Positions 1 through 64,000 of a DNA stretch of 64,000 nucleotides are shown piece after piece. The notes beneath the pieces were generated by a model. That model was not told the origin of the DNA. It saw only the letters and a list, made by a program, of their open reading frames with translations, and ran no database searches. Position 1 is the first letter of the stretch. Each line of letters opens with the position of its first letter. A program made the translations under genes and the position numbers. The DNA is from Longimycelium tulufanense (GTDB taxonomy: Bacteria > Actinomycetota > Actinomycetes > Mycobacteriales > Pseudonocardiaceae). The DNA is taken from positions 61,542-125,541 of the forward strand of contig NZ_BMMK01000018.1 of NCBI RefSeq assembly GCF_014645795.1, read 5' to 3'.

Positions 1-80
1 AATGGCTCGACCACGGCCGGGCCGACCGGCCACGACCGGCGCCGATCCTGTACCGCCCGCATACGCTCCAGCAGTCCCAT
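1..80 (-). CDS. probable phage portal protein, N-terminal fragment
   Basis: The reverse strand opens with ATG at 80 and is still open at the window edge, giving 26 residues that begin MGLLERMRAVQDRR. The start overlaps the stop of the upstream membrane protein gene in an ATGA, as is usual in this operon. In siphovirus-type head modules the gene after the large terminase is normally the portal, and MGLLxRM-type starts are common in HK97-family portals. The assignment comes from position and a very short N-terminus only; the rest lies outside the window. Confidence 0.45.
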   Translation of the reverse strand, partial: MGLLERMRAVQDRRRSWPVGPAVVEP

Positions 81-298
81 CACGGCCCCTCGTCCCTGCG
101 GCCGGATGCCTGCTCCCAGCCGACGACGGCTGCGGACCACATCCACGCGGCCACCACCCACACGACCCGATAGGACAGACACGCGAGTAGGCCGGCGAGG
201 AAGAACGGGACGGCCAGGAGCGTCAACAGCAGACGGGCAGGCCGGAACTCGGCGGCCTTGGCTTGGATGCGGTCCGCGGTCGCGACGATCGACGCCAT
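80..298 (-). CDS. small membrane protein between terminase and portal
   Basis: This 72-residue protein has a short charged N-terminus and one long or two closely spaced hydrophobic segments from about residue 22 to 62 (PARLLLTLLAVPFF, then VVWVVAAWMWSAAVVGW), so it is probably an inner-membrane protein. It sits between the large terminase and the probable portal gene with a 14-base gap on one side and an ATGA overlap on the other, so it belongs to the same transcript. Small membrane proteins occur in this slot in actinobacterial prophages. No function can be assigned from sequence. Confidence 0.6.
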   Translation of the reverse strand: MASIVATADRIQAKAAEFRPARLLLTLLAVPFFLAGLLACLSYRVVWVVAAWMWSAAVVGWEQASGRRDEGP

Positions 299-312
299 GC
301 CGCCCCCTTTCC

Positions 313-1800
313 TCACGCCATGAGCGATCCCTCGAGCACGACTTGGTCCTCGATGTGCGCCCGGGTGGTGTGCCCCCAGGCGGCCAGCGTCACCGCCACC
401 AGGGGCGAGATGTCCACCGACAGGCCCCGGCGGGCCCACGCCCAGGCATCGCCCAGGGGGCGCCGTTGCGCGCCGGCAATCGCGGCGTTGAGCACCGGCT
501 GATCCAGGTGTCGCAGCGTCGTGCCGTTCCGGTCGGTGATCGCGTCATAGATCTGGCCACACGCTTGGGCCACGTCCCGGGCGGTCGTGAGTGTCACGTC
601 CACGCCCTTCGCCTCGATCGGGGCGATCAGGGAGCCTGCGGGTCCGCCGGCGTCGATCACGACCGCGCACGGGTGCCAGCGGTCGCGGAGCTCGACCACC
701 CGGTCGATCGCCCAGCCGGTTCCGGCCCGGTGGTCGACGATCTCCACGTGCAGCAGTCCGTCCTCGCGACGGCCGGCGGCGGCGATGGAGGTGAACGCCC
801 GTTCCGGTGTGGTGTCCACAGCGAACGCGATCGGGTCGACCAGACGGGAGCGGGGATCAGCCAGCGCCGTCCACAGTTCGGTGTCGATTGCGCCGCCGCC
901 GACCCGCGGCTTGGGCCAGATGCCCAAGATTTCACGGGCGAACTCGACATCTCCCATGGATCTGCGTAGCCGCAGGATCGTCTCTTCGGTGATGCGGATG
1001 CCCAACGCCGGGTTGCTCGCCGCCCACAGTGACCGATCGTCCAGGTCGATGTCGGTGAGGTTGTCCAGATCCCCGGCGATGCCCCAGTCTCGCCAGCCCA
1101 GCGAGTCGTCCCCGCCGGCCTCGCCGCGGGCCCGCAAGCTGTAGAGGACGTCGCCGCTGTCGTTGTCCAGCGGTGGCGTGCTGGTGTAGATGATCTGCGG
1201 GTTGGGCCTGGCGTTCATGGTCGGCATGAGCGCCGCGTGCTGGACACCGGTGTAGGCGAACGTCTCGTCGATGAGGTTCAGGTCACCGGAGAAGCCCCGG
1301 CCGCTGGACTTGCTGCGGGCGATGAACTTCAACCGCTGGCCCGTGTCGAGACGCTCGACGCTCTCCTCACCGTTGGTGTTGATGACCTTGAGAAGGATGC
1401 CGCCGACATCGATGAGGTTGTCGGTGATCGGCGTGCCCAACCGGCGAAGCAGTGTCAGGACACGGCGGAAGCTCTCCATCGCGGTCTTGTATTCGTGGGC
1501 CGACCACATGATCAGCTGCTCACCGAGGAGCAGTAGCCCGGCCAACGCCCTGCCTTCGAGGATGCAGCCCTTTCCGTTCTGGCGGCTGACCATCTCGCCG
1601 TACTCGAAACAGGCCCACTTGCCGTCCTCGCGCACACCGAGCAGCCGGTCAAGTGCACGTTCTTGCCAGAAGTCCGGGGGCTGTCCGGCCCGTCGCAGCA
1701 ACTCGGCCGCCTCCGGGCCGTAGGTGTGCACCGCCGGCGGGCCCAGCTCAACCCGCGGGTGACGCGCGCCGCGCAGCGATCCGGGCGGTGAGGTCGGCAA
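313..1800 (-). CDS. phage terminase large subunit
   Basis: The ATPase and nuclease that drives DNA packaging into the prohead. The N-terminal half contains a Walker-A-like stretch (VSRQNGKG at about residue 75), hydrophobic strands followed by the Walker B acidic pair (LNLIDETFAYTG) and the coupling motif region (IIYTSTPPL). The C-terminal half has nuclease-type acidic strands (FAVDTTPER, VVIDAGGPAG). About 495 residues is normal for the family. The frame is open to 1875, but a ribosome site GGGAGGTGG sits 7 bases before a TTG at 1800; a GTG at 1806 is the alternative. The start lies inside the end of the small terminase gene, which implies translational coupling. Confidence 0.85.
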   Translation of the reverse strand: MPTSPPGSLRGARHPRVELGPPAVHTYGPEAAELLRRAGQPPDFWQERALDRLLGVREDGKWACFEYGEMVSRQNGKGCILEGRALAGLLLLGEQLIMWSAHEYKTAMESFRRVLTLLRRLGTPITDNLIDVGGILLKVINTNGEESVERLDTGQRLKFIARSKSSGRGFSGDLNLIDETFAYTGVQHAALMPTMNARPNPQIIYTSTPPLDNDSGDVLYSLRARGEAGGDDSLGWRDWGIAGDLDNLTDIDLDDRSLWAASNPALGIRITEETILRLRRSMGDVEFAREILGIWPKPRVGGGAIDTELWTALADPRSRLVDPIAFAVDTTPERAFTSIAAAGRREDGLLHVEIVDHRAGTGWAIDRVVELRDRWHPCAVVIDAGGPAGSLIAPIEAKGVDVTLTTARDVAQACGQIYDAITDRNGTTLRHLDQPVLNAAIAGAQRRPLGDAWAWARRGLSVDISPLVAVTLAAWGHTTRAHIEDQVVLEGSLMA

Positions 1801-2278
1801 GACCACCCACCTCCCCCTGGACGGCCGGAGACGACCTGGTCGAACGGGTGGTCGCGGCGCGCAGCTCGGCGACAAGCTGTTTCAGCACCGCGGCCTGTTG
1901 GCGGGCCTCGGCCAGCGCCCGGTCAACGACGACCGTCACGGGCCCGCCGTCCTCGCCCGCGTTCTCCAGCTGCAGCCAGTCCCGGCCATCCAGCTGGGCA
2001 TGCAACCGGTCGAGCCGGTCGGCGATCCGGCACGCCTCCCGCAGCAGCGTGGCCTGCAGCGGCGGGAGCTCGCCGGCGGCGGTGACCTCATCCCACAGTC
2101 GGCGGCCGCGGGCGCCGAGCTCATCACGTACTGGCTCCGGTCGAGGCGGTGCCGGAGGTGTTGGCGGGGCTGTGGAATCTCGCCGGGCGTATGGGCAGCG
2201 CTGCGGCCGGCACAGTGAGTGGTCGCCGCGCTGGTGCCGTCGGAAGCGCTGTGCGCGGAGGGTCGACGAATCAGCCAT
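1748..2278 (-). CDS. phage terminase small subunit
   Basis: A 176-residue protein that begins MADSSTLRAQRFRRHQRGDHS, a basic start typical of actinophage small terminases, which recognise the packaging site and feed DNA to the large subunit. A proline-rich linker is followed by a helical region (residues 50-150, with GRRLWDEVTAAGELPPLQ and an arginine/alanine-rich coiled stretch) suited to oligomerisation. Its 3' end overlaps the large terminase start and it follows the HNH gene by 9 bases. The assignment rests on size, composition and position directly before the large subunit. Confidence 0.75.
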   Translation of the reverse strand: MADSSTLRAQRFRRHQRGDHSLCRPQRCPYARRDSTAPPTPPAPPRPEPVRDELGARGRRLWDEVTAAGELPPLQATLLREACRIADRLDRLHAQLDGRDWLQLENAGEDGGPVTVVVDRALAEARQQAAVLKQLVAELRAATTRSTRSSPAVQGEVGGLADLTARIAARRASPAG

Positions 2279-2287
2279 CGGAGGCCC

Positions 2288-2872
2288 CTAACCGATGAGG
2301 GCAAGCTGCTGGGATCCGCCGGTGCCCTTGCGGCTGTTGCAGCCGAAGTGCGCGAGCTGGACGTTTGCCCTGGTGTCATCACCACCCGCGGCCAGCGGAA
2401 CGACGTGGTCAATCGTGGGCGACAAGGGATGCGGTGCCTTGTACGAAAGTCGGACCTTCCGCCCGCAGAGGCCGCACCTGCTGTTGTCTCGGACGACGAT
2501 TTCGGCCAACGTGTACGGCTCCGACCCGACACGCCGTTTCAGGGCCCTGCGACGCCGGTTTGCTTGCTGCCATCGCTCCCGCTGCTGAGCATGGCGCGCT
2601 TCGATGGCCTCGGGAGCCGGCGGCGGAGCTGATGCAAGACTCAGCTTCCGACCGCATGACGGTGAGCAGGTCCTTACCGTCTGCTTGCTCGGGAAATACA
2701 GCGTTCCGCACCATTCGCATACCCGCGGCGGACGCCACTTCCGTACTCCGAAGGATTCACGCCGTTGTCGCCGACAGAGTCGGCACATTCGTTGACCAGC
2801 AGGAAGCGAGCCGTTCGTGGAGTACAGCAGACGCCCACAGCACGAACAGGGAGTGTCTGGCTTCTTGCCCAC
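2288..2872 (-). CDS. HNH endonuclease with N-terminal zinc-binding cysteines
   Basis: The C-terminal 70 residues form an HNH nuclease: a CGLCGRK zinc pair, the catalytic IDHVVPLAAGGDD, and a final HFGCNSRKG that supplies the second metal pair. The N-terminal half carries three more cysteine clusters (CSCCGR, CRLCRRQ, CEWCGTLYF with CSPSC), which suggests treble-clef or zinc-ribbon DNA contacts. HNH proteins beside terminase genes help cleave cohesive ends in several phages of this kind (known biology; not shown here). The start is the GTG at 2872, with GGAGGT 8 bases upstream. It is the longer of two HNH genes before the terminase. Confidence 0.8.
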   Translation of the reverse strand: MGKKPDTPCSCCGRLLYSTNGSLPAGQRMCRLCRRQRRESFGVRKWRPPRVCEWCGTLYFPSKQTVRTCSPSCGRKLSLASAPPPAPEAIEARHAQQRERWQQANRRRRALKRRVGSEPYTLAEIVVRDNSRCGLCGRKVRLSYKAPHPLSPTIDHVVPLAAGGDDTRANVQLAHFGCNSRKGTGGSQQLALIG

Positions 2873-3056
2873 GCAGACACCTCCGCCTTCCGGGGTGCAA
2901 CGTCGGCAGCGCGCAGCGTTATGCCCCTGACCTGCGGAAATGGTCTGGAATCGCTGCGGCGGCGCGGGGGGATAAAGGTGACCTCGGCGCGTGGTCACCA
3001 AGCCCCAGGTCAGCGTGATTTTCAGGGGGTTACCCGGTCCCGGGGGCCCGGCGCGG

Positions 3057-3332
3057 TCACCACCGGCGAGACGTGCGCGAACGGGTGACATCCGGTCGGT
3101 TGCCGCGCCGGGAGTTGCACCCGTAGTGAGCGGGCCGCAGGTTCGACAGGTCGACCTCCGGCCCTCCTCGGGACAAGGGCGCTACGTGGTCGGTGCTCTT
3201 GGACCATCGTGTCCGCGGTGGGGCGGTGTAGTCGATGGGGTGACCACAGATCCAGCACACCCCCGACTCGGCGTGCACCGCGGCTGTGGCCTGGCGCCAG
3301 CGGTGACCGGAACGGCCGGGGCTGCGGGGCAT
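3057..3332 (-). CDS. small HNH endonuclease
   Basis: A 91-residue HNH nuclease. It has the first cysteine pair CWICG, the catalytic STDHVAPLSRGGPEVDLSNL and the closing HYGCNSRRGNR, so all core metal and catalytic residues are present and it is about the minimum size for the fold. It is separated from the longer HNH gene by 184 bases and from the next upstream gene by the tRNA-like sequence and a hairpin, so it may start its own transcript. The start is the internal ATG that gives MPRSPGRSGHRW; the frame is open further upstream but runs through the tRNA-like element. Confidence 0.75.
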   Translation of the reverse strand: MPRSPGRSGHRWRQATAAVHAESGVCWICGHPIDYTAPPRTRWSKSTDHVAPLSRGGPEVDLSNLRPAHYGCNSRRGNRPDVTRSRTSRRW

Positions 3333-3498
3333 AGCTGTCACCTTCCCGCAAGGTCTGACGACGGCGACGCGGCAGTTCCCTAACGGGCCTCCACCTGGGT
3401 CGACATCGGTCCACCGTGTGTCGCCGCCGCCACGGACCTCACGGCACCCCGCATCTCGGACCAACCCAGGGAGCGACCCTGTGGTTTCCCGAGATCGG

Positions 3499-3566
3499 GC
3501 CGGGGGCGGGATTTGAACCCGCGGCCTCCTGTGCACCGGCGCGCTGCCCGACTGCGCTACCCCGGC
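3499..3566 (-). tRNA. tRNA-like sequence with defective anticodon arm (likely pseudo-tRNA)
   Basis: The reverse strand folds into a 7-bp acceptor stem (GCCGGGG with CCCCGGC), a 4-bp D stem (GCGC/GCGC) around a loop with GG, and a perfect T arm (GCGGG TTCAAAT CCCGC). Only 18 bases separate the D and T arms where about 23 are normal, and they do not form a 5-bp anticodon stem, so the anticodon cannot be read; GCA (Cys) and CAC (Val) registers both fail at position 33 or in the stem. No CCA is encoded. It is most simply a phage tRNA that lost about 5 bases, or a remnant. Confidence 0.4.
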
Positions 3567-3621
3567 GGTTTGCTAGCGGCCAGACTCTAGTGGGTCAGTG
3601 CTGCCGTGTCTTCCGGGTATG

Positions 3622-3660
3622 GCTAGGCCCCGCACCCTGGGGGTTGGTGCGGGGCCTAGC
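3622..3660 (-). terminator. strong hairpin terminator
   Basis: A perfect 15-bp inverted repeat (GCTAGGCCCCGCACC and its complement) around a 9-base loop. It lies downstream of the minus-strand gene ending at 3734 and upstream of the tRNA-like sequence, so it probably ends the long early operon. There is no U-run, as is common in high-GC actinobacteria. Confidence 0.75.
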
Positions 3661-3733
3661 TCGTGATCGCCGCTGACTCTACTGGCCAGGTAATCACACG
3701 GTACGTTCGGTGCTGGTCAGTGGGCAAGCGCGA

Positions 3734-4579
3734 CTACGCCGGCATGTCGTTGCGACGGTGGCGATAGGACGCGAGCGCCTCACGTCGGCTCCAGGCTGGA
3801 CGGGATTTGTCGCCGTGCCGTGTCCATCCATCCTCAGCCGCCCAGCGACGTAGTGTCCCGACAGGAACACCGAGTTGGACCGAGAGCTCGTCATAAGCGG
3901 CGGTGGTGTCGCCAGGGTTTCCCAGCGCGGCACCGAGCTCATCCCAGTGCGCTCGCTCCCAACTGGCTCCGCAGACCCGACAACGGATCCGCTCGGCGTC
4001 CGGCCGCACGCGCAGCGGCGCACCACAGACCGAGCCGTCCTGGTCCGGCGACGGAGCAGGACAAGATCCGATGGGAACAGAGCCCGGCCGAGGGCGCAGT
4101 TGGTCATCGAGGGCGTGCTGCAGCTCGCGGAGCTCCCGGTACATCTCATCGATCCACGGCTGCTGACGGAGCCAGCTCAGCAGGCCGAGGAGCCACCGGA
4201 CGTCGCCGGCCACGGTCGGTGGCTGCGGCGCGGCGTTGCCACTCTCCTCGGCGGCCGCGCGGATCCAGGAGTCGAGGACGGCGGGAACGGAGTAGGCGCC
4301 GCATCCGTCCTGGGCGGACCGGATGTCGGTCATGGCGACCACGGTGAGCTGGATGGGGACGGATGGTCCGGGGCCGGTGCGTCGTCCGCTGGTGGCCCCG
4401 GACCGTTCGGGTATGAGCTGCTCGTCCTGGTCGAGGAGAGCGTAGTCGTCGACGATCCGCCGCAGCAGATCACGCACACGTAGACCGCATGGCCGGCAGG
4501 TCAGGTAGCCGTTCTCGGCCGGATAGGGCAGGCCGTCCGGGTCCTCCGGGTCGCGGCAGCCCAGGACACAGCGGATCAT
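3734..4579 (-). CDS. phage/element protein with zinc-binding cysteines and C-terminal HTH
   Basis: A 281-residue protein with a cysteine cluster at the N-terminus (CVLGCRD and LTCRPCGLR), a helical middle section, and a second zinc-ribbon-like pair near residues 190-215 (CGAPLRVR and CRVCGASW). The last 60 residues read as a helix-turn-helix of the type that tests for primary sequence steps (YDELSVQLGVPVGTLRRWAAE). This layout occurs in actinobacterial phages and integrative elements, but I do not know a function. It is followed by a strong terminator, so it appears to be the last gene of the early minus-strand operon. Confidence 0.6.
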   Translation of the reverse strand: MIRCVLGCRDPEDPDGLPYPAENGYLTCRPCGLRVRDLLRRIVDDYALLDQDEQLIPERSGATSGRRTGPGPSVPIQLTVVAMTDIRSAQDGCGAYSVPAVLDSWIRAAAEESGNAAPQPPTVAGDVRWLLGLLSWLRQQPWIDEMYRELRELQHALDDQLRPRPGSVPIGSCPAPSPDQDGSVCGAPLRVRPDAERIRCRVCGASWERAHWDELGAALGNPGDTTAAYDELSVQLGVPVGTLRRWAAEDGWTRHGDKSRPAWSRREALASYRHRRNDMPA

Positions 4580-4622
4580 GCCGACAGTCTGCGCCTACCG
4601 GCCACGAGACGGCGAGGGCCAG

Positions 4623-4742
4623 TCAGAACGGATGGTCGGCGCACTCGCAGAACCGGCCGGGCACGCCCGGTTCGCCGGGTCGCCACACAGGACGCGCCGT
4701 GCACTTCGCGCAGATGAGGATGCAGTCGGTGAGGTTCATCAT
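4623..4742 (-). CDS. 39-residue cysteine-containing microprotein
   Basis: An ORF too short for usual cut-offs, read as MMNLTDCILICAKCTARP and ending CECADHPF. Four of its five cysteines are arranged as CAKC and CEC, consistent with a zinc knuckle. It fills the 190-base gap between two operon genes on the same strand. The support is position and composition only. Confidence 0.4.
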   Translation of the reverse strand: MMNLTDCILICAKCTARPVWRPGEPGVPGRFCECADHPF

Positions 4743-4770
4743 GCCTCCGTGCTGTCGTGACGGCGCAGTC

Positions 4771-5208
4771 CTACGGCGTTGCCCAACGGAGCATGGTGCC
4801 GCAGACGTTGAGGATGGCGGCCACGTTGTTCGACCACTGCTGGTCGCTGTCGACGGACTCGATAAGAGCGCTGAACTGTTCCTGGTCATCGAGGTAGCGG
4901 GCGAAGACGAGTCGTCCCGCCCAGCACACGGCCGGGTCGACGTGTTCGGCCTCGACGATGCGGCCGGAGACGGCGTCCATGAAGCCAAGTCGCCCAAGTG
5001 CAGGCGCGCGTTCTGGGCCCGGCGTGTGCTTGAGCATGGTGTCGATCCAGGCGATCAGGAGATCGGGGATGACCTCGGCGCCGTAGGTGTCGGCGATGCG
5101 CTGCAGGTGTTGGCGGGCGTCGTGCCAGCGTTCGTCGCGGGCGGCCAGCAGGGCGTCGGCCGCCAGGGGGTACCACGGGGGCGTGGTGTCGTGGGTGGTG
5201 TCAGCCAC
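4771..5208 (-). CDS. hypothetical element protein, 145 aa
   Basis: Starts at a GTG (5208) that overlaps the stop of the preceding gene. The sequence is helical and acidic (LAADALLAARDERWHDARQH, then IPDLLIAWIDTML) with no signal peptide and no membrane segment, so it is probably cytoplasmic. The tryptophan/alanine-rich helices resemble small actinobacterial element proteins of unknown role. No domain is recognised. Confidence 0.5.
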   Translation of the reverse strand: MADTTHDTTPPWYPLAADALLAARDERWHDARQHLQRIADTYGAEVIPDLLIAWIDTMLKHTPGPERAPALGRLGFMDAVSGRIVEAEHVDPAVCWAGRLVFARYLDDQEQFSALIESVDSDQQWSNNVAAILNVCGTMLRWATP

Positions 5209-5458
5209 GAATAGCCTCCGGGAGATCGTGCGGGACGTTGATGATGCGGCGTACGCGTTCCACGACGTCGTTGCCTCGATTCCAGGCGCGCTCGCAGTGG
5301 TTGTCGAATGCCTGTTGGGAGACCCAGGTGTCTCCGTTGGGTGTGTCCAGCAGGTAGAAGGTGCCGGTGCGGCATTCGCCGGCCCAGGCACACCATGCTC
5401 CGGTTCCGTCGAGGGCGACGAGCAGGGGCGGGGTGTCGTGGGTATCGGTGGGATTCAC
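5201..5458 (-). CDS. hypothetical element protein, 85 aa
   Basis: A small soluble protein with a beta-rich centre (LVALDGTGAWCAWAGEC, TFYLLDTPNGDTWVSQQAF) followed by a basic helix ending PHDLPEAIRG. It overlaps the next gene by 8 bases and lies 36 bases after the DUF2637 gene, in the same operon. Function unknown. Confidence 0.45.
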   Translation of the reverse strand: MNPTDTHDTPPLLVALDGTGAWCAWAGECRTGTFYLLDTPNGDTWVSQQAFDNHCERAWNRGNDVVERVRRIINVPHDLPEAIRG

Positions 5459-5494
5459 AGGAGCCTCCAGGAGCAGCGGGTCTTTTCTGGTGGG

Positions 5495-6397
5495 TCAGGC
5501 TGGTGAACGTTCTGGTGCCGTGCTGGCGGCTGGCGGTCTGGCGGGATCGCCAGCGCGGCCGCCAGTGGGCGCCAGGAGGGCGAAACCGCTGATGACCATG
5601 AGGCCGTCGACCACCAGGGGGCCGACGCTGGCGGCGAGGACGCTGTAGCCCCAGGCCGCCAGGAGATCGTGGATGTGGCCGTAGGAGATGACGGCGGATC
5701 CAAGGGCGACGATGCCGACGCCGCCGTAGCGGGCGAGGATCCAGGCCCAGCCGCGTGGCCAGCGGACGCGCGCGAGAACCTCGACGGACAGCAGCAGGGC
5801 GGTGGGCCAGACCGCGGCGCCGATTTGGGCGGCGAGGGTGGGTGTCCAGTCCGCGTTGGCGCTAGGTGGTGGGAGCCAGGCCGCCAGGACGTTGGCGGCG
5901 ATGCTGACGAGGCTGCCGAAGATGAAGCCTGTCCAGGCCACCAGCCGGCCGCCGGTGGGTGCGGTGGTGGGCTGGTGTTCGCCGGGATCGCTGGTGCTGG
6001 TGGTCGGGCTCGGCGGGGCTGGCGGCTCGTGGCTGGCTGGGTTGTCGGGCTGGCGGGATGGCGGTGGGTCGTTGGCGCCCGTGTTGTCGGCAGCAGCGGG
6101 GCCGGTTGCCGGTTCTGGTGGCGGTGGGTCGCCAGGTTCACCAGTCCCCGGTTCTGGTGGCGGTGCGGTGGTGGTGTTGGTGGCCGGCTGGCGACTGGCT
6201 GGTGCCAGGGTGCGGCGCGCGGTGGCGGTGGTGTTCTCCAGGCGGTCGAGGATCTGGCGGATCTGGTGTTCGGTGGCGCCGGTCTCCTTGCGGAGGGTGG
6301 GCCGTCCTGGCGGTCGCCTACCGGCGCGGCGCGCGTCCTCGAGCAGCTGGCGGATCCGGTGTTCCAGGTCGACGCCGTTGGTGGCGGTGGTGGTCAC
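5495..6397 (-). CDS. DUF2637/Spd-like membrane protein with N-terminal HTH
   Basis: Residues 1-55 form a helix-turn-helix-like segment (PGRPTLRKETGATEHQIRQIL), then a long Pro/Thr linker, then four hydrophobic helices from about residue 150 (LVAWTGFIFGSLVSIAANVL ... WPTALLLSVEVLAR ... GVGIVALGSAVISYGHIH ... VGPLVVDGLMVISGFALL). The membrane pattern with WPRG, ISYGHIHDLL and VDGLM is that of the DUF2637 family, found in actinobacterial plasmids and integrative conjugative elements next to replication and spread genes. In such elements these proteins are thought to help intra-mycelial spread (family knowledge, not proved here). Its presence beside terminase genes is unusual. Confidence 0.7.
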   Translation of the reverse strand: MTTTATNGVDLEHRIRQLLEDARRAGRRPPGRPTLRKETGATEHQIRQILDRLENTTATARRTLAPASRQPATNTTTAPPPEPGTGEPGDPPPPEPATGPAAADNTGANDPPPSRQPDNPASHEPPAPPSPTTSTSDPGEHQPTTAPTGGRLVAWTGFIFGSLVSIAANVLAAWLPPPSANADWTPTLAAQIGAAVWPTALLLSVEVLARVRWPRGWAWILARYGGVGIVALGSAVISYGHIHDLLAAWGYSVLAASVGPLVVDGLMVISGFALLAPTGGRAGDPARPPAASTAPERSPA

Positions 6398-6636
6398 TGG
6401 TGGCGACCCCTCCAGGCGATGAGGGCGAACAGTGCGAGGTCGACGAGGGCGGCTACGAGGTGGCCGACGCGGTCGCGGTCGCTGTGGGCGAGGAGGGCGA
6501 GGGCTAGGTGGCCGAGCATCAGGCCGAGGAAGGCGCCGGCGGTGATCTGGCGGAGTGTGGTCATGTGGTGTTTCGGCGGCGGTTGGCGGCAGTTCTGCAG
6601 TGCGGCGTTGATGTCGTCGAGTGGTGGGACAGGCAT
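6394..6636 (-). CDS. small two-helix membrane protein
   Basis: An 80-residue protein with two hydrophobic segments (ITAGAFLGLMLGHLALALLA and HLVAALVDLALFALIAW) joined by a short charged turn SDRDRVG, so a helical hairpin in the membrane. It overlaps the DUF2637 gene start in ATGA fashion, which suggests the two are made together. An internal ATG (6564) would give 56 residues and keep both helices. Its role is unknown but may be linked to the DUF2637 protein. Confidence 0.55.
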   Translation of the reverse strand: MPVPPLDDINAALQNCRQPPPKHHMTTLRQITAGAFLGLMLGHLALALLAHSDRDRVGHLVAALVDLALFALIAWRGRHQ

Positions 6637-6661
6637 CGGGTGTCCTCAGGGGCGGTGTGGG

Positions 6662-6958
6662 TCATTGGTCGTCGGGCGCCTGCTGGGTGGTGTTGCAGCT
6701 CAGGGCGGTGGCGCAGCCGTTGAGCAGGGCGGCCAGTCCGATGACGGCGGCCGGTGCGGTGAGGTAGAGGAGCTGTTGGGGGTCATGGCCGGATGTGTCG
6801 CTCTCCTGTGCGGGGCTTGTGGCCGCGGCAGTGGGGGCAGTAGTCGCGGTCGCGGCCCAGGAGCCAGCCGTTGGCTTGGGCGTCGCGGGCGGCCTGCTCG
6901 GCGTCGCGGGTGGGGACGGTGCGGGTGTTGCAGGTGCCGTATCGGAAGTGGCGGTCAC
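6662..6958 (-). CDS. possible small membrane protein, start unresolved
   Basis: The 3' part encodes one convincing hydrophobic helix (LLYLTAPAAVIGLAALL) and ends ALSCNTTQQAPDDQ, filling the gap between two operon genes. No standard start codon lies between the end of the upstream gene and this helix; the only one in frame, at 6958, makes the first 55 residues an out-of-frame Thr/Ala/Pro reading of the neighbouring gene. Either a rare start codon is used near 6780 or the frame is fortuitous. Confidence 0.3.
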   Translation of the reverse strand: MTATSDTAPATPAPSPPATPSRPPATPKPTAGSWAATATTAPTAAATSPAQESDTSGHDPQQLLYLTAPAAVIGLAALLNGCATALSCNTTQQAPDDQ

Positions 6959-6983
6959 AGACGTAGGTGATGAATCGGGTCAC
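6783..6983 (-). CDS. small zinc-ribbon-like protein, 66 aa
   Basis: The GTG start at 6983 overlaps the stop of the previous gene. The protein reads VTRFITYVCDRHFRYGTC near the start and GRDRDYCPHCRGHKP near the end, giving two cysteine/histidine pairs about 35 residues apart, the spacing of a zinc ribbon. The helix in between (AEQAARDAQANGWLL) resembles the AxxAARDAQANGW pattern common in small actinophage proteins. Function unknown. Confidence 0.5.
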   Translation of the reverse strand: MTRFITYVCDRHFRYGTCNTRTVPTRDAEQAARDAQANGWLLGRDRDYCPHCRGHKPRTGERHIRP

Positions 6984-7210
6984 TGCCGCTCCTGGTGAGG
7001 GTTGTTCTGACGCTGTAGGCGATTGCGGTCGTCGGGATGCAAGTGGCCGAAGTGCCAGCCAATGCCGGCCGGGCAGCGGTAGGCGTTGAGCCGGCCGTCG
7101 GGGTGGAGGTTTTTGGCGGCGCGGCGCGCGTTCTTGCGGGTGGTGTAGGCGTTTTTCCTGCAGCGGGAGCACCAGCCGAACCAGCCGGGAATGAAGTCGC
7201 GAACATTCAT
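6980..7210 (-). CDS. small basic zinc-finger-like protein, 76 aa
   Basis: Contains CSRCRKNAYTTRKNARRAAK near residue 14 and YRCPAGIGWHFGHL near residue 44. The Cys-rich turn, basic helix and C/H pair form a compact zinc finger of the type seen repeatedly in actinobacterial phages and integrative elements. It starts at ATG 7210, overlapping the upstream stop. Nucleic-acid binding is a reasonable inference; the target is unknown. Confidence 0.5.
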   Translation of the reverse strand: MNVRDFIPGWFGWCSRCRKNAYTTRKNARRAAKNLHPDGRLNAYRCPAGIGWHFGHLHPDDRNRLQRQNNPHQERQ

Positions 7211-7812
7211 CGCGCCTCCTCGCGGACCTCGGTGACGGGGCCGTAGTGGCGGGTGAGCTGGTGCCATGCGAGGGGGTCGTTGTCCAGGACAACGCTCTCG
7301 TCGAGGGTCTCGTAGAGCAGGAGCCAGCCGTTGGCGTGGCGTACCCAGGTGCGGCCGTTGTACGCGCGGACGGTGGTGATCTCGGGCCCGGGTTCAGGGT
7401 CGCCGTGGCGCCAGTGGCGGGGTGTGGTGTCCATGTGCTGGCGTTGGGCGTGGAGTTGGCCGGCGTAGGTGAGGACGGCGCGGAGTTGGTCGATCGGGGT
7501 GGGCCCGACAGCGGCATGGGACAGGTCGAGTGCGCGGAGGTCGACCTCGACTAGGCGCATGAGCTCGCGACAGAGTTCGACCTTGCGCTGGTTGGCGTGC
7601 TGGGTGAGTTCCCGCCAGCCGTCGAGTTCGCCGGCGATGCGGCGCAGGACGGGGCCGTAGACGTCGTGTGCGGCGCGGGCCAGAGCGTGGTAGTAGCGCA
7701 TGCCGGGAGGCGTGGGGCGGAAGAGCTGCCGGTCGGCCTTGGCGAGGGCCTGGGCGGCGTGGTCGACCAGTTCCTGGTTCGGGTTGTCGTCGGGTGTCCT
7801 GAGTTCGCTCAC
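7207..7812 (-). CDS. hypothetical element protein, 201 aa
   Basis: The GTG start at 7812 overlaps the stop of the gene upstream. The first 120 residues are helical (QELVDHAAQALAKADRQLF, YYHALARAAHDVYGPVLRRI, RKVELCRELMRLVEVDLRAL); the last 60 are beta-rich (ITTVRAYNGRTWVRHANGWL). No membrane segment or signal peptide is present. It is probably a cytoplasmic accessory protein of the element; I do not recognise a family. Confidence 0.5.
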   Translation of the reverse strand: MSELRTPDDNPNQELVDHAAQALAKADRQLFRPTPPGMRYYHALARAAHDVYGPVLRRIAGELDGWRELTQHANQRKVELCRELMRLVEVDLRALDLSHAAVGPTPIDQLRAVLTYAGQLHAQRQHMDTTPRHWRHGDPEPGPEITTVRAYNGRTWVRHANGWLLLYETLDESVVLDNDPLAWHQLTRHYGPVTEVREEAR

Positions 7813-8066
7813 GGGTGGCTCCTGGTGCGGGTGCGGAGGGCGGCGCGGCACAGGGCGATGCCGCGGCGGTTGATCTCGTCCTGTCGGGGGTGGCGGGGTT
7901 CGGGCAGTGGCCGGTGGGCCAGGTTCGGTTTGCACACGGGGCAGGGGACGGGGTTGTCGACGTCGTACTGCTGCCAGCCGCGGTGGCAGTGGTGCGGGCG
8001 GGCGGGGCTCGGGTGGGGGGTGTCGTCCTCGTCGTCGAGGAGTTCTCCGGTGGGGTCACGACGCAT
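7809..8066 (-). CDS. small zinc-binding protein, 85 aa
   Basis: An acidic N-terminus (LLDDEDDTPHP) is followed by HHCHRGWQQYDVDNPVPCPVC, a probable zinc site, and a basic C-terminal helix (INRRGIALCRAALRTRTR). It overlaps the replication-initiator gene by 11 bases, so the two are translationally coupled; small zinc proteins after the initiator gene are common in actinobacterial integrative elements. Role unknown. Confidence 0.5.
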   Translation of the reverse strand: MRRDPTGELLDDEDDTPHPSPARPHHCHRGWQQYDVDNPVPCPVCKPNLAHRPLPEPRHPRQDEINRRGIALCRAALRTRTRSHP

Positions 8067-9213
8067 CTCGCATCACCGCCTTGGGGTGGCATCGGGGGCA
8101 GGGGCTGGCGCGGCCGTCGTCGTCCCACACGAGCCGGTAGGCGGGTGGTTCGCCGGGGCGGCCGTCGCACTGTCCGCACAGTGGCGGGGGGCCCTGACGT
8201 GATGGGGGCGGCGTGGGGCGGGCGCGGTGGAGGGGCAGGTAGGCGAGGAGCTGGGCGTCGTCGGTGGTCCGCAGGGCGGCGGCCAGATCACTGGGGCGGT
8301 GGTGGCGGGTGAACGCGTCGACGATGGCGGCGGCCTCGGGTCGGGTCACGTCCAGCCGGTAGGCCACCGTGCGTACGCAGGGGTGGTCCGGGGCGGTCTC
8401 GGGCACGGGAGTCTCCTGGGGTGGCGGGTGTTGCGGGGTGGTGTCGTCGGCCGGTGGGCGCGGGGGTGGCAGTACCGCGGCGACGGGCAGGGGGTCGTTC
8501 TCGCGCGCATACGCGTGTGCGTGCGCGGTCTCCTGGTCACCTAAAGGTGACCAGAGTCGGGTGGTCTCTTGTGTGGGTTGGTCACTACGCGCGCGACACC
8601 CAGGTGGCACGAGTTCTGCCGTGGAGGCGACACCGGTGTCACCAGTTTCACTGTCCACAGGGCACGGGTTGGCTTCTGATGCCAGAGCTGTGGCATCTGT
8701 TCCCGAGTTGTCCACAGGCGCCGGGTCCACAACTGGTGCCACCCAGGCGGCACCAGTTGTGGACAACTCGGAACCGGTGTCTGCCGGGGCGTGGCCGGTG
8801 TTCTCGGTGTCGGTGCCAGGAGTGGCATCTGTTTCCGGTGCCGGCTCGGTGTCGCGCTCGGCCGGGTCGAGCAGCTCGACGCGCTCGAGCAGGTCGGTGG
8901 GGATGGTGAGCCGGTACTCGGTGGCACGCCGGCCACGGCCGCGGCCGCCGCCGCGCCGTACCACCTGCAGCAGGCCGAGCTTGGTGCGCAGGTAGGCCAG
9001 GCAGCGGGCCACGGTGCGCAGGCTGTGTCCGGTGATCTCGGCCAACGTCTTGTTGCCGGGGAAGATCCGGGTGCCGTCGGGGTCGGCGTAACTGGCCAAC
9101 AGGAACCCGTAGGATTTGATGGTCCATGGCAACGTCCTGATGCGACGCAGGATCCGCTCCCACTCGAAGCGGCCACATGGCATCAGTTCCGCAGAAGATG
9201 TCATCAGTTCCAT
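8056..9213 (-). CDS. winged-helix replication initiator-like protein
   Basis: The 385-residue protein starts with a winged-helix domain (residues 15-110; LPWTIKSYGFLLASYADPDG, FPGNKTLAEITGHSLRTVARCLAYLR, then basic RRGGGRGRGRRATEYRL), the arrangement of phage and plasmid replication organisers. Residues 115-270 are a low-complexity Thr/Pro/Asp linker whose codons contain the DnaA-box and palindrome cluster listed separately. The C-terminal part has a helical domain (VRTVAYRLDVTRPEAAAIVDAF) and a closing zinc ribbon (CGQCDG ... CPRCHPK). It probably binds its own coding sequence as origin, as is known for some actinobacterial integrative elements; that is inference here. Confidence 0.65.
   Translation of the reverse strand: MELMTSSAELMPCGRFEWERILRRIRTLPWTIKSYGFLLASYADPDGTRIFPGNKTLAEITGHSLRTVARCLAYLRTKLGLLQVVRRGGGRGRGRRATEYRLTIPTDLLERVELLDPAERDTEPAPETDATPGTDTENTGHAPADTGSELSTTGAAWVAPVVDPAPVDNSGTDATALASEANPCPVDSETGDTGVASTAELVPPGCRARSDQPTQETTRLWSPLGDQETAHAHAYARENDPLPVAAVLPPPRPPADDTTPQHPPPQETPVPETAPDHPCVRTVAYRLDVTRPEAAAIVDAFTRHHRPSDLAAALRTTDDAQLLAYLPLHRARPTPPPSRQGPPPLCGQCDGRPGEPPAYRLVWDDDGRASPCPRCHPKAVMRDAS
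8533..8554. repeat. 10-bp perfect inverted repeat in initiator linker codons
   Basis: CTGGTCACCT and its exact complement separated by AA. It lies inside the initiator gene about 100 bases from the DnaA-box cluster on the side of the gene's 3' end, and could be an initiator-binding site belonging to the same putative origin. Confidence 0.5.
8651..8769. other. candidate replication origin: DnaA-box-like cluster with nested palindromes
   Basis: Within 119 bases there are two exact actinobacterial DnaA boxes (TTGTCCACA at 8708-8716 and inverted at 8758-8766) and two near matches (CTGTCCACA at 8651, GGGTCCACA at 8723). A 16-bp perfect inverted repeat pairs 8725-8740 with 8749-8764 across an 8-base spacer, and an outer 9-bp pair joins 8705-8713 to 8761-8769. 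A 12-base direct repeat GTGGCATCTGTT flanks the region at 8690 and 8822. All of it lies in the flexible linker of the initiator gene, where the protein sequence is least constrained. Confidence 0.5.
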
Positions 9214-9322
9214 GGGCGTTCCTGTCGGGGTGGGGCGGCCGCCGGTCCATGGCCGGTGGCCGCCCTGACGGTCGTATGACAGGCGACCCGGATCGGGTCA
9301 GGGGTACGGGCGTGGTCCCGGG

Positions 9323-9721
9323 TTAGGAACCGGCCCCGCTGTGGGTGCCGAAGCCACCGCGCAGGATCGGACCTCCAGCGGCGGGGACACCCCGGGCGAT
9401 GGCGCCGTGGGTGGGGCGCCGGAAACTCCCCTTGGCGGGGGCGACGCGCTGGCCCACGGCCGGCGCGCGACGGTCACCACCGGTGGTGCTGTAGAAGAAC
9501 CACAGGGTGCCGTCACCGGAGACGTCGTCGTAGTCGTCGTCGCAGCGGTCGTCCGCGACCCGTTGCTGGGTCGCCGGATCCACGCACACCGCGGCGTAGT
9601 CGTACACGGGTGCGGGTTCGTCGCAGCCGGCCAGCAGCAGGGCGGCGACCGCGGCCGTCAGTGGCGCGGCCACCCTGGCCGACCGCAACCGACGCCGGCC
9701 GCCACGATCCCTGTCACGCAC
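9323..9721 (-). CDS. putative lipoprotein, 132 aa
   Basis: A basic N-terminus is followed by a hydrophobic segment and a lipobox (AAVAALLLAGC, lipid cysteine at about residue 33), so export and lipid anchoring are likely. The mature part has a YAAVCVDPATQQRVADDRCDDD cluster with two cysteines, a WFFY strand and a Gly-rich tail ending RGGFGTHSG. That tail pattern recurs in actinobacterial phage and integrative-element membrane proteins. The start GTG (9721) overlaps the preceding gene by 8 bases. The role on the cell surface is unknown; superinfection or entry exclusion is one possibility. Confidence 0.55.
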   Translation of the reverse strand: MRDRDRGGRRRLRSARVAAPLTAAVAALLLAGCDEPAPVYDYAAVCVDPATQQRVADDRCDDDYDDVSGDGTLWFFYSTTGGDRRAPAVGQRVAPAKGSFRRPTHGAIARGVPAAGGPILRGGFGTHSGAGS

Positions 9722-9944
9722 AGTCGCGGCACCTCTTCCGCTCCGACAGCTGCTGCGGTAGCGGGGTCGGATGCAGCGGTGCGAGGAGCCGGTGGTGGCC
9801 GCATGGCAGACACAGCAGCCAGTCCCGGGTCACCACACGCCGGCCGGGACGGTGACACACCACGCACGGGGCGGGCTCGATCACGTTGAGGGCCCGATCC
9901 TGCTCGGCCGGAACCACGGCGGTGACAGCGGTGACGAACGGCAT
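9714..9944 (-). CDS. small zinc-binding protein, 76 aa
   Basis: Contains CVVCHRPGRRVVTRDWLLCLPCGHH, a four-cysteine zinc ribbon, and ends RKRCRDCA. The ATG at 9944 lies two bases after the stop of the upstream membrane-protein gene, so I use it rather than the upstream in-frame extension. Function unknown. Confidence 0.5.
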   Translation of the reverse strand: MPFVTAVTAVVPAEQDRALNVIEPAPCVVCHRPGRRVVTRDWLLCLPCGHHRLLAPLHPTPLPQQLSERKRCRDCA

Positions 9945-9946
9945 CG

Positions 9947-10147
9947 CTACCACCAGCCCAGCAGCCACAACGACAACGGGACGATCAATGCCCAGTACGC
10001 GAGCAGCAGGACCGCGAGCGCGGCCGCGTCGCGCCGACAACCGTCGCGCCAGGTCCGGACAGTCACAGCGATGCCGTAGACTGTGATGCCCAGGGCCACC
10101 GCGGGCATGAGGATCGTGCGGATCGTGTCGACTAGGTGCTCATCCAT
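9947..10147 (-). CDS. small two-helix membrane protein, 66 aa
   Basis: Two hydrophobic helices (ILMPAVALGITVYGIAVTV and AAALAVLLLAYWALIVPLSL) flank a basic loop TWRDGCRRD, giving a hairpin with both ends on the same side. It overlaps the upstream 236-residue gene by 8 bases. No function is recognised. Confidence 0.5.
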   Translation of the reverse strand: MDEHLVDTIRTILMPAVALGITVYGIAVTVRTWRDGCRRDAAALAVLLLAYWALIVPLSLWLLGWW

Positions 10148-10850
10148 CGCCGTCCTCCCCACCCTGCTCGAGTCGCGGCAGCGGCCGGCAGAACGGGCAC
10201 TGTGGACCGTGATGGGCGCGGCCGCAGCGGGCGCAGTACCACGGCGACGGAAGTTGACTGGTGCCGGTGAGCCGCGCGTCCGGGTCCCCGGGGGTGCACC
10301 GGCACCGGCCGCGGCGCGCGGGTGCGGCCGCCAGTTTTCGCTCGGCCTGCTCGAGCTGCTGCATGACGTGATGCAGACGTTCCTGCAACCAGTCGGCGCG
10401 ACGCTGCCACCGTCGCTCCATGGCCTGGAGCGCGAGGATCCGGTCCCGGCCGGCGCGGACCTGCTCGGCCGTGACCACCGGGGCAACGTTCACTCCGAGA
10501 TCAGCGAGCAGTGACCGCAGACCGCGGTGATAGGAGTTCGCTGCGTCACGCTGACGCTTCCATAACTCCTTCACAAGCTCGCCGTCCGGGTGCACATGGC
10601 CCAGTACCACAGCGAGCTCAGCGAGGGGCTGGATCGGCCAGCCGGCGACGTCCTGATCTCGGAGCCCCGGAGGCGAGGGCGTGATCTCCGGAGTGAGATA
10701 ACGCCAGTAGTGATACGGCTCGCGACCGATCGGCAGCTTGATCACACGACGGGCACACAGTGCGAGAGGATGATCCTCGGGATGGACGCGGACGGTACCC
10801 AGTGGATCGGTGGCCGGATCCCCGGCGGGCAGGAGAGAGTCAGTCGCCAT
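10140..10850 (-). CDS. element protein with coiled coil and C-terminal zinc ribbon, 236 aa
   Basis: The first 130 residues are of no recognised family (a RVIKLPIGREPYHYWRYL stretch, then helices). Residues 130-185 form a coiled coil (ILALQAMERRWQRRADWLQE onward). The C-terminus is rich in cysteine (CRCTPGD, WYCARCGRAHHGPQCPFCRP), a double zinc ribbon. The combination suggests a nucleic-acid-binding adaptor. It is in the middle of the early operon and overlaps its upstream neighbour by 11 bases. Confidence 0.5.
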   Translation of the reverse strand: MATDSLLPAGDPATDPLGTVRVHPEDHPLALCARRVIKLPIGREPYHYWRYLTPEITPSPPGLRDQDVAGWPIQPLAELAVVLGHVHPDGELVKELWKRQRDAANSYHRGLRSLLADLGVNVAPVVTAEQVRAGRDRILALQAMERRWQRRADWLQERLHHVMQQLEQAERKLAAAPARRGRCRCTPGDPDARLTGTSQLPSPWYCARCGRAHHGPQCPFCRPLPRLEQGGEDGDG

Positions 10851-11211
10851 GGTCGGTCACCTCCACGCGGTCGGTCACGTCCATGCCGCGCTGCCGCAGC
10901 AGCACGGCCACGTTGCGGGCCAGGCGTTGAGGCCACCGGGAGTCGTGACCGCCGACCGCGGCCGCGACCACCAATGCCTGTTCGAGTTCCCGTTCAGACA
11001 CCGCCCGGCTCGGTACGCGCAGCAGCCCGTGGAGGTAGCCCAGGTGCACTGCGTGCGCCCGGTTCCGCGCCCCCAGCTTCCGGAACAGGTGCCGGATGTG
11101 GGTTTTGACGGTGCTTTCCTCGAGGTACATCAGGCGGGCGATCTCGATGTTGGTGCGCCCCTGGGACAGGTGCACCAGTAGTTCGCGCCGCCGCGGCGAC
11201 AGGGATGTCAT
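10840..11211 (-). CDS. LuxR-type HTH regulator without receiver domain (copy 1)
   Basis: A 123-residue protein that starts almost directly with a LuxR/GerE DNA-binding domain (LSPRRRELLVHLSQGRTNIE, IARLMYLEESTVKTHIRHLF) and continues with LGARNRAHAVHLGYLHGLL. There is no receiver, PAS or ligand domain; the remainder is a short helical tail. Its start overlaps the stop of the second HTH gene in ATGA fashion. LuxR-type stand-alone HTH proteins usually bind DNA as dimers and activate or repress transcription; here the target is probably an element promoter. Confidence 0.65.
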   Translation of the reverse strand: MTSLSPRRRELLVHLSQGRTNIEIARLMYLEESTVKTHIRHLFRKLGARNRAHAVHLGYLHGLLRVPSRAVSERELEQALVVAAAVGGHDSRWPQRLARNVAVLLRQRGMDVTDRVEVTDHGD

Positions 11212-11684
11212 GCCTGGGCCTCCTCGCTGCCGTGGCATGGGGATTCCGGTGCGGCGAGCAGGCCGGCGAGGTGGGCGAGATGCACGGCGTGCGTGATGTT
11301 GCGGGCGCCCAGCATGTACCGCACGGCCGCCACGTGGTGCTCCACGCGCCGGGTGGTGATGCCGAGGAACCGGGCGGCGCTCTCCTGGGTGTGTCCCTCG
11401 GCCAACAGGCGCAGTACCTCACGCTGCTGAACAGAGATCATCGGCGCTGGGTCGTCGCCGGCCAGCGCACGCCGACCCGCGTCGGTGAGGACATAGGGAA
11501 CCTCGGTGCTGTCGGCCGGCGAGGACGGCACCTCGATCAATCCGGCCTGGACCAGGCGCCGTACGGCGGCGGCCTGCGTCCTGGTGACGCGGTGGGGATG
11601 CCAACCCGTCTCGTCACGACGGGCGATGATCGCCCACTGCGCGACGCGGGACAGCGTGCGGGCAAGAAGCGGGGTTGGTCTCAT
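11208..11684 (-). CDS. LuxR-type HTH regulator with N-terminal winged-helix segment (copy 2)
   Basis: Residues 85-150 are a GerE-type domain (ISVQQREVLRLLAEGHTQES, ARFLGITTRRVEHHVAAVRY) ending LGARNITHAVHLAHLAGLL, close to the same region of the neighbouring gene. The first 80 residues look like a small winged helix (RTQAAAVRRLVQAGLIEVPS, VPYVLTDAGRRALAGDD), so the protein may have two DNA-binding domains. It overlaps the adjacent genes on both sides. Confidence 0.6.
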   Translation of the reverse strand: MRPTPLLARTLSRVAQWAIIARRDETGWHPHRVTRTQAAAVRRLVQAGLIEVPSSPADSTEVPYVLTDAGRRALAGDDPAPMISVQQREVLRLLAEGHTQESAARFLGITTRRVEHHVAAVRYMLGARNITHAVHLAHLAGLLAAPESPCHGSEEAQA

Positions 11685-12133
11685 GACGTCTCCGGTGGCG
11701 TGGTCGTGATCTCGCTGACGTGCACCAGATGCCCCAGTCCGTCCGGGGTGTGGCCGTAGAGGACCCGGTCGTCGATCTGGGCCTCGACCGTGAACTCCAC
11801 CGTGGTCTCGACTTGGCCGTACAGCGGGAAACGGGTGGTGACGGTGACGGTCTGGCCGGCCAGCGGATGCGCCGTCTCGTGACTCACCGGCCGGCCGCTG
11901 TCGCACGGGTCCGGCGTAGGGGATGATGATGTGGACACGAGATTCCTCTGGGATGTTCTCGGTGTTGTTGACGGGGTGTCACCGCTGCGGGCGGACACGA
12001 GTCCGCCCGCAGCGAGCAACAGCGCGACGGCCAGCACCACGCAACAGCCACTGCCCTGCCCCCGCGGCGGACCCTGCGGCAGCCAGCGGGCATGGCGATG
12101 CAATGGCCGACCATCCGAAGTGGACCGACTCAC
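11681..12133 (-). CDS. membrane-anchored exported protein, 150 aa
   Basis: Starts at GTG 12133, whose GTGA overlaps the upstream stop. A basic N-terminus precedes one hydrophobic helix (CCVVLAVALLLAAGGLVSA, about residues 30-48), then a Ser/Thr-rich stalk and a beta-rich outer domain (TVTVTTRFPLYGQVETTVEF, VLYGHTPDGLGHLVHV). It is probably a type II membrane protein facing outward. Function unknown. Confidence 0.5.
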   Translation of the reverse strand: MSRSTSDGRPLHRHARWLPQGPPRGQGSGCCVVLAVALLLAAGGLVSARSGDTPSTTPRTSQRNLVSTSSSPTPDPCDSGRPVSHETAHPLAGQTVTVTTRFPLYGQVETTVEFTVEAQIDDRVLYGHTPDGLGHLVHVSEITTTPPETS

Positions 12134-12564
12134 GCGGTGGACTCCGCCGGCGTGAGAGGCCACCGCAGCGCGTTCAGATCCACCCGTAGCGGTTCGCCAC
12201 GACTCGGCGGCGGCAACTGCCGAGCCAACGCCGCGGCGGTCTCGTCGAAGGCCGACGCCTTCACCACGACCCGGACACCGGTCTCGGGCAGCCGGCCGGC
12301 GGCGACGATCTCGACCTCGACGACCGACGCCGTGAGCTGCCCGTACCGGTGATGCAGCTCGATCACGACCTCGTCCAGGCTCTCCGCCCAGGCGGTGAAC
12401 TCGGGCACCCTGGCCACCGCGAACGACGCCCGCACACTGATCTGAACGGGAGCGGATCCCTCGGCGGCCGTGAGGTAGACGCCCACCGGAGCGGGAAGCC
12501 CCGGCCGGGCAGCGACGTGAGTACCCAGCGCGTCATGCGCCGCCCACAGCGAGGTGGTGCTCAT
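12130..12564 (-). CDS. hypothetical element protein, SLDEV family copy A
   Basis: A 144-residue cytoplasmic protein with alternating strands and helices (ISVRASFAVARVPEFTAWAE, SLDEVVIELHHRYGQLTASV). The segment AWAxSLDEVxIEL and the following strand are shared with the protein at 13508-13903, so the two are likely paralogues. The ATG start at 12564 overlaps the upstream stop. No known domain. Confidence 0.5.
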   Translation of the reverse strand: MSTTSLWAAHDALGTHVAARPGLPAPVGVYLTAAEGSAPVQISVRASFAVARVPEFTAWAESLDEVVIELHHRYGQLTASVVEVEIVAAGRLPETGVRVVVKASAFDETAAALARQLPPPSRGEPLRVDLNALRWPLTPAESTA

Positions 12565-12791
12565 TCGGGACCTCTTTCCGGAGAGACGCCATGCAGGACA
12601 CTCCGGGCCATCAGACGGGCGCCCTCGGCGAGGAGCACGTCCGCAGCGCGTCGAGACGCGATCTCGTCGACCACGCGTGCGAGTGCGGTGACGTCCAGGG
12701 CCGTCGGGCCGAGTTGCCATTCCGCCGCGCGGGCCAGCAGCTCGTCGGCCACCTCAGCCTGGGTGGTGCTGGTGTCGTCGCGGTCGGTCAT
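12561..12791 (-). CDS. small helical protein, 76 aa
   Basis: An almost fully helical acidic protein (AEVADELLARAAEWQLGPTA, LARVVDEIASRRAADVLLAE). It overlaps its neighbours at both ends. There is no membrane segment or cysteine. Function unknown; the size and charge would suit an adaptor or anti-regulator, but nothing in the sequence proves it. Confidence 0.45.
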   Translation of the reverse strand: MTDRDDTSTTQAEVADELLARAAEWQLGPTALDVTALARVVDEIASRRAADVLLAEGARLMARSVLHGVSPERGPE

Positions 12792-13231
12792 GCCCGCTCA
12801 CCGTTTTCGGCCAGCAGCGGCGTACAGCGCCACTCCACTTGCTCGACGGTGCGGGTCCGTGTGACCGTCGGCGCCGCGGCCACGACCTCGGGGTCTGGCA
12901 CCTCTTCGGTCACCGTCTCGGTGCCGACCACCACGCGCTCACACACCCGCTCACGCTCGGCATAGACGTACAGGGTGACGGGTCCCCACGTGAGGTTGAC
13001 GCCGAAGTACTTGCCGTCGGAGTCCTTGGTGATCTGGGCGCCGTGCCGCTTGCCGGCGCGGGCGAACGCGGCCAGGAGTGCCTTGTGGTCGTTCTCGCCG
13101 CTGAAGAGAGGACTGATGATGCGTTCCAGGGAATAGCGGAGCCGCTCCGCGAGTGCCGGATTGTCCTCGATCAGGTCGGCGAGTGCGCGCAGGCCCGCGG
13201 CCTGCTGTTGGGCAAAGGTCAGTTCAGACAT
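12788..13231 (-). CDS. hypothetical element protein, 147 aa
   Basis: Starts MSELTFAQQQAAGLRALADL, followed by a helix, a beta-rich region (GVNLTWGPVTLYVYAERERV) and a Thr/Val/Glu-rich tail with EVEWRC-like ending. It resembles small conserved proteins of actinobacterial phages and integrative elements in which an N-terminal helical domain (xxGLRxLADxLExxP) is typical. Soluble; role unknown. Confidence 0.5.
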   Translation of the reverse strand: MSELTFAQQQAAGLRALADLIEDNPALAERLRYSLERIISPLFSGENDHKALLAAFARAGKRHGAQITKDSDGKYFGVNLTWGPVTLYVYAERERVCERVVVGTETVTEEVPDPEVVAAAPTVTRTRTVEQVEWRCTPLLAENGERA

Positions 13232-13511
13232 CGGGGTGTCCTTCCGTGGACAGTCGCCGCCACAGCCACACCGCGGCGCAGGGCACGGCGACAGCAACGA
13301 CGAAGAAGAGGAACAGGGCGAGGAACTGCCCGAGCCGGGACAGTCCCCAGTAGGCGGTCAGAACCGCGTGCGCAGCGATGGCGACCATGCCCAGCGCGAC
13401 GGCGGCCAGGGCCAGCAGCGTGAGCACGGCCACGGCAAGGTTGATCGCGTCCGCAACGCGCTCGAGCACAACGTCCCAGCGGGGACGGTGCGACCGGGAG
13501 GACGTGGTCAT
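13224..13511 (-). CDS. small two-helix membrane protein, 95 aa
   Basis: Two long hydrophobic helices (INLAVAVLTLLALAAVALGM and GQFLALFLFFVVAVAVPCAA) with basic flanks. The ATG at 13511 overlaps the upstream stop; an ATG three codons earlier is possible. It is one of several small hairpin membrane proteins in this operon; no function is recognised. Confidence 0.5.
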   Translation of the reverse strand: MTTSSRSHRPRWDVVLERVADAINLAVAVLTLLALAAVALGMVAIAAHAVLTAYWGLSRLGQFLALFLFFVVAVAVPCAAVWLWRRLSTEGHPDV

Positions 13512-13903
13512 CGGCGACACCTCCGTGCCGCCGCCGACGCCTGGTCGGCCCAGCGGCGCAGCGGACCCAGGCCGAGCGTGACTCGCTCGAACCGGGCCAC
13601 CGGCGGGATCTCAGAGGCGGGGATCTGCAGCACCGACCACACCCGCAGCGACAGCTGTCCGAGCAGGCCGTGGACGTGGACGAACGGCCCGTGGTCCAGG
13701 CACCGCAGCTCGATACGGACTTCGTCGAGGCTGCGCGCCCATGCCAGCAGCCCGGCGGGCTCCGGGCGCCCGAGATGCGCGGCGACGTCGTTCTGGCTGG
13801 TGGCCAGAGCGAGTTCGGCCAGGTCGGGCAACTCGTGGTCGACCATGTGCCGGCCGAGAGTGACCAGCGCCGGACCCTGGGCGTAGGAGGTGACGGCGGT
13901 CAT
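13508..13903 (-). CDS. hypothetical element protein, SLDEV family copy B
   Basis: A 131-residue soluble protein. The centre (LLAWARSLDEVRIELRCLDH, then VHVHGLLGQLSLRVWSVL) matches the AWAxSLDEVxIEL region of the protein at 12130-12564, so a duplication within the element is likely. It ends in a basic helix (LRRWADQASAAARRCRR). The start ATG overlaps the stop of the upstream gene. Confidence 0.5.
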   Translation of the reverse strand: MTAVTSYAQGPALVTLGRHMVDHELPDLAELALATSQNDVAAHLGRPEPAGLLAWARSLDEVRIELRCLDHGPFVHVHGLLGQLSLRVWSVLQIPASEIPPVARFERVTLGLGPLRRWADQASAAARRCRR

Positions 13904-14484
13904 CGCGGGCCACCCCCGTCCGTGGGCCGGCGGACCTCGGTCAACGCGTCCCTCGCCCGGCCGCCCAGCTCGAGGTCGAGGGCGAGGGCTGCCGAGCGCG
14001 CCGGAAACTGGATCCACCGACTGGATGAGGCCAGCCGGCATCCGTAGGAGGCGCCGCCGCGGGCCAGGTGGGAGGCCACCTGGGCGGCGTCACGCAGGTG
14101 CGTAGTCGGCCAGGCGATCACCACGTCGACCACACCCAGCACCACCAGGTGCTCCTCGTCGATGCCGAACTCGGCGGCCTCCGGGGAGGCGTAGCCATCC
14201 GCCGTCAGATGGCAGGTACACGACCAGGCCCACCAGTCGGCGTGCCCGGTGATCGTGACCGTGTGATCCGCCGCGGCCAGCACATCGCGGGCCAACTGCT
14301 CAGCCGAGCACGGGTCCCCGCACCGGCGGTGCCGACCGGATTCGTGATCGGCCAGGGCCTGACGCAGCACATAGGAGGCGTTCGGGTCACCGCCGGTCGC
14401 GGTGAGATGGTCGATCGCGGCCGCCAACACCCGGTCCGCCGGCGAACGGACGGTTCTGGCCTCGATAGGTTGTGACTGGGTCAT
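13900..14484 (-). CDS. hypothetical element protein, 194 aa
   Basis: An N-terminal helical region (ADRVLAAAIDHLTATGGDPN, LRQALADHESGRHRR) is followed by a CGDPCSAEQLARDVL motif and a beta-rich area with two cysteines (WWAWSCTCHLTADGYAS). No membrane segment. It is the second gene of the minus operon after the Xis-like gene and the first of the unbroken overlapping series. Function unknown. Confidence 0.45.
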   Translation of the reverse strand: MTQSQPIEARTVRSPADRVLAAAIDHLTATGGDPNASYVLRQALADHESGRHRRCGDPCSAEQLARDVLAAADHTVTITGHADWWAWSCTCHLTADGYASPEAAEFGIDEEHLVVLGVVDVVIAWPTTHLRDAAQVASHLARGGASYGCRLASSSRWIQFPARSAALALDLELGGRARDALTEVRRPTDGGGPR

Positions 14485-14613
14485 GAGAGTCGATTCCTCT
14501 CGTGATCAAGGCGGGCCGTATCCGGGGAAGCGGGTGCGGCCCGCCGTCCATCTGTGCGGTGGTGGTGCCCGCACCGGCCGCGGATGAGAGGCCGGCACGG
14601 CCGGTGCGGGGGT

Positions 14614-14826
14614 CTAGGCCGACCGCAGACGCGGTCCGCGCCGGCGGGTCCGCTGCTGGAGTCCGCGGATCCACGCGTCGGCGTCCTGCTGGTGGATCAG
14701 CCAGCGGCCGCCGTCACAGCGCTGATGGCCGACCAGCTGGCCGGCGCGCAGCGCCTTCTCGACGGTCTTGGGGTGCATGCGGGCGTAGTCCGCGACCTCG
14801 GCAGGGGTCATCCAGGGCGTGGTCAT
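14614..14826 (-). CDS. excisionase-like HTH protein (HTH_17/MerR type)
   Basis: A 70-residue protein reading MTPAEVADYARMHPKTVEKA, LRAGQLVGHQRCDGGRWLIH, DADAWIRG: the standard helix-turn-helix-wing of small Xis proteins and AlpA-like regulators. In integrated elements these bend att DNA and turn the integrase toward excision, and may also regulate early genes. It overlaps the XRE repressor gene by 4 bases and is therefore transcribed from the repressor promoter. Confidence 0.7.
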   Translation of the reverse strand: MTTPWMTPAEVADYARMHPKTVEKALRAGQLVGHQRCDGGRWLIHQQDADAWIRGLQQRTRRRGPRLRSA

Positions 14827-15092
14827 GCGGCACCTGCCCGGGGAGCAGTCGTCGGGAAGTCGCCGCTCGTGAGCGCCTCCACTGGGACCTTCAGTGCCTT
14901 GGCGAGGGTGGCCAGGAGGCGAGGACGAGGGCGGCAGATGTTGCGTTCGATCTTGGACAGTTGCGAGGGGTTGACCGGCTGACCGGCCTTGCGGCAGCGC
15001 GCAGCCAGATCGCGCAGGGTCAACCCGCTTTGCTCGCGCCGCATGCGGATGGCTCTGCCATCTACAGGGGTGCTAATGCGGCCATGTGCCAT
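14823..15092 (-). CDS. XRE-family repressor
   Basis: An 89-residue Cro/CI-type protein: IRMRREQSGLTLRDLAARCR, NPSQLSKIERNICRPRPRLL, LATLAKALKVPVEALTSG. The helix-turn-helix is complete, with the recognition helix around PSQLSKIE. I choose ATG 15092 because a promoter places transcription start at that codon; the frame is open to 15128. It is divergent from the HTH gene at 15272, the usual layout of an element's immunity switch, so it probably represses that promoter and its own. Confidence 0.75.
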   Translation of the reverse strand: MAHGRISTPVDGRAIRMRREQSGLTLRDLAARCRKAGQPVNPSQLSKIERNICRPRPRLLATLAKALKVPVEALTSGDFPTTAPRAGAA

Positions 15093-15128
15093 GATGCGCA
15101 GGCTACCGGTAGTAGGCACAGGTGACAA
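15093..15128 (-). promoter_or_regulatory. leaderless promoter of the XRE repressor
   Basis: On the minus strand TTGTCA (15123-15128) is followed by a 17-base spacer and TAGCCT (15100-15105). The ATG of the repressor lies 7 bases beyond the -10 box, so the mRNA should begin at or next to the start codon. The spacer contains the palindrome CTACCGGTAG (15103-15112), a good candidate operator. Confidence 0.6.
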
Positions 15129-15271
15129 CAGATTGACACAGATTTTGGCTCGGACCTAGGAGGGGTGACCCCTCACGCGGAGGCTCGCGGCGTTGCAAGC
15201 TGCGTTAATCTGGAGTAGCTACGCGTAAGTAACGAAGAACGTGCGAACCAAAGCCGGGGACCAAGGGGCGA

Positions 15272-15679
15272 GTGTTGACCGAGCGGAATCCGCGAGAACG
15301 GCTCGCCGACGCGATGGAGCGGCGACGACTCGAGCTGCGGATGCGATGGAAGGACGTCGCAGCAGCGGGTGACATCGCCTACGAGACGTTGCGCGCGATC
15401 CGCAAGGGCAAAGGCGACGAGATCCGCGGACTCACGAAGGTGGCAATCGAGACCGCTCTTCGGTGGGCGCCGGGAAGCGTCGACGTGATCTTGTCCGGGG
15501 GCGAGCCAACGCCGCTCGAACAGCCGCAGCCTCCGAGCTTCCCAGTGAACGCCGCCGATCCCGTCGAGCGAGACATCTGGGCGATCACGGTGCTACCCGA
15601 AGACATTCGGTGGGCCTACATCCAGATGTACCGCCGCCATGTCCGCGACAACCCGGACGAGCATCGTCGTCACGCGTGA
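15272..15679 (+). CDS. HTH-domain regulatory protein next to integrase
   Basis: A 135-residue protein with a helix-turn-helix in residues 20-60 (MRWKDVAAAGDIAYETLRAI, RKGKGDEIRGLTKVAIETAL) and a second helical part (WAITVLPEDIRWAYIQMYRR). It is divergent from the XRE repressor with about 180 bases between the starts. GTG 15272 follows AAGGGG; TTG 15275 is an alternative. Homologous small HTH proteins stand before integrase genes in actinobacterial elements. Probably a regulator of the integrase operon. Confidence 0.65.
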   Translation: MLTERNPRERLADAMERRRLELRMRWKDVAAAGDIAYETLRAIRKGKGDEIRGLTKVAIETALRWAPGSVDVILSGGEPTPLEQPQPPSFPVNAADPVERDIWAITVLPEDIRWAYIQMYRRHVRDNPDEHRRHA

Positions 15680-15753
15680 CTGTCTGCAACGCTTTGGTTA
15701 CATCTTGCAGCTCTGGGTGACGTGATGTAGCCCACAAGCGCACCCTCCGTTGG

Positions 15754-16542
15754 GTGATCATCGCCGCCGCTCTTCTGACTCTCACCCTTGCTCTGGTTGC
15801 CTTCATCGCCTACGCGCTTCGCGAGTTCCGAAGACTCCACCAGCGGGACCGCCATCTGGCGGAGAGCATGGACCTCGCGTGGGCCCGTCTTGCGGGTCAC
15901 GAGATGGCGCTGAGGGGTTTCTTCCTGGCACGTGCGCAGGGACATGACGTGGGAGAACACCGCACGGAACGACATCTGTGGTCTGTCCCGGTGGTTATCG
16001 TGGCCGCACTCGCCGGCGGTGCGATATGGCTCTGGCGTCGCGTCCTGCAGTACCCGGCAGTCACCGCCGCTGTGGCCGGCGCAGCCGGGCTTGGCACAAT
16101 CGTTGCCCTCCTGCCCGGCAACCAGCCGGCCACCACTCCTCCCGACGCTCCTCCCCGCACGCCACGCCCCGTGATCACATCCGTCACCAGCACACCCTCG
16201 ATCTCGACACCGTCCCGCTCCTCGGCCGCGGTCTCGTCTCGACCAACGGAGTCGACGTCGCCCGCGAGTTCGAGTCCTGCGCTTCTCGCACGAACACCGC
16301 GCGCCCTTCGACCTACCGCCGTCGGGGCGGGCCCGTCCCCGCGGTCCACTCAGGACGCCGTCGTGGGGTCGAGCTCCGCAGGCACCACCGTTGCCCCGGC
16401 GGTCGCCGAATCCGACCGTGACGGCCGCGGCCGGGGTGATGCCAAGCGCCACCGGCTGTGCCGGGATATCCCACCCGGGCTCGGGAATGCCTGCCCGGAT
16501 CGGGGCCGTGATGACTCTGACGACGACTCCGATGACGATTAG
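15754..16542 (+). CDS. membrane protein with Ser/Thr/Pro-rich tail
   Basis: A 262-residue protein. It has a hydrophobic N-terminal helix (MIIAAALLTLTLALVAFIAY), a helical, coiled section (LREFRRLHQRDRHLAESMDL), a second hydrophobic part (VPVVIVAALAGGAIWLWRRV, then VTAAVAGAAGLGTIVALL), and a long Ser/Thr/Pro tail ending in repeated acidic DDSDDD. It starts at GTG and lies between the HTH gene and the integrase, 49 bases before the latter. No known domain; it could be a surface protein expressed from the integrated state. Confidence 0.5.
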   Translation: MIIAAALLTLTLALVAFIAYALREFRRLHQRDRHLAESMDLAWARLAGHEMALRGFFLARAQGHDVGEHRTERHLWSVPVVIVAALAGGAIWLWRRVLQYPAVTAAVAGAAGLGTIVALLPGNQPATTPPDAPPRTPRPVITSVTSTPSISTPSRSSAAVSSRPTESTSPASSSPALLARTPRALRPTAVGAGPSPRSTQDAVVGSSSAGTTVAPAVAESDRDGRGRGDAKRHRLCRDIPPGLGNACPDRGRDDSDDDSDDD

Positions 16543-16591
16543 CGCCATCGGAGAGATCTCTATCCGCCACAACGACAGGAGAAAGGATCGG

Positions 16592-17812
16592 ATGGCCAGC
16601 GCCGAAAAGATGGGACCCGGGAAGTGGAGAGGCGTCTACCGGGACGCCAACGGAAAGAAATGCCACACCAAGGCGCCGTACTACCGCACGAAGAACGAGG
16701 CGCGCAACGCGGCGAACGAGGAGGAGGTGAAGGCCCGCCGGCGAGCGGCACCCCGCAACGGGGCGTTGCCGGCGACGACGACCTGGGACCAGTGGTGGGA
16801 CCTGCTCAGCACCACGCGCACGTTCGAGGTCACCGACACCGGCCGAGTCGAGGCGAGCATGGTCAAGGCCCACATCCGTCCCCGATGGGCCGGAGTGGCC
16901 TTGAACCAGATCAGTCGGCCGAAAGTCCAGGCGTGGATCGACAATTTGGAGTCGCGAAAGCCACCGCTCTCGGCCAATTATATCCGGCGTATTTACACCA
17001 CGTTCGCGGCGACCATCAATCTCGCGGTCACCGAGGAGATCCTTATTGCCTCGCCCTGCGTGAGAATCACATTACCCCGGGTGCCCAAGCAGCCCAAGCC
17101 GTATGCGACGGACGGTCATCTGGCCACGCTCAAAACCCAGCTGCATCAGCGTTTGCAGGACGCGGTGGACTTCGGGTTCGAGACTGGCCTGCGGCCGGGC
17201 GAACTCGCCGGCCTCCACGTCCACCGTGTGGACGTGGAGGCCAAGCTGCTGGTCGTCGCTGAGGTCTACGTCGGTGGCCAGCACCTCATCCGGCCCTTCC
17301 CGAAGGACAAGGACTCGCGGACGGTGCCGCTGTCGGAGAAGGCGGTGGCGATCGTGCGGCGGTGCCTGGCCAGCCGGACGCTGGACGGAGGATGCGGTAT
17401 CCCGCACGCCGACGGGCGGCCGTGCTCGAGCGCCCTGGTGTTCCTCGCGCCGCGCGGCGGAGTCATCAGGCCCCGCACGTTTTCCGACCATCTCCGCAGG
17501 GCCAGCACCGCCGCCAAGATGCCACGCCGCACGCCCTACACCTTGCGCCGGGGATACGCCACGCGCCTGGCGGAGTCCGGAGTCAACGCGTTCGAAATCG
17601 CGCGGGTGATGGGGCACGGCAGCCTGGACCAGTCCCAGGAGTACGTCCAGGAGACACCGGCAGCGCGGGCACGGGTGCTGCGCGCTCTCGGCGATCCACC
17701 GACCTTGACTGCGGTGGAAGGAGGCGCGGGGACTGGGACAGACCCTGGGACACACCTCGACTCCCAGACACTCCCCGGGACTCCCTCGCGCACCGAGGAA
17801 AACGTGGGATGA
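16592..17812 (+). CDS. int: tyrosine recombinase / phage integrase
   Basis: A 406-residue integrase with the usual three parts: an N-terminal arm-binding segment (WRGVYRDANGKKCHTKAPYY), a core-binding SAM-like domain (residues 70-170), and a catalytic domain with Arg in GLRPGELAGL, the second Arg in YTLRRGYATRL, MGHGSLDQ and the tyrosine in QEYVQE. The usual catalytic HxxR is YxxR here, a variation also seen in other actinobacterial integrases. ATG 16592 follows AGGAGAAAGG. It defines the right end of the element; the attachment site should lie just beyond the gene. Confidence 0.88.
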   Translation: MASAEKMGPGKWRGVYRDANGKKCHTKAPYYRTKNEARNAANEEEVKARRRAAPRNGALPATTTWDQWWDLLSTTRTFEVTDTGRVEASMVKAHIRPRWAGVALNQISRPKVQAWIDNLESRKPPLSANYIRRIYTTFAATINLAVTEEILIASPCVRITLPRVPKQPKPYATDGHLATLKTQLHQRLQDAVDFGFETGLRPGELAGLHVHRVDVEAKLLVVAEVYVGGQHLIRPFPKDKDSRTVPLSEKAVAIVRRCLASRTLDGGCGIPHADGRPCSSALVFLAPRGGVIRPRTFSDHLRRASTAAKMPRRTPYTLRRGYATRLAESGVNAFEIARVMGHGSLDQSQEYVQETPAARARVLRALGDPPTLTAVEGGAGTGTDPGTHLDSQTLPGTPSRTEENVG

Positions 17813-18028
17813 CCAGCCGGAACACCCCCTCAGACTCCCTGACGTTCCCCGAGGCTCCCAAACCCTGTTTTTCCAGGTCACGTGATAGTGCGTACCGTTG
17901 TCGGGTGCGCGTCATCCACCTCGGCTTGCAGGAACGCCGGGCCCTCGGCTCGGCCCCGCCGCCGGCGGTGGCGTACCCGATCACCCGCACCGCCGCTCCC
18001 ACCCGCCGACGTGCCCGGAGCCATCCCG
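17813..18028. other. probable right boundary of the integrated element
   Basis: The 216 bases between integrase and SURF1 contain no convincing gene. The integrase 3' end and this spacer are rich in short direct repeats (CTGGGAC twice near 17725-17745, and GACTCCC-type repeats at about 17759, 17783 and 17831), which could be arm-type integrase sites. No tRNA or duplicated host sequence is visible, so the core attachment site cannot be fixed without the left end. Confidence 0.35.
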
Positions 18029-18934
18029 ATGCGTGAGCTGAAGGTCCTGCTCAAGCCCGGCTGGCTGGCGATGACGTTGCTGGTCGTGGCGTTCGCGGTG
18101 CTCAGCTTCACCGTCCTCGCCCCCTGGCAGTACCACCGCCACGAGGACAAGAAGGCCCGGGCGGACGCGGTACAGACCGCGCAGGCCACCCCGCCGGCCC
18201 CGCTGGACCAGGTCCTGCCCCACGGCCAGGCCCCGGACGGCGGCACCGAGTGGCGGCAGGTCACCGTCACCGGCACCTACCTGCCCGAGGGGGAGACCCT
18301 CGCCCGCCTGCGCACCGTCCTCGGCGAGGCCGCCTACGAGGTGCTCACCCCGTTCCGCACCATCGACGGCAGCGTCGTGCTGGTCAACCGCGGCTTCGTG
18401 CGCCCGGTGCAGAACAGGGGCCGGGGCAACACGGTTCCCGACTACACCGCCCCACCCACCGGCCAGGTCACCCTCACCGCCTGCCTCCGCCGGGACGAGA
18501 CGGACACCAGCAACCGGGACGTCCTCACCGAGGGCGGCCACCGGCAGGTGTACGCGATCAGCTCCGCCACGGTCGGCAAGGCCGTGAACCTCGACATTCG
18601 TCCCGGCTACCTGGAACTCGTGGCCGACCAGCCCGGTGTGCTGGGCGTGCTCCCGCTGCCCGATCTCGGGCTCGGCCCGCACCTGGCGTACTCACTGCAG
18701 TGGGTGGCGTTCGGCGTGATGGCCCTGCTCGGCCTGGGTTACTACGCGTACCGGGAGGTGCGGCCGGCTCGGCCGAAAGTGTCTGTGCATGCCGCCCTGG
18801 CCGAGGACGAACCGTACGAAGTGCAACCACGCCGTGGTGAGCAAGTCTTTGACCGCGGTGGTGACCAGGTCTCACGACGAGCGGATCCGACGACCAGCAC
18901 GACCAGCACGTCTGACCCCGCACACGGGCTCTGA
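18029..18934 (+). CDS. SURF1 family cytochrome oxidase biogenesis protein
   Basis: A 301-residue membrane protein needed for assembly of haem-copper cytochrome c oxidase. It has one hydrophobic helix near the N-terminus (MTLLVVAFAVLSFTVLAPWQ), the conserved WQYHRH-type sequence after it, the beta-rich outer domain (VTVTGTYLPEGE, VLVNRGFVRP), and the second helix near the end (LAYSLQWVAFGVMALLGLGY), exactly the SURF1 pattern. The C-terminus has a short Thr/Ser repeat. The ATG at 18029 matches family starts; the frame is open further upstream in element DNA. Confidence 0.88.
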   Translation: MRELKVLLKPGWLAMTLLVVAFAVLSFTVLAPWQYHRHEDKKARADAVQTAQATPPAPLDQVLPHGQAPDGGTEWRQVTVTGTYLPEGETLARLRTVLGEAAYEVLTPFRTIDGSVVLVNRGFVRPVQNRGRGNTVPDYTAPPTGQVTLTACLRRDETDTSNRDVLTEGGHRQVYAISSATVGKAVNLDIRPGYLELVADQPGVLGVLPLPDLGLGPHLAYSLQWVAFGVMALLGLGYYAYREVRPARPKVSVHAALAEDEPYEVQPRRGEQVFDRGGDQVSRRADPTTSTTSTSDPAHGL

Positions 18935-19107
18935 CCGCCCCCGTTGCACGCGGCGAGCGTTCACCTGGAAGTCGCCGCAAAAAGAGGCGGTCGCAGAACA
19001 CGGCAGAACAGGGATGATCCGGGCCTGGGGCCATCGATCCTTGAAACGCTCCGCCGGCCCTGGGGCACCCCAACGGCGGCCCGTTCCCACGCGGGGGCCG
19101 CTCGCAC

Positions 19108-20100
19108 TCACCGCCGACGTCGAAGCCCCAACACCAACGCCGTCGTGGTCGACACCGCCGCCGCCACCGAGCCCACCACCCGGGACAGCTCCACCGCACG
19201 GGTCACGTGCCCGGAGTCGGGGGATCGGCCCTCCCCGAGGATGGGCCGCTCCTCCACGGCGTGCCCGTAGGCGGTGCGCCCACCGAGCCGCACCTCCAGC
19301 GCGCCCGCGAACGCCGCCTCCACCTGGCCGGCGTTCGGGCTCGGATGCGCCGCGGCGTCCCGCCGCCACACCCGCCAGGCACCCGCCGCCGAACCACCCA
19401 CCACCGGCGCGGACACCGCGGTGAGCGCGGCCGCCAGCCGGGACGGCAGCAGGTTGGCCAGGTCATCCAACCGAGCCGCCGCCCATCCGAACCGCCGGTA
19501 CCGCGGCGATCGATGCCCCACCATCGCGTCCAGGGTGTTGATCGCCCGATAGCCCACCAAACCAGGCACACCCGCGACCGCACCCCAGAACAGCGGCGCC
19601 ACCACCGCATCGGAGGTGTTCTCCGCGACCGACTCCACGGTGGCCCGCGCAAGACCCCGGCCGTCCAGCGAGTTCGGCTCCCGCCCACACAGGTGCGGCA
19701 GCCGCAACCGCGCGTCGGCGACCCGCCCGGAGTCCAGCGCCTCGCCCATCGCCGCGCCCTCCTGCGCCAGCGAGGCCCCACCCAGCACGGACCACGTCGC
19801 GGCGGCCGTGGCCGCAGCCTGCAACACCGGGCTGCGCCGCGTCAGCCGCTCAACGGCGGTGCCGAGCAACACCGTCCCACCAGCCAACAACGCCGTGTAC
19901 ACAACCCCGGATGCCTTGTGGTCGCGGTAAAGCGCCTTCTCCACCGCGGTCGCCGCCCGTCCGAACGCCGCGACCGGGTGCCCCCGGCGCGGGTCCCCGA
20001 ACGCCGCGTCCGCGGCGACCCCGAGCAGCAGACCAACAGCGCGCCCCGCGCTCCCGGCCCCACCCCGCGAGCGACCCACCGGACCCCCTAGACGCTCCAC
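19108..20100 (-). CDS. cobD: adenosylcobinamide-phosphate synthase CobD/CbiB
   Basis: A 330-residue integral membrane enzyme that attaches aminopropanol (phosphate) to adenosylcobyric acid in cobalamin biosynthesis. It has the family signatures FGDPRRGHPVAAFGR near the start, ESVAENTSDAVVAPLFWGAV in the centre and YRAINTLDAMVGHRSPRYR following, with four or five hydrophobic segments. It is divergent from the jetA gene with about 100 bases between starts. The partner aminotransferase cobC is at 29778, separated from it by the Wadjet operon and two other genes. Confidence 0.9.
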   Translation of the reverse strand: MERLGGPVGRSRGGAGSAGRAVGLLLGVAADAAFGDPRRGHPVAAFGRAATAVEKALYRDHKASGVVYTALLAGGTVLLGTAVERLTRRSPVLQAAATAAATWSVLGGASLAQEGAAMGEALDSGRVADARLRLPHLCGREPNSLDGRGLARATVESVAENTSDAVVAPLFWGAVAGVPGLVGYRAINTLDAMVGHRSPRYRRFGWAAARLDDLANLLPSRLAAALTAVSAPVVGGSAAGAWRVWRRDAAAHPSPNAGQVEAAFAGALEVRLGGRTAYGHAVEERPILGEGRSPDSGHVTRAVELSRVVGSVAAAVSTTTALVLGLRRRR

Positions 20101-20200
20101 CGGCCACCCGGCCGGGTTCCCCTGAACGTGTTGCGGGTGGCGACGTTAGCGCCCGCCGCCTGCGCGTCCACGAGCGGGCGGCCGGTTAGGGTTGCCGCCC

Positions 20201-21748
20201 GTGAGGGAGGACCAGGGGGAGCTGACCGCGGCCGTCCCCGACGGCGAGCGCCGGTTGCAGCTGTACGCGTACCTGCAGGCACGTGAGCACCAGCGCACCT
20301 ACCTGGAGATCATGCGGCTGTTCGCCTCCACGCTGCTGGCCGACCTGTCCGCCGGCGAGGTGGCCGGCGCGCTGGCCGGCGCCGAGCGGGCCGGCCGCGT
20401 CGAGCCCGGCGAGTCGCGGATCGAGTCGGTGATTCCCCGGCTCCGCCAGCTCGTCGAGTGGGGGAACCTGGTGCACGGCCGCCGGGAGACGGTCGCCGCC
20501 AGCATCGCCGAGTTCCAGCACGGCAGCGCCCGTTACCAGGTCAGCAAGCTCGCGGTCCGGGTGCAGCGGGACGTCGACGAGCTGCTGCGGGTGCCCGAGG
20601 GCGCCCGCGAGGTGTCCCGCGAGCTGCTGCCCGCCATCGAGCGCGGCCTCCGCGAACTCACCAGGACCTTCCAGGTAGCCACCGGTGACGACCCGCGAGC
20701 CGCCCGACACGCGACCGAGTTGCTGTCCGAACAGGTCACCACCCTGTTCCTGCAGCACGCCGAACTGGCCGCCACCGTGCGGGACTTCTACGCCTACCTC
20801 GGGCACGTGCTCGCCCGGCACCACCTCGCGCCGGACGAGATCTCCGGCTTCCGGGACCTGCTCGTCGACTACATCCAGAAGGTCGTCGAGGACGTGCTGC
20901 GGCACACCCCGGCGATCGCCGACACCCTGGCCGGCCTCACCGGCCGCCGTGGCGAGCTGCTCACGCTGCTCGGCCCCGCCGAACGGTTGGGCGAGGACGT
21001 GGAGCGCTCCCGTGGCCGCACCGAGGACGACTGGCGGGAACTGACCGACTGGTTCGTGGACCGGCCCGGCCGGCCCAGCCAGGTCACCGCGCTGCGCGAG
21101 GCCACCGCCCGCGCCATCGGCTCGCTGCTGGCCAGCGTGAAGCGGGCGACCACCGGCGCTGGCCTGCTACCCGGCCGCCGCGCGGAGCTGCTGAAGCTCG
21201 CCAGGTGGTTCGACGAGGCCGGCCCGGACGGCGCGCACGCCCTCTACGCCGCCGCGTTCGGGCTGCACTCGGCGCGGCACCTGATGCCCGCCCCGGACCA
21301 CGACGCCGACGACGAGCACACTCCGTGGCGGGACGGCCCGGTCCTCGACGTGTCGGTGAGCGTGCGCAGTCGCGGCGACCGTGGCGCACGCGGCCGCACC
21401 TCGCGCATCGTCGACGACCCCATGACCGAGCAGGCCCTGCTCGCCGAGGCCCGCGAGGTTGACGCGCAACGCACCGCCGCCGTGCGGGAGCTGGCCTCTG
21501 CCGCCCCTCGCCTGGGCGAGGCGCGGCTGTCCTCGGCCGCGTTGAGCGTGCTGTGCGATCTGCTCACCCTCGCGATGGCGCAACGAGAGCGTGCCGACGA
21601 CACCGGCTCGGCCGCCGACCCGGTGCGCGGCCTGCGCCTCCGGTTGCGCCCCGAAGAAGGCCGCACGACCCGGATCAGCACCGCCGGCGGCGTGCTCACG
21701 TTGCACGACACCGCGATCGAGCTCGGGGCGGAGGGGAAGACCGAATGA
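20201..21748 (+). CDS. jetA: Wadjet protein JetA (TIGR02677/DUF2397 family)
   Basis: A 515-residue kleisin-like (MukF-type) subunit of the Wadjet SMC complex, which recognises and removes circular plasmids. The start (LYAYLQAREHQRTYLEIMRL), the helical central part (LLADLSAGEVAGALA, LRQLVEWGNLV) and the C-terminal end (LRLRPEEGRTTRISTAGGVL) are typical of TIGR02677. GTG 20201 is chosen because it follows the non-coding divergent region with cobD. The last codons overlap the start of jetB (ATGA), the first step of a compact operon A-B-C-D. Confidence 0.85.
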   Translation: MREDQGELTAAVPDGERRLQLYAYLQAREHQRTYLEIMRLFASTLLADLSAGEVAGALAGAERAGRVEPGESRIESVIPRLRQLVEWGNLVHGRRETVAASIAEFQHGSARYQVSKLAVRVQRDVDELLRVPEGAREVSRELLPAIERGLRELTRTFQVATGDDPRAARHATELLSEQVTTLFLQHAELAATVRDFYAYLGHVLARHHLAPDEISGFRDLLVDYIQKVVEDVLRHTPAIADTLAGLTGRRGELLTLLGPAERLGEDVERSRGRTEDDWRELTDWFVDRPGRPSQVTALREATARAIGSLLASVKRATTGAGLLPGRRAELLKLARWFDEAGPDGAHALYAAAFGLHSARHLMPAPDHDADDEHTPWRDGPVLDVSVSVRSRGDRGARGRTSRIVDDPMTEQALLAEAREVDAQRTAAVRELASAAPRLGEARLSSAALSVLCDLLTLAMAQRERADDTGSAADPVRGLRLRLRPEEGRTTRISTAGGVLTLHDTAIELGAEGKTE

Positions 21749-22941
21749 GTGCCCACCCCGCCCTGCGTGTCCTGGACCGGCTGTCGGAGATCGACGCCGC
21801 GAACGTGGTGCGCTGCGCCCGCGTCCTGCTGCGCCGCCCGCTGGTGCGCGCCGGCGGCCCCGACGGCGACCTGCTGCCGCTGATGTACCGGCACCGCGAG
21901 CAGCTCCAGGAACTTTTCGTGGTCACCCTCGGATACCGCCTCGTGGTGGAACGCCGGTTCGCCCGCCTCTACAAGCTCGGCCCGGGCGACGACCCGACCC
22001 GCGGCGAACCCACCCTCACCCCACGCGGCTACGCCTACCTGGCGCTCACCCTGGCCGCACTCACCGGCGTCGGCCGGCAGGTGCTGCTCTCCCGCCTCGT
22101 CGCGGACGTCCGTGCCGCCGCGGTCGAGGCCGGCGTCACCGTCATCGACGACCAGCAGGACCGGCGCGCCCTCACCGCCGCGCTGCGGCACCTGCTCGCC
22201 CTCGGCGTGATCAGCGAGACCGAGGGAACGGTCGGCCCGTGGAGCGGTGACGCCCCCGTCGAAGCACTGATCACCATCGACACCGACCTGCTCGGCCTGC
22301 TGCTCTCCGGCCCGCTGTCCGAGTCGGGCGACCCGGCGGAGCTGATCGAGCTGGCCGCCCGCCGCCAGCAACACCCGGTGCGGCGCCGGCTCGTCGAGGA
22401 CCCCGTGGTGCTCTACGCCGACCTCACCGGGGAACAGGCCGCGTGGTTGCGCAAGCACCACCGCCGGGAGTCGGTGTTGCTGGAACGGTGCTTCGGCCTG
22501 GTCACCGAGACCCGCCTGGAGGGCGTGGTCGCCACCGACCCGGAGGAGTACCTGACGGACCTGTCCCTCCCCGGCCCCGGTACGGTCGCCCGCATCGCCC
22601 TGCTCGCGCTGCGCGAGCTGCGGGAGCGCGACCCGCTGCCCGACGGCCGGCACGAGGTTCGGTTCGCCGAGGTGCGCGAGCAGGTGGCCGCGTTGGTCTC
22701 CGACTACCCGGCGGCCTGGTCCCGACAGGCCACCGAGGATCTGCACGCCCTCACCGAGGACGTCCTGGAGCTGTTGGTGCGCGTCGGCCTGGCCCGCCGC
22801 GACCCCGACACCGACGACCGGTGGCTGCTCAGCCCGGCGGTGCACCGCTGGTGGCCGGAGCCGGACGACACCCCGGGGCGGTCGTCGACCGAGTCGGCCG
22901 AACCCGAACCCCAGCCGGCGGGTTGGTCGCTGTTCGACTAG
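21745..22941 (+). CDS. jetB: Wadjet protein JetB (TIGR02678/DUF2398 family)
   Basis: A 398-residue MukE/KITE-like winged-helix subunit. Features of the family are visible: the N-terminal VLRARVLLRRPLVR-like stretch (VRCARVLLRRPLVRAGGPDG), YRLVVERRFARLYKL, LTPRGYAYLALTLAALTG and the C-terminal WLLSPAVHRWWP. It binds JetA and helps JetC engage DNA. Its ATG overlaps the stop of jetA and 84 bases separate it from jetC. No defect is visible. Confidence 0.85.
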   Translation: MSAHPALRVLDRLSEIDAANVVRCARVLLRRPLVRAGGPDGDLLPLMYRHREQLQELFVVTLGYRLVVERRFARLYKLGPGDDPTRGEPTLTPRGYAYLALTLAALTGVGRQVLLSRLVADVRAAAVEAGVTVIDDQQDRRALTAALRHLLALGVISETEGTVGPWSGDAPVEALITIDTDLLGLLLSGPLSESGDPAELIELAARRQQHPVRRRLVEDPVVLYADLTGEQAAWLRKHHRRESVLLERCFGLVTETRLEGVVATDPEEYLTDLSLPGPGTVARIALLALRELRERDPLPDGRHEVRFAEVREQVAALVSDYPAAWSRQATEDLHALTEDVLELLVRVGLARRDPDTDDRWLLSPAVHRWWPEPDDTPGRSSTESAEPEPQPAGWSLFD

Positions 22942-23025
22942 CCGAGCTGCTAGTCAGGACATGGCTCCCGGCCCGCCGGGCCGGCCGGGCGTGGGTGGAG
23001 CCACGAGCAAGGAACGGAGAGACAG

Positions 23026-26000
23026 TTGAGCCCAGACCGCTGGCGGCTGCACCGGGGTGGCATCGTCAACATCTGGCAGTACGCCGAACAGGTCTTCGAC
23101 TTCTCCGGCGGCCGCGGGATCTTCCAGGGCACCAACGGCTCGGGCAAGTCCCGGACGCTGGAGCTGCTGCTCCCGCTCTGCCTGGACGGCGACCTGCGGC
23201 AGCTCGGCTCCAAGGGCTTCGACACGGTCAGCATCCGCCGGCTGATGTTGGACGACTACGACGGCGGCCCGAACCGCATCGGCTACGGCTGGGTGGAGCT
23301 GCGGCGCACTGGCGCCGAAGGCACGCCCGAGTACCTGACCTGCGGTGTCGGGGTGAAGGCGTCGAAGACCTCGCAGCAGGTCACCGACTCCTGGCGGTTC
23401 ATCACCCCGACCCGCGTCGGCTACGGCCTCAAGCTCGCCGGCCCGGACCGTGTCCCGCTCGGCCCCGCCCAGCTGAAGGAGGCGATCGGCGCCGACTGCG
23501 TGCTCGACGACGCCCCGTTCCGCGCCAAGATCGCCGAGGCCGTCTACGGCATCCCCGCCGCCCGCTACACCGACCTGCTCCACCTGCAGCGCACGCTGCG
23601 CAACCCGGACGTCGGCCTGAAGGTCCTGGAGGGCCAGCTCGAGCAGATCCTCACCGACGCGCTGCCGCCGCTGGACGCCAGCCTGGTCGAGCAGCTGGCG
23701 ACCTCGTTCGAGGACCTGGAGTCGATCCGCACCAACATCGCCCGCCTCACCACGGCCGACACCGCGCTGAGCGCCTTCCTGTCCACCTACCAGGGCTACG
23801 CGCTGGCGCAGCTGCGCACGGCCGGCGACCGGGTGGCCGGTGCCCGGGAGAACCTGCGCACGCTGCGCGCCGAAGTGGCGAAGCTGGCCGACCGCCTCGA
23901 AATCACCCAGCGGCAACGCACCGAGGCCGACGCCGAGGTCACCACCATGGAGGAGACCGAGCGCCAACTGGAGACGCGGATCGACGCGCTGAAGGCGTTG
24001 CCCGCCTATCAGGGCCTGCGCAACCTCCAGGACCGCGAGCAGCTGGTCGCCCGCGCCCGGGCGGCCGCGGAGTCCGCGCTGGAAACCGCCAGCCGGCAAC
24101 GCGCCACCGAGGACCGTTCGGTGGACGCCGTGCTCACCGTGCTGCGGCGCCTCGACCAGGACGTGCGGGCCGCCACCGAGCTGTCGGCCCGTGGCCGGGA
24201 TCAGCTCGCCGCGGCCGGGCTCGACGGCGCCGGCTGCCCGGCGCCCCCGGTGCTGCCGCCGGCCGAGGCGGTCGTGGTCACCGACAGCGTGCGCGCCAAG
24301 CCGGACCCGGACGCCGAGCCGCTGCCGATCGAGCGTCGCTCGCTGCCACCGGTCGACGGCGAGGCCCTGCTCGCCGAGCTGCGCGCCGCCGCGGACAGCG
24401 CCGGGGAGCTGGTGTCGGGCACGCGGCGCCGGTCCGCCCTCACCGAGACGCTGTGCCACCGCGCCACCGACCTGGACCGGCAGCGGGACCGGGTCGACGA
24501 GCTGCACCGCACCGCGCGCGAGGCGCAGATCGCGGCCACCGACGCTGCGGGCCGGCGCAACGAGGCCGACCAGCGGCTCGCCGACGCCGCCGAGCTGTGG
24601 TTGGAGCAGTGCCGCCAGTGGACGGGCGAGACCTGCTCGCAGGGTCGAGCCATCGACGCGGCTGGGCCGCTGGCCGAGCTGGCGGACGCCGAGCGCCCGG
24701 CCGTCCCCGCCGTGACGGACCTGGTCGGCTCCCGCACTGCCGCCCGGCAGGCACGGGAGGCCGTGCGGCAGTGGGCTGCCCCGCACCTGCGGACCGCCGC
24801 CCGCAAGGTGCACGCCGCCGAGCAGGACGTCGCCTCCGCCCGTACCGCCATCAGCGAGCGTGAGCGGGAGCTGACGGCGCTGCGGGGCGGGGTGCAGACG
24901 GAGCCCGACCGACCCCCGTTCGCCACTGCCGGGCGGGACCCGGCGGCCGGCGCGGCCTTCTACCGGCTGGTCGACTTCGCCGACGGTGCCACCGACGAGC
25001 AGCGGGCCGGCCTGGAGGCCGCCCTCCAGGCCAGCGGCCTGCTCACCGCCTGGGTGACCGCCGACGGTCGCGTGGCCGACCCGGCACCGGCCGACCTGCT
25101 GGCCACCCCGGCCGGGGTGGCCGGTGGGGCGAGCCTGGCCGATGTGCTGGTCCCCGCACCCGAGCCGGGCTGCCCCGTGCCGGCGGACCTCGTGCGCCAG
25201 GTCCTGGCTGCCGTGGCGCTCCTCGACGACCCGGCCGGAGAGTCGGCGCCGGCCGGGCTGGCCGTCTCCACCAGCGGGCGGTGGCGGGCCGGCGTGCTCG
25301 CCGGGACGTGGCGCAAGGACGCCGCCGAGTACGTGGGCGCCGGTGCCCGCGAGGCCGCCCGCCAGCGCCGCATCGCCCTGCTGGAGGACGAGCTGGAGCG
25401 GCTGCGTGGCGAGCTGGCCCGCGCCCAGCAGGACCTGGAGGAGGCCAGGGCCGGCCACGGCGCCTGGCAGGGTCACCTCGACGCGTTCCCCGACGACGGC
25501 GACCTCATCGCGGCGCACGCGACACTGGCCACCGCCCGGGACGCGGCCGCCGAGGCCGAGCGGCGGTCCGCCCACCTGCGCGAGCAGCACCACGAAGCCG
25601 AGGAACGATGGCAGGCCGCCCGCGCCGAACTGCACCGCGACGCCACCGAAGCGGGGCTGACCGCCGAGACCGGCGAGCTGGAGCGTGCCCACCGCGCCGC
25701 CGAGCAGGCCAGGGCCACCGTCGAGGAGCTCCGGCAGACCCTCGACGAGCGGTGTGCGCGCACCGTCGGCGACCTCACCGACGCCGTGCACCACCACCAG
25801 GCCGCGTTGACCGACCGCACCGAGGCCGAGGCGGCAGCGGACACGGCATGCACCGAGTACGCCGACCAGGCCGCGGCGTTGTCCGAGCTGACCGGCGCGA
25901 TCGGCGGCGAGGCACAGCAGGTGGCCGACCAGCTCGCCGTGCTCGAGGAACAGCGGCGGGAACTGCGGCATGCCCTGCCCGGTGCCCGGGAACGCGTGGC

Positions 26001-27222
26001 CGCACTGCGGGAACAGGCCACGAGGGCCGAGACCCTGCTGGAGACCAAGCGGGCACAGCTCGGTGGTCGCGAGGAGGAGGTCGGACGGGTCTCCGCGGCC
26101 TTCCGGGACGCGTTGGCCACGCCCGGCCTGTGGGTGGCGGCGGTCGGCGTGCCCGAGGACGAGGAAACACCCGCCGGACCACCGACCGACGACCTCGACG
26201 CCACGCTCGCGGAACTGGAAGCGGCCCCGGAGCGCCGCGCGTTCTCCGAAGGCGCGGTCATCACCAAGCTGCAGGCCCTGCAGACCGCCCTGGCCGGCAC
26301 CCATGACATCACCGCCGAGACCCACGCCGGGGTGCTCACGGTGACGGTCACCGGCGAGGACGGGCCACGCCCGGTCGCCGAGGCCGCGCACCGGGTCGCC
26401 ACCAGGCTGGCCGAGCAACGCGGCTACCTCGGTGAGCGCTACCAGGACATCTTCGCGACCTACCTGATCCGCGATCTGGCCGAACGGCTGCGTGGCCAGA
26501 TCGCGGTGGCCGAGGACCTGTGCCGGCGGATGAACGACGTGCTGGAGCGGGCCCGCTCCAGCCAAGGCGTGCACGTCCAGCTGGAGTGGCGGCCCTCGGC
26601 GGCCCTGGACGAGGGCACCCGGCAGGCGCTGGACCTGGTGCGCATGCCGTTCGCCGAGCGCACCGCCGAACAGGACGACGCGCTGCGGCGGGTGTTCACC
26701 GAGCGGATCGAGGCCGAGCGCGACGCCCACTCCACCGGCTACGCCGAGATCCTGGCCCGGGCGCTGGACTACCGGTCCTGGTACTCGTTCACGGTCCGGG
26801 TACGCGACACCGGGCCGGACGGCAAGCCCCGGGCGCGGCGGCTGCGTCAGCTCTCCTCCGGCGAGACCCGCCTGGTCTCCTACGTGACCCTGTTCGCGGC
26901 GGCGGCGTCCTTCTACGACGCCGTGGGCGTGGCGCCAGCGGAGTCCGAGGAGGCGGCCAGCCGTGCCGGTGCGGCCGGCCCGCTCCGGCTGGTGTTGCTC
27001 GACGAGGCGTTCGAGCGGCTGGACGACCCGACGATCGCCCGGCTGCTCGGCCTACTGGTCGACCTGGACATGGACTGGATCATCACCTGGCCCAGCGGCT
27101 GGGGCGTCTCGCCGAAGATCCCGCGCATGCACATCTACGACGTGCTGCGGCCCAGGACCGGCGCCGGAATCGCCTGCACCCACACCACCTGGGACGGTGC
27201 CGCCCTGGAACGGGCGGACTGA
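23026..27222 (+). CDS. jetC: Wadjet SMC-like ATPase JetC (TIGR02680 family)
   Basis: A 1398-residue SMC/MukB-like motor that extrudes DNA loops in the Wadjet complex. The N-terminal ATPase half has Walker A at residues 35-42 (GTNGSGKS) after the family start WRLHRGGIVNIWQY. The middle (about 250-1130) is a long alanine/glutamate/arginine-rich coiled coil with a hinge-like section near residue 640-760. The C-terminal head has the ABC signature LSSGETRLVSYV at about residue 1275 and Walker B LVLLDEAFERLDD at about 1321. Start TTG 23026 follows GGAACGGAGAGA. The ATPase motifs are intact, so the motor should work. Confidence 0.9.
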   Translation: MSPDRWRLHRGGIVNIWQYAEQVFDFSGGRGIFQGTNGSGKSRTLELLLPLCLDGDLRQLGSKGFDTVSIRRLMLDDYDGGPNRIGYGWVELRRTGAEGTPEYLTCGVGVKASKTSQQVTDSWRFITPTRVGYGLKLAGPDRVPLGPAQLKEAIGADCVLDDAPFRAKIAEAVYGIPAARYTDLLHLQRTLRNPDVGLKVLEGQLEQILTDALPPLDASLVEQLATSFEDLESIRTNIARLTTADTALSAFLSTYQGYALAQLRTAGDRVAGARENLRTLRAEVAKLADRLEITQRQRTEADAEVTTMEETERQLETRIDALKALPAYQGLRNLQDREQLVARARAAAESALETASRQRATEDRSVDAVLTVLRRLDQDVRAATELSARGRDQLAAAGLDGAGCPAPPVLPPAEAVVVTDSVRAKPDPDAEPLPIERRSLPPVDGEALLAELRAAADSAGELVSGTRRRSALTETLCHRATDLDRQRDRVDELHRTAREAQIAATDAAGRRNEADQRLADAAELWLEQCRQWTGETCSQGRAIDAAGPLAELADAERPAVPAVTDLVGSRTAARQAREAVRQWAAPHLRTAARKVHAAEQDVASARTAISERERELTALRGGVQTEPDRPPFATAGRDPAAGAAFYRLVDFADGATDEQRAGLEAALQASGLLTAWVTADGRVADPAPADLLATPAGVAGGASLADVLVPAPEPGCPVPADLVRQVLAAVALLDDPAGESAPAGLAVSTSGRWRAGVLAGTWRKDAAEYVGAGAREAARQRRIALLEDELERLRGELARAQQDLEEARAGHGAWQGHLDAFPDDGDLIAAHATLATARDAAAEAERRSAHLREQHHEAEERWQAARAELHRDATEAGLTAETGELERAHRAAEQARATVEELRQTLDERCARTVGDLTDAVHHHQAALTDRTEAEAAADTACTEYADQAAALSELTGAIGGEAQQVADQLAVLEEQRRELRHALPGARERVAALREQATRAETLLETKRAQLGGREEEVGRVSAAFRDALATPGLWVAAVGVPEDEETPAGPPTDDLDATLAELEAAPERRAFSEGAVITKLQALQTALAGTHDITAETHAGVLTVTVTGEDGPRPVAEAAHRVATRLAEQRGYLGERYQDIFATYLIRDLAERLRGQIAVAEDLCRRMNDVLERARSSQGVHVQLEWRPSAALDEGTRQALDLVRMPFAERTAEQDDALRRVFTERIEAERDAHSTGYAEILARALDYRSWYSFTVRVRDTGPDGKPRARRLRQLSSGETRLVSYVTLFAAAASFYDAVGVAPAESEEAASRAGAAGPLRLVLLDEAFERLDDPTIARLLGLLVDLDMDWIITWPSGWGVSPKIPRMHIYDVLRPRTGAGIACTHTTWDGAALERAD

Positions 27223-27228
27223 GCCGCC

Positions 27229-27903
27229 GTGGCCAGCGGGACCGCTCCCGACCCCGACCGGCCGGAGTTGGCCGAGCTGTGGCGGCTGGCCCGACAGGCC
27301 GTCGAGAGTGAACGCTCGGCATTCCGCCTGGAGGTGCCCGACGCCGCGACCGCGGAGGCCCTTGGCGCCGTCCTGGGCCGCCCGCTGCGCCATCCGGGCC
27401 GGGTCTCGCTGTCGTTGCGGGTGCTCCGCGACCGGCTCGCCCGGTTCGACCTTGACCTGGACCGGGTCCTGCGGTCGGTGCCGGGCGGCGCGGTGGCCGG
27501 GGCGGCCGGCCAGGACGAGGGGCGGCGCTTCGTCGAGCAGGTGCTCTCCGCCGCGCTGGCGGGGGAGGGGTTCGTCGGGGTGCCGTGGGCGGCGGCCTGG
27601 ATCGACACCGTCGCCCGGGACGGCCGCGTCGTGCCGGCGCTGTTCCCCGCCCTGGCACGGCGGGCCGCCGCCATCCTGGCGGCTCTTCACCTCGAGCCCG
27701 GTTCCCCGCCCGGGCGCATGCTCGACCGCGCGGAGCTGGCCGCATCGGTGGCCGGCAGTGCCCACGCACTCGACGGTGACCAGCTCCTCGCCCGCCTGGT
27801 GCTGCAGGCAGCGGCGCTCGCGCACGGCTGCCCGTTCCCGCGATCGGATGCCGAGCGGGCGGCCCTGTGGCGGCGCTGTGGGGCGCGGGGGTCGACGCCC
27901 TGA
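27229..27903 (+). CDS. jetD: JetD, truncated: N-terminal domain only, nuclease domain missing
   Basis: JetD normally has an N-terminal domain (DUF3323) that binds the SMC core and a C-terminal Toprim-like nuclease domain (DUF2399) that cuts the plasmid; about 400 residues in total. Here only 224 residues remain. They match the N-terminal domain to its end (LARLVLQAAALAHGCPFPRS, then AALWRRCGARG) and then stop. In another frame the next expected residues (GVDALTSLV) can be read after a one-base gap in a G-run at 27887-27891, but the reading then diverges and stops by 27988. No Toprim motif follows before the lipase gene at 28050. The GTG start lies 6 bases after jetC. Confidence 0.75.
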   Translation: MASGTAPDPDRPELAELWRLARQAVESERSAFRLEVPDAATAEALGAVLGRPLRHPGRVSLSLRVLRDRLARFDLDLDRVLRSVPGGAVAGAAGQDEGRRFVEQVLSAALAGEGFVGVPWAAAWIDTVARDGRVVPALFPALARRAAAILAALHLEPGSPPGRMLDRAELAASVAGSAHALDGDQLLARLVLQAAALAHGCPFPRSDAERAALWRRCGARGSTP

Positions 27904-27978
27904 CGTCCCTCGTCGGGAGGTCGACAGGTCTGCCACGAACGGCGACCTGCGTGCCATCCCCGCGCACGCCCTGGTTCC

Positions 27979-28002
27979 ATAACCTACTTTGAAGTAGGTT
28001 AT
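27979..28002. promoter_or_regulatory. perfect 24-bp palindrome, probable regulator operator
   Basis: ATAACCTACTT and its exact complement around a TG centre, placed 47 bases before the lipase start and immediately after the jetD remnant. The AT-rich palindrome with a 2-base centre stands out from the surrounding GC-rich DNA, and its size fits a dimer of a TetR- or MarR-family repressor. There is no T-run, so it is not a terminator. No such regulator gene is adjacent. Confidence 0.65.
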
Positions 28003-28049
28003 GCCCGTCGCCGCAGGAACCCGGACAGAACCGCATTGAGGGAGGCCCG

Positions 28050-28907
28050 ATGCGCGTCGTGCCGCGACGGCTCTTCGGTCGGCTTACCGCCCTGCTTTCC
28101 GCCCTGTTGATCGCCGGACTGGTGGGCGCGGCGCCGGCGAGCGCCGACCCGGCGCCGACCAGCCTGCTGACCCCGCCGGGCGCGAACGACTGGTCGTGCA
28201 AGCCTAGCGCCGAGCACCCCTACCCGGTGGTGCTCCTGCACGCCACGTTCCTGAACAGCTCGAGCTGGTCCGCCCTGGCTCCCACGCTCGCGCAGGAGGG
28301 CTACTGCGTCTACGCGCTCAACTACGGGGGCTCGTTCGTCGGCGGGGACCTCATCGGAGGACTGGGCCCGATGGCGAAGTCCGCCGAGCAGATCTCCGCA
28401 TTCGTCGACCGGGTTCGGACGGCGACCAGCAGCGAGAAGGTCGACATCGTCGGACACTCCCAGGGCGGCATGCTGCCCCGGTACTACATGAAGTTCCTGG
28501 GCGGGGCGGACAAGGTGCACTCGCTGGTCGGGGTGGCCCCGGACAACCACGGCACCACCTGGGGCGCGATCGGCTGGCTGATCAGGTTCTTCCCACCGGC
28601 GACGAACCTCGTGTGCACGTCGTGCACCGAGCAGCTCCGCGACTCCGACTTCATCAAGAAGCTCAACGAGGGCGGGGAAACTCTGCCGGGGGTGCACTAC
28701 ACCGTCATCGCGACCAAGTACGACGAGTTCGCCACCCCGTACACCACGGCCTTCCTGGACGGCCCGGACGTCAAGAACATCACCATCCAGGACGTGTGCC
28801 CGAACAACCGGGTGGAGCACCTGGGACTACCGGCCGACCCGGACGCCGTCCACCTGGTGCTCAACGCACTCGACCCGGAGCACGCAACCCCCGTGCGCTG
28901 CTCCTGA
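28050..28907 (+). CDS. secreted triacylglycerol lipase / esterase (alpha/beta hydrolase)
   Basis: A 285-residue exported lipase. Residues 1-33 form a signal peptide (RLTALLSALLIAGLVGAAPA, cut near ASADP). The mature enzyme has the oxyanion-side VVLLHATFLNSSSWSALAP, the nucleophile in IVGHSQGGMLPRYYMKF, and late Asp and His residues (KYDEFATPY; NNRVEHLGLPADP), as in the actinobacterial lipase/esterase family related to Streptomyces secreted lipases. Four or more cysteines (CKPS, CTSC, DVC, RCS) suggest disulfides. Preceded by the palindromic operator and followed by a strong hairpin. Confidence 0.85.
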   Translation: MRVVPRRLFGRLTALLSALLIAGLVGAAPASADPAPTSLLTPPGANDWSCKPSAEHPYPVVLLHATFLNSSSWSALAPTLAQEGYCVYALNYGGSFVGGDLIGGLGPMAKSAEQISAFVDRVRTATSSEKVDIVGHSQGGMLPRYYMKFLGGADKVHSLVGVAPDNHGTTWGAIGWLIRFFPPATNLVCTSCTEQLRDSDFIKKLNEGGETLPGVHYTVIATKYDEFATPYTTAFLDGPDVKNITIQDVCPNNRVEHLGLPADPDAVHLVLNALDPEHATPVRCS

Positions 28908-28946
28908 CGACCTCACCACTACTGACATGACCACTGCTGACATGCC

Positions 28947-28987
28947 TGCCGGCTGGGCGGGTCCGGGCCGGACCCGCCCAGCCGGCA
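28947..28987. terminator. 19-bp hairpin between convergent genes
   Basis: A perfect 19-bp inverted repeat (arms 28947-28965 and 28969-28987, GC-rich, 3-base loop). It separates the lipase from the lipoprotein gene on the opposite strand and can terminate both. Confidence 0.85.
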
Positions 28988-29075
28988 CTCTTCCCCTTCC
29001 GAAACGGGCGAGCCGTTGTCCGTGACAGTGGATGTGGTCTCCGCGCCCGTGACGTCGAGGGCACGCCCGATCGCG

Positions 29076-29522
29076 CTAGCCCTGCCGGCAGTCCGCCAGC
29101 TTCTTGCGTGCCTCGTCGACGGCCTTGCCGGCCTCGGTGGCCTTGGCGTTGGCGTTGTCGAGGTCCTCCTTGGCCTGCGTGCGGCTGGCGATGGCCTGCG
29201 TGGCGTCGGCCAGCAACCGGGCGACCTCGGCGCTCTCCGCCGCCGAATGACCACTGTTGGCGGCGGCATCGTCGGCCGTCTTGTTGGCCGCGTCGGCGGC
29301 CTTCCCGGCGTCGGCCAACCTGCCCTCGGCCGCCTTGACCACGGTCTCGGCCGCGCTCCTGGTCCGTTCCGCGGCTGTGACCGCCTTCTCCTGTTCGGTG
29401 CATGACGCGGCGCGGGAGCCGGAGTCGGAACCGTCGCAGGCGGCGACGAACGTGGCGGTCACGAGAGCGATCGCGGTCAATGCCGCCCTCATCGTCATGC
29501 GTGCCACTCTGTTGGTCCTCAT
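29076..29522 (-). CDS. alanine-rich coiled-coil lipoprotein
   Basis: A 148-residue lipoprotein. The signal sequence ends in the lipobox TATFVAAC (lipid cysteine at about residue 29). The mature protein is almost entirely a long alanine-rich helix (VVKAAEGRLADAGKAADAAN, ARLLADATQAIASRTQAKED) with cysteines near each end (SCTEQEK and KLADCRQG), so it may form a helical hairpin closed by a disulfide on the outer face of the membrane. The start is ATG 29522; the reverse frame runs far upstream as the antisense of cobC and is not used. No specific function is known. Confidence 0.65.
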   Translation of the reverse strand: MRTNRVARMTMRAALTAIALVTATFVAACDGSDSGSRAASCTEQEKAVTAAERTRSAAETVVKAAEGRLADAGKAADAANKTADDAAANSGHSAAESAEVARLLADATQAIASRTQAKEDLDNANAKATEAGKAVDEARKKLADCRQG

Positions 29523-29777
29523 GGTGATTGCCGTCCCCCTTGCCCAGGGCGTTCCGGTCGCGCCTCGACGAATCCGTCCACACAGGACACAGCCGCTGCG
29601 GCGGCCACACCCGTCTCGCTTGATCGGCGTGCCAAGGGCAGAGTTACCGAAATATGGGATGAGCCACAGAAGGGCGGATAGCGGGCCCGGTCGGACACGC
29701 GCCGGGGCGAGGTGTCCCTGCGACTCCCGCCGGGTCCGGCGGCGCCGCGATTCCCGCCGGGACCTAGACTCGGCGCG

Positions 29778-30854
29778 ATGACCAGCGGGGATCACCAGGA
29801 CGACGACGGGCGGCGGTTGCTCCGCCACCACGGCGACGTGGACACCGCACCCGGGCTGGTCGACTTCGCGGTCAACGTGCGGCGGGACCGCCCACCCACC
29901 TGGCTCCGCGACCGGCTCGCCGCCGCCCTCGACCGGCTCGGCTCCTACCCAGGTGCGGCCGACGACCTCGCAGCCCGCGCCGCAGTGGCGCAGCGACACG
30001 ATCGGCACCCCGACGAGGTGCTGGTGCTCAACGGTGGCGCCGAGGGCTTCGCCCTGCTGCCCACGCTGCAACCCCGGCACGCCGCCCTCATCCATCCGTC
30101 CTTCACCGAGCCGGACGTGGTGCTCACCGACGCGGGCGTGCCCCTCACCCGCGTGCTTCTCGATCCCGCCGAGGACTACGCGCTCCGCCCGGAGCTGGTC
30201 CCCGACGACGCCGACCTGGTGGTACTGGGCAACCCCACCAACCCCACCTCGGTCCTCCACCCGGCGCAGGCGGTGTGCCGGCTGGCTCGCCGGGGTCGCG
30301 TTCTCGTCGTCGACGAGGCGTTCGCCGACGCGGTCCCGGGCGAACCCGCATCGCTCGCGGGCGACCGGACCACTCCCGGGCTTCTCGTCCTGCGCAGCCT
30401 CACCAAGACCTGGGCGCTGCCCGGCCTCCGCGCCGGCTACGCACTCGCGGCACCTGAGCTGCTCAACCGCCTCGCCGCTGGCCGGCCGCACTGGCCGGTG
30501 GGCACCCTGGTGTTGGAGGCGGTGCGAGCCTGCTGCGAACCGCACGCACTCGCCGAAGCAGAGACCGCCGCCCGACAAACGGCACGGCACCGCGCCGACC
30601 TGGCCGCCGCGCTCGCCGCTCTGCCGGGCGTCCAGGTGCGGCAACCGGCCGCCGCCCCCTTCCTTCTCCTGCGGGTGCCGGACGGACCCCGGGTGCGGGC
30701 CGGGCTCCGCGCCCGGGGCATCGCGGTGCGCCGCGCCGACACCTTCCCCGGCCTGGATCCCGACCACACCCGCGTCGCGGTGCGGACCCCCGAGCAGAAC
30801 GCCCTGCTGGTCGCCGCACTGCGCGCCGAACTGACCATGGAGGTTTCCGCTTGA
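29778..30854 (+). CDS. cobC: cobalamin-pathway PLP aminotransferase CobC (Rv2231c-like)
   Basis: A 358-residue fold-type I PLP enzyme of the histidinol-phosphate aminotransferase / threonine-phosphate decarboxylase group, likely making the aminopropanol phosphate used by CobD. It has the substrate-side VDFAVNVRRDRPP, YPGAADDLAARAAVA, the nucleotide-binding loop LNGGAEGFALL, VVLGNPTNPTSV, the Asp-containing VLVVDEAF and the PLP lysine in LRSLTKTWALPGLRAGY. Its stop overlaps the TTG start of the next gene. The gene order that follows matches Rv2231c-Rv2228c of mycobacteria. Confidence 0.85.
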   Translation: MTSGDHQDDDGRRLLRHHGDVDTAPGLVDFAVNVRRDRPPTWLRDRLAAALDRLGSYPGAADDLAARAAVAQRHDRHPDEVLVLNGGAEGFALLPTLQPRHAALIHPSFTEPDVVLTDAGVPLTRVLLDPAEDYALRPELVPDDADLVVLGNPTNPTSVLHPAQAVCRLARRGRVLVVDEAFADAVPGEPASLAGDRTTPGLLVLRSLTKTWALPGLRAGYALAAPELLNRLAAGRPHWPVGTLVLEAVRACCEPHALAEAETAARQTARHRADLAAALAALPGVQVRQPAAAPFLLLRVPDGPRVRAGLRARGIAVRRADTFPGLDPDHTRVAVRTPEQNALLVAALRAELTMEVSA

Positions 30855-32020
30855 GCCCGACCGTCGCCGACGTCGTCGCGGTCCTGGAGGCCGCCTACCC
30901 GCCCGCGCTCGCCGAGCCGTGGGATGCGGTCGGCCTCGTCTGCGGCGACCCCGACGAGCCGGTGCGGCGGGTGCTCGTCTGCGTCGACCCGGTCGAGGTC
31001 GCCATCGACGAGGCGATCGAACGAGAGGCACAGCTCCTCGTCGCCCACCACCCGCTGATGTTGCGCGGCGTCAACGCCGTTCCCGCCAACAGCGCCAAAG
31101 GACGGGCGGTGCACCGCCTGATCCGTTCCGGGGCCGCCTTGTTCTGCGCGCACACCAACGCCGACTCGGCCGACCCGGGAGTCTCCGACGCCTTCGCCGA
31201 GGCACTCGGGCTCACCATCACCGGACCCTTGGATCCCAAGCCCGCCGAGCCGAAGGACGCGCTGAGCGTCACGGTGCCGGTGGGTGATGTCCAACGTCTG
31301 CTCGACGCGCTCGCCGAGGCAGGCGCCGGACGCATGGGCCGGTACGCCGACGCCGCGTGGTTCACCGACGGCACCGGCCAGTACCGGCCGCTCGACGGCG
31401 CGACGCCCACCCTCGGCACCGTCGGTGAGCTGCACCGGGAGCCGGAGACCCGGATCGAGACCGCATTCCCGCGGCATCGCCGACCCGCCGTGCTCGCCGC
31501 GCTGCACGCCACCCATCCGTACGAGTCCCCGGCCTACGACTTGCACGAGTTGGTCGCCGAGCCGTCGACCCGCGGCCTCGGCCGGATCGGGGAACTACCC
31601 GAAGCCGAGCCACTCGGGGACTTCGCCCAGCGTGTCGCCGACGCCCTGCCCACCACGGCGTGGGGTGTGCGCGCGGCCGGTGATCCGGACCGCCCGGTGC
31701 GCACGGTCGCGGTGTGCGGCGGCGCCGGCGACTCGTACCTGGACCGCGCCACCCGTGCCGGAGTGGACGCCTATGTCACCGCCGACCTGCGGCACCACCC
31801 GGCCGGCGAGCACCTGGCCCGCGGTGACGTGCCCGGCGTGACGGTGCCGGCCCTGGTCGACGTGGCGCACTGGGCCAGCGAGTGGCCCTGGTGCCACCAG
31901 GCGGCCGACGTCATCCGCACCGGTCTCGGCGGTACGGTCGAGGTTCTCGTCTCCACCCGCCGCACCGACCCGTGGACGGTCGGGGCGACACCCAGCCCGA
32001 GCCGGAGGAACCCCGCGTGA
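30851..32020 (+). CDS. Nif3-like dinuclear metal-centre protein
   Basis: A 389-residue member of the Nif3/YbgI family (often named GTP cyclohydrolase 1 type 2). It has the metal-site motifs LAEPWDAVGLVCGD near the start, LLVAHHPLMLRGV (first histidines), LFCAHTNADSAD, and the late GDSYLDRAT ... VTADLRHH ... DVAHWASEW. Between the two halves (about residues 130-240) is the inserted dimerisation domain common in this family. It starts at TTG 30851, overlapping cobC. The biological substrate is uncertain for the whole family. Confidence 0.85.
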   Translation: MSPTVADVVAVLEAAYPPALAEPWDAVGLVCGDPDEPVRRVLVCVDPVEVAIDEAIEREAQLLVAHHPLMLRGVNAVPANSAKGRAVHRLIRSGAALFCAHTNADSADPGVSDAFAEALGLTITGPLDPKPAEPKDALSVTVPVGDVQRLLDALAEAGAGRMGRYADAAWFTDGTGQYRPLDGATPTLGTVGELHREPETRIETAFPRHRRPAVLAALHATHPYESPAYDLHELVAEPSTRGLGRIGELPEAEPLGDFAQRVADALPTTAWGVRAAGDPDRPVRTVAVCGGAGDSYLDRATRAGVDAYVTADLRHHPAGEHLARGDVPGVTVPALVDVAHWASEWPWCHQAADVIRTGLGGTVEVLVSTRRTDPWTVGATPSPSRRNPA

Positions 32021-32754
32021 AAGCAGAACCCGCCGCCCAGCGACGGCTGCTCGACCTCGCCACGATCGACACCGAGCTGACCCGCGTCGCGCACCGCCGC
32101 CGCACGCTGCCCGAGCTCGCCGAGATCGTCGAGGTGGAGAAGGGCCTGCAGGCCCGGCGGGACGCCGTGGTCAAGGTCGAGACCACCCTGGGCGACCTGG
32201 ACCGGGACACCCGCCGGCTGGAGACCGAGATCGAGCAGGTGCGTGCCCGCGAGGAGCGGGACCGCAAGCTGCTCGACGCCGGCACCGTGGGCGCCAAACA
32301 GACCGTGGACCTGCAGCACGAGCTGACCAGCCTGGCCCGCCGCCGCGGCGTCCTGGAGGACGAGCTGCTGGAGGTCATGGAGCGGCACGAGGCCGTCGAG
32401 ATGGACGTCGCGTACGCCCGCGGGCAGCTGGCCGAGGCCGAGCAGAAGCTCGCCGAGGCGCAGGGCCGCCGCGACGCCGTCCTGGCCGACCTGGACGTGG
32501 TCGAGACCCGGCGCAGCGACGAGCGCAAGAGACTGGCCAGCGAGCTGCCCGGCGAGCTGGTGAGTCTCTACGAGCGGATCCGTGCCAACAAGGGTGCCGG
32601 TGCGGCGCTGCTGCGGGCCCGGCGGTGCGAGGCTTGCCGGCTGGAGCTGGACCGGATCGCCATCGCCGAGCTGCGCCAGGCGCTGTCCGACGACGTGGTG
32701 CGCTGCCCGGAGTGCGGCGTCATCCTGGTGCGCACCGGGGAGTCGGGCCTGTGA
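32017..32754 (+). CDS. coiled-coil zinc-ribbon protein (Rv2229c-like)
   Basis: A 245-residue protein: a long antiparallel coiled coil (residues 1-190, with LPELAEIVEVEKGLQARRDA and LHELTSLARRRGVLEDELL-type heptads) ending in a C4 zinc ribbon, ARRCEACRLELDRI and VVRCPECGVILVR. This family (CdsZ/DUF164-like, Campylobacter HP0958 relatives) is conserved between Nif3-like and RNase HI genes in actinobacteria and may bind RNA or act as a chaperone. The GTG start overlaps the previous stop and its own stop overlaps the next start. Confidence 0.85.
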   Translation: MKAEPAAQRRLLDLATIDTELTRVAHRRRTLPELAEIVEVEKGLQARRDAVVKVETTLGDLDRDTRRLETEIEQVRAREERDRKLLDAGTVGAKQTVDLQHELTSLARRRGVLEDELLEVMERHEAVEMDVAYARGQLAEAEQKLAEAQGRRDAVLADLDVVETRRSDERKRLASELPGELVSLYERIRANKGAGAALLRARRCEACRLELDRIAIAELRQALSDDVVRCPECGVILVRTGESGL

Positions 32755-33887
32755 GGGCACTGGTCGAGTGCGACGGCGGCGCCCGGGGCAACCCCGGCCC
32801 GGCCGGGTACGGCGCGGTGGTGCGGGATGCGGACACCGGCGAGGTACTCGCCGAGCGGTCCGGCGGTCTCGGCGTGACCACCAACAACGTCGCCGAGTAC
32901 GAGGGCCTGCTCGCCGGGCTGCGCGCCGCTGTGGAGCTGGGCGCCACCGACGTCGAGGTCCGGATGGACTCCAAGCTCATCGTCGAGCAGATGAGCGGGC
33001 GCTGGAAGGTCAAGCAGCCGCACCTCAAGCCGCTCGCCCTGGAGGCGAGCCGGCTGGCCCGCGGCCTCACCCGCGTCCGCTACACCTGGGTGCCGCGGGC
33101 CCGCAACGCCCACGCCGACCGGCTGGCCAACGAGGCGATGGACACCCAGGCCGGCAAGACCGTCACCCGGGGGGAGGAGGACCCGCCCGCGCCCGAGCGT
33201 CCGGCGCCGGCCCGCGGGGAGCACGATCGCCCAGAGCAGACGGGACCGCCCGCGGGCTGGACCGGCGCCGTCGGCGAGCCCACCCGCTTCTTCCTGCTCC
33301 GGCACGGCCAGACCGCGATGTCGGTGGAGCGCCGCTACTCGGGTCGGGGCGAGGTGCCGCTCACCGCGATCGGGGAGCAGCAGGCCACCGCGGCCGCGAA
33401 GCGGCTGGCGGGGGTGGACGGCATCACGGCCGTGGTCAGCTCGCCGCTCGGGCGCGCCAGGCAGACCGCGCAGGCCGTGGCCGACGCGATCGGCGTCGAG
33501 ATGGTGGTGCACCAGGGCTTGGTGGAAACCGACTTCGGCGCGTGGGAGGGGCTGACCTTCGCCGAGGCGGCGGCCCGCGACCCGGAGGTGCACCGGCGGT
33601 GGCTCGGTGACCCGTCCGTTCCGCCCCCGGGCGGGGAGAGCTTCGACCAGGTCCACCGGCGGGTGCGGCGTGCCAGGGATGACCTGATCACTCGGTACGG
33701 CGGCACGGGCGTGGTGGTGGTCAGCCACGTGACGCCGATCAAGTGCCTGCTGCGCATGGCTCTGGACGTGGGGCCCTCGCTGCTGTTCCGGCTACACCTG
33801 GACCTGGCCTCGCTGTCCGTGGCCGAGTTCTACCCGGACGGCAACGCCTCGGTGCGCTTGGTCAACGACACCTCGTACCTGCGCTGA
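32751..33887 (+). CDS. bifunctional RNase HI / acid (alpha-ribazole-type) phosphatase
   Basis: A 378-residue fusion. Residues 1-135 are RNase HI (VECDGGARGNPGPAGYGAVV with the first Asp, TTNNVAEYEGLLAGL with the Glu, VEVRMDSKLIVEQMSG, and NAHADRLANEAMD with the last Asp), which removes RNA from RNA/DNA hybrids. After a proline-rich linker, residues 175-378 are a histidine phosphatase (FFLLRHGQTAMS, ETDFGAWEGLTF, VVVVSHVTPIKCLLR). The same fusion is Rv2228c in Mycobacterium tuberculosis, whose phosphatase half acts in the cobalamin pathway, which fits the cobC gene at the head of this operon. Confidence 0.9.
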   Translation: MRALVECDGGARGNPGPAGYGAVVRDADTGEVLAERSGGLGVTTNNVAEYEGLLAGLRAAVELGATDVEVRMDSKLIVEQMSGRWKVKQPHLKPLALEASRLARGLTRVRYTWVPRARNAHADRLANEAMDTQAGKTVTRGEEDPPAPERPAPARGEHDRPEQTGPPAGWTGAVGEPTRFFLLRHGQTAMSVERRYSGRGEVPLTAIGEQQATAAAKRLAGVDGITAVVSSPLGRARQTAQAVADAIGVEMVVHQGLVETDFGAWEGLTFAEAAARDPEVHRRWLGDPSVPPPGGESFDQVHRRVRRARDDLITRYGGTGVVVVSHVTPIKCLLRMALDVGPSLLFRLHLDLASLSVAEFYPDGNASVRLVNDTSYLR

Positions 33888-34010
33888 CGGCACCGTGGCG
33901 TGATCGAGCCCTGCCGGGCGCGGTCCGTGTGCCGCGGGCTCCGGGGATCTGCGGCGCTCCCGGTGGGAGCCGGGGTTCCCAGTACGGCCAGGACGTACGA
34001 TGGACGACAG

Positions 34011-34413
34011 CGGACGAGCTGACCGGGCGGCCGCGTCGGCACGCTCTGGCGTGTCGCCGAGGAAAGTCCGGACTCCACAGGGCAGGGTGGTTGTTAACGG
34101 CAACCCGGGGCGACCCGCGGGACAGTGCCACAGAAAGCAGACCGCCCGGCGATGCGTCGGGTAAGGGTGAAAGGGTGGTGTAAGAGACCACCAGTATCCC
34201 GGGTGACCGGGATGGCTCGGTAAACCCCACCCGGAGCAAGGCCAAAAGGGCGCCGCGTGCGGTGCCTGCGCAGGCGATCGAGGGTGGCCCGCCCGATGCC
34301 TGCGGGTAGGCCGCTCGAGCCTGCCGGCGACGGCAGGCCTAGATGGATGGCCGCCGAACGGGGCTCCGCAAGGACCCCGGGAACAGGATCCGGCTTACAG
34401 GTCAGCTCGTCCG
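34011..34413 (+). ncRNA. rnpB: RNase P RNA (rnpB), class A
   Basis: The catalytic RNA that trims tRNA 5' ends. The 5' strand CGGACGAGCTGACC (34011-34024) pairs exactly with GGTCAGCTCGTCCG (34400-34413) to form helix P1. Universal landmarks are present: GAGGAAAGTCCGGACTCC at about 34060, AGGGTGAAAGGGTGG-type P10/11 region with CAGAAAGCAGACCG near 34135, GGTAAACCCCACCCGGAGCAA near 34220 and the GACAGGATCC-like ACAGGATCCGGCTTACAG end. About 403 bases is normal for actinobacteria. It follows the RNase HI gene by about 120 bases with its own promoter presumably there. Confidence 0.93.
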
Positions 34414-34733
34414 CAGCCTCCCGGATCCCCGGTGCGGTCACGGTGTGGTCGGTCCCACCGGGTCCGCCAGTCGTGCCGACAGCGCGCGGCCCTGGGTTGC
34501 ACGGCGTCGCCGTCCTGCGGCCGGAGTGGAGACTGCATGCTCCCACCCCTCTTACGTGGGACAGCGAAGGCAACGAGGCTTTCTGACTGCCGGAATTTCC
34601 GTGGACCGGCGGAACCTGGTATTGCACGGTGAAGCCGAGGGCGAAAACAACGGTGTCCGGACGCCGTCATGCCCCCGGCTGTCCGCCGTCCCCCCACCAA
34701 GAAAGCTCTGGCTCTGTGAAGGTGGGGGAGTCG
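34414..34733. other. intergenic region before the kinase gene
   Basis: These 320 bases between rnpB and the kinase hold no supportable ORF. They should contain the rnpB 3' end and the kinase promoter. Short ORFs here have poor codon bias and no ribosome site. No clear rho-independent hairpin with U-run was seen after rnpB. Confidence 0.5.
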
Positions 34734-36179
34734 GTGAGTACGAGGAGTGGAAGCGCTGCGATTCTGCCCGGACAGGTCGTAGAAGATCGGTACCGAATCG
34801 GCGAGCTGATAGGTGCCGGTGGCATGGCGGACGTGTTTTGTGCCGCGGACAGCCGGCTCGCACGCGAGGTTGCGGTCAAGGTTTTCCGGCCGGGAGCTGA
34901 CGAGAAGGACCGTCAGCGGTTCCACCACGAGGCCGCCCTGCTCGCGGGACTGGACCACCCCGGACTCGTCCCGGTCTTTGATGCGGGCACCACCGGGAAC
35001 GGAACCCCGTACCTGGTGATGCCACTGCTGTGCGGAGGCTCGCTCCGCGACGAGATCAATCGGGGCCCACTCGATCCGCGGTGGGTCGCCAACGTGGGTG
35101 CCGATCTGGCCGACGCCCTGGCCCATGTCCATGCCCGAGACGTGATTCACCGCGATATCAAGCCATCCAACATCCTTTTCGACTCCCAGGGCCGCAGTCG
35201 CCTGGCCGATTTCGGTATCTCGCGGCTGATCGACGCAACCCGGATCACGGCCTCCGGCATGCTCGTCGGCACCGCCGCGTATCTCGCACCGGAACAGGTG
35301 CGGGGGCAGCCGGTGGGCCCGGCCTCCGACATCTACTCGTTGGGGCTCGTTCTGCTGGAATGCGTCACGGGCGAGACCGAGTACACCGGACCGACGGTGG
35401 AAGTCGCGCTCGCGAGACTGAACCGTCCCCCGCGCATCCCGGCCACGCTGCCGACCTGGCTTGCCGAGGCATTGTCGGCGATGACAGCGATCGATCCGGC
35501 AGCACGACCGGATGCCGCAACCTGCGTGCGCCTCCTGCGCCCCGGACACAGTGGAGCAGTCGCGAGCACGGCAACGTCCACATTGACCGCGGTCCACGAG
35601 TTACCCGAGATCCGTAGCCCACGACGTCAAAAAGGGCGTCGGCGATGGTCCACGCTCCTCGGCGCAGCAGGAGCCAGCCTCACCTCGCTAGCTCTTCTTG
35701 CCTCCGATGTCGCCACCGGCACGACCACGATGGCCGAACTCTCCCCGGACACCAACACCTCGGCCGTGGCACCGGCCCCCGAGTTTGCTCCTGCCGGCTC
35801 CTCTCCCGACCAGGGTGCAGCCCCTGGTAACCCGGTGGGATCTCCAGGCGACACGACCAGAACCCCGGCCAACGGCAACGCCGCCCCAGCTGAGGGGAGC
35901 GAGCAGCCCACCACTCAGGAAAAGCCTGATCCGAATCCCGGCTCGGCCACTGGGGACACCACGGGTAACGCGAACATCGGGCGCCCTGCCGCCCCTCCGA
36001 CCAACGGTGACGCCAACGAAGAACGGCGGGAGAGCAACGAGGAACGGGAGAGCGATAAGGCGGAGAAACCGGGGAACCGCGGCAGGGGGAAGGACAAGGA
36101 ACACGGCAAGGGGAAGGGAGAACACGGGAGAGGCCAGCCCAGCGGCGGGGAGGCCGGCAAGGGCCGGGGGAATGGCTGA
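34734..36179 (+). CDS. membrane Ser/Thr protein kinase (PknA/B type)
   Basis: A 481-residue Hanks-type kinase. All catalytic elements are visible: glycine loop GAGGMADV (27-34), lysine in VAVKVF (K49), HRDIKPSN (139-146), DFG (159-161), and APEQ (185-188). The kinase domain ends near residue 280; one membrane helix (TLLGAAGASLTSLALLASDV, about 305-325) leads to an outer tail of about 150 residues rich in Pro/Thr/Asn and ending in Lys/Gly/His-rich repeats. There are no PASTA repeats. GTG 34734 is preceded by GGGGGAG; the frame is open to 34629. It may act on the secretion-like cluster downstream, but there is no direct evidence. Confidence 0.88.
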   Translation: MSTRSGSAAILPGQVVEDRYRIGELIGAGGMADVFCAADSRLAREVAVKVFRPGADEKDRQRFHHEAALLAGLDHPGLVPVFDAGTTGNGTPYLVMPLLCGGSLRDEINRGPLDPRWVANVGADLADALAHVHARDVIHRDIKPSNILFDSQGRSRLADFGISRLIDATRITASGMLVGTAAYLAPEQVRGQPVGPASDIYSLGLVLLECVTGETEYTGPTVEVALARLNRPPRIPATLPTWLAEALSAMTAIDPAARPDAATCVRLLRPGHSGAVASTATSTLTAVHELPEIRSPRRQKGRRRWSTLLGAAGASLTSLALLASDVATGTTTMAELSPDTNTSAVAPAPEFAPAGSSPDQGAAPGNPVGSPGDTTRTPANGNAAPAEGSEQPTTQEKPDPNPGSATGDTTGNANIGRPAAPPTNGDANEERRESNEERESDKAEKPGNRGRGKDKEHGKGKGEHGRGQPSGGEAGKGRGNG

Positions 36180-37441
36180 ACGAAGGACGGGTTTCCGAGA
36201 GCCGAGCGAGACGCCGGGTGCGTAGCCACCGACGGTCTGCGCTCGTTAATGGGCAAGGACGCCAGCTGGGCGGAGCTCCGCGCCGCCGAGGGATCGGGAT
36301 CGCATCCCCCGAACCCTTAGAGGGCCGAGGTTCCCGCGAGAAGTCCGCTGAAGCGCTCCACGGCAGGGACGCCCGAGATCCGTATGCACCGCACGCCATG
36401 TGAAGCATGAGCCGGTCGGGATGAGCTTTGCCTCGCGCTGATGCAGCCGCGCGGCGGGCGCTCGGAACCTCGGCGCCGGCCCACGCACCCCCTCCCACGC
36501 GCAGCCTGCGCACTCCGACGCAGGACGCGGAGGCTGACTCCGACGATCCCCGCCAGTAGGCCGGCTCCACGGCTCGCCCGCCCCTGCCTGGCGCCGTTGA
36601 CGCATACCCGTTGGCATCATGCGGCCTCCCCGGGCCGACAGGGATCTCGGCTGCGCCAACCGGGGACTAGCCCGTTCCGGTGAGGAGATCGCTCGAACGT
36701 ACGCGTGGGTTATGACACCGCGTCGCCCCGGTTCCTGGCGCGCACTCGGCGGGACGACGAACGACCGGGTCCGGGCAGGGGTCGGGTTCCCCGGTGTGCC
36801 AACGCCTCCCCACGCCGTGGCGGATGAGTGCACCGCGGGAACACCGGAAGATCCGGCGGCATACCGCCGAATGGCGGTTATTGCATCAATTTTCCTTACG
36901 ATCGGGAAAAGGAAGGCGTCACCCGGCTCCGACTATCGGCTGACTTCCCGGTAGCCTCGTTGCGGCTCGTGCCCGGGCCGACACGCTCGGTCCGGGACGG
37001 CCCGGTCGGTCGTGCCATCGCCACGCCGGCACCGCATCGGTTGCCGGGGCAGGCGAGGTGCCCGGCCGGACCTCGACCATCCGCGGACGACAGGGCCGGT
37101 TTTGTGTTCTCGCAGCAGGGATCCGGGGCCGGTGCCGCCGCCCGCCCGTCGACGACCTCCGGTGGCTGCGCGTGCGTACCGTCGTCCCCCGCTCTCCCAC
37201 AACGCTGTGTGACGGCGCAACTCGCAGGTGGGTGAAATGTCCCGGCACTTGGGAGATGACCGCGTCGGTGGTTCACCACACAACGGTCCCGAACGATGAT
37301 GGTTGTCGGCCGGATCGGACGTATTCAGCACTCAGGGGTGGCCGTATGGTTCCACGCGGCTGGTCCCAGCATGTCCTCGGCCGGCAGGACCGGCGGGGAC
37401 CGTGCCACCGTGCCACTGCTCCGCGTACCCGGGAGTAAGAG
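36180..37441. other. 1.26 kb without a supportable gene
   Basis: Every frame was read on both strands; the ORFs are short, lack ribosome sites, and do not show the strong third-position G/C bias of neighbouring genes. No repeats longer than about 10 bases, no tRNA and no IS ends were seen. The last 100 bases probably hold the promoter and GGGAG ribosome site of the secretion-like cluster. It may be an eroded gene or a long regulatory region. Confidence 0.5.
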
Positions 37442-37702
37442 ATGATCACCACGTCCCTGCAGCTGGCCCAGGAAGAGCTGGGCACACGCGGCCTCCAAGA
37501 GTGGATCGTCAACAATATGGTGCCGTTGCTGCTGCTGACGGTGGCCATACTCCTGCTGTGGCTGGGCGGGGGCCGTGGCGACAACGCCGGGGTCATGCGT
37601 CGGCTGGGCGGCGTGTTCGTCGCGCTCGCCATCATCGGGCTCGCCGTGACCGGGTCCGGTGTGGGAATCGGCAAGTGGATCGCCAGCCTGTTCAGCGGGT
37701 GA
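37442..37702 (+). CDS. small two-helix membrane protein, pilin-like (VirB2-type candidate)
   Basis: An 86-residue protein with two hydrophobic helices (NNMVPLLLLTVAILLLWLGG and LGGVFVALAIIGLAVTGSGV) joined by a charged loop GRGDNAGVMRR, followed by WIASLFSG. The size and two-helix plan are those of VirB2/TrbC-like pilin subunits and of the first gene in related gram-positive type IV clusters. It starts the cluster; the next gene follows after 4 bases. The VirB2 role is inferred from plan and position, not from a sequence signature. Confidence 0.6.
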   Translation: MITTSLQLAQEELGTRGLQEWIVNNMVPLLLLTVAILLLWLGGGRGDNAGVMRRLGGVFVALAIIGLAVTGSGVGIGKWIASLFSG

Positions 37703-37706
37703 GGCC

Positions 37707-38165
37707 GTGCGTATCCGTACCGACGACGAGGTCTACCGGGTCGACGCCGTCTGGCTCGGCCCGCCCAGGGCGACCTTCCCCTGGCGGGTCCGCTACGTCG
37801 CCTACGGCGTGGGCATCGCCGTCTTCCTCCTCGTGCTCACCGTCGAACGACGGATGGGCATCGGCTTCAGCTTCTTCTCCACCGCGTGGGGTCTGGTGGT
37901 CACCATCGTGCTCACCAAGATCATATGCTCCCGGATCAACCACGAGCGACCGCTCACCGCGGTCAGCGTGATGTGGGGGCGGGAGCTCACCGCCCCCCGG
38001 GAGAGGCCCGCCGGCGCCGGCGGCGCGGTGACCGCCGCCCGGATCCGGGTCAACCCGACACGACCCCGGCCGCGCCGGGCGTCGTCCCGGCGCCCGCGCG
38101 GGTCCTGCGCCCGCATGAAGGAGGTACGCGGTGTTCGGAAAGCGGCGCAACCGGCGCGGCGGTGA
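37707..38165 (+). CDS. PrgI/VirB3-like membrane protein
   Basis: A 152-residue protein. An N-terminal stretch (VRIRTDDEVYRVDAVWLGPP) is followed by two close hydrophobic segments (YVAYGVGIAVFLLVLTVERR, FFSTAWGLVVTIVLTKIICS), the double-helix plan of VirB3 and of the PrgI family that always precedes the VirB4-type ATPase in gram-positive systems. The C-terminal third is arginine/proline-rich and probably cytoplasmic. It overlaps the start of the ATPase gene by 35 bases. Confidence 0.65.
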   Translation: MRIRTDDEVYRVDAVWLGPPRATFPWRVRYVAYGVGIAVFLLVLTVERRMGIGFSFFSTAWGLVVTIVLTKIICSRINHERPLTAVSVMWGRELTAPRERPAGAGGAVTAARIRVNPTRPRPRRASSRRPRGSCARMKEVRGVRKAAQPARR

Positions 38166-41034
38166 CCACCCCGCGGCCGACAGGCGGGTCTACAGCCGTC
38201 GTGGCCGACGGCTGCCGGGCGAGGCATCGATTCCCAGCTATACGCCCTCGATTGCCGCCCGCAGCATCGACGGCCATCTGCTGCGTACGTCCCAGGACGT
38301 CTACGCGTGGTACCGGCTCGCGCCGCAACGTTGGTCGTTCCGTTCCGACTCGCAACGCCAGGACCTCGTCTACGCCATCGCCGGCCAGTACGCCGAGTTG
38401 CAGGGGCGCTGGCTGCACCTGCGGGTGACCACGCGGCCCTACCCGATCCGGATGTGGGCCGAGGCGCACGTGCACAACGCCGTCAACCGGTTGCCCGACG
38501 CGCCCGGCGCGCTTTCCTTCGACGACTACATGATCGGCGAACAGCAGCAGCTGATGGGCCGCTCCATGGCGGAGAAGGAGGTGTACCTGGGGGTCCAGGT
38601 GCAGACCCGCAACGTCGTCGACCGCGCGGTGGAGCGCGCCGCTCCGGTGCTGCGCCGTATCTTCCCGGAGGCGGTGGACGCCGAGCTGGTGGCGCTGGAC
38701 TCCGAGGTGGAGCACCTGGACCAGGTGATCGGCTCCTCCGGGCTGGAGGGCCGGCCGGCCACCGCCGAGGAGATGTCCTGGCTGATGCACCGCTCGTGCT
38801 CGCTGGGACTGCCCGCGCCGCGCAACATGCCCGCGGTCCCCGGCGCGGCCTGGGAACCGGAGGACTTGGCCAGCTTCACCGACGCCGCCGACTTCCACCA
38901 GGAGCCCTACGCACCCACCGTCGTCGTGCGCGGCCGCACCGGCTCCAACGCCGGAGTCCGGCGCCACGCCTGTGTCCTGACCGTCGGCACCATGCACGGT
39001 CTGCAGATCCCGGAGATCGATGACCCGTGGGTGCAGCGGTCCGACCGGCTGCCCGCGGCCGTGGAGTGGTCGGCCCGCATCTACGTGCGCCGTCCCGAGG
39101 ACGTGGCCGGTGAGCTGCAGCGGCAGATGAACAAGGTGCGCTCGCAGGTCCGGCACTACACCGACGAGCACGAGCTGGAACCACCGCAGTCACTGGCCCG
39201 GCAGGCCGCCCGGGTGCTGGAGATCGACGACGAGATGACCTCCGGCTTCACCGCGCTGGCCACGCGGGTGCGTTCCTGGTGGCGGCTCGCGGTGTCCGGC
39301 CCCAGCGAACGGGATGCGCTGCGCCTGGCCCAGCAGCTGCTCGACCTCTACAAGCCGAAGATCGCCATCGAGCACCCCGAGGCGCAGTACGCGATGGCCC
39401 GGGAGTTCATCCCGGGAGAGCCGCTGGCCTCCGGCGCCTACATGCGCCGTGGCTCGGTGGTGTGGGCGGCCTCGTCCGTGCCCACCGCGACGGCCGAGGT
39501 TGGCGACCGCCGCGGCATCCTGCTCGGGGAAACCTGCACCGCCACCCGGCGTCCGGTCGCCTGGGACCCGTGGATGGCACAGGAGGTGCGGGACGGTTCC
39601 GGTCTCACCGCGATGGTCGCCGGTTTGGGTGGTGGCAAGTCGTTCCTTGGTGGTGGCGTCGTCTACAAGACGTTGCGTGCCGGCGCGCACTGGACCGTGC
39701 TCGACCCGTCTGGCCCGCTGGCGAACCTGTGTGCCCTGCCGGAGCTGCGGCCGTATGCGCGGCCGATCAATCTCCTCAATGCGCAGCCCGGGATTCTCAA
39801 CCCCTACCGGGTGGTGGCCGAACCACAGCTGGAGCACTTCCTCGACGAGGACGACCCGGAACGGGCCTGGCGGCGGGAACGCGCGTTGGCCGCGGCGACC
39901 CGGCGCCGCCTGGTGCTGGACGTGTTGACCGGCCTGCTGCCCTACGAGGTCGCCCGGCTCGCGCAGACCCGGATCGTGTTGCTGCGCGCCGTGCGGACGG
40001 TCGGCGGCCGGCCGGACGCCCACCCCGGGTTGGTCTTCGACGCGTTGCGGCGCGATGCCAGTGACCACCACGAGCACGCGGTCGTGGTCGCCGACTTCCT
40101 CGACGAGATACGGGAACGCATGTCGCTGCTCATCCCCGAGCGCGACGCCGACCCGTACTCCGAGGCGCGGGACGACCGGCTCACCGTGCTCACCATGGCC
40201 GGGCTCACGCTGCCCAAGGACGGGGTGGGCCGTGAGCACTGGACCGACGCCGAGGCGCTGGGCGTGGAGCTGCTCAACCTGGCCGCCTGGCTGACCCAGC
40301 GCTCGATCTACGAGCGCCCGCGCGACGAGCGCAAGGGCGTGTGGATCGACGAGGCCTTCTTCCTGTCCGAGGTACCCACCGGCCGGGTGCTGATGAACCG
40401 GTTCGCCCGCGACTCCCGCAAGTGGAACGTCCGGGTCCTGCTGTCCTCCCAGATCCCGGCGGACTTCCTGCGGATCCAGGGATTCGTGTCCCTGCTCGAC
40501 TCGGTGTTCGTCGGGCGGCTGGACGACGAGCACGCGCAGGCGGATGCGTTGCGGCTGTTGAAGGTTCCGGTGGGTGCCGGCTACGAACAGGTGGTCGCGA
40601 GCCTGGGCCGCCGGCCGGGTGGCGTGCGCACCGCCACCGAGCGGGACCGCGCGCCCCGGCAGTTCATCTTCGGCGACGGCGCCGGCGGTGTGGAGCGCAT
40701 CCGCATCGACTTCAGCGGCGACCACCTCGCCCACCTGCGTGGGGCGCTGGACACCACGCCGGACGCGATGCGTGGCGAGCCCGAGGTGGCGGCCGACGTG
40801 CCTGGCGTCCCCGAGCCCGTCGCGGCGGGGTCCGCCACCCACCGGCCCGCCGTTGCCGAGCCCGACACGCTGGAGGTCGACGAGTTCGACGGCCTCGGCC
40901 TGGAGCCGGAGCCGGGCCTGGGCTCCGGGTTGGAGACGGCCGGTGTCGGCCACCGGGAGTGGGACGGCCCCGAGGGAGGCGGGTCCGGCGGGCGGTCCCG
41001 GGCGGACCGGTCCGGCCGGGACGGGCGGACATGA
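38131..41034 (+). CDS. VirB4-like type IV secretion ATPase
   Basis: A 967-residue ATPase that would power the secretion channel. The N-terminal 450 residues are the mixed VirB4 N domain (LLRTSQDVYAWYRLAPQRWS; the FDDYMIGEQQQLMGRSMAEK region is typical of the actinobacterial SCO6880-like branch). The RecA-like motor has Walker A at about 495 (MVAGLGGGKSFLGG) and Walker B at about 736 (GVWIDEAFFL), then VLLSSQIPADFLRI. The last 90 residues are acidic and proline-rich. No transmembrane helix is seen. It is the anchor gene of the cluster and overlaps its neighbours on both sides. Confidence 0.82.
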   Translation: MFGKRRNRRGGDHPAADRRVYSRRGRRLPGEASIPSYTPSIAARSIDGHLLRTSQDVYAWYRLAPQRWSFRSDSQRQDLVYAIAGQYAELQGRWLHLRVTTRPYPIRMWAEAHVHNAVNRLPDAPGALSFDDYMIGEQQQLMGRSMAEKEVYLGVQVQTRNVVDRAVERAAPVLRRIFPEAVDAELVALDSEVEHLDQVIGSSGLEGRPATAEEMSWLMHRSCSLGLPAPRNMPAVPGAAWEPEDLASFTDAADFHQEPYAPTVVVRGRTGSNAGVRRHACVLTVGTMHGLQIPEIDDPWVQRSDRLPAAVEWSARIYVRRPEDVAGELQRQMNKVRSQVRHYTDEHELEPPQSLARQAARVLEIDDEMTSGFTALATRVRSWWRLAVSGPSERDALRLAQQLLDLYKPKIAIEHPEAQYAMAREFIPGEPLASGAYMRRGSVVWAASSVPTATAEVGDRRGILLGETCTATRRPVAWDPWMAQEVRDGSGLTAMVAGLGGGKSFLGGGVVYKTLRAGAHWTVLDPSGPLANLCALPELRPYARPINLLNAQPGILNPYRVVAEPQLEHFLDEDDPERAWRRERALAAATRRRLVLDVLTGLLPYEVARLAQTRIVLLRAVRTVGGRPDAHPGLVFDALRRDASDHHEHAVVVADFLDEIRERMSLLIPERDADPYSEARDDRLTVLTMAGLTLPKDGVGREHWTDAEALGVELLNLAAWLTQRSIYERPRDERKGVWIDEAFFLSEVPTGRVLMNRFARDSRKWNVRVLLSSQIPADFLRIQGFVSLLDSVFVGRLDDEHAQADALRLLKVPVGAGYEQVVASLGRRPGGVRTATERDRAPRQFIFGDGAGGVERIRIDFSGDHLAHLRGALDTTPDAMRGEPEVAADVPGVPEPVAAGSATHRPAVAEPDTLEVDEFDGLGLEPEPGLGSGLETAGVGHREWDGPEGGGSGGRSRADRSGRDGRT

Positions 41035-43013
41035 CCACCCTGCTGGTGCTGGGGGCGGCGCTGGGCTGCCTGCTGCTCGCCCAGCGCCGACGGGCATCCC
41101 CGGCCGTGCCCGCAGCGGTCCCGCGCCGTCGTCGGCGCGGCCCGCTGCTCGTGGTCATCGCGTTGGTCGGCGCCCAGTCACTGCTCGGCGCGCCACCCGC
41201 GTTCGCCCAGAACTGCAAGGAGGCGCCCAACCCGGAACGCCCCGGCGCCGGCATGGTCGGTGCGCTCGACCCGGCACCGATGGGGACCGGCGAACCGGGC
41301 AGCGTCTACGACGAGGTCGGCTACGCCGGACTGGTCTGGCACACCTACGACCTGGGCTGTGGCCCCGAAGGCGTGCGCAACCCGAACGCGGTGATCGACA
41401 CCTGGGCCGGCAACGAGCTGTTCAACGTCGGCAAGAACCTGGTGGGCGCCACCAACGGGCTGCACTACCTGCTGCTGTCCGGCGACCTGATGAAGCCGCT
41501 GGACGACCTGATCATGACCGGCACGATCGCGCTCTACAACAGCGTGTACGCGCCGTGGTTCGGGCTCGTCGCGCTGCTGCTGGCCATCGTGCTGTTCCGC
41601 CATATCTGGCGCGGCGACCTCGCCACGATCAGCAAGCGCGGCATGTGGGCGCTGGCGGCGATGTGGCTGGCCGCGGCCACCTACCTGACACCGCTGATCT
41701 ACACCCACGCCCTCGACGCGATCCTGATCACCGGCACGTCCCAGGCACAGGCCGGGTTCCTGCGCGAGGTCGGCATCGACGAACGCAACGCCCTGCCGAC
41801 CGTGCTGCACGACCAGGTCGTCTACCAGAACTGGAAACGGGGCGTGTTCGGCTCGCCGGACTCGCCGCAGGCCGAGCAACTCGGCCGGGACCTGGTGCGC
41901 GCGCAGGCCTGGACCAAGCAGGAGGTGGCCGAGGGCGCCGACGCCGGTTCCCCGGAACCGAAGAAGAACGCCTACAAGGAGCTGGCCAACCGGATGGGCA
42001 GTGCCTACGGCTACTTCCAGGGCGTGGACGGCAGTCGGGTCGGCGCCGGGTTCCTCGCCATGCTGCAGGGCCTGGCGTACGCGTTGTTCCAGTTCCTGGC
42101 CAAGGCGGCGATCCTGCTCGCCCAGGTGTTGCTGCGGGTGTTGATCCTGGCCGGCCCGGTCATCGGCCTGGTCGCGATGATCTTCCACGACGTGCTGCGC
42201 GCCGTGGGCCGCGCGATCGGCGCCGCACTGCTCAACGTGATCGTGCTCGCCGCGATGGCGGGCCTGCACACGCTGATGCTGACCTGGATTTTCGCTCCCG
42301 CGCGGGGTTTCTCGCTGCTCACCCAGATGTTGCTCGCCGGGTTGATCACCGTGGTGTTCCTCATCATCGGCAAGCCGGTGCGGCGGCTGTGGCAGATGGT
42401 CGAGCTGGGTGTGGGCGCCGTGGGCAGCGCGGTGCCCACCGCCGGCCCCGGCCTGTTCGGCCGGTTGCGGCGCCGGCCCGCCGGTCCCACGCCGCAGGAC
42501 GAGTTCTGGGAGCAGGTGCGCGGGATGGACCCCGACGAGGTGGTCACCCCGCAGCGCACCCGGCGCCGGGGGCGGCCGGAGGCGGCCAGCCCGGTCACCG
42601 CACAGGCCGAGCGGGTCCGGCCGGCCGCCGCGGCCGCGTTGCCCGCCGGCGCGGCGGTGGCCGGTGCGGTCGCGGGTGCGATCGCCGGGCCCTCGCGCCG
42701 CTCGGACGACCCGCCGGCACTGCCCCCCGGCGGGGGTCCGCGCGGCCCGAACCGGGGCCCGGGCCGCGCGGCGGCCGCGTTGCCGTCCGGCCGCAGCCGG
42801 ATGGTCGACACCTCGCCGGTGGCCGACCGCGGCTGGGACTACCACGGCGAGGACGCCGTGCTCGTGCCGTCCCGGGTCAACGGCTCCGGTCGCGCCGCCC
42901 GGGGCGGGCCCGAGCCGCGCCGGGCCGAGGTGGAGGTTGTCGCCGGACGACCGGTGTGGGTGGTGTACCGCCCGTCGCGGGGCATGGAGTTCCGCGACGG
43001 CGGCGTCCGCTGA
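41031..43013 (+). CDS. polytopic VirB6/TrbL-like membrane protein
   Basis: A 660-residue protein. After an export-like N-terminus (LLVVIALVGAQSLLGAPPAF, then AQNC) comes an outer domain, then at least five hydrophobic segments between residues 175 and 465 (WFGLVALLLAIVLFRHIW; MWALAAMWLAAATYLTPLIY; FQFLAKAAILLAQVLLRVLI; LLNVIVLAAMAGLHTLMLTW; LLAGLITVVFLIIG). The C-terminal 190 residues are Pro/Arg/Gly-rich and cytoplasmic. This matches the TrbL/VirB6 role of a channel core. Its ATG overlaps the stop of the ATPase gene. Confidence 0.75.
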   Translation: MTTLLVLGAALGCLLLAQRRRASPAVPAAVPRRRRRGPLLVVIALVGAQSLLGAPPAFAQNCKEAPNPERPGAGMVGALDPAPMGTGEPGSVYDEVGYAGLVWHTYDLGCGPEGVRNPNAVIDTWAGNELFNVGKNLVGATNGLHYLLLSGDLMKPLDDLIMTGTIALYNSVYAPWFGLVALLLAIVLFRHIWRGDLATISKRGMWALAAMWLAAATYLTPLIYTHALDAILITGTSQAQAGFLREVGIDERNALPTVLHDQVVYQNWKRGVFGSPDSPQAEQLGRDLVRAQAWTKQEVAEGADAGSPEPKKNAYKELANRMGSAYGYFQGVDGSRVGAGFLAMLQGLAYALFQFLAKAAILLAQVLLRVLILAGPVIGLVAMIFHDVLRAVGRAIGAALLNVIVLAAMAGLHTLMLTWIFAPARGFSLLTQMLLAGLITVVFLIIGKPVRRLWQMVELGVGAVGSAVPTAGPGLFGRLRRRPAGPTPQDEFWEQVRGMDPDEVVTPQRTRRRGRPEAASPVTAQAERVRPAAAAALPAGAAVAGAVAGAIAGPSRRSDDPPALPPGGGPRGPNRGPGRAAAALPSGRSRMVDTSPVADRGWDYHGEDAVLVPSRVNGSGRAARGGPEPRRAEVEVVAGRPVWVVYRPSRGMEFRDGGVR

Positions 43014-43032
43014 GGCAGGGAGGGGGCAAACC

Positions 43033-43629
43033 GTGCCGATCCGTACCCACCGCGGCCGGGCCGCGGTCTACCGCAGGTTGTGGGGCTGGCCGCTGCGCTC
43101 GCCCCGGCATCTCGTCGTGGCCGTGCTCGGGTTCGCGGTGCTGGCCACCGGCGTCGGGTTGGTGTTGCCGGAGTACAGCGGCTCCGACACACCGGCGCCG
43201 ACCACCGTGGTCGCACCGTCCACCAAGGTCACGATCAGCATCGGCCCGGGTGCCTCCGCGGAGCGGCGGACACCGCGGGTGACCACCTCGCTGCCGCAGG
43301 CGGCACCCCCGCCGGCCGCGCCGGCGCCGGAGGCGTTGACGGTCGCGGAGAACTGGGCCAAGGGCTGGGTCAACCACCCGGCGGGCATGACCACCGAGCA
43401 GTGGCTGGAGCAGCTGCGGCCCTACACGACCGAGGAGTACCTGACCGTCATGGGCACCGTGGATCCGGCCAACGTGCCGGCGACCAAGGTGACCGGCCGG
43501 GCCACCGCGCTGGAGGCGACCGCGAGTTCGGTGCAGGTGACGCTCCCCACCGATGCGGGGGACCTGCAGATCCTGGTGATCGCGAGCCCCTCCGGCTGGC
43601 GGGTGGCCGGCTACACCAAGGCGAGCTGA
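43033..43629 (+). CDS. VirB8/TcpC-like bitopic membrane protein
   Basis: A 198-residue protein: basic N-terminus, one membrane helix (LVVAVLGFAVLATGVGLVL, about residues 28-47), a Pro/Thr linker, then an outer domain of about 95 residues (AENWAKGWVNHPAGMTTEQW, LRPYTTEEYLTVMGTVDPAN, ATKVTGRATALEATASSVQV) with the helix-then-strands order of the NTF2-like VirB8/TcpC fold. In such systems it links the inner-membrane complex to the outer part of the channel. It starts at GTG after GGGAGGGGG and ends one base before the next gene. Confidence 0.65.
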   Translation: MPIRTHRGRAAVYRRLWGWPLRSPRHLVVAVLGFAVLATGVGLVLPEYSGSDTPAPTTVVAPSTKVTISIGPGASAERRTPRVTTSLPQAAPPPAAPAPEALTVAENWAKGWVNHPAGMTTEQWLEQLRPYTTEEYLTVMGTVDPANVPATKVTGRATALEATASSVQVTLPTDAGDLQILVIASPSGWRVAGYTKAS

Positions 43630-43630
43630 C

Positions 43631-44599
43631 ATGCGGATCGCGCTTCTCTCGGTGGTCATGGTCGCCGTGTTAGCCACCGTCGTCACGACGACGACCGGTG
43701 TGGTGCGCTCGGTGATCGGCGGTGGCGGCGACGAGAACACGACCTACGGCATCTGCGACGCGATGATCGGCGCCTGGCCGGAAGGCGGCCTGCCGCGGGC
43801 CGAGCAGGAAGTGCGCCGGCTCGGGGACGAGTCCAAGCGGATCGCGGCGCTCATCATCACCATCGGCAAGCAGCGGGACCTGCCGCCCAGGGCGTGGCAG
43901 ATCGCGTTGCAGGCCGCCAGGCAGGAGTCCGGCATCCGCAACCTCACCTACGGCGACCGGGACTCGCTGGGAATCTTCCAGATCCGCGGCATGCACGGCT
44001 CGTTGCGGGAGCGGCTCGACGTCACGTGGCAGATCAACTGGTTCTACGACACGCTGGTGCGGATCCGGGGTTGGGAGCGGATGCGGCCCGGCGACGCGGC
44101 GCAGGCCGTGGAGCGCTCGGCGTTCCCGGACCGCTACCACCGCTGGGAGCCGATGGCCGTGCAGCTGGTGGCCGACATCGGCAACGTCGAGGACCCGACC
44201 GGCTGCTACGCAGCCCCACCGCCGTCGGAGTCGGCTTCCCGCGCGGTGTCGTTCGTCTTCGGTGAGCTGGGCGACGCCTATGAGTGGGGTGCCACCGGTC
44301 CGGACCGCTGGGACTGCTCGGCGCTGGTGCAGGCCGCCTACCGGGCGGGCGGGGTGCAGATCCCGCGGGTGACCTACGACCAGTGGAAGGCCGGCGCCTA
44401 CATCCCGATCGAGCAGGTCCAGCCCGGTGACCTGGTCTTCTACGGGAACATGAACGACGTCCGGACGATCCATCACGTCGGGCTCTACATCGGCAACGGC
44501 GAGATGATCGAGGCGCCCTACACCGGGGCCAACGTCCGAAAGTCCAAGATCACGGTGTGGCCGGACCTGATCCCGTACGCGGTGCGCCCGGGCGTGTGA
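43631..44599 (+). CDS. cell-wall hydrolase: SLT-like plus NlpC/P60 (C40) domain
   Basis: A 322-residue exported hydrolase (membrane anchor MRIALLSVVMVAVLATVVTT). Residues 75-185 form a lysozyme-like transglycosylase domain (ALQAARQESGIRNLTYGDRD, SLGIFQIRG). Residues 200-322 are an NlpC/P60 peptidase with the Cys in RWDCSALVQAAYRAGG (about 227) and the His in IHHVGLYIGNGE (about 280). The pair opens the peptidoglycan locally for the secretion channel, the VirB1-like role in gram-positive type IV systems. Confidence 0.85.
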   Translation: MRIALLSVVMVAVLATVVTTTTGVVRSVIGGGGDENTTYGICDAMIGAWPEGGLPRAEQEVRRLGDESKRIAALIITIGKQRDLPPRAWQIALQAARQESGIRNLTYGDRDSLGIFQIRGMHGSLRERLDVTWQINWFYDTLVRIRGWERMRPGDAAQAVERSAFPDRYHRWEPMAVQLVADIGNVEDPTGCYAAPPPSESASRAVSFVFGELGDAYEWGATGPDRWDCSALVQAAYRAGGVQIPRVTYDQWKAGAYIPIEQVQPGDLVFYGNMNDVRTIHHVGLYIGNGEMIEAPYTGANVRKSKITVWPDLIPYAVRPGV

Positions 44600-44720
44600 T
44601 CGAGTGGCTTTCCCGTCAGTTCCCGTGAACGATCACAGGTGCTCGGGGGTGTGGGAGTCCGTGGGAGCCGACCGGGTGGGGCGTCCGGCAAGAAACTCCG
44701 ACCACAGGGGAGGCAGACCG

Positions 44721-45173
44721 ATGTTCACCAACGCCCCGATCCCGCGGCCGTCCGGACCGCCGGCGTCGAGTACCCCGCTGCGGGACTACCTCGGTGGTGC
44801 CCGGCACGGCGTGGACCCGGGGTACGTGGTGCTGCCGCGTTCGCTGGCCGAGTCGATGCCGTTGCCCTGGCAGCAGCAGATGGCGCACCTGCTCGCCGAG
44901 TTCCACCAGGCGTACGGCCATCTGCCGTGGCCGGTGTACCGGGTGGTGCCCTCGCGGTACGAGCGCCTGGTCGACCTCGACGAGGAGCAGCTGGCCGAGG
45001 TGGGCTGCCTGGTGGAGATCGACTCCGGCGGCGACCTGGTCTACCGCGACCGCTCCGGGCAGCGGATCGACGATCCGGAGAGCAAGCAGGTCCTGGTGTC
45101 CTGCCTGGACCCGATCCCGCGCAGCCCGGGCGGCGGGCACGTCCCGCCGGCTTCGCCACCCCAGCGGTGGTGA
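44721..45173 (+). CDS. conserved hypothetical protein, 150 aa
   Basis: A soluble protein starting MFTNAPIPRPSGPPASS with a disordered proline-rich head, then an alpha/beta region (PGYVVLPRSLAESMPLPWQQ, LAEFHQAYGHLPWPVYRVV, LVEIDSGGDLVYRDRSGQ). ATG 44721 follows GGGGAGG at good spacing. It lies 121 bases after the hydrolase gene and may be a cytoplasmic partner of the secretion-like cluster, but no family is recognised. Confidence 0.55.
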   Translation: MFTNAPIPRPSGPPASSTPLRDYLGGARHGVDPGYVVLPRSLAESMPLPWQQQMAHLLAEFHQAYGHLPWPVYRVVPSRYERLVDLDEEQLAEVGCLVEIDSGGDLVYRDRSGQRIDDPESKQVLVSCLDPIPRSPGGGHVPPASPPQRW

Positions 45174-45284
45174 CGGAATCGCCACACCAGGACGGGAGCG
45201 ACCCCCCGAAGCCTCCGCACACTCTCGTGGCTCACCCTTCGCGGAGCGGATGACATGCGGGGGCGCGCATGGGACGCTGACCCC

Positions 45285-45479
45285 ATGGCTGCTCCGGAGT
45301 CGGGTTGGTACTACTGCCTGAAGCACAACCGGGCTGAGCAAGGGTTCGAGTGCCGAGCTCAGGACCGCATGGGCCCGTACCCCGATGAGGCCACCGCCAA
45401 GCGCGCGTTGGAGATCGCGCGCGAGCGGACCGAACGGGAGGACGCCCGCGACCGCGCGTGGCGTGACGAAGACGACTGA
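45285..45479 (+). CDS. small SPOR-like conserved actinobacterial protein
   Basis: A 64-residue protein reading GWYYCLKHNRAEQGFECRA, DRMGPYPDEATAKRALEIAR, with a strongly acidic/basic C-terminal helix. This WYYCLKH ... DRLGPY pattern is the short stand-alone protein often labelled SPOR-domain-containing in actinobacteria. It has no signal peptide, so a peptidoglycan-binding role like true SPOR domains is doubtful. Confidence 0.65.
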   Translation: MAAPESGWYYCLKHNRAEQGFECRAQDRMGPYPDEATAKRALEIARERTEREDARDRAWRDEDD

Positions 45480-45668
45480 GCCCGCACGGTGCGCGGTAGC
45501 AATGCCGGCCCGGGCGGCTGGGTGTGTTGCGAGGCACCCGTTTCCGGTGTGGGCGCGTGATCGCGTTCTCCCTGTCGTCGTGGCAGGGCGCTGGCTGCCC
45601 GCAGTTGGTAGGTTACTTATCGGTAGCCCGGTGCGGCTGCCCGGGTGGCTCGGCGGAAGGGGAGACCA

Positions 45669-46334
45669 GTGAGCGTGCGGGACCTGACCATCGGCGTTCT
45701 CGGCGGGACCGGGCCCCAGGGGCGGGGCCTGGCCTACCGCTGGGCCAAGGCGGGCCTGTCGGTCCTGATCGGCTCCCGGGACGCCGCCCGTGGCGAGGCG
45801 GCCGCGGCCGAACTGCGCTCGGCGACCGGGTCGGACAGCGTTGGGGGCGCGGACAACACCGAGGTCGCCGCGCGCGCCGACATCGTGGTTGTGGCGGTGC
45901 CGTGGGATGCGCACGCGGCCACCTTGGGCCCGCTGCGGGAGGCTCTGGCCGACAAGATCGTCGTCGACTGTGTGAACCCGCTCGGCTTTGACAAGAAGGG
46001 CCCGTACCAGCTGGAGGTTCCCGAAGGCAGTGCCGTGGAGCAGGCCGCGATGTTGTTGCCGGAAGCCCGGATGACCGCTGCCTTCCACCACGTGTCGGCC
46101 GTGCTGCTGGTCGACGTGGAGGTGGAGAAGGTCGACACCGACGTGTTGGTGCTGGGTGACGACCGGGAGGCCACGGACGTGGTGCGCGAGCTGGCCGAGC
46201 AGATCCCGGGAGTGCGGGGGATCTACGGCGGTCGGCTGCGGAACGCCGGCCAGGTCGAGGCGTTCACCGCCAACCTCATCGCCATCAACCGCCGCTACAA
46301 GGCGCACGCCGGAATCCGGATCACCGACGTCTGA
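45669..46334 (+). CDS. npdG: NADPH-dependent F420 reductase
   Basis: A 221-residue enzyme that transfers hydride between NADPH and coenzyme F420. The N-terminal Rossmann loop GVLGGTGPQGRGLAYRWA, the NADP-phosphate site VLIGSRD, and AVPWDAHAATLG, DCVNPLGFDKKGPY and TAAFHHVSAVLL are the family signatures in order. GTG 45669 follows GGGGAGA. The gene supports F420 use by the host and is preceded by about 190 bases of non-coding DNA that should hold its promoter. Confidence 0.88.
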   Translation: MSVRDLTIGVLGGTGPQGRGLAYRWAKAGLSVLIGSRDAARGEAAAAELRSATGSDSVGGADNTEVAARADIVVVAVPWDAHAATLGPLREALADKIVVDCVNPLGFDKKGPYQLEVPEGSAVEQAAMLLPEARMTAAFHHVSAVLLVDVEVEKVDTDVLVLGDDREATDVVRELAEQIPGVRGIYGGRLRNAGQVEAFTANLIAINRRYKAHAGIRITDV

Positions 46335-46365
46335 ATCGACGGCGGGCGCTGGTCGAGCCGGCCTG

Positions 46366-47178
46366 ATGCGCCTGATTCCCGCCGTCGCAACGCCGGAAGG
46401 AGGCGCGGTGGCGTTGTTGGACGACCTCGGTGCCGAGGTTCCGCTGCAGGATCCGCCGTCACGCGTCGTCTCGCTCGTGCCGTCGTTGACGGAGGCGGTG
46501 GCGCTCACCGTGCCCGGGGTACTGGCGGGTGCCACCGACTACTGCACACATCCGTCCGATTTGGACATTCCGCGGGTCGGTGGCTCGAAATATCCGAAGG
46601 TGCAACGGGTTCTGGCCCTCGAACCGGATCTCGTGCTGGGCAACGCCGAGGAGAACCGGCCCGGCGATGTCGCCGAGCTGCGCGCGGCAGGAGTGCCCGT
46701 GTGGGTCACTGCCGCGCCGGCAACCGTCCCGGACGCGCTGCGCTCGCTGCGGAGACTCTTCGCTGAGGTTTTCGGTTTTCCTGTCGTGGACTGGCTCGCG
46801 GAGTCGGAGCGGGTCTGGGCTGAGCCGGAACCGTTGTGGGCCAACGCGATCATTCCGGTCTGGCGTAAGCCGTGGGTCGTGTTGGGCCGCGACACTTTCG
46901 CGGGCGACGTGCTGCGGCGACTGGGCGTGGGCAATGTGTATGCCGAGCACGAGGAGCGTTACCCGCGCCCGCGTTTGCCCGAACTACAGGGCTTTCTGAC
47001 GTCGGGAGCAGCTGATCTCGTGGTGTTGCCGGACGAGCCGTACCTGTTCACGGCTGACGACGGCCCGGAAGCCTTTCCCGATGCGCGGTGTGCCCTGATC
47101 TCCGGACGTCATCTCACCTGGCACGGCCCGTCCCTCGTCGAAGCCCGGGAACTCCTCAGCCGCTCGCTCCGCGGCTGA
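46366..47178 (+). CDS. cytoplasmic helical-backbone metal receptor (periplasmic-binding fold)
   Basis: A 270-residue protein of the PF01497-type fold that carries B12 or iron-siderophore in ABC importers: VVSLVPSLTEAVALT, LAGATDYCTHPSDLDIPRVGG, VLALEPDLVLGNAEENRPGD, DLVVLPDEPYLF. Unlike import receptors it has no signal peptide or lipobox, and no permease or ATPase gene is near. Such free-standing versions are known in actinobacteria and their role is uncertain; cytoplasmic corrinoid or metal handling is possible. ATG 46366 is a plausible start 31 bases after npdG; an in-frame start further upstream is unlikely because it would overlap npdG. Confidence 0.75.
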   Translation: MRLIPAVATPEGGAVALLDDLGAEVPLQDPPSRVVSLVPSLTEAVALTVPGVLAGATDYCTHPSDLDIPRVGGSKYPKVQRVLALEPDLVLGNAEENRPGDVAELRAAGVPVWVTAAPATVPDALRSLRRLFAEVFGFPVVDWLAESERVWAEPEPLWANAIIPVWRKPWVVLGRDTFAGDVLRRLGVGNVYAEHEERYPRPRLPELQGFLTSGAADLVVLPDEPYLFTADDGPEAFPDARCALISGRHLTWHGPSLVEARELLSRSLRG

Positions 47179-47236
47179 CCCCGGTGCCCGTCGCGCTCGG
47201 CTGGCTCGGGGGGCTTCGCCGCCGATACTGGATGGC

Positions 47237-48274
47237 GTGTCCACCATGGACTGGGTCCTGCACGTGGACCTCGACCAGTTCGTCGCGGCGGTCGAGGTGG
47301 CGCGCAGGCCCGAGCTGCGCGGCCGGCCGGTGGTGGTCGGCGGCGCCGGCGATCCGACCCAGCGGGGCGTGGTGGCCACCGCGTCCTACGAGGCACGCGA
47401 GTTCGGGGTCCACTCGGGTATGCCACTGCGCGTCGCGGCCAGACGGTGCCCGGAGGCGGTGTTCCTGCCGTCCGATCCGCCGGTCTACGAGGAGGTCTCC
47501 CAGCGCGTGATGGCGACCCTGCGGGCGTTCCCGGTGGTGGTCGAGGTCCTCGGCTGGGACGAGGCGTTCCTCGGCGCACACACCGCGGACCCGGAGGCGC
47601 TCGCCGCGGAGGTCCAGCGTGCGGTGGCCGCGGAGACCGGGTTGTCCTGCTCGGTCGGGATCGGGGACAACAAGCTCCGAGCCAAGATCGCCACCGGCTT
47701 TGCCAAACCGGCCGGGATCTATCGGCTGACCAGGGACAACTGGGTGGCGGTGATGGCCGGGCGGCCCACGGCCGCGCTGTGGGGCATCGGTCGCCGCACC
47801 GCGGCGAAGCTCGCCGAGGCGGGCCTGGCCACGGTCGCCGACCTGGCCAGGGCCGACCCGGACGAACTGGCCGGACGGTTCGGCCCGAAGTTGGGCCCGT
47901 GGTACCGGCTGCTGGCGCTCGGTGCCGGTGGCACCGAGGTGAGCACCACCCCGCCCGTGCCGCGCTCCCGGAGCCGGGAGGTCACCTTCCAGCAGGACCT
48001 GACCGACCCCGCCGAGATCGACGAGCAGATCGTCCAGCTCGCCCGGCATGTGGCTCGGGACGTGCTGGCGGAGGGGCGCCCGGCGGTGCGGGTCGCGGTC
48101 AAGGTCAGATTCGCGCCCTTCGTCACCAAGACCCACAGCCTCACCCTGCCCGCGCCGACCAACGACGCCGGGGACCTCGAGCACGCCGCGCTGGAGCTCG
48201 TGCGGAGGTTCGACCGGACCCGCCCGGTGCGCCTGCTGGGCGTGCGTGCGGAGTTCGACCAGCCTGCGGACTAG
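47237..48274 (+). CDS. dinB: DNA polymerase IV (Y family, DinB)
   Basis: A 345-residue translesion polymerase. The palm has the first catalytic acid in HVDLDQFVAAVEV, then VVVGGAGDPTQRGVVATASYEAREFGVHSGMPL (read in the order given) and the second acid pair in VLGWDEAFLG, where most DinB proteins have SxDEA. The thumb helix-hairpin-helix (GIGRRTAAKLAEAGLATVAD) and the little-finger domain (REVTFQQDLTDPAEIDEQIV) are complete. No beta-clamp peptide is obvious at the C-terminus. The start is GTG 47237; ATG 47246 would remove three residues. Confidence 0.88.
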   Translation: MSTMDWVLHVDLDQFVAAVEVARRPELRGRPVVVGGAGDPTQRGVVATASYEAREFGVHSGMPLRVAARRCPEAVFLPSDPPVYEEVSQRVMATLRAFPVVVEVLGWDEAFLGAHTADPEALAAEVQRAVAAETGLSCSVGIGDNKLRAKIATGFAKPAGIYRLTRDNWVAVMAGRPTAALWGIGRRTAAKLAEAGLATVADLARADPDELAGRFGPKLGPWYRLLALGAGGTEVSTTPPVPRSRSREVTFQQDLTDPAEIDEQIVQLARHVARDVLAEGRPAVRVAVKVRFAPFVTKTHSLTLPAPTNDAGDLEHAALELVRRFDRTRPVRLLGVRAEFDQPAD

Positions 48275-48295
48275 GTCAGCGTTCGCGACGTGCCG

Positions 48296-48337
48296 CAAGA
48301 TCCCTCGCTCGTGATCTTGCCCAACCGCCTCAAGATC
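48296..48337 (+). repeat. three alternating CAAGATC / GATCTTG segments after dinB
   Basis: CAAGATC (48296-48302), GATCTTG (48313-48319) and CAAGATC (48331-48337). The central copy can pair with either neighbour but not both, giving two mutually exclusive 7-bp hairpins. An AT-rich stretch (ACTAGAAAATTAG) follows at 48344. It may end dinB transcription or belong to the leader of the gene at 48486. Confidence 0.5.
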
Positions 48338-48485
48338 AACTACACTAGAAAATTAGGGGGTGGGCATTTAGCCATCCCCGTGAAGACTCCCCAGGGGGGT
48401 CGGCTGCCTCATGGCCCCACACCGCGGGATCGCTGCAGCCATCCGAGTGCCTGCGCAGGAGCCGACGGACGCCTACCGTCGAGGT

Positions 48486-49463
48486 ATGACCGCACCACAG
48501 TTCACGCGGGAGACCTCCCGGCGGGGCGAGTTCGTGCGGCAGCCGAACCGCTTCACCGACCGCATCACCGCCGACGGCTCGTCCGGCTGGCCGGTGGAGC
48601 CCGGCCGCTACCGGCTCGTCGTCTCCCTGGCCTGTCCATGGGCGCACCGGTCCGTGATCGTCCGGCGGCTGCTCGGCCTGGAGGACGCGCTCTCGCTGGC
48701 CGTCGTCGACCCGATCCGCGACGAGCGGGGCTGGCGGTTCACCCTCGACCCCGGCGGCCGGGACCCCGTGCTCGGCATCGGGTTCCTGGCCGACGCCTAC
48801 CGCGCCAGCGACCCGTCCTACGAGGGCCGCGTCACGGTCCCGGCCATCATCGACATCCGCACCGGCAAGGTCGCGACCAACGACTATCCCCAGATCACCC
48901 TCGACCTCTCGACCCAGTGGCGGGCCCTGCACCGGCCGGGAGCCCCCGATCTCTACCCGGAGCGTCTGCGCGAGGAAATCGACGCCATCAACGCCGATGT
49001 CTTCGGCGATGTCAACAACGGTGTCTACCGCTGTGGCTTCGCCACCACCCAGGAGGCATACGAGCAGGCGTACCGGGCACTGTTCGACCGTCTCGACGCG
49101 TTGAGCGAGCGGCTGGCCAACCAGCGCTACCTCGTCGGACACTCCATCACCGAGGCCGACATCCGGCTCTTCACCACGCTGGTCCGGTTCGACGCCGTCT
49201 ACCACGGACACTTCAAGTGCAACCGGCACAAGCTGACCGAGATGCCGGTCCTGTGGGCCTACGCCCGCGATGTGTTCCAGACGCCCGGGTTCGGCGAGAC
49301 CGTCGACTTCGACCACATCAAGCGGCACTACTACCGCACGCACGAGCAGCTGAACCTCAGCCGCATCGTCCCGCTGGGGCCCGACCTCTCCGGCTGGCAC
49401 ACCCCACACGGCCGGGAGGCGCTCGGCGGCTCGCCGTTCGGCGCCGACGCCACCCCGCCGTGA
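48486..49463 (+). CDS. glutathionyl-hydroquinone reductase-like (Xi-class GST) protein
   Basis: A 325-residue thioredoxin/GST-fold enzyme. The catalytic motif is LACPWAHRSVIVRRLLGL (Cys at about 54), followed by YEGRVTVPAIIDIRTGKVATN and the C-terminal helical domain with LVGHSITEADIRLFTTLVRF and FKCNRHKLTEMPVLWAYARD, all typical of the YqjG/ECM4 family that reduces S-thiolated quinols. Actinobacteria make mycothiol rather than glutathione, so the physiological thiol is probably different. Start ATG 48486 follows GAGGT; the frame extends upstream without support. Confidence 0.85.
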   Translation: MTAPQFTRETSRRGEFVRQPNRFTDRITADGSSGWPVEPGRYRLVVSLACPWAHRSVIVRRLLGLEDALSLAVVDPIRDERGWRFTLDPGGRDPVLGIGFLADAYRASDPSYEGRVTVPAIIDIRTGKVATNDYPQITLDLSTQWRALHRPGAPDLYPERLREEIDAINADVFGDVNNGVYRCGFATTQEAYEQAYRALFDRLDALSERLANQRYLVGHSITEADIRLFTTLVRFDAVYHGHFKCNRHKLTEMPVLWAYARDVFQTPGFGETVDFDHIKRHYYRTHEQLNLSRIVPLGPDLSGWHTPHGREALGGSPFGADATPP

Positions 49464-49504
49464 ACCGTCCGTGCCAGGACTGCCGATTCACCGTGCTCTG
49501 ATAG

Positions 49505-49543
49505 CGAATGCGCTCCCCGCAGTCACCGCGAGGAGCGCATTCG
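49505..49543. terminator. 12-bp hairpin between convergent genes
   Basis: CGAATGCGCTCC and its exact complement around a 15-base loop, placed between the ends of the GST-like gene (+) and panB (-). It can stop transcription from both sides. Confidence 0.8.
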
Positions 49544-49564
49544 AGCACTACTCGACAGAAGAAA

Positions 49565-50443
49565 TCAGTGGAAGACGTGCTCCGGGCCGGGGAACTCCCC
49601 GGCACGAACCTCGTCGCGGAACTGGGACGCGGCATCGGCGAGCGCCCCGGCCAGGTCGGCGTACCGCTTCACGAACCGCGGCGCCTTGCCCCGTCGCAGG
49701 CCTGCCATGTCCTGCCACACCAACACCTGGGCGTCGCAGTCCGGGCCGGCGCCGATTCCCACCGTGGGGATGCGCAGGTCGCCGGTGATCAGCTTGGCGA
49801 CCTCTGCCGGAACCATCTCCAGCACCACGGAGAACGCCCCGGCCTCCTGCAACGCCATCGCGTCCGCGTGCAGTTCGTCGCCCGCGACGCCCCGGCCCTG
49901 TACCCGGTAGCCGCCCAGCACGTGCTCGCTCTGCGGGGTGAAGCCGATGTGTCCCATGACGGGCACACCGGCCGCCACCATCGCCTCCACCAGCGGCGCG
50001 TACCGTCGACCACCCTCCAGCTTGACCGCGTGCGCGCCACCTTCCTTCATCAGTCGGATGGCGTTGCGCAGCCCCTCCTCGGTGGAGACCTCGTAGGAGC
50101 CGAAGGGCATGTCGGCCACGACCAGGGATCGGCGCACCGAGCGGGTCACCGCGCGGACCAGCGGAAGCATCTCGTCGACGGTCACCGGGAGGGTGGTGTC
50201 GTGGCCGTAGACGTTGTTGGCCGCCGAGTCACCGACGAGCAGCACGGGAATGCCCGCCTCATCGAAGATCTGTGCCGTGTACATGTCGTAGGCGGTGAGC
50301 ATCGGCCACGGCTCACCGCGTTCCTTGAGCTCACGCAGGTGGTGGACGCGTACCCGCTTCGTCGGTGCGGGCTTGGCGGCCGCTCCGGAGCCGTAGGGGG
50401 CGGTGGTTTCCTCACCGCCGGACACGCCTGAAACAGCAGTCAT
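49565..50443 (-). CDS. panB: 3-methyl-2-oxobutanoate hydroxymethyltransferase PanB
   Basis: A 292-residue enzyme that converts 2-oxoisovalerate to ketopantoate in pantothenate and CoA synthesis using methylene-tetrahydrofolate. The TIM-barrel signatures are present in order: [81 protein letters not shown] and [20 protein letters not shown]. The first 28 residues are a disordered extension. It is monocistronic, with a 229-base gap to the next minus-strand gene. Confidence 0.93.
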
Positions 50444-50672
50444 CGTTGACCGTCCTTCCCCTCGAGGCCCGCATCCGCGGGTCCCCGTGGTCGCGCTGAA
50501 GGTGTGTGGATCGAGCGTGACACGCCGTCCGCCGGAGGACAGCCCCGTGCGAGCAGCTTCACAACCGGACCCGGATGGGCACGCTGTCGGTACCCGGTCA
50601 CACCGATCCGGACCGGGGTCCGAGGTGACCCTGCGTGGCGACGGCTACGCGCGGCACACGGCCGTGCCCGGC

Positions 50673-50972
50673 CTAGCCGACATCGCCGCGGCCGGTCGGG
50701 TCCGCCTCCTCGGACCGTTCCTCACGGGCCCGTAGCTCCCGCTCGACCCGGTCCAGGAACTCGTCGACCTCGTCCTCGGCGAATCCACCGCGGCCCAGCG
50801 TCGCGCCGAACTCGATCTCGCGCACGTCCTGCGCGGTGACCTTGCTCTTCCCGTCGAGCGTGTCGGCGACGGCGAGCAGGAAGTCCACCACCTCCCGCTC
50901 CTTGTACCCGCGACGGCCGAAACCGGTGGTGGAGAACTCGGCGTTGCGGACGTCGTCCCCGGTGAGCGCCAT
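50673..50972 (-). CDS. short DivIVA-domain protein with two DivIVA N-terminal repeats
   Basis: A 99-residue protein containing two copies of the short DivIVA entry motif: DDVRNAEFSTTGFGRRGYKE (with EVVDFLLAVADTL) and QDVREIEFGATLGRGGFAED (with EVDEFLDRVERELR). Both have the F/GxxGY-or-GF turn that docks the protein to curved membrane. It lacks the long coiled coil of Wag31/DivIVA, so it may be a partner that caps or modulates polar growth proteins. It belongs to the actinobacterial DivIVA-domain repeat family (TIGR03543/03544-like). Confidence 0.75.
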   Translation of the reverse strand: MALTGDDVRNAEFSTTGFGRRGYKEREVVDFLLAVADTLDGKSKVTAQDVREIEFGATLGRGGFAEDEVDEFLDRVERELRAREERSEEADPTGRGDVG

Positions 50973-51071
50973 GATCTCCCCTTCGGGTTAGGGAACGCGC
51001 CGAGCGTAACCACGAGTCCCCGCCCGGCTGGACCGGAAAATGGGCGAAACCACCCACGAGGGTGGCCCGGC

Positions 51072-51932
51072 TCAGGCGGCCAGCACCCGCCGTACCGCGA
51101 GCGCCACCGCGTCCGGCCGGTCCAGCGGCATGAGGTGGCGGCTGCCGGGCACCACGACGTGCTCACCCAGCGGCGACATCGCCGCCATGGCGCGGTGGCC
51201 GACCAGGACGTTCGGGCCGCAGGCGCGCCCGGCGGTCAGCACCACCAGCGGAACGGCGGGTAGCGGCCGTTCCGCCCGCAGTCGCTGGAGGTCGGTGACC
51301 AACTCGGGGTAGGCCGCGTACTCGGCGAGTACGGCCCGCAGCACCTCGGGGCGCCCGTAGATCTCGGCCAGTTCGGCCCTGCTCCCGGTTTCGCGCCGGG
51401 TGAGCGCACCCAGGCCGATCGCGATCTGCCGCCCGGCCGGACCCACCCGCCGGGCCAGCCGCCTCGGCAGCGTCGGCAAGCGGGACAGGAGCCGGGTGAC
51501 CGGCACCAGTGGGTCGATGGACCTCAGCGACCCGGCAGACCTGGCAGATCCGATGCCATCCGGTGGCTCGACGCTCGGGTCGACCAGGACCAGCCCGCGC
51601 ACCGCCTCCGGCCGCGTCCGGGCGAACCCCTCCATGTGCAACGCGGCCACCGAATGCCCCACCAGCACGACCGGCGCCCCGCCGGTTGCCGCCGCCAGCA
51701 CCGCCATCTCCCGGCGGAGCGAGGGCGGGCCGCCGCACGGTCCGGAGCAGGGTCCACTGTGCCCGGTGCCGGGCCGGTCGAACCGGACCACGCTGGCGTG
51801 CCCGGTGAGCAACCGGGCCACCAGCCGCCAGTCCAGGCAGGATCCGCCGAGGCCGGGGCCGAGCACCACGACCGGCGCGTCGGCGGGGCCGTCCCGCAGG
51901 ACGTGCAGGCCGCCGACCCGCGATGGAATCAT
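51072..51932 (-). CDS. alpha/beta hydrolase
   Basis: A 286-residue cytoplasmic hydrolase. Visible motifs are VVVLGPGLGGSCLDWRLVA (oxyanion loop), VVRFDRPGTGHSG, the nucleophile elbow VLVGHSVAALHMEGFA, and late residues for the triad (LVLVDPSVEPPD; PGSRHLMPLDRPDAV with His). Start ATG 51932; a GTG five codons earlier is possible. It is divergent from lysX with about 80 bases between starts, so the two may share a regulatory region. The substrate is unknown. Confidence 0.8.
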   Translation of the reverse strand: MIPSRVGGLHVLRDGPADAPVVVLGPGLGGSCLDWRLVARLLTGHASVVRFDRPGTGHSGPCSGPCGGPPSLRREMAVLAAATGGAPVVLVGHSVAALHMEGFARTRPEAVRGLVLVDPSVEPPDGIGSARSAGSLRSIDPLVPVTRLLSRLPTLPRRLARRVGPAGRQIAIGLGALTRRETGSRAELAEIYGRPEVLRAVLAEYAAYPELVTDLQRLRAERPLPAVPLVVLTAGRACGPNVLVGHRAMAAMSPLGEHVVVPGSRHLMPLDRPDAVALAVRRVLAA

Positions 51933-52011
51933 CGAATCGGTCCGCACAGCCCTGTCGACCTTACGCCGGACGGGCGGGCGGAGCCGGACGAAACGGCGGG
52001 GAGGATCCGAG

Positions 52012-55000
52012 GTGGAACGAGTAGGGGCGAGCACGGCCGAACTCGCCGAACCGGCGTTGCCGGCGTCGGTGCCGGCGACCCGCGTCGACCCCCACGTGCC
52101 GGAGTGGAAGGTCACCGCCGCCGGTGTCGTGGCGACCATCGTCCAGCTCGCGGCGGTGTTCTCGCTGCTGATGATCGTGTTCGAGGACACTTACCCGGAT
52201 GCCGTCTACACCGTCACCGACCTGTTCTACTTCGTCGGGCTGCCGGTCGACTCCAACGTCTTCGTCGCCCTGCTGTTCGCCGTGCTCGGTGCGGCGCTAC
52301 GGCGACGCAAGCGGGCGGCGTTGCGTGCGTTGCTGCTCCTGCAGTTCCTCTGGCTCGGCCTGACCCTGCTGGTCGACCTGCTCGTGCTGGTCAGCCCCGA
52401 CCCGAGTGGGCTGGTCGACCCGGACCTGCTCGACCCCGACCAGCCCGTCAGCCGTGCCGACCTGATCTGGCCCACCGTCCCCTACCTGGCCGCCACGATC
52501 GTCGTGCTCGCGGTGCTGTGGACGTTGCGGCCGGCCTTCCCCGCGCGGCTGGAGAAGGGCGCCTGGCGCCGTGCCCTGGCCGTGCTGGTCGCCGGCCTGG
52601 CGCTGGCCACGCTCATCGGCTGGGCGCTGGTGGAGATCTTCCCTGGCCAGTTGGTGGCCGCCACCGACAAGCTGGCGTGGGCCGGCAGCCAGGTCACCGG
52701 CAACCTCGTCGACCCGATCACCGGGTTGAGCCTGCCGCGGTTCCGGCCGGACACCGGACCGGTGGGACCGGGGTGGCTGTCGGTGTTCCTCGGCTTCCTG
52801 GGCGCGGCGGTCGCCGCCTATGCGCTGGCGGTTTTCTTCCGCTCGGTGCGCACCCGCCGCGTGCTCTCCCAAGAGGAGGAGCTGCGCATCCGCGAGCTGC
52901 TCGCCGACCACGGCGAGCCCGACTCGCTGGGCTACTTCGCGACCCGGCGGGACAAGAGCGTGGTGTTCGCCCCGTCCGGTCGCGCAGCCGTGACCTACCG
53001 GGTGCTGGGCGGTACCAGTCTTGCCAGCGGCGACCCCGTCGGCGACGCGGAGCACTGGCCCGCCGCCATTGCCGCTTGGCTGGCCGAGGCCCGCCGGTAC
53101 GGGTGGGTCGTGGCGGTGCTGGGTGCCGGTGAGAACGGCGCCCACGCCTACACCGAGGCCGGCCTCAAGGCACTGGAGATCGGCGACGAGGCCATCCTCG
53201 AGGTGCGGGACTTCACCCTCACCGGACGCGAGCGGCGCGCCGTAAGGCAGGCGGTGAACCGGGTGGAGCGTGCCGGCTACCGGGTTCAGGTGCGGCGGCA
53301 CGGCGAGATCCCCGAGGACGAGATGACCGAGCTGCTCGCCGCGGCACAACGGTGGCGTGGAGCGGAGACCGAGCGAGGCTTCTCCATGGCGTTGGGCCGG
53401 CTCGGGGACCCGAGCGACGAGTGCAACGTGATGGTCGAGGCCTACGACGCGGAAGGACGGTTGCGGGGCCTGCTGTCCCTCGTGCCCTGGGGTCGGCGTG
53501 GCCTGTCGCTGGACCTGATGCGCCGGGACCGGTCGGCAGAGAACGGGCTCAACGAGTACATGGTGGCCTCCCTGGCGGCTTCCGCTGGCAAGCTCGGTAT
53601 CCAACGGATCTCGCTGAACTTCGCCATGTTCCGCGCGGTGTTCGAGGAGGGTGCGCGGATCGGTGCCTGGCCGGTGCTGCGCCTGTGGCGCGGGCTGCTG
53701 AGCGTCGCGTCCCGGTTCTTCCAACTGGAGTCGCTGTACCGGTCGAACGCGAAGTACGGGCCATGGTGGAAGCCTCGTTTCCTGTGCTACGGCCGTGCCC
53801 GGGAGTTGGTGCGCGTGGGCATCGTCGGAGGTGTCGCCGAGGGCTTCGTGCCGAGCATGCGGTCCCTGGTGCGGCGACGCGACCACACGCTGGAGACCGG
53901 CGCGGTGGACGAGGATTTTGCGCGTCGGGTCCGCGAGATCAACACTCGTGCGGAACCGCGGCCCCCGGAGCGTCGCCTGCCCGAGCAGGTGCGGGTCCGG
54001 CTGGCCAAGCTGAACCGACTGCGCGCCGAGGGAGTCGACCCGTATCCGGTCGGTTTCGAGCGGGGCGAGCTGCTCGGGTCGGTGAGCGACCGATTCACGG
54101 AACTCGCCCCGGACACGCGTACCGGCGTGCAGGTCACGGTGGCGGGCCGGCTGGTTGCCAAACGGGAGCTGGGGAAGCTCGCCTTCGCGGTGTTGCGGGA
54201 CTTCAGCGGGGAGTTGCAGGTGATGCTCACCGCGGACGCCCTGGGCAAGGACGGGCTCGCCGAGTGGCTGGCCGCGATCGACCTCGGCGACCTGGTGGGG
54301 GTGCGCGGTGAGGTCATCACCACGCGTCGGGGAGAGCTGTCCGTGCTCGTCTCGGAGTGGACACTGACCGCCAAGTGCCTGCATCCGTTGCCGGACAAGC
54401 GAAAGGGCCTCGGCGACCCGGAGGCGCGGGTCCGCCAGCGGTACCTGGATCTCATCGTCGACCCCGACTCGCGGGAGATGTTGCGCCTGCGTTCGTCGGT
54501 GGTCCGCTCGCTGCGGGACTCGCTGCACGGTCGCGAGTACGTGGAAGTGGAAACGCCGATGCTGCAGCGGGTCCATGGCGGAGCGAACGCGCGGCCGTTC
54601 GTGACCCACATCAATGCCTATCACATGCGAATGTACCTGCGGATCGCGCCCGAGCTGTACTTGAAGCGGCTGTGTGTGGCCGGGGTGGACCGGGTTTTCG
54701 AGCTGAACCGCAACTTCCGCAACGAGGGCGTGGACGCCACCCACAACCCCGAGTTCACGATGCTCGAGGCGTATCAGGCGTATGCCGACTACCACACGAT
54801 GCTGCACCTGACCCGCGACCTGATCCAGGCGGCGGCGACCGCGGCCCACGGCCGGCCGGTGGTGCGGCGCCGTGGTCCCGACGGATTGGTCGAGGAGCAC
54901 GACATCGGCGGGAAGTGGCCGGTGATCGGGGTGCACGAGGCGATCTCTCGGGCGGTTGGCGAGGAGATCACACCCGAGGTGGACCTAGCCGAACTACGTC

Positions 55001-55485
55001 GGCGCCTGGAGCCCGCCGGGGTGCAGTTCCTGGAGGGCTGGAACCGGGGCCAGTTCCTGCTCGAGGCCTACGAGCACCTGGTGGAGCCGCACACCACGAA
55101 ACCCACGTTCTACAAGGACTTTCCCACCGAGGTTTCCCCGCTGACCCGGCAGCACCGCGACGACCCGCGGCTGGCCGAGCGCTGGGACCTCGTCGCATTC
55201 GGCACCGAGATCGCCACGGCGTACACCGAGCTGACGGACCCGTTGGAGCAGCGGGAGAGGCTCGTTGCCCAGTCGTTGAAGGCGGCCAGCGGTGACACCG
55301 AGGCGATGGAGTTGGACGAGGACTTCCTGCTGGCTCTGGAATACGGTATGCCGCCCACCGGCGGCATGGGGCTGGGTGTCGACCGCCTGTTGATGTTGTT
55401 GACCGGCGCATCGATCCGGCAGACCGTGCTCTTCCCGTTCGTGCGACCAGCCGAGGGGAACAACGGGAAGGGAGACGACAACTGA
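52012..55485 (+). CDS. lysX: bifunctional lysylphosphatidylglycerol synthetase / lysyl-tRNA synthetase LysX
   Basis: A 1157-residue fusion known from mycobacteria and relatives. Residues 30-290 hold about six to seven membrane helices; residues 290-610 are the MprF-type transferase (DUF2156; LGYFATRRDKSVVFAPSGRA, EVRDFTLTGRERRAVRQAVN, RISLNFAMFRAVFEEGAR). Residues 655-1157 are a class II lysyl-tRNA synthetase with OB fold, motif 2 (FRNEGVDATHNPEFTMLEAY, about 901) and motif 3 (GMGLGVDRLLMLLTG, about 1118). It charges tRNA with lysine and moves it to phosphatidylglycerol, making the membrane less anionic and protecting against cationic peptides. GTG 52012 follows GGGGAGG. Confidence 0.93.
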   Translation: MERVGASTAELAEPALPASVPATRVDPHVPEWKVTAAGVVATIVQLAAVFSLLMIVFEDTYPDAVYTVTDLFYFVGLPVDSNVFVALLFAVLGAALRRRKRAALRALLLLQFLWLGLTLLVDLLVLVSPDPSGLVDPDLLDPDQPVSRADLIWPTVPYLAATIVVLAVLWTLRPAFPARLEKGAWRRALAVLVAGLALATLIGWALVEIFPGQLVAATDKLAWAGSQVTGNLVDPITGLSLPRFRPDTGPVGPGWLSVFLGFLGAAVAAYALAVFFRSVRTRRVLSQEEELRIRELLADHGEPDSLGYFATRRDKSVVFAPSGRAAVTYRVLGGTSLASGDPVGDAEHWPAAIAAWLAEARRYGWVVAVLGAGENGAHAYTEAGLKALEIGDEAILEVRDFTLTGRERRAVRQAVNRVERAGYRVQVRRHGEIPEDEMTELLAAAQRWRGAETERGFSMALGRLGDPSDECNVMVEAYDAEGRLRGLLSLVPWGRRGLSLDLMRRDRSAENGLNEYMVASLAASAGKLGIQRISLNFAMFRAVFEEGARIGAWPVLRLWRGLLSVASRFFQLESLYRSNAKYGPWWKPRFLCYGRARELVRVGIVGGVAEGFVPSMRSLVRRRDHTLETGAVDEDFARRVREINTRAEPRPPERRLPEQVRVRLAKLNRLRAEGVDPYPVGFERGELLGSVSDRFTELAPDTRTGVQVTVAGRLVAKRELGKLAFAVLRDFSGELQVMLTADALGKDGLAEWLAAIDLGDLVGVRGEVITTRRGELSVLVSEWTLTAKCLHPLPDKRKGLGDPEARVRQRYLDLIVDPDSREMLRLRSSVVRSLRDSLHGREYVEVETPMLQRVHGGANARPFVTHINAYHMRMYLRIAPELYLKRLCVAGVDRVFELNRNFRNEGVDATHNPEFTMLEAYQAYADYHTMLHLTRDLIQAAATAAHGRPVVRRRGPDGLVEEHDIGGKWPVIGVHEAISRAVGEEITPEVDLAELRRRLEPAGVQFLEGWNRGQFLLEAYEHLVEPHTTKPTFYKDFPTEVSPLTRQHRDDPRLAERWDLVAFGTEIATAYTELTDPLEQRERLVAQSLKAASGDTEAMELDEDFLLALEYGMPPTGGMGLGVDRLLMLLTGASIRQTVLFPFVRPAEGNNGKGDDN

Positions 55486-56141
55486 ACGCCACTCGTGCTC
55501 CTCGGGCGCGGCTCGTCGCGGGCCTGTTGCTGGTGATCGCGGCGGTGGTCTATTCGGTGTGGCTGGTCGAGCCCTTCCTGCCGGCCCGCCTGTCGGCGCT
55601 CACCAGCTATGTGAGCGAGTACGGCGCCCGCGACCAGCCCTACCGCTGGTTCTTCCGTTCCACGGACATCGCTGCCGGGCTGTTGTTCCTCCTCGCCAGC
55701 ATCCCGCTGTCCCGCGTGCTGCCGCCCGGATGGCCCTGGCGCGCATTGATGATCGGGCTGCCGCTCTACGGCCTGTCGACCATCGCCGTGGCGGTGTTTC
55801 CCATGGACTGCGCGACTTCGGTCAACGCGGCGTGCCGGTCCGCGGAGCAGGCGGGGGAGCTGTCTGCGGCGCACTACGCACACACGGTGTTCAGCGTCAG
55901 TGCGTTCATCGGCTCCGCTCTTGCGGCCCTCGCAGCAGAACGGATGACCCAAGGGAAGGCGAGCCTGCTCTTCCGGATCGTCCTCGTCCTGCTCATCGTG
56001 ACGGGTGTGCTCTCGGTGCTGCTCTACAGCCAGCCCGGCGCCGGCCTGGCCCAGCGAATCCAGCTCCTCGTTGTAGCGGTCGCCCTCCTCACCGGTGCCA
56101 CCCTCCTTCTGCGCGCCGACCGGTCTGGATCATCGGTCTAG
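55482..56141 (+). CDS. DUF998 membrane protein
   Basis: Six hydrophobic helices (LVAGLLLVIAAVVYSVWL; FRSTDIAAGLLFLLASIPL; ALMIGLPLYGLSTIAVAVF; HTVFSVSAFIGSALAALAA; IVLVLLIVTGVLSVLLY; IQLLVVAVALLTGATLLL) with FPMDC and the CxxxxxC loop of the DUF998 family, polytopic proteins often beside lysX or MprF genes. The ATG-like start is missing: a TTG at 55527 is usable, but AAGGGAG lies 7 bases before a CTG at 55482 that overlaps the lysX stop and gives a fuller N-terminus (LNATRAPRARLV). I favour the CTG. A role with LysX is inferred from coupling. Confidence 0.75.
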   Translation: MNATRAPRARLVAGLLLVIAAVVYSVWLVEPFLPARLSALTSYVSEYGARDQPYRWFFRSTDIAAGLLFLLASIPLSRVLPPGWPWRALMIGLPLYGLSTIAVAVFPMDCATSVNAACRSAEQAGELSAAHYAHTVFSVSAFIGSALAALAAERMTQGKASLLFRIVLVLLIVTGVLSVLLYSQPGAGLAQRIQLLVVAVALLTGATLLLRADRSGSSV

Positions 56142-56163
56142 TGCTGGTGGGTTGACCCGCAGG

Positions 56164-56634
56164 CTAGGTGTAGTAGGGCTGGGGCCGGTCTGCGAGTGCA
56201 TGGGTGATGCGGAGCCTGATGGAAGGGTGGATGTTGAGGGCATCGAGCCGTTCGGGCTCGGCCCAGAGGACTTCCTTGGACTCGCTGCTGGTGCGGAGCC
56301 GCCCACCGAGGGGACGGGCACGGAAGCAGATGGAGAACTCCTGGCGCACCTCGCCGTCGTCATAAGCGATGACATGACGCGGATTGGAGTAGATGCCGAT
56401 CAACCCGGTTACCTCGACCTCGATCCCCGTCTCCTCGCGCAGTTCGCGGGCGACCGTCTGGGTGAGCGTTTCGCCGAGTTCGAGTTGGCCGCCCGGGATG
56501 GAGTACCGGTCGTTGTCGCTGCGGCGGATCATGAGTATCCGTCCGGCGCTGTCCTGGACGAAGGCGCTGACCGCGATGGCGATGCTGTTGGGCTCCGGTG
56601 CGTTGGGGTCGTCGAGGTAGTCGAGGCGGGCCAT
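56164..56634 (-). CDS. Nudix hydrolase
   Basis: A 156-residue hydrolase of nucleoside-diphosphate-linked compounds. The Nudix box is complete (GGQLELGETLTQTVARELRE followed by ETGIEV), with the metal-binding glutamates in REETG. The N-terminal strand IAIAVSAFVQDSAGRILMIR and the late EVLWAEPERLDAL are typical. It starts 8 bases after the stop of the XRE regulator, so the two are co-transcribed and probably act together. Confidence 0.88.
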   Translation of the reverse strand: MARLDYLDDPNAPEPNSIAIAVSAFVQDSAGRILMIRRSDNDRYSIPGGQLELGETLTQTVARELREETGIEVEVTGLIGIYSNPRHVIAYDDGEVRQEFSICFRARPLGGRLRTSSESKEVLWAEPERLDALNIHPSIRLRITHALADRPQPYYT

Positions 56635-56642
56635 GCCTCTCC

Positions 56643-57386
56643 TTAGAAGGTCGCAGACCTGGCTGATGTCCAGACGGCGTCGAAACATTCCGAGTAGGTC
56701 TCGAACAGCGAGCCTATGGAGAGTCGACGCAGGTGGAGGGCGGGTGCATGTGCCCCCTGGATTCCATATACGTGCGTGTTGACAATCATCTCGTTGTCGA
56801 AGCGGAAGATGGAATTGTAGAGGGTGCTCCTGTGGAACCGCATCTCCACCCCGGCCACCCCTTGCAGGGGCCGGTAGAAGGCAAGTGCGTTGCGGATTCG
56901 CGCGGCGAGGGTACCTTTTCCAAGCCCTTCCTCCTCACTGCGTCGAGCGACTTCCCGGGAGGCTGGATCGCCGAAACACAGTCTGATCCCTGACCCCGCT
57001 TCGGCCTTGCGCCTCAGCTCCTTGATGAAGGCGGGACGTTCAACCAGGAATAGCGCTGCGTGGACCAATACATCGACCCGCTTGGCTGCGGCGTCGATCA
57101 ATCGATCCCACACCTCGACCGGAACCGAGTTTCGGTGGGGGTAGATCCTGATGACCTCGGACTCGCTGACTTGAGCGGCGTGCTCCGGGGCGACCGCATC
57201 GGGCCAGAGGTAGCTCTCGCTCTCCCGAAGCATCGCGGCGAGTGCGTGCCGATGCTTGGGGTAAGGGGTTCGGCCCTTGGTGATCCAGCGCTCAACAGTC
57301 TTGGCATCGACCCTGATAGCCAGTGCCACGTCCGTTGGAGTGAAGCCGTTGCGTAGCAGAGCATCCCGCAGTCGCTCGTTCCGCAC
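56643..57386 (-). CDS. XRE-type regulator with C-terminal PLD-like/DUF5919-like domain
   Basis: A 247-residue regulator. Residues 1-65 are a Cro/CI-type HTH (VRNERLRDALLRNGFTPTDV, ALAIRVDAKTVERWITKGRT, PYPKHRHALAAMLRESESYL). Residues 90-247 resemble a phospholipase-D-like fold without the catalytic HKD (VDVLVHAALFLVERPAFIKE, IRLCFGDPASREVARRSEEE, YNSIFRFDNEMIVNTHVYG). The domain is common in Streptomyces and Pseudonocardia regulators of this layout and probably binds a nucleotide or phosphate ligand. GTG 57386 follows AGGGAGC; the frame is open to 57485 without a site. It is divergent from the small gene at 57541. Confidence 0.7.
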   Translation of the reverse strand: MRNERLRDALLRNGFTPTDVALAIRVDAKTVERWITKGRTPYPKHRHALAAMLRESESYLWPDAVAPEHAAQVSESEVIRIYPHRNSVPVEVWDRLIDAAAKRVDVLVHAALFLVERPAFIKELRRKAEAGSGIRLCFGDPASREVARRSEEEGLGKGTLAARIRNALAFYRPLQGVAGVEMRFHRSTLYNSIFRFDNEMIVNTHVYGIQGAHAPALHLRRLSIGSLFETYSECFDAVWTSARSATF

Positions 57387-57540
57387 GCCAAGCTCCCTGG
57401 AAAGGGACGAGTAGGGACGTCTCAACGTTAGCACAAGATCGTCGAGGCCGTCTCGGGAAGTCCTGACATGCGGTGATCGCGTCACCGTCTCCTCGCCGAC
57501 CTTTCAGGCATTGCACTTCGGTGTCTTGAGAGGTCGAGCG

Positions 57541-57801
57541 ATGACAAGTGGAGTGATGTTGGTTCGGTTCCTGCCCGGTGTGGTGGGGGAGGCGTCGCGG
57601 GTGGTGCATCTGGTGCCCGCGCCTTCCGGCCCTGGGGTGCCATCCGAGCTTGTGGCCTACTGCGGCACCTCGATCCCGCCCGGTGTCGCCGAGTGGCTCG
57701 ATGCGGTCGAGGGCATGCCGTGCACCGCCTGCCTGCTGACCGCCCCGCTGCCCACCACCAGCTGTGCCCCACAGCTTCCGTCTGAAGCCCCGGGGCGGTG
57801 A
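57541..57801 (+). CDS. small conserved hypothetical protein, 86 aa
   Basis: Reads MTSGVMLVRFLPGVVGEASR, VAYCGTSIPPGVAEWLDAVE, GMPCTACLL. The CGT and CTAC cysteines could bind zinc. It is the first of three overlapping small genes divergent from the XRE regulator. Related small proteins with the pattern H-LVP ... AYCG ... GMPCxxCL recur in Pseudonocardiaceae genomes (from memory; not checked). No function known. Confidence 0.6.
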   Translation: MTSGVMLVRFLPGVVGEASRVVHLVPAPSGPGVPSELVAYCGTSIPPGVAEWLDAVEGMPCTACLLTAPLPTTSCAPQLPSEAPGR

Positions 57802-58196
57802 AGGCTGTGGAGCTGCACGCGTTGCTGCGGTCTTTGCCCGGCGGGGTGCTTCCCCCGGGGGTGAGTGCCGAGACCCGCACCTTCCGCAACGGGGAGTCCC
57901 GCACCGTCTACCGCTGCCCCTTCTTCTCCGAAGGCCCGGTCCGCGGCTACGTGGACGGCCGGGAGGCGTGGCTGTTCATGTACGGCCACTTCGTGTTCGT
58001 CTGGCCCCTCGGCGCCGGCCAGCTCCAGGTGCGGCACGGCACGCTGCGCCACTCCATCCCGCTGTTCGACGACGTCCCCATCACCGGGACGTGCGAGGCC
58101 AACACCCTGCGGGAATTCGGCATCACCTGGACGCGGGACCACCTGGCCCGCTTCATATCCCGTCCCCACAGCGGACACCGCCGAAGGGAGTACTGA
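57798..58196 (+). CDS. small conserved hypothetical protein, 132 aa
   Basis: The GTG start overlaps the stop of the gene before. The sequence is beta-rich (TRTFRNGESRTVYRCPFFSE, AWLFMYGHFVFVWPLGAGQL) with a C-terminal basic helix. No membrane segment or signal peptide. It is coupled on both sides to other small genes; function unknown. Confidence 0.55.
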   Translation: MKAVELHALLRSLPGGVLPPGVSAETRTFRNGESRTVYRCPFFSEGPVRGYVDGREAWLFMYGHFVFVWPLGAGQLQVRHGTLRHSIPLFDDVPITGTCEANTLREFGITWTRDHLARFISRPHSGHRRREY

Positions 58197-58312
58197 TGGG
58201 CCACACCACCCGCCACGGGCTGCCCAACATCACCGGCGTCTGTGGCGACTGTAACGGCAAAGGCTGCGCCAACTGCGACTACACCGGCACCATCACCATC
58301 ACCGACGACTAA
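58196..58312 (+). CDS. 38-residue zinc-knuckle microprotein (DnaJ-like CxxCxGxGC)
   Basis: ATG 58196 overlaps the stop of the preceding gene (TGATG). The peptide contains VCGDCNGKGCANCDYTGT, which is the CxxCxGxGxC plus CxxC repeat of the DnaJ zinc finger in miniature. The peptide is too short to be DnaJ; it probably folds around one zinc ion. Coupling to its neighbours is the main support that it is expressed. Confidence 0.6.
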   Translation: MGHTTRHGLPNITGVCGDCNGKGCANCDYTGTITITDD

Positions 58313-58343
58313 CCACAGGGGATAACCAGCCACAAAGACGAGC

Positions 58344-58378
58344 GGGGTTTCCCTCTACTGGCACCAGAGGGAAACCCC
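58344..58378. terminator. 13-bp hairpin between convergent genes
   Basis: GGGGTTTCCCTCT and its exact complement around a 9-base loop, between the 38-residue gene (+) and nadE (-). It is a strong bidirectional terminator. Confidence 0.85.
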
Positions 58379-58398
58379 ACCCGAGCAGGAGAGCGCCG

Positions 58399-60135
58399 CT
58401 ACGATCCCACCTGGTGCTCGCGCCACGCGTTGGTGATCGGCAGCCGCCAGTCGCGGCCGAACGCCTTGAACGTGATCTTCGTGCCCGGCGGGTACTGCCG
58501 CCGCTTGTACTCGGACCGGTCGACCATGCGCAGCACGCGCTGCACCAGCTCCGGCTCGAAACCGGCCTCGATCAAGTCGGCGAAACCGCGGTCGCCCTCG
58601 ACGTAGTCGTCGAGCACGTCATCCAGCAACATGTAGTCCGGCAACGAATCCTGGTCGACCTGACCGGGCCGCAGCTCGGCCGACGGCGGCTTGGTGATCG
58701 AGTTCTCCGGGATCGGCGGCGTCTCACCCCGCTTCTCCGCCTCGGCGTTGCGCCACCGGGCCAGCTGCCACACCAACGTCTTGGGCACGTCCTTGATCGG
58801 GGCGAACCCGCCGACCGCGTCGCCATAGATCGTCGAGTAGCCCACGGCCAGCTCGGTCTTGTTCCCGGTCGCCAACACCAGATGCCCGTGCTGGTTCGAC
58901 AACGCCATCAACGTCATACCCCGGCACCGGGCCTGGATGTTCTCCTCGGCCAGCCCGGTCAACCCGAGTTGCTCGACGAACACCCGCACCTGGTCGGCCA
59001 CCGCCTGCACCTGGAAGTTGATCCCGGTGCGCCGCGCCAGCTCGGCCGCGTCGCTCCGGGAATGTTCCGAGGAGTACTCCGACGGCATCGAGACGCCGTG
59101 CACCGCGTGCGGTCCCAGCGCGTCCACCGCCAACGCCGCCGTCACGGCCGAGTCGATCCCGCCGGACAGCCCCAGCACCACCGACTTGAAGCCGTTCTTG
59201 TGCACGTAGTCCCGCAGCCCGGTGACCAGCGCCGACCACACCTCCTCCGCGTCGGGGAGCGGCTCGGCGCGCGGCGGCACGGGCAGCGGCTCGTAGCGGG
59301 CGAGCGGCTCGGCCGACACCACGATCCGTCGCACGTCGAACCCGCCGACCCGGCCGGTCGTGGTGTGCCCCCCGACGGGCAGGTCGACGTCGGTGACCAG
59401 CAGCTGCTCCACGAACTGCGGCACCCGCGCCATCAGCTCGCCGGCCGGGCCGACGATCAGCGAGTCGCCGTCGAAGACCAGCTCGTCCTGGGCGCCGACC
59501 AGGTTCACGTAGGCCATCGGCGCCCTGGCCTCGGCCGCCCGCCCGGCCACCAGCGGCCCCCGCACGTCGTCCTTGTTCCGCTCGTACGGGGAGGCGTTGA
59601 TGCACATCACCAGGTCGACCCCGGCCACGCCCAGCGCGGCCACCGGCCCCCCGTCCTGCCAGATGTCCTCGCAGATCACGACACCCACGTCGACGCCGTG
59701 CACCCGCAGGATCGGTAGCTCGTCACCCGGCACGAAGTAGCGGAACTCGTCGAAGACCCCGTAGTTGGGCAGGTGGTGCTTGTGGTACCGGGCGACGACC
59801 CTGCCCTCGTGCAGGACCGCGGCGGAGTTCCGCGGCCCGGCAGCGTCCCGGTCCAGGTATCCGACGATCGCGACGATGTCACCGCAGCCCGCCTCGGCCA
59901 GCCGCGTGGCGAGCGCGTCCAGGGCCTGGCGGGAGGCGGTGGCGAAGGACTCCCGGAGCGCCAGGTCCTCGACCGGGTAGCCGGTCAGGGCCATCTCCGG
60001 GAAGGCGACCACATGGGCGCCCGATTGGACCGCCCTGCGGGTCCACTCGACGACCAGGTCGGAGTTGCCGACCAGGTCGCCGACACACGTGTTCACCTGC
60101 GCGAGGGCAAGGCGTAGCTGACACTTCCGGGGCAT
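58399..60135 (-). CDS. nadE: glutamine-dependent NAD+ synthetase
   Basis: A 578-residue two-domain enzyme that makes NAD from deamido-NAD, ATP and glutamine. The N-terminal nitrilase-type amidase has its triad: Glu in AFPEMALTGYPVED, Lys in YHKHHLPNYGVFDEFR, Cys in VVICEDIWQDGG. The C-terminal synthetase has the PP-loop VLGLSGGIDSAVTAALA and LALSNQHGHLVLATGNKTEL-type ATP-binding residues and the ending VDRSEYKRRQYPPGTKI. ATG 60135 is chosen; the frame is open further upstream but antisense to the next gene's leader. Confidence 0.92.
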   Translation of the reverse strand: MPRKCQLRLALAQVNTCVGDLVGNSDLVVEWTRRAVQSGAHVVAFPEMALTGYPVEDLALRESFATASRQALDALATRLAEAGCGDIVAIVGYLDRDAAGPRNSAAVLHEGRVVARYHKHHLPNYGVFDEFRYFVPGDELPILRVHGVDVGVVICEDIWQDGGPVAALGVAGVDLVMCINASPYERNKDDVRGPLVAGRAAEARAPMAYVNLVGAQDELVFDGDSLIVGPAGELMARVPQFVEQLLVTDVDLPVGGHTTTGRVGGFDVRRIVVSAEPLARYEPLPVPPRAEPLPDAEEVWSALVTGLRDYVHKNGFKSVVLGLSGGIDSAVTAALAVDALGPHAVHGVSMPSEYSSEHSRSDAAELARRTGINFQVQAVADQVRVFVEQLGLTGLAEENIQARCRGMTLMALSNQHGHLVLATGNKTELAVGYSTIYGDAVGGFAPIKDVPKTLVWQLARWRNAEAEKRGETPPIPENSITKPPSAELRPGQVDQDSLPDYMLLDDVLDDYVEGDRGFADLIEAGFEPELVQRVLRMVDRSEYKRRQYPPGTKITFKAFGRDWRLPITNAWREHQVGS

Positions 60136-60217
60136 GCCCCCATCATCGCGCATTTCCGGAGGTCGACGTGGGCAGGCACCGGACATGCATCCGATGCATG
60201 CTGGCACGATCTCAAGG

Positions 60218-61813
60218 GTGCCCCCTGTGACCCGCGCCCTCGCCGCCCTCGGCGCCGCGGCCCTGCTCCTGGTCCCCGCGGCCTGCACCTCGTCCGGCCC
60301 CACCGACCCGGGCCCGCCCCAGCCGCACGCCGAGAGCAGAGGGCCGGCCGGCTCCGTGCCGGCCGGGCTCGACGGGTTCTACGGCCAGGCCCTGACCTGG
60401 GAGGACTGCAAGGGCTACGCCACCACCGCCGAGGACCGGGTCGCCTTCGCGCGCCAGGGCCTGGAGTGTGCGCGGCTGCGGGTCCCCCTCAACTACGACG
60501 CTCCACAGGGCCGCTCGATCACCCTCGGCCTGCTCCGCCGCCCGGCCGGTGACCAGCCCAACCGGATCGGCGCCCTGGTGCTCAACCCCGGTGGGCCGGG
60601 CGCCTCGGGCATGAGCGCCGCCGCCAACCTGGCGCACACCGTGAGCGGGAGTGAGCTGGGCAAGCGGTTCGACTTCGTCGGCTTCGACCCCCGCGGGGTC
60701 GGCGCGAGCGAACCGCAGGTGCGATGCCTGACCGATCAGGAGCGCGACGAGGAGCGCCTCGACCTCGACGTCGACAACTCCCCGGAAGGCGTGGCCCGTA
60801 CCGAGGCCGAAGAGCAGGACTACGCCCGCAAGTGCGCCGAGCGCACCGGCAGGGAGATGCTCTCCCACGTCGGCACCCGGGACGTGGCCAACGACCTCGA
60901 CGTGCTTCGATCGGCCCTGGGTGACGAGAAGCTCAGCTACCTCGGCTACTCCTACGGCACCCGGATCGGCACCGCCTACGCCGAGGCGTTCCCCGAGAAC
61001 GTGCGCGCCCTCGTGCTGGACGGCGCGCTGGCCCCCGAGCAGGACCCGGTAGCCGAGCTGGTGGCGCAGGGTGCCGGCTTCCAGCGGGCGTTCGACGCCT
61101 TCGCCGCCTGGTGCGCCAAACAGCAGCAGTGCGCCCTGGGCTCCGACCCCGCCCGGGCCGTGCCGATCTTCCGCAAGCTGGTCGACCCACTGGTCGACAA
61201 GCCGGCCGACGCCGGCGACGGCCGCAAGCTCTCCTACAACGACGCGACCACCGGCGTGATCCAGGCCCTCTACGCCGAGTCGCTGTGGCAGACGCTCAAC
61301 CGCGGGCTGGCCGAGCTCGCGCTCGGCCGGGGCATGACCCTGATGAAGCTGGCGGACACCTACTACGGCCGGGGCAGCGACGGGCATTACTCGACGATCA
61401 CCGATGCCTTCACCGCGGTCCGCTGCGTCGACGACGCCCGGCTGACCGACAAGGCCAAGCGCCTGGAAGCCGACCGCCGCTACCGTGAGGCCGCCCCGTT
61501 CCTCGACGACGGACGCGGCCCGTCCAGCGCGCTGGACACCTGCGCCTTCTGGCCGGTGCCACCGACCAGGGACCAGCGCGTCCCCGACCCCGGGCAGCTG
61601 CCGACGACCCTGGTGATCTCCACCACGGGCGACCCCGCCACGCCCTACCAGGCCGGGGTCGACCTGGCTAGGGCGCTCGGCGCGCGCCTGCTCACCTACG
61701 AGGGCGAGCAGCACACCGTGTTCCTGCAGGGCGTGTCCTGCGTCGACCAGGCCACGATCCGGTACCTGACCGACCTGGAGCCGCCCACGGGGGACACCAC
61801 CTGCCGGCGCTGA
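60218..61813 (+). CDS. lipoprotein protease, TAP/SlpD-like (S33 family), copy 1
   Basis: A 531-residue exported hydrolase. Signal peptide with lipobox LLLVPAAC (lipid Cys about 23). The alpha/beta-hydrolase catalytic residues are the oxyanion-loop ALVLNPGGPGASG, the nucleophile Ser245 in YLGYSYGTRIGTAYAEAF, and a late Asp and His (VISTTGDPATPYQAGVDLA; GEQHTVFLQG). This is the tripeptidyl-aminopeptidase / SlpD-SlpE-Rv2223c/Rv2224c group of actinobacterial surface proteases. The start is GTG; upstream ATG codons in frame are inside the divergent nadE region. Confidence 0.85.
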   Translation: MPPVTRALAALGAAALLLVPAACTSSGPTDPGPPQPHAESRGPAGSVPAGLDGFYGQALTWEDCKGYATTAEDRVAFARQGLECARLRVPLNYDAPQGRSITLGLLRRPAGDQPNRIGALVLNPGGPGASGMSAAANLAHTVSGSELGKRFDFVGFDPRGVGASEPQVRCLTDQERDEERLDLDVDNSPEGVARTEAEEQDYARKCAERTGREMLSHVGTRDVANDLDVLRSALGDEKLSYLGYSYGTRIGTAYAEAFPENVRALVLDGALAPEQDPVAELVAQGAGFQRAFDAFAAWCAKQQQCALGSDPARAVPIFRKLVDPLVDKPADAGDGRKLSYNDATTGVIQALYAESLWQTLNRGLAELALGRGMTLMKLADTYYGRGSDGHYSTITDAFTAVRCVDDARLTDKAKRLEADRRYREAAPFLDDGRGPSSALDTCAFWPVPPTRDQRVPDPGQLPTTLVISTTGDPATPYQAGVDLARALGARLLTYEGEQHTVFLQGVSCVDQATIRYLTDLEPPTGDTTCRR

Positions 61814-61860
61814 TCCGGCCGTGCCGGACGAGTGTCACTTGATCGGGTGACAATGGCGGG

Positions 61861-63435
61861 GTGTCCCGCCTGCCGCGAGTCCTCGCCGCCGTGGCCGCCC
61901 TCGGCCTGCTGACCGCCTGCACGACCATCCCCGGCACGCCCGTGGGCCTGCGCCAGGAACAACGCGGGCCGGTCGGGGCGGTCCCGGCCGGCCTGGAGCG
62001 GTTCTACGGCCAGGCCATCGCATGGGGCTCGTGCGAGAGTTTCGCGACCACGACGGAGCAACACCTCGCCTTCACCAAGCGCGGTATCGAATGCGGCCGT
62101 GCCACCATGCCGCTCGACTACGACGACCCACGGGGCCGCACCGTCTCGCTGGCGTTGCTCCGGCGCCCCGCCACCGACCAGCAGCACCGGATCGGCTCCC
62201 TGCTGATCAACCCCGGTGGCCCCGGCGCCTCCGGTATCGAGGCCGCCGCCCAACTCGGGTCGCTCCTCCGCGACAGTGAGGTGGCCGAGCGGTTCGACCT
62301 GATCGGTTTCGACCCCCGCGGGGTCGGCGCGAGTGAGCCGCAGGTGCGGTGCCTCACCGACGAGGAGTGGGACGCCGAGCGCCTCGACTCGGACCTGGAC
62401 ACCTCGCCGGAGGGCATCGCGCAGACCGAGGCCGAGGAGAAGGATTACGCCCGCAAGTGTGCCGAGCGCACCGGCAAGGACGTGCTCTCCCACGTCGGCA
62501 CCAGGGACGTCGTCCGGGACATGGACGCCCTCCGCTCCGCCCTGGGTGACGAGAAGCTCAGCTACGTCGGCTATTCCTACGGCACCCGGATCGGCACCGC
62601 CTACGCGGAGACGTTCCCGCAGAACGTCCGGGCGATGGTGCTCGACGGAGCCGTGGCGCCCGAGGAGAACAAGCTCGCGCAGTCCCAGGCTCAGGGGCAG
62701 GGCTTCAAGAAGGCGTTCGACGCGTTCGTCGAGTGGTGCGTCGGCCGCGGGAAGTGCGCGCTCGGCAACGACCCGGCGGCCGCCGAACCGCGGCTGAAGG
62801 AACTCATCGAGCCGCTGAAGAAGGAGCCACGGCAGCTCGGCGACCGCAAGCTGTCCTTCACCGACGCCGTCACGGCCGTGGTCCAGGCCCTCTACAGCGA
62901 GCAGCTGTGGACCGTGCTCGACACCGGGATCGCCGACCTGGCCAACGGCGGCGGCCGCACCCTGCTCTTCCTCGCCGACACCTATCTCGGCCGGGACTCC
63001 GACGGCCACTATTCCACGCGGAACGATGCCTTCCGGGCGATCCGGTGCGTCGACGACCCGCCCGTCACCGATCGCGACCTCCTCCGCGAGGCCGACCGCA
63101 AGGCCCGCGAGGTCCTGGGCGAGGACAGCGTGTTCATCGCGGGTGAGCCGGCCGGCGTGCTCGACGCCTGCGCCTTCTGGTCGGTCCCGCACACCAGCGA
63201 GCCGCACCAGCCCAAGGCGGACGGCCTGCCCCCACTTCTGGTGATCTCCACCACCGGCGACCCGGCAACGCCGTACCAGGCGGGGGTTGATCTCGCCCGG
63301 GCCCTCAACGCGAGCCTGCTCACCTTCGACGGCAACCAACACACGGTGTTCCTGCAGGGTCAGCAGTGCGTCGACGAGCGGGGCACCAGGTACCTGGTCG
63401 ACCTGAAGACCCCGGAGGACGGCGCTCGCTGCTGA
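61861..63435 (+). CDS. lipoprotein protease, TAP/SlpD-like (S33 family), copy 2
   Basis: A 524-residue paralogue of the preceding gene, with about the same motifs: lipobox GLLTAC (Cys 20), INPGGPGASGIEA, YVGYSYGTRIGTAYAETF, ISTTGDPATPYQAG and GNQHTVFLQG. It lies 47 bases downstream, probably in the same transcript. Tandem copies of this family are typical of mycobacteria (Rv2223c/Rv2224c) and this suggests an ancestral duplication. Substrates are probably extracellular peptides or ester compounds. Confidence 0.85.
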   Translation: MSRLPRVLAAVAALGLLTACTTIPGTPVGLRQEQRGPVGAVPAGLERFYGQAIAWGSCESFATTTEQHLAFTKRGIECGRATMPLDYDDPRGRTVSLALLRRPATDQQHRIGSLLINPGGPGASGIEAAAQLGSLLRDSEVAERFDLIGFDPRGVGASEPQVRCLTDEEWDAERLDSDLDTSPEGIAQTEAEEKDYARKCAERTGKDVLSHVGTRDVVRDMDALRSALGDEKLSYVGYSYGTRIGTAYAETFPQNVRAMVLDGAVAPEENKLAQSQAQGQGFKKAFDAFVEWCVGRGKCALGNDPAAAEPRLKELIEPLKKEPRQLGDRKLSFTDAVTAVVQALYSEQLWTVLDTGIADLANGGGRTLLFLADTYLGRDSDGHYSTRNDAFRAIRCVDDPPVTDRDLLREADRKAREVLGEDSVFIAGEPAGVLDACAFWSVPHTSEPHQPKADGLPPLLVISTTGDPATPYQAGVDLARALNASLLTFDGNQHTVFLQGQQCVDERGTRYLVDLKTPEDGARC

Positions 63436-63471
63436 CACCGCCGCCCGGCCCTCGATCGGCGGTGAGCTGCC

Positions 63472-63945
63472 TCACCGCTCCAGGTCGGACATCGTGTCCC
63501 CGGCCGCAGCACCGCTGGGCGCGGGCTGGTCGGGAGCGGAGACCGGAACCTTCTGCGGGCGGCCGGGCAGCAACAGCGCCGCGGCCGCGCCCACCACGCA
63601 GATCACCGCGGTGAGCAGGAAGATCTCTCGGTACTCCGTCAGCAGCGCGTGCTGGATCGCGAGCTGGTAGTCGGCGAGCTTGCGCTGGTACTCCTCCGGT
63701 GAGACCCCGAACGGCAACGGGGTCGCCAGGTCCGCGGTCAACGTCCGGAAACGGTGCAGGCCCCATGCGGACAACGCCGCGACGCCCACCAACATCCCGG
63801 TCATCCGGGCCACGACCACACCCGCGGACGCGACCCCGTGCTGCATCGCCGGCACCACGCGCAGCACCGCGGCGGCCAGCGGCGCGATCACCAGGCCCAG
63901 ACCCAGACCCGCGATAACGAGGTCCGTGTCGAACCGTGTCCCGCG
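63472..63945 (-). pseudogene. MFS transporter (DHA2-type), C-terminal fragment
   Basis: The open frame reads [18 protein letters not shown] at its left end, then [39 protein letters not shown] and one last membrane helix ([20 protein letters not shown]), i.e. the last three or four helices of a 14-helix drug-efflux transporter. Upstream the frame meets a stop at 63946-63948 and the DNA changes character at about 63940, so at least 350 N-terminal residues are missing. A GTG at 63889-63891 could start a short peptide but not a working transporter. Confidence 0.75.
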
Positions 63946-64000
63946 TCAAGTTTTTGGCTCAGTTTTCCTTGTCTGAAAGTTGTGTCTTCTGGTCTTGGTG
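63946..64000. mobile_element. AT-richer sequence at the right edge, possible end of an inserted element
   Basis: From about 63946 the sequence becomes much lower in GC (TCAAGTTTTTGGCTCAG and onward) and lacks actinobacterial codon bias in any frame. It abuts the broken MFS gene. The simplest reading is the terminal, non-coding end of an insertion sequence or other transferred DNA lying mainly beyond the window. No transposase is visible in the 55 bases available. Confidence 0.45.

Follow-up and report, generated by a model that had tools for sequence, protein, structure and literature searches.

A Wadjet II-derived jetABC operon beside cobD, with a JetD reduced to its DUF3323 domain, as a candidate nuclease-free SMC complex

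What does a Wadjet operon do once the subunit that would cut plasmids has lost its cutting half? The question is raised by a four-gene locus in the window, by which we mean the whole stretch of DNA that was analyzed (64,000 nucleotides from Longimycelium tulufanense). An earlier note on this DNA had described JetA, JetB, and JetC as full length and JetD as a protein of 224 residues without its nuclease half, and it had offered three options: a silenced system, an SMC loop extruder without cleavage, or a system whose nuclease is supplied in trans. The features are as follows.

19108..20100, minus strand: CobD/CbiB gene (PF03186, E = 1.2e-92), neighbor divergent from jetA that marks the conserved locus
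20192..21748, plus strand: JetA (DUF2397/TIGR02677), predicted kleisin, 518 aa, TTG start
21745..22941, plus strand: JetB (DUF2398/TIGR02678), predicted KITE-type subunit
23026..27222, plus strand: JetC (TIGR02680), SMC-like ATPase, 1398 aa
within 23026..27222, plus strand: JetC Walker B, entered as LVLLDEAFERLD (motif reading)
27229..27903, plus strand: short JetD, 224 aa, DUF3323 domain only, beginning 6 bases past the JetC stop
27904..30222, no strand assigned: stretch expected to hold the DUF2399/Toprim half; six-frame search with stops read through, no match

The order JetA, JetB, JetC, JetD is that of Wadjet type II, and the first three members carry its domains: DUF2397 in JetA, DUF2398 in JetB, and a JetC of TIGR02680 with ATPase motifs. 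In profile searches, JetA matched Pfam DUF2397 (E = 3.2e-124, 415.8 bits), PADLOC JetA2 (657 bits), and TIGR02677 (171.1 bits, cut-off 165.85). JetB matched Pfam DUF2398 (E = 7.6e-93, 311.9 bits) from residue 89 of a longer reading frame; the ORF list had this frame beginning at 21553, and the start is most likely the ATG at 21745, which overlaps the JetA stop. JetC matched TIGR02680 over profile positions 1–1353 of 1356 (740.7 bits, cut-off 462.85), with GTNGSGKS as its Walker A motif, LSSGE as its signature, and a Walker B motif read off the translation as LRLVLLDEAFERLD. The claim of three full-length genes is thus borne out.

JetD is where the window departs from Wadjet type II, whose JetD joins DUF3323 to a DUF2399/Toprim nuclease domain. 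The short protein matched Pfam DUF3323 (85.6 bits, cut-off 26.6, E = 5.7e-24) and had no DUF2399 match. It covered positions 14–228 of 423 in PADLOC JetD2 and 4–192 of 382 in TIGR02679 (45.6 bits, against a whole-protein cut-off of 196), and so the nuclease half is missing, as the earlier note had said. Without it, the locus is classed as Wadjet II-derived and not as a complete Wadjet II. An AlphaFold2 model of the short JetD had a mean pLDDT of 89 and a pTM of 0.63; a PDB fold search with this model gave 30 matches with E ≤ 10, none of which reached E ≤ 0.001, and the docking site was therefore not located. A tblastn search of a plasmid collection with the short JetD at E 1e-5 returned no match. 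Downstream lies a secreted-type lipase gene (28050–28907), whose start lies 147 bases past the JetD stop and which shows no sign of operon membership.

Across the host family, a JetA ortholog was present in 153 of 390 genomes and 26 of 46 genera, always as one per genome. Of the 107 loci that were fetched, 102 had cobD adjoining jetABC, at a median gap of 124 bases; cobD stood next to jetA in 20 of 30 named loci, a count from which L054 was left out, as its contig ends inside JetC. Median identity to the window over the fetched loci was 73% for JetA and 74% for CobD. Of the 107 loci, 104 had an unbroken JetC frame in which both Walker A and LSSGE were present; the frame was broken in L069 and L153, and a contig end cut the remaining one. 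These two loci and L141 were dropped from the JetC tree, which had 108 rows.

The state of JetD was scored at 106 loci, L141 being left out because of a contig end. Full-length proteins with altered Toprim residues were found at 22 loci (counting L153, whose JetD spans two frames), apparently intact ones at 16, DUF3323 alone at 5, and a DUF3323-TIR fusion at 3. JetD was absent from the other 60, a share inflated by the under-sampling of genera known to keep it: 45 of the 152 JetA-bearing genomes other than the host's own were unfetched, comprising 43 from g7, g26, g35, g36, and g37, where JetD matches are known, and G044 and G071, whose operons meet contig ends. JetD loss is not a one-genome accident. 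We read these sequences as a Wadjet-II-derived SMC complex that was inherited at one locus beside cobD and shed its nuclease stepwise. The inheritance beside cobD over many genera, the stepwise decay of JetD, and the TIR domain in one lineage all go beyond the earlier note.

The remaining genes are under selection. In 11 of 11 JetD-less pairs, which are near relatives chosen by hand, jetABC was under purifying selection (dN/dS 0.03–0.35), with medians of 0.069 for JetA, 0.081 for JetB, and 0.111 for JetC, and of 0.079 for cobD (10 pairs). Pairs with an intact JetD (n = 4) gave 0.151, 0.241, and 0.199 for JetA, JetB, and JetC, respectively. Where JetD is missing, the jetABC of the sampled pairs is constrained as strongly as cobD. 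The short JetDs are still constrained as well, with dN/dS of 0.30–0.38 in three pairs (z 4.2–5.6) and of 0.46–0.54 in pairs with the window. Selection means that jetABC does something; loop extrusion goes beyond that evidence.

On balance, we lean toward the view that the intact jetABC beside cobD, with its DUF3323-only JetD, forms a nuclease-free, loop-extruding (condensin-like) SMC complex and not a plasmid cutter. The motor genes are kept in relatives whose cutter is missing, inactive-looking, or replaced by TIR, which makes it likely that the machine loops DNA but does not cut it. By analogy with type I Wadjet and the MukBEF/MksBEF complexes, JetABC would extrude DNA loops. It may serve chromosome or plasmid organization, because a role that depended on the cutter would not stay conserved once the cutter was gone. 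Since the DUF3323 domain remains under selection, it may still dock on JetABC as a structural or regulatory subunit. Selected SMC, kleisin, and KITE genes without a nuclease are also what an MksBEF-like nuclease-free condensin has, an analogy of function only, and those complexes presumably belong to another, type I-like SMC lineage. Among the options of the earlier note, the loop extruder without cleavage fits these data best.

DUF3323 might instead matter for what it brings to the complex. In three related genomes, a TIR domain related to NAD+ hydrolases is fused to DUF3323, at the Toprim position of JetD. These proteins matched TIR_2 (E = 4.6e-23 and 1.3e-23), and an alignment to AbTIR 8g83 (E = 1.1e-31) placed their WTKQE against WTNYE; these relatives thus have the WxxxE region, and we take its glutamate to be the catalytic residue. 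DUF3323-TIR proteins form 8 clusters. The DUF3323 of the TIR fusions may or may not descend from the JetD of its own locus, as the JetD tree warns of long branches meeting. The fusion suggests that DUF3323 is a docking module and Toprim an exchangeable effector. The domain could then dock on JetABC and recruit a separate effector in trans, with defense persisting through another output. The selection on short JetDs also speaks for such an adaptor, as do 8 Saccharothrix-like genomes in which a JetD with altered Toprim residues is located away from jetABC. However, the next gene in the window is the lipase, no replacement gene after JetC is shared across the JetD-less genera (the widest downstream ORF reached 3 of 14 genera and 9 of 60 loci), and the 60 JetD-absent loci keep jetABC without even DUF3323. 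We therefore consider recruitment in trans unlikely.

More doubtful is a decaying or silenced defense system that lost its nuclease and whose other genes are in the course of being lost. The stepwise loss of JetD and the two broken JetC frames point in this direction, and the window JetD evolves fast (52–53% identity to the Streptoalloteichus JetD, as against 77–78% for JetC), which fits slow decay too. The selection on JetD-less jetABC, equal to that on cobD, and the unbroken JetC frames elsewhere argue against decay. So does the truncation itself, which is common to three lineages: in the JetD tree, from which the JetD of L153 and the inverted one of L116 were left out, the short JetDs of the window, two Streptoalloteichus species, and the metagenome genome P0004 form one clade (support 100/96). 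Genus g42 has a separate truncation close to the same domain boundary. The silenced system of the earlier note is thus disfavored.

It is very improbable that a second Wadjet II operon of the same cell supplies the nuclease in trans. Such an operon, with DUF2399 beside its JetC, is present in 10 of 16 named relatives with a short or absent JetD, but 5 of the 16 had no DUF2399 over the cut-off, and 18 of the 60 JetD-absent genomes (hand count) had no JetD2 match anywhere. A search of the host's own 6.83 Mb assembly (114 contigs) for a free-standing DUF2399 gave two matches, both below the cut-off (best E = 0.26) and no better than chance, as 6 of 14 control genomes had matches of that level. 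JetD2 matched only the short JetD gene, and the genome holds one JetC and one canonical SMC. For this genome, the trans option is refuted unless the assembly misses an operon.

That a frameshift or missing stretch hides the Toprim half is scarcely credible, even with an assembly in 114 contigs and a +1 frame past the JetD stop (GVDALTSLV) that by eye recalls the linker start of full JetDs: our own Toprim profile had no match in any of six frames, stops read as X, over the 3 kb after JetC (the same search was positive at 9 sister loci, 8 of them sources of the profile), the lipase gene begins close behind JetD, and the independent Streptoalloteichus and metagenome assemblies stop at the same domain boundary.

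Compared with Wadjet type II (DUF2397, DUF2398, TIGR02680, DUF3323-DUF2399), then, the window matches in its JetABC families, gene order, and N-terminal JetD half, whereas it lacks the nuclease domain, its locus is fixed beside cobD, and JetC is selected in relatives without JetD. The outcome proposed for this candidate nuclease-free, condensin-like complex resembles the MksBEF-like precedent treated in a review (PMC10586767), in which the SMC motor was kept and the nuclease lost; here, however, some lineages keep DUF3323 and intermediates survive. Section 7 of the review calls the mutual origin of defense and chromosome-organizing SMC complexes unresolved. At this one syntenic locus, living genera hold an intact nuclease, an altered active site, a truncated JetD, none, or TIR, so the proposed stages stand side by side. 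It becomes testable in non-pathogenic actinomycetes whether JetABC organizes the chromosome after JetD loss and whether DUF3323 carries different effectors.

Lamassu, as the review outlines it, has an SMC-like sensor and an LmuA with exchangeable effectors, TIR among them (PMC10586767), an arrangement that the DUF3323-TIR form here also suggests, although LmuB and LmuC are different proteins. In the portions of the literature on these SMC systems that we covered, we found no description of effector exchange for Wadjet. Tentatively, the cobD-linked jetABC could be a loop extruder with modular output, whose DUF3323 adaptor carries a Toprim nuclease, a Toprim without activity, a TIR NADase, or no effector at all; the lineages of the last type, including the window, would have converted an anti-plasmid cutter into a second, housekeeping condensin, with every intermediate caught. 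The window, with no Toprim domain, shares a four-gene SMC operon with Corynebacterium glutamicum MksBEFG (type I Wadjet), where MksG is intact and its nuclease activity needs the Toprim metal ligands E236 and D279 (PMC10123090).

At the cobD-jetABC locus, the cutter is dispensable and the motor is not. The earlier note had described the window's operon as carrying complete JetA, JetB and JetC with a JetD without its nuclease half, and ORF calls, domain scans and model coverage bear this out:

20192-21748: JetA, full length against its model
21745 (likely start)-22941: JetB, full length against its model
23026-27222: JetC, full length against its model
27229-27903: JetD, aligned to positions 4-192 of 382 of TIGR02679; DUF3323 is its sole Pfam domain

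A profile of the Toprim domain made from relatives found no match in six frames over the 3 kb past JetC (stops read as X); the same search recovered nine sister loci, eight of which had contributed to the profile. The host genome (6.83 Mb, 114 contigs, completeness 100), which the note had proposed to search for a free-standing DUF2399 protein, gave no match above the cut-off. Its sole match to JetD2, the PADLOC profile of Wadjet II JetD, is the window's jetD, and it holds one JetC and one canonical SMC. The predicted structure of the DUF3323-only JetD is confident (pLDDT 89), and a PDB fold search found no solved-structure match for it.

Across the Pseudonocardiaceae, the window JetA has one strong match per genome (E up to 1e-120) in 153 of 390 genomes and 26 of 46 genera. 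Judged by handle order, all genomes of the larger JetA-bearing genera have it (g8, 25; g26, 24; g35, 22; g4, 16; g7, 10; g23, 8). We fetched 107 loci out of the 152 others with JetA; cobD lies upstream at 102, and the five without it all belong to genus g6. The JetC frame is unbroken and keeps Walker A and LSSGE in 104 (two with the variant GANGxGKS), while of the remaining three JetCs, L141 ends at the contig end and L069 and L153 are broken.

A first profile-based tally of JetD at these 107 loci gave 61 none, 21 pseudo, 16 full, eight short and one not judged. On reading the sequences, L116 moved from none to altered, and the eight short proteins became five DUF3323-only (two in g39, three in g42) and three DUF3323-TIR. 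The final states (n = 106) were 60 none, 22 altered, 16 intact, five DUF3323-only and three DUF3323-TIR. Here, "none" is the lack of a profile match on either strand in the 2.3-3.9 kb fetched past JetC, and "altered" is at least one replacement among three aligned acidic Toprim positions, the Glu of ENP and both Asp of HxDFD, which we take to be metal ligands. In an alignment of 114 JetDs (101 from searches, 13 references), 37 have E/D/D, 48 have Arg in place of the Glu and Thr at the second Asp position (the Lentzea/Saccharothrix group), and the others have mixed residues or lack the region. Actinokineospora is mixed (intact at 3/16 loci, altered at 13/16). The JetD of L116 is inverted relative to jetABC, and its Glu site reads VCTSP. 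The ligand assignment agrees with E236/D279 of MksG as described in PMC10123090, a comparison made outside the alignment.

Among 84,980 species genomes, 30 loci carried the nearest JetCs, and the JetC end was visible in 29 of them. JetD was full length at eight (Actinokineospora L042, L043, L045 and L059; outgroups L051, L056, L057 and L060), 338 aa at one (L055, Lentzea), short at two and absent at 18; jetA adjoins a homologue of the window's cobD at 20 of the 30.

We computed dN/dS (Nei-Gojobori) for 22 pairs picked by hand. Median values for JetD-less pairs (n = 11) were 0.069 for JetA, 0.081 for JetB and 0.111 for JetC, with 0.079 for cobD (10 pairs); intact-JetD pairs (n = 4) gave 0.151, 0.241 and 0.199 for JetA, JetB and JetC. 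Short JetDs gave 0.299, 0.381 and 0.362 (z 4.9, 4.2, 5.6), intact JetDs 0.341, 0.176 and 0.319, and the window's short JetD against Streptoalloteichus 0.461 and 0.544 (z 4.9, 3.9). These values, from hand-picked pairs, indicate that JetABC is not decaying and that short JetD is not neutral; the window's copy is fast-evolving.

A search of 5.8 billion proteins returned seven relatives of the window's short JetD, itself included: Streptoalloteichus tenebrarius (223 aa), S. hindustanus (235 aa), a Pseudonocardiaceae metagenome genome (251 aa), one of 169 aa and two of 355 aa each with DUF2399. The four short JetDs of 223-251 aa end 3 to 35 residues from the LWxxxG motif that closes DUF3323. A tree built on the N-terminal region places them in one clade (100/96), with the window on a long branch, and the JetC tree groups the window with Streptoalloteichus (99/100); the truncation is shared with Streptoalloteichus. 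A second short-JetD lineage lies about 0.5 kb past JetC in g42 (L074, L075, L076; 185-189 aa). Its proteins end near the same domain boundary, score 106-115 bits against the JetD profile and match Pfam DUF3323 weakly or not at all (two tested). They are sister to an altered JetD of g43 (99/91), so they were truncated independently of the window's JetD.

DUF2399 was matched in 14 of 19 named genomes searched. Among the 16 with short or no JetD at jetABC, five had none, one had a fragment and 10 had it adjoining a second JetC, and therefore in a separate operon. A JetD2 match was missing in 18 of 60 JetD-less genomes (E 1e-3, hand count). Eight g8 genomes carry, far from jetABC, a lone Lentzea-type JetD (at around positions 5.6-7.6 kb of loci L171-L178, in JetD orientation), 88-99.7% identical to protein P0070 and with altered Toprim residues; no jetA or jetC was found in the 12-13.5 kb fetched around each.

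By analogy with MksBEF, the simplest reading is that jetABC would act as a nuclease-free loop extruder, as already proposed for MksBEF in PMC10586767. On this reading, a JetD made up only of DUF3323 would serve as a docking or regulatory subunit. A literature search covering few subscription papers or preprints found nothing on DUF3323, nothing linking Wadjet with Pseudonocardiaceae and nothing on topic for TIGR02680, TIGR02679, DUF2399 or DUF2397.

At three Saccharothrix-like g8 loci, the DUF3323 part runs on into a TIR domain, in jetA orientation:

L087, 11019-12131: about 1.8 kb past JetC
L089, 11181-12293: about 1.8 kb past JetC
L096: starts 62 bases past JetC

An oxidoreductase-like ORF separates JetC from the fusion gene in L087 and L089. 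Pfam found DUF3323 and TIR_2 in both proteins tested, structural relatives in the PDB include AbTIR, an NAD+ hydrolase, and the architecture occurs in eight protein clusters. The JetD tree carries a long-branch warning on descent of the fusions' DUF3323 from the locus's own JetD. The TIR passages of PMC10586767 and PMC10123090 concern Lamassu or a reference title.

A perfect 12-base inverted repeat, CATAACCTACTT-TG-AAGTAGGTTATG (27978-28003), lies between the lipase gene (28050-28907) and the window's jetD, and may be an operator. Aminotransferase-like and Nif3-like genes, named by eye, lie downstream of the jet operon (29712-32020), whereas in many named relatives they lie upstream of a SURF1 homologue, which points to a local rearrangement.
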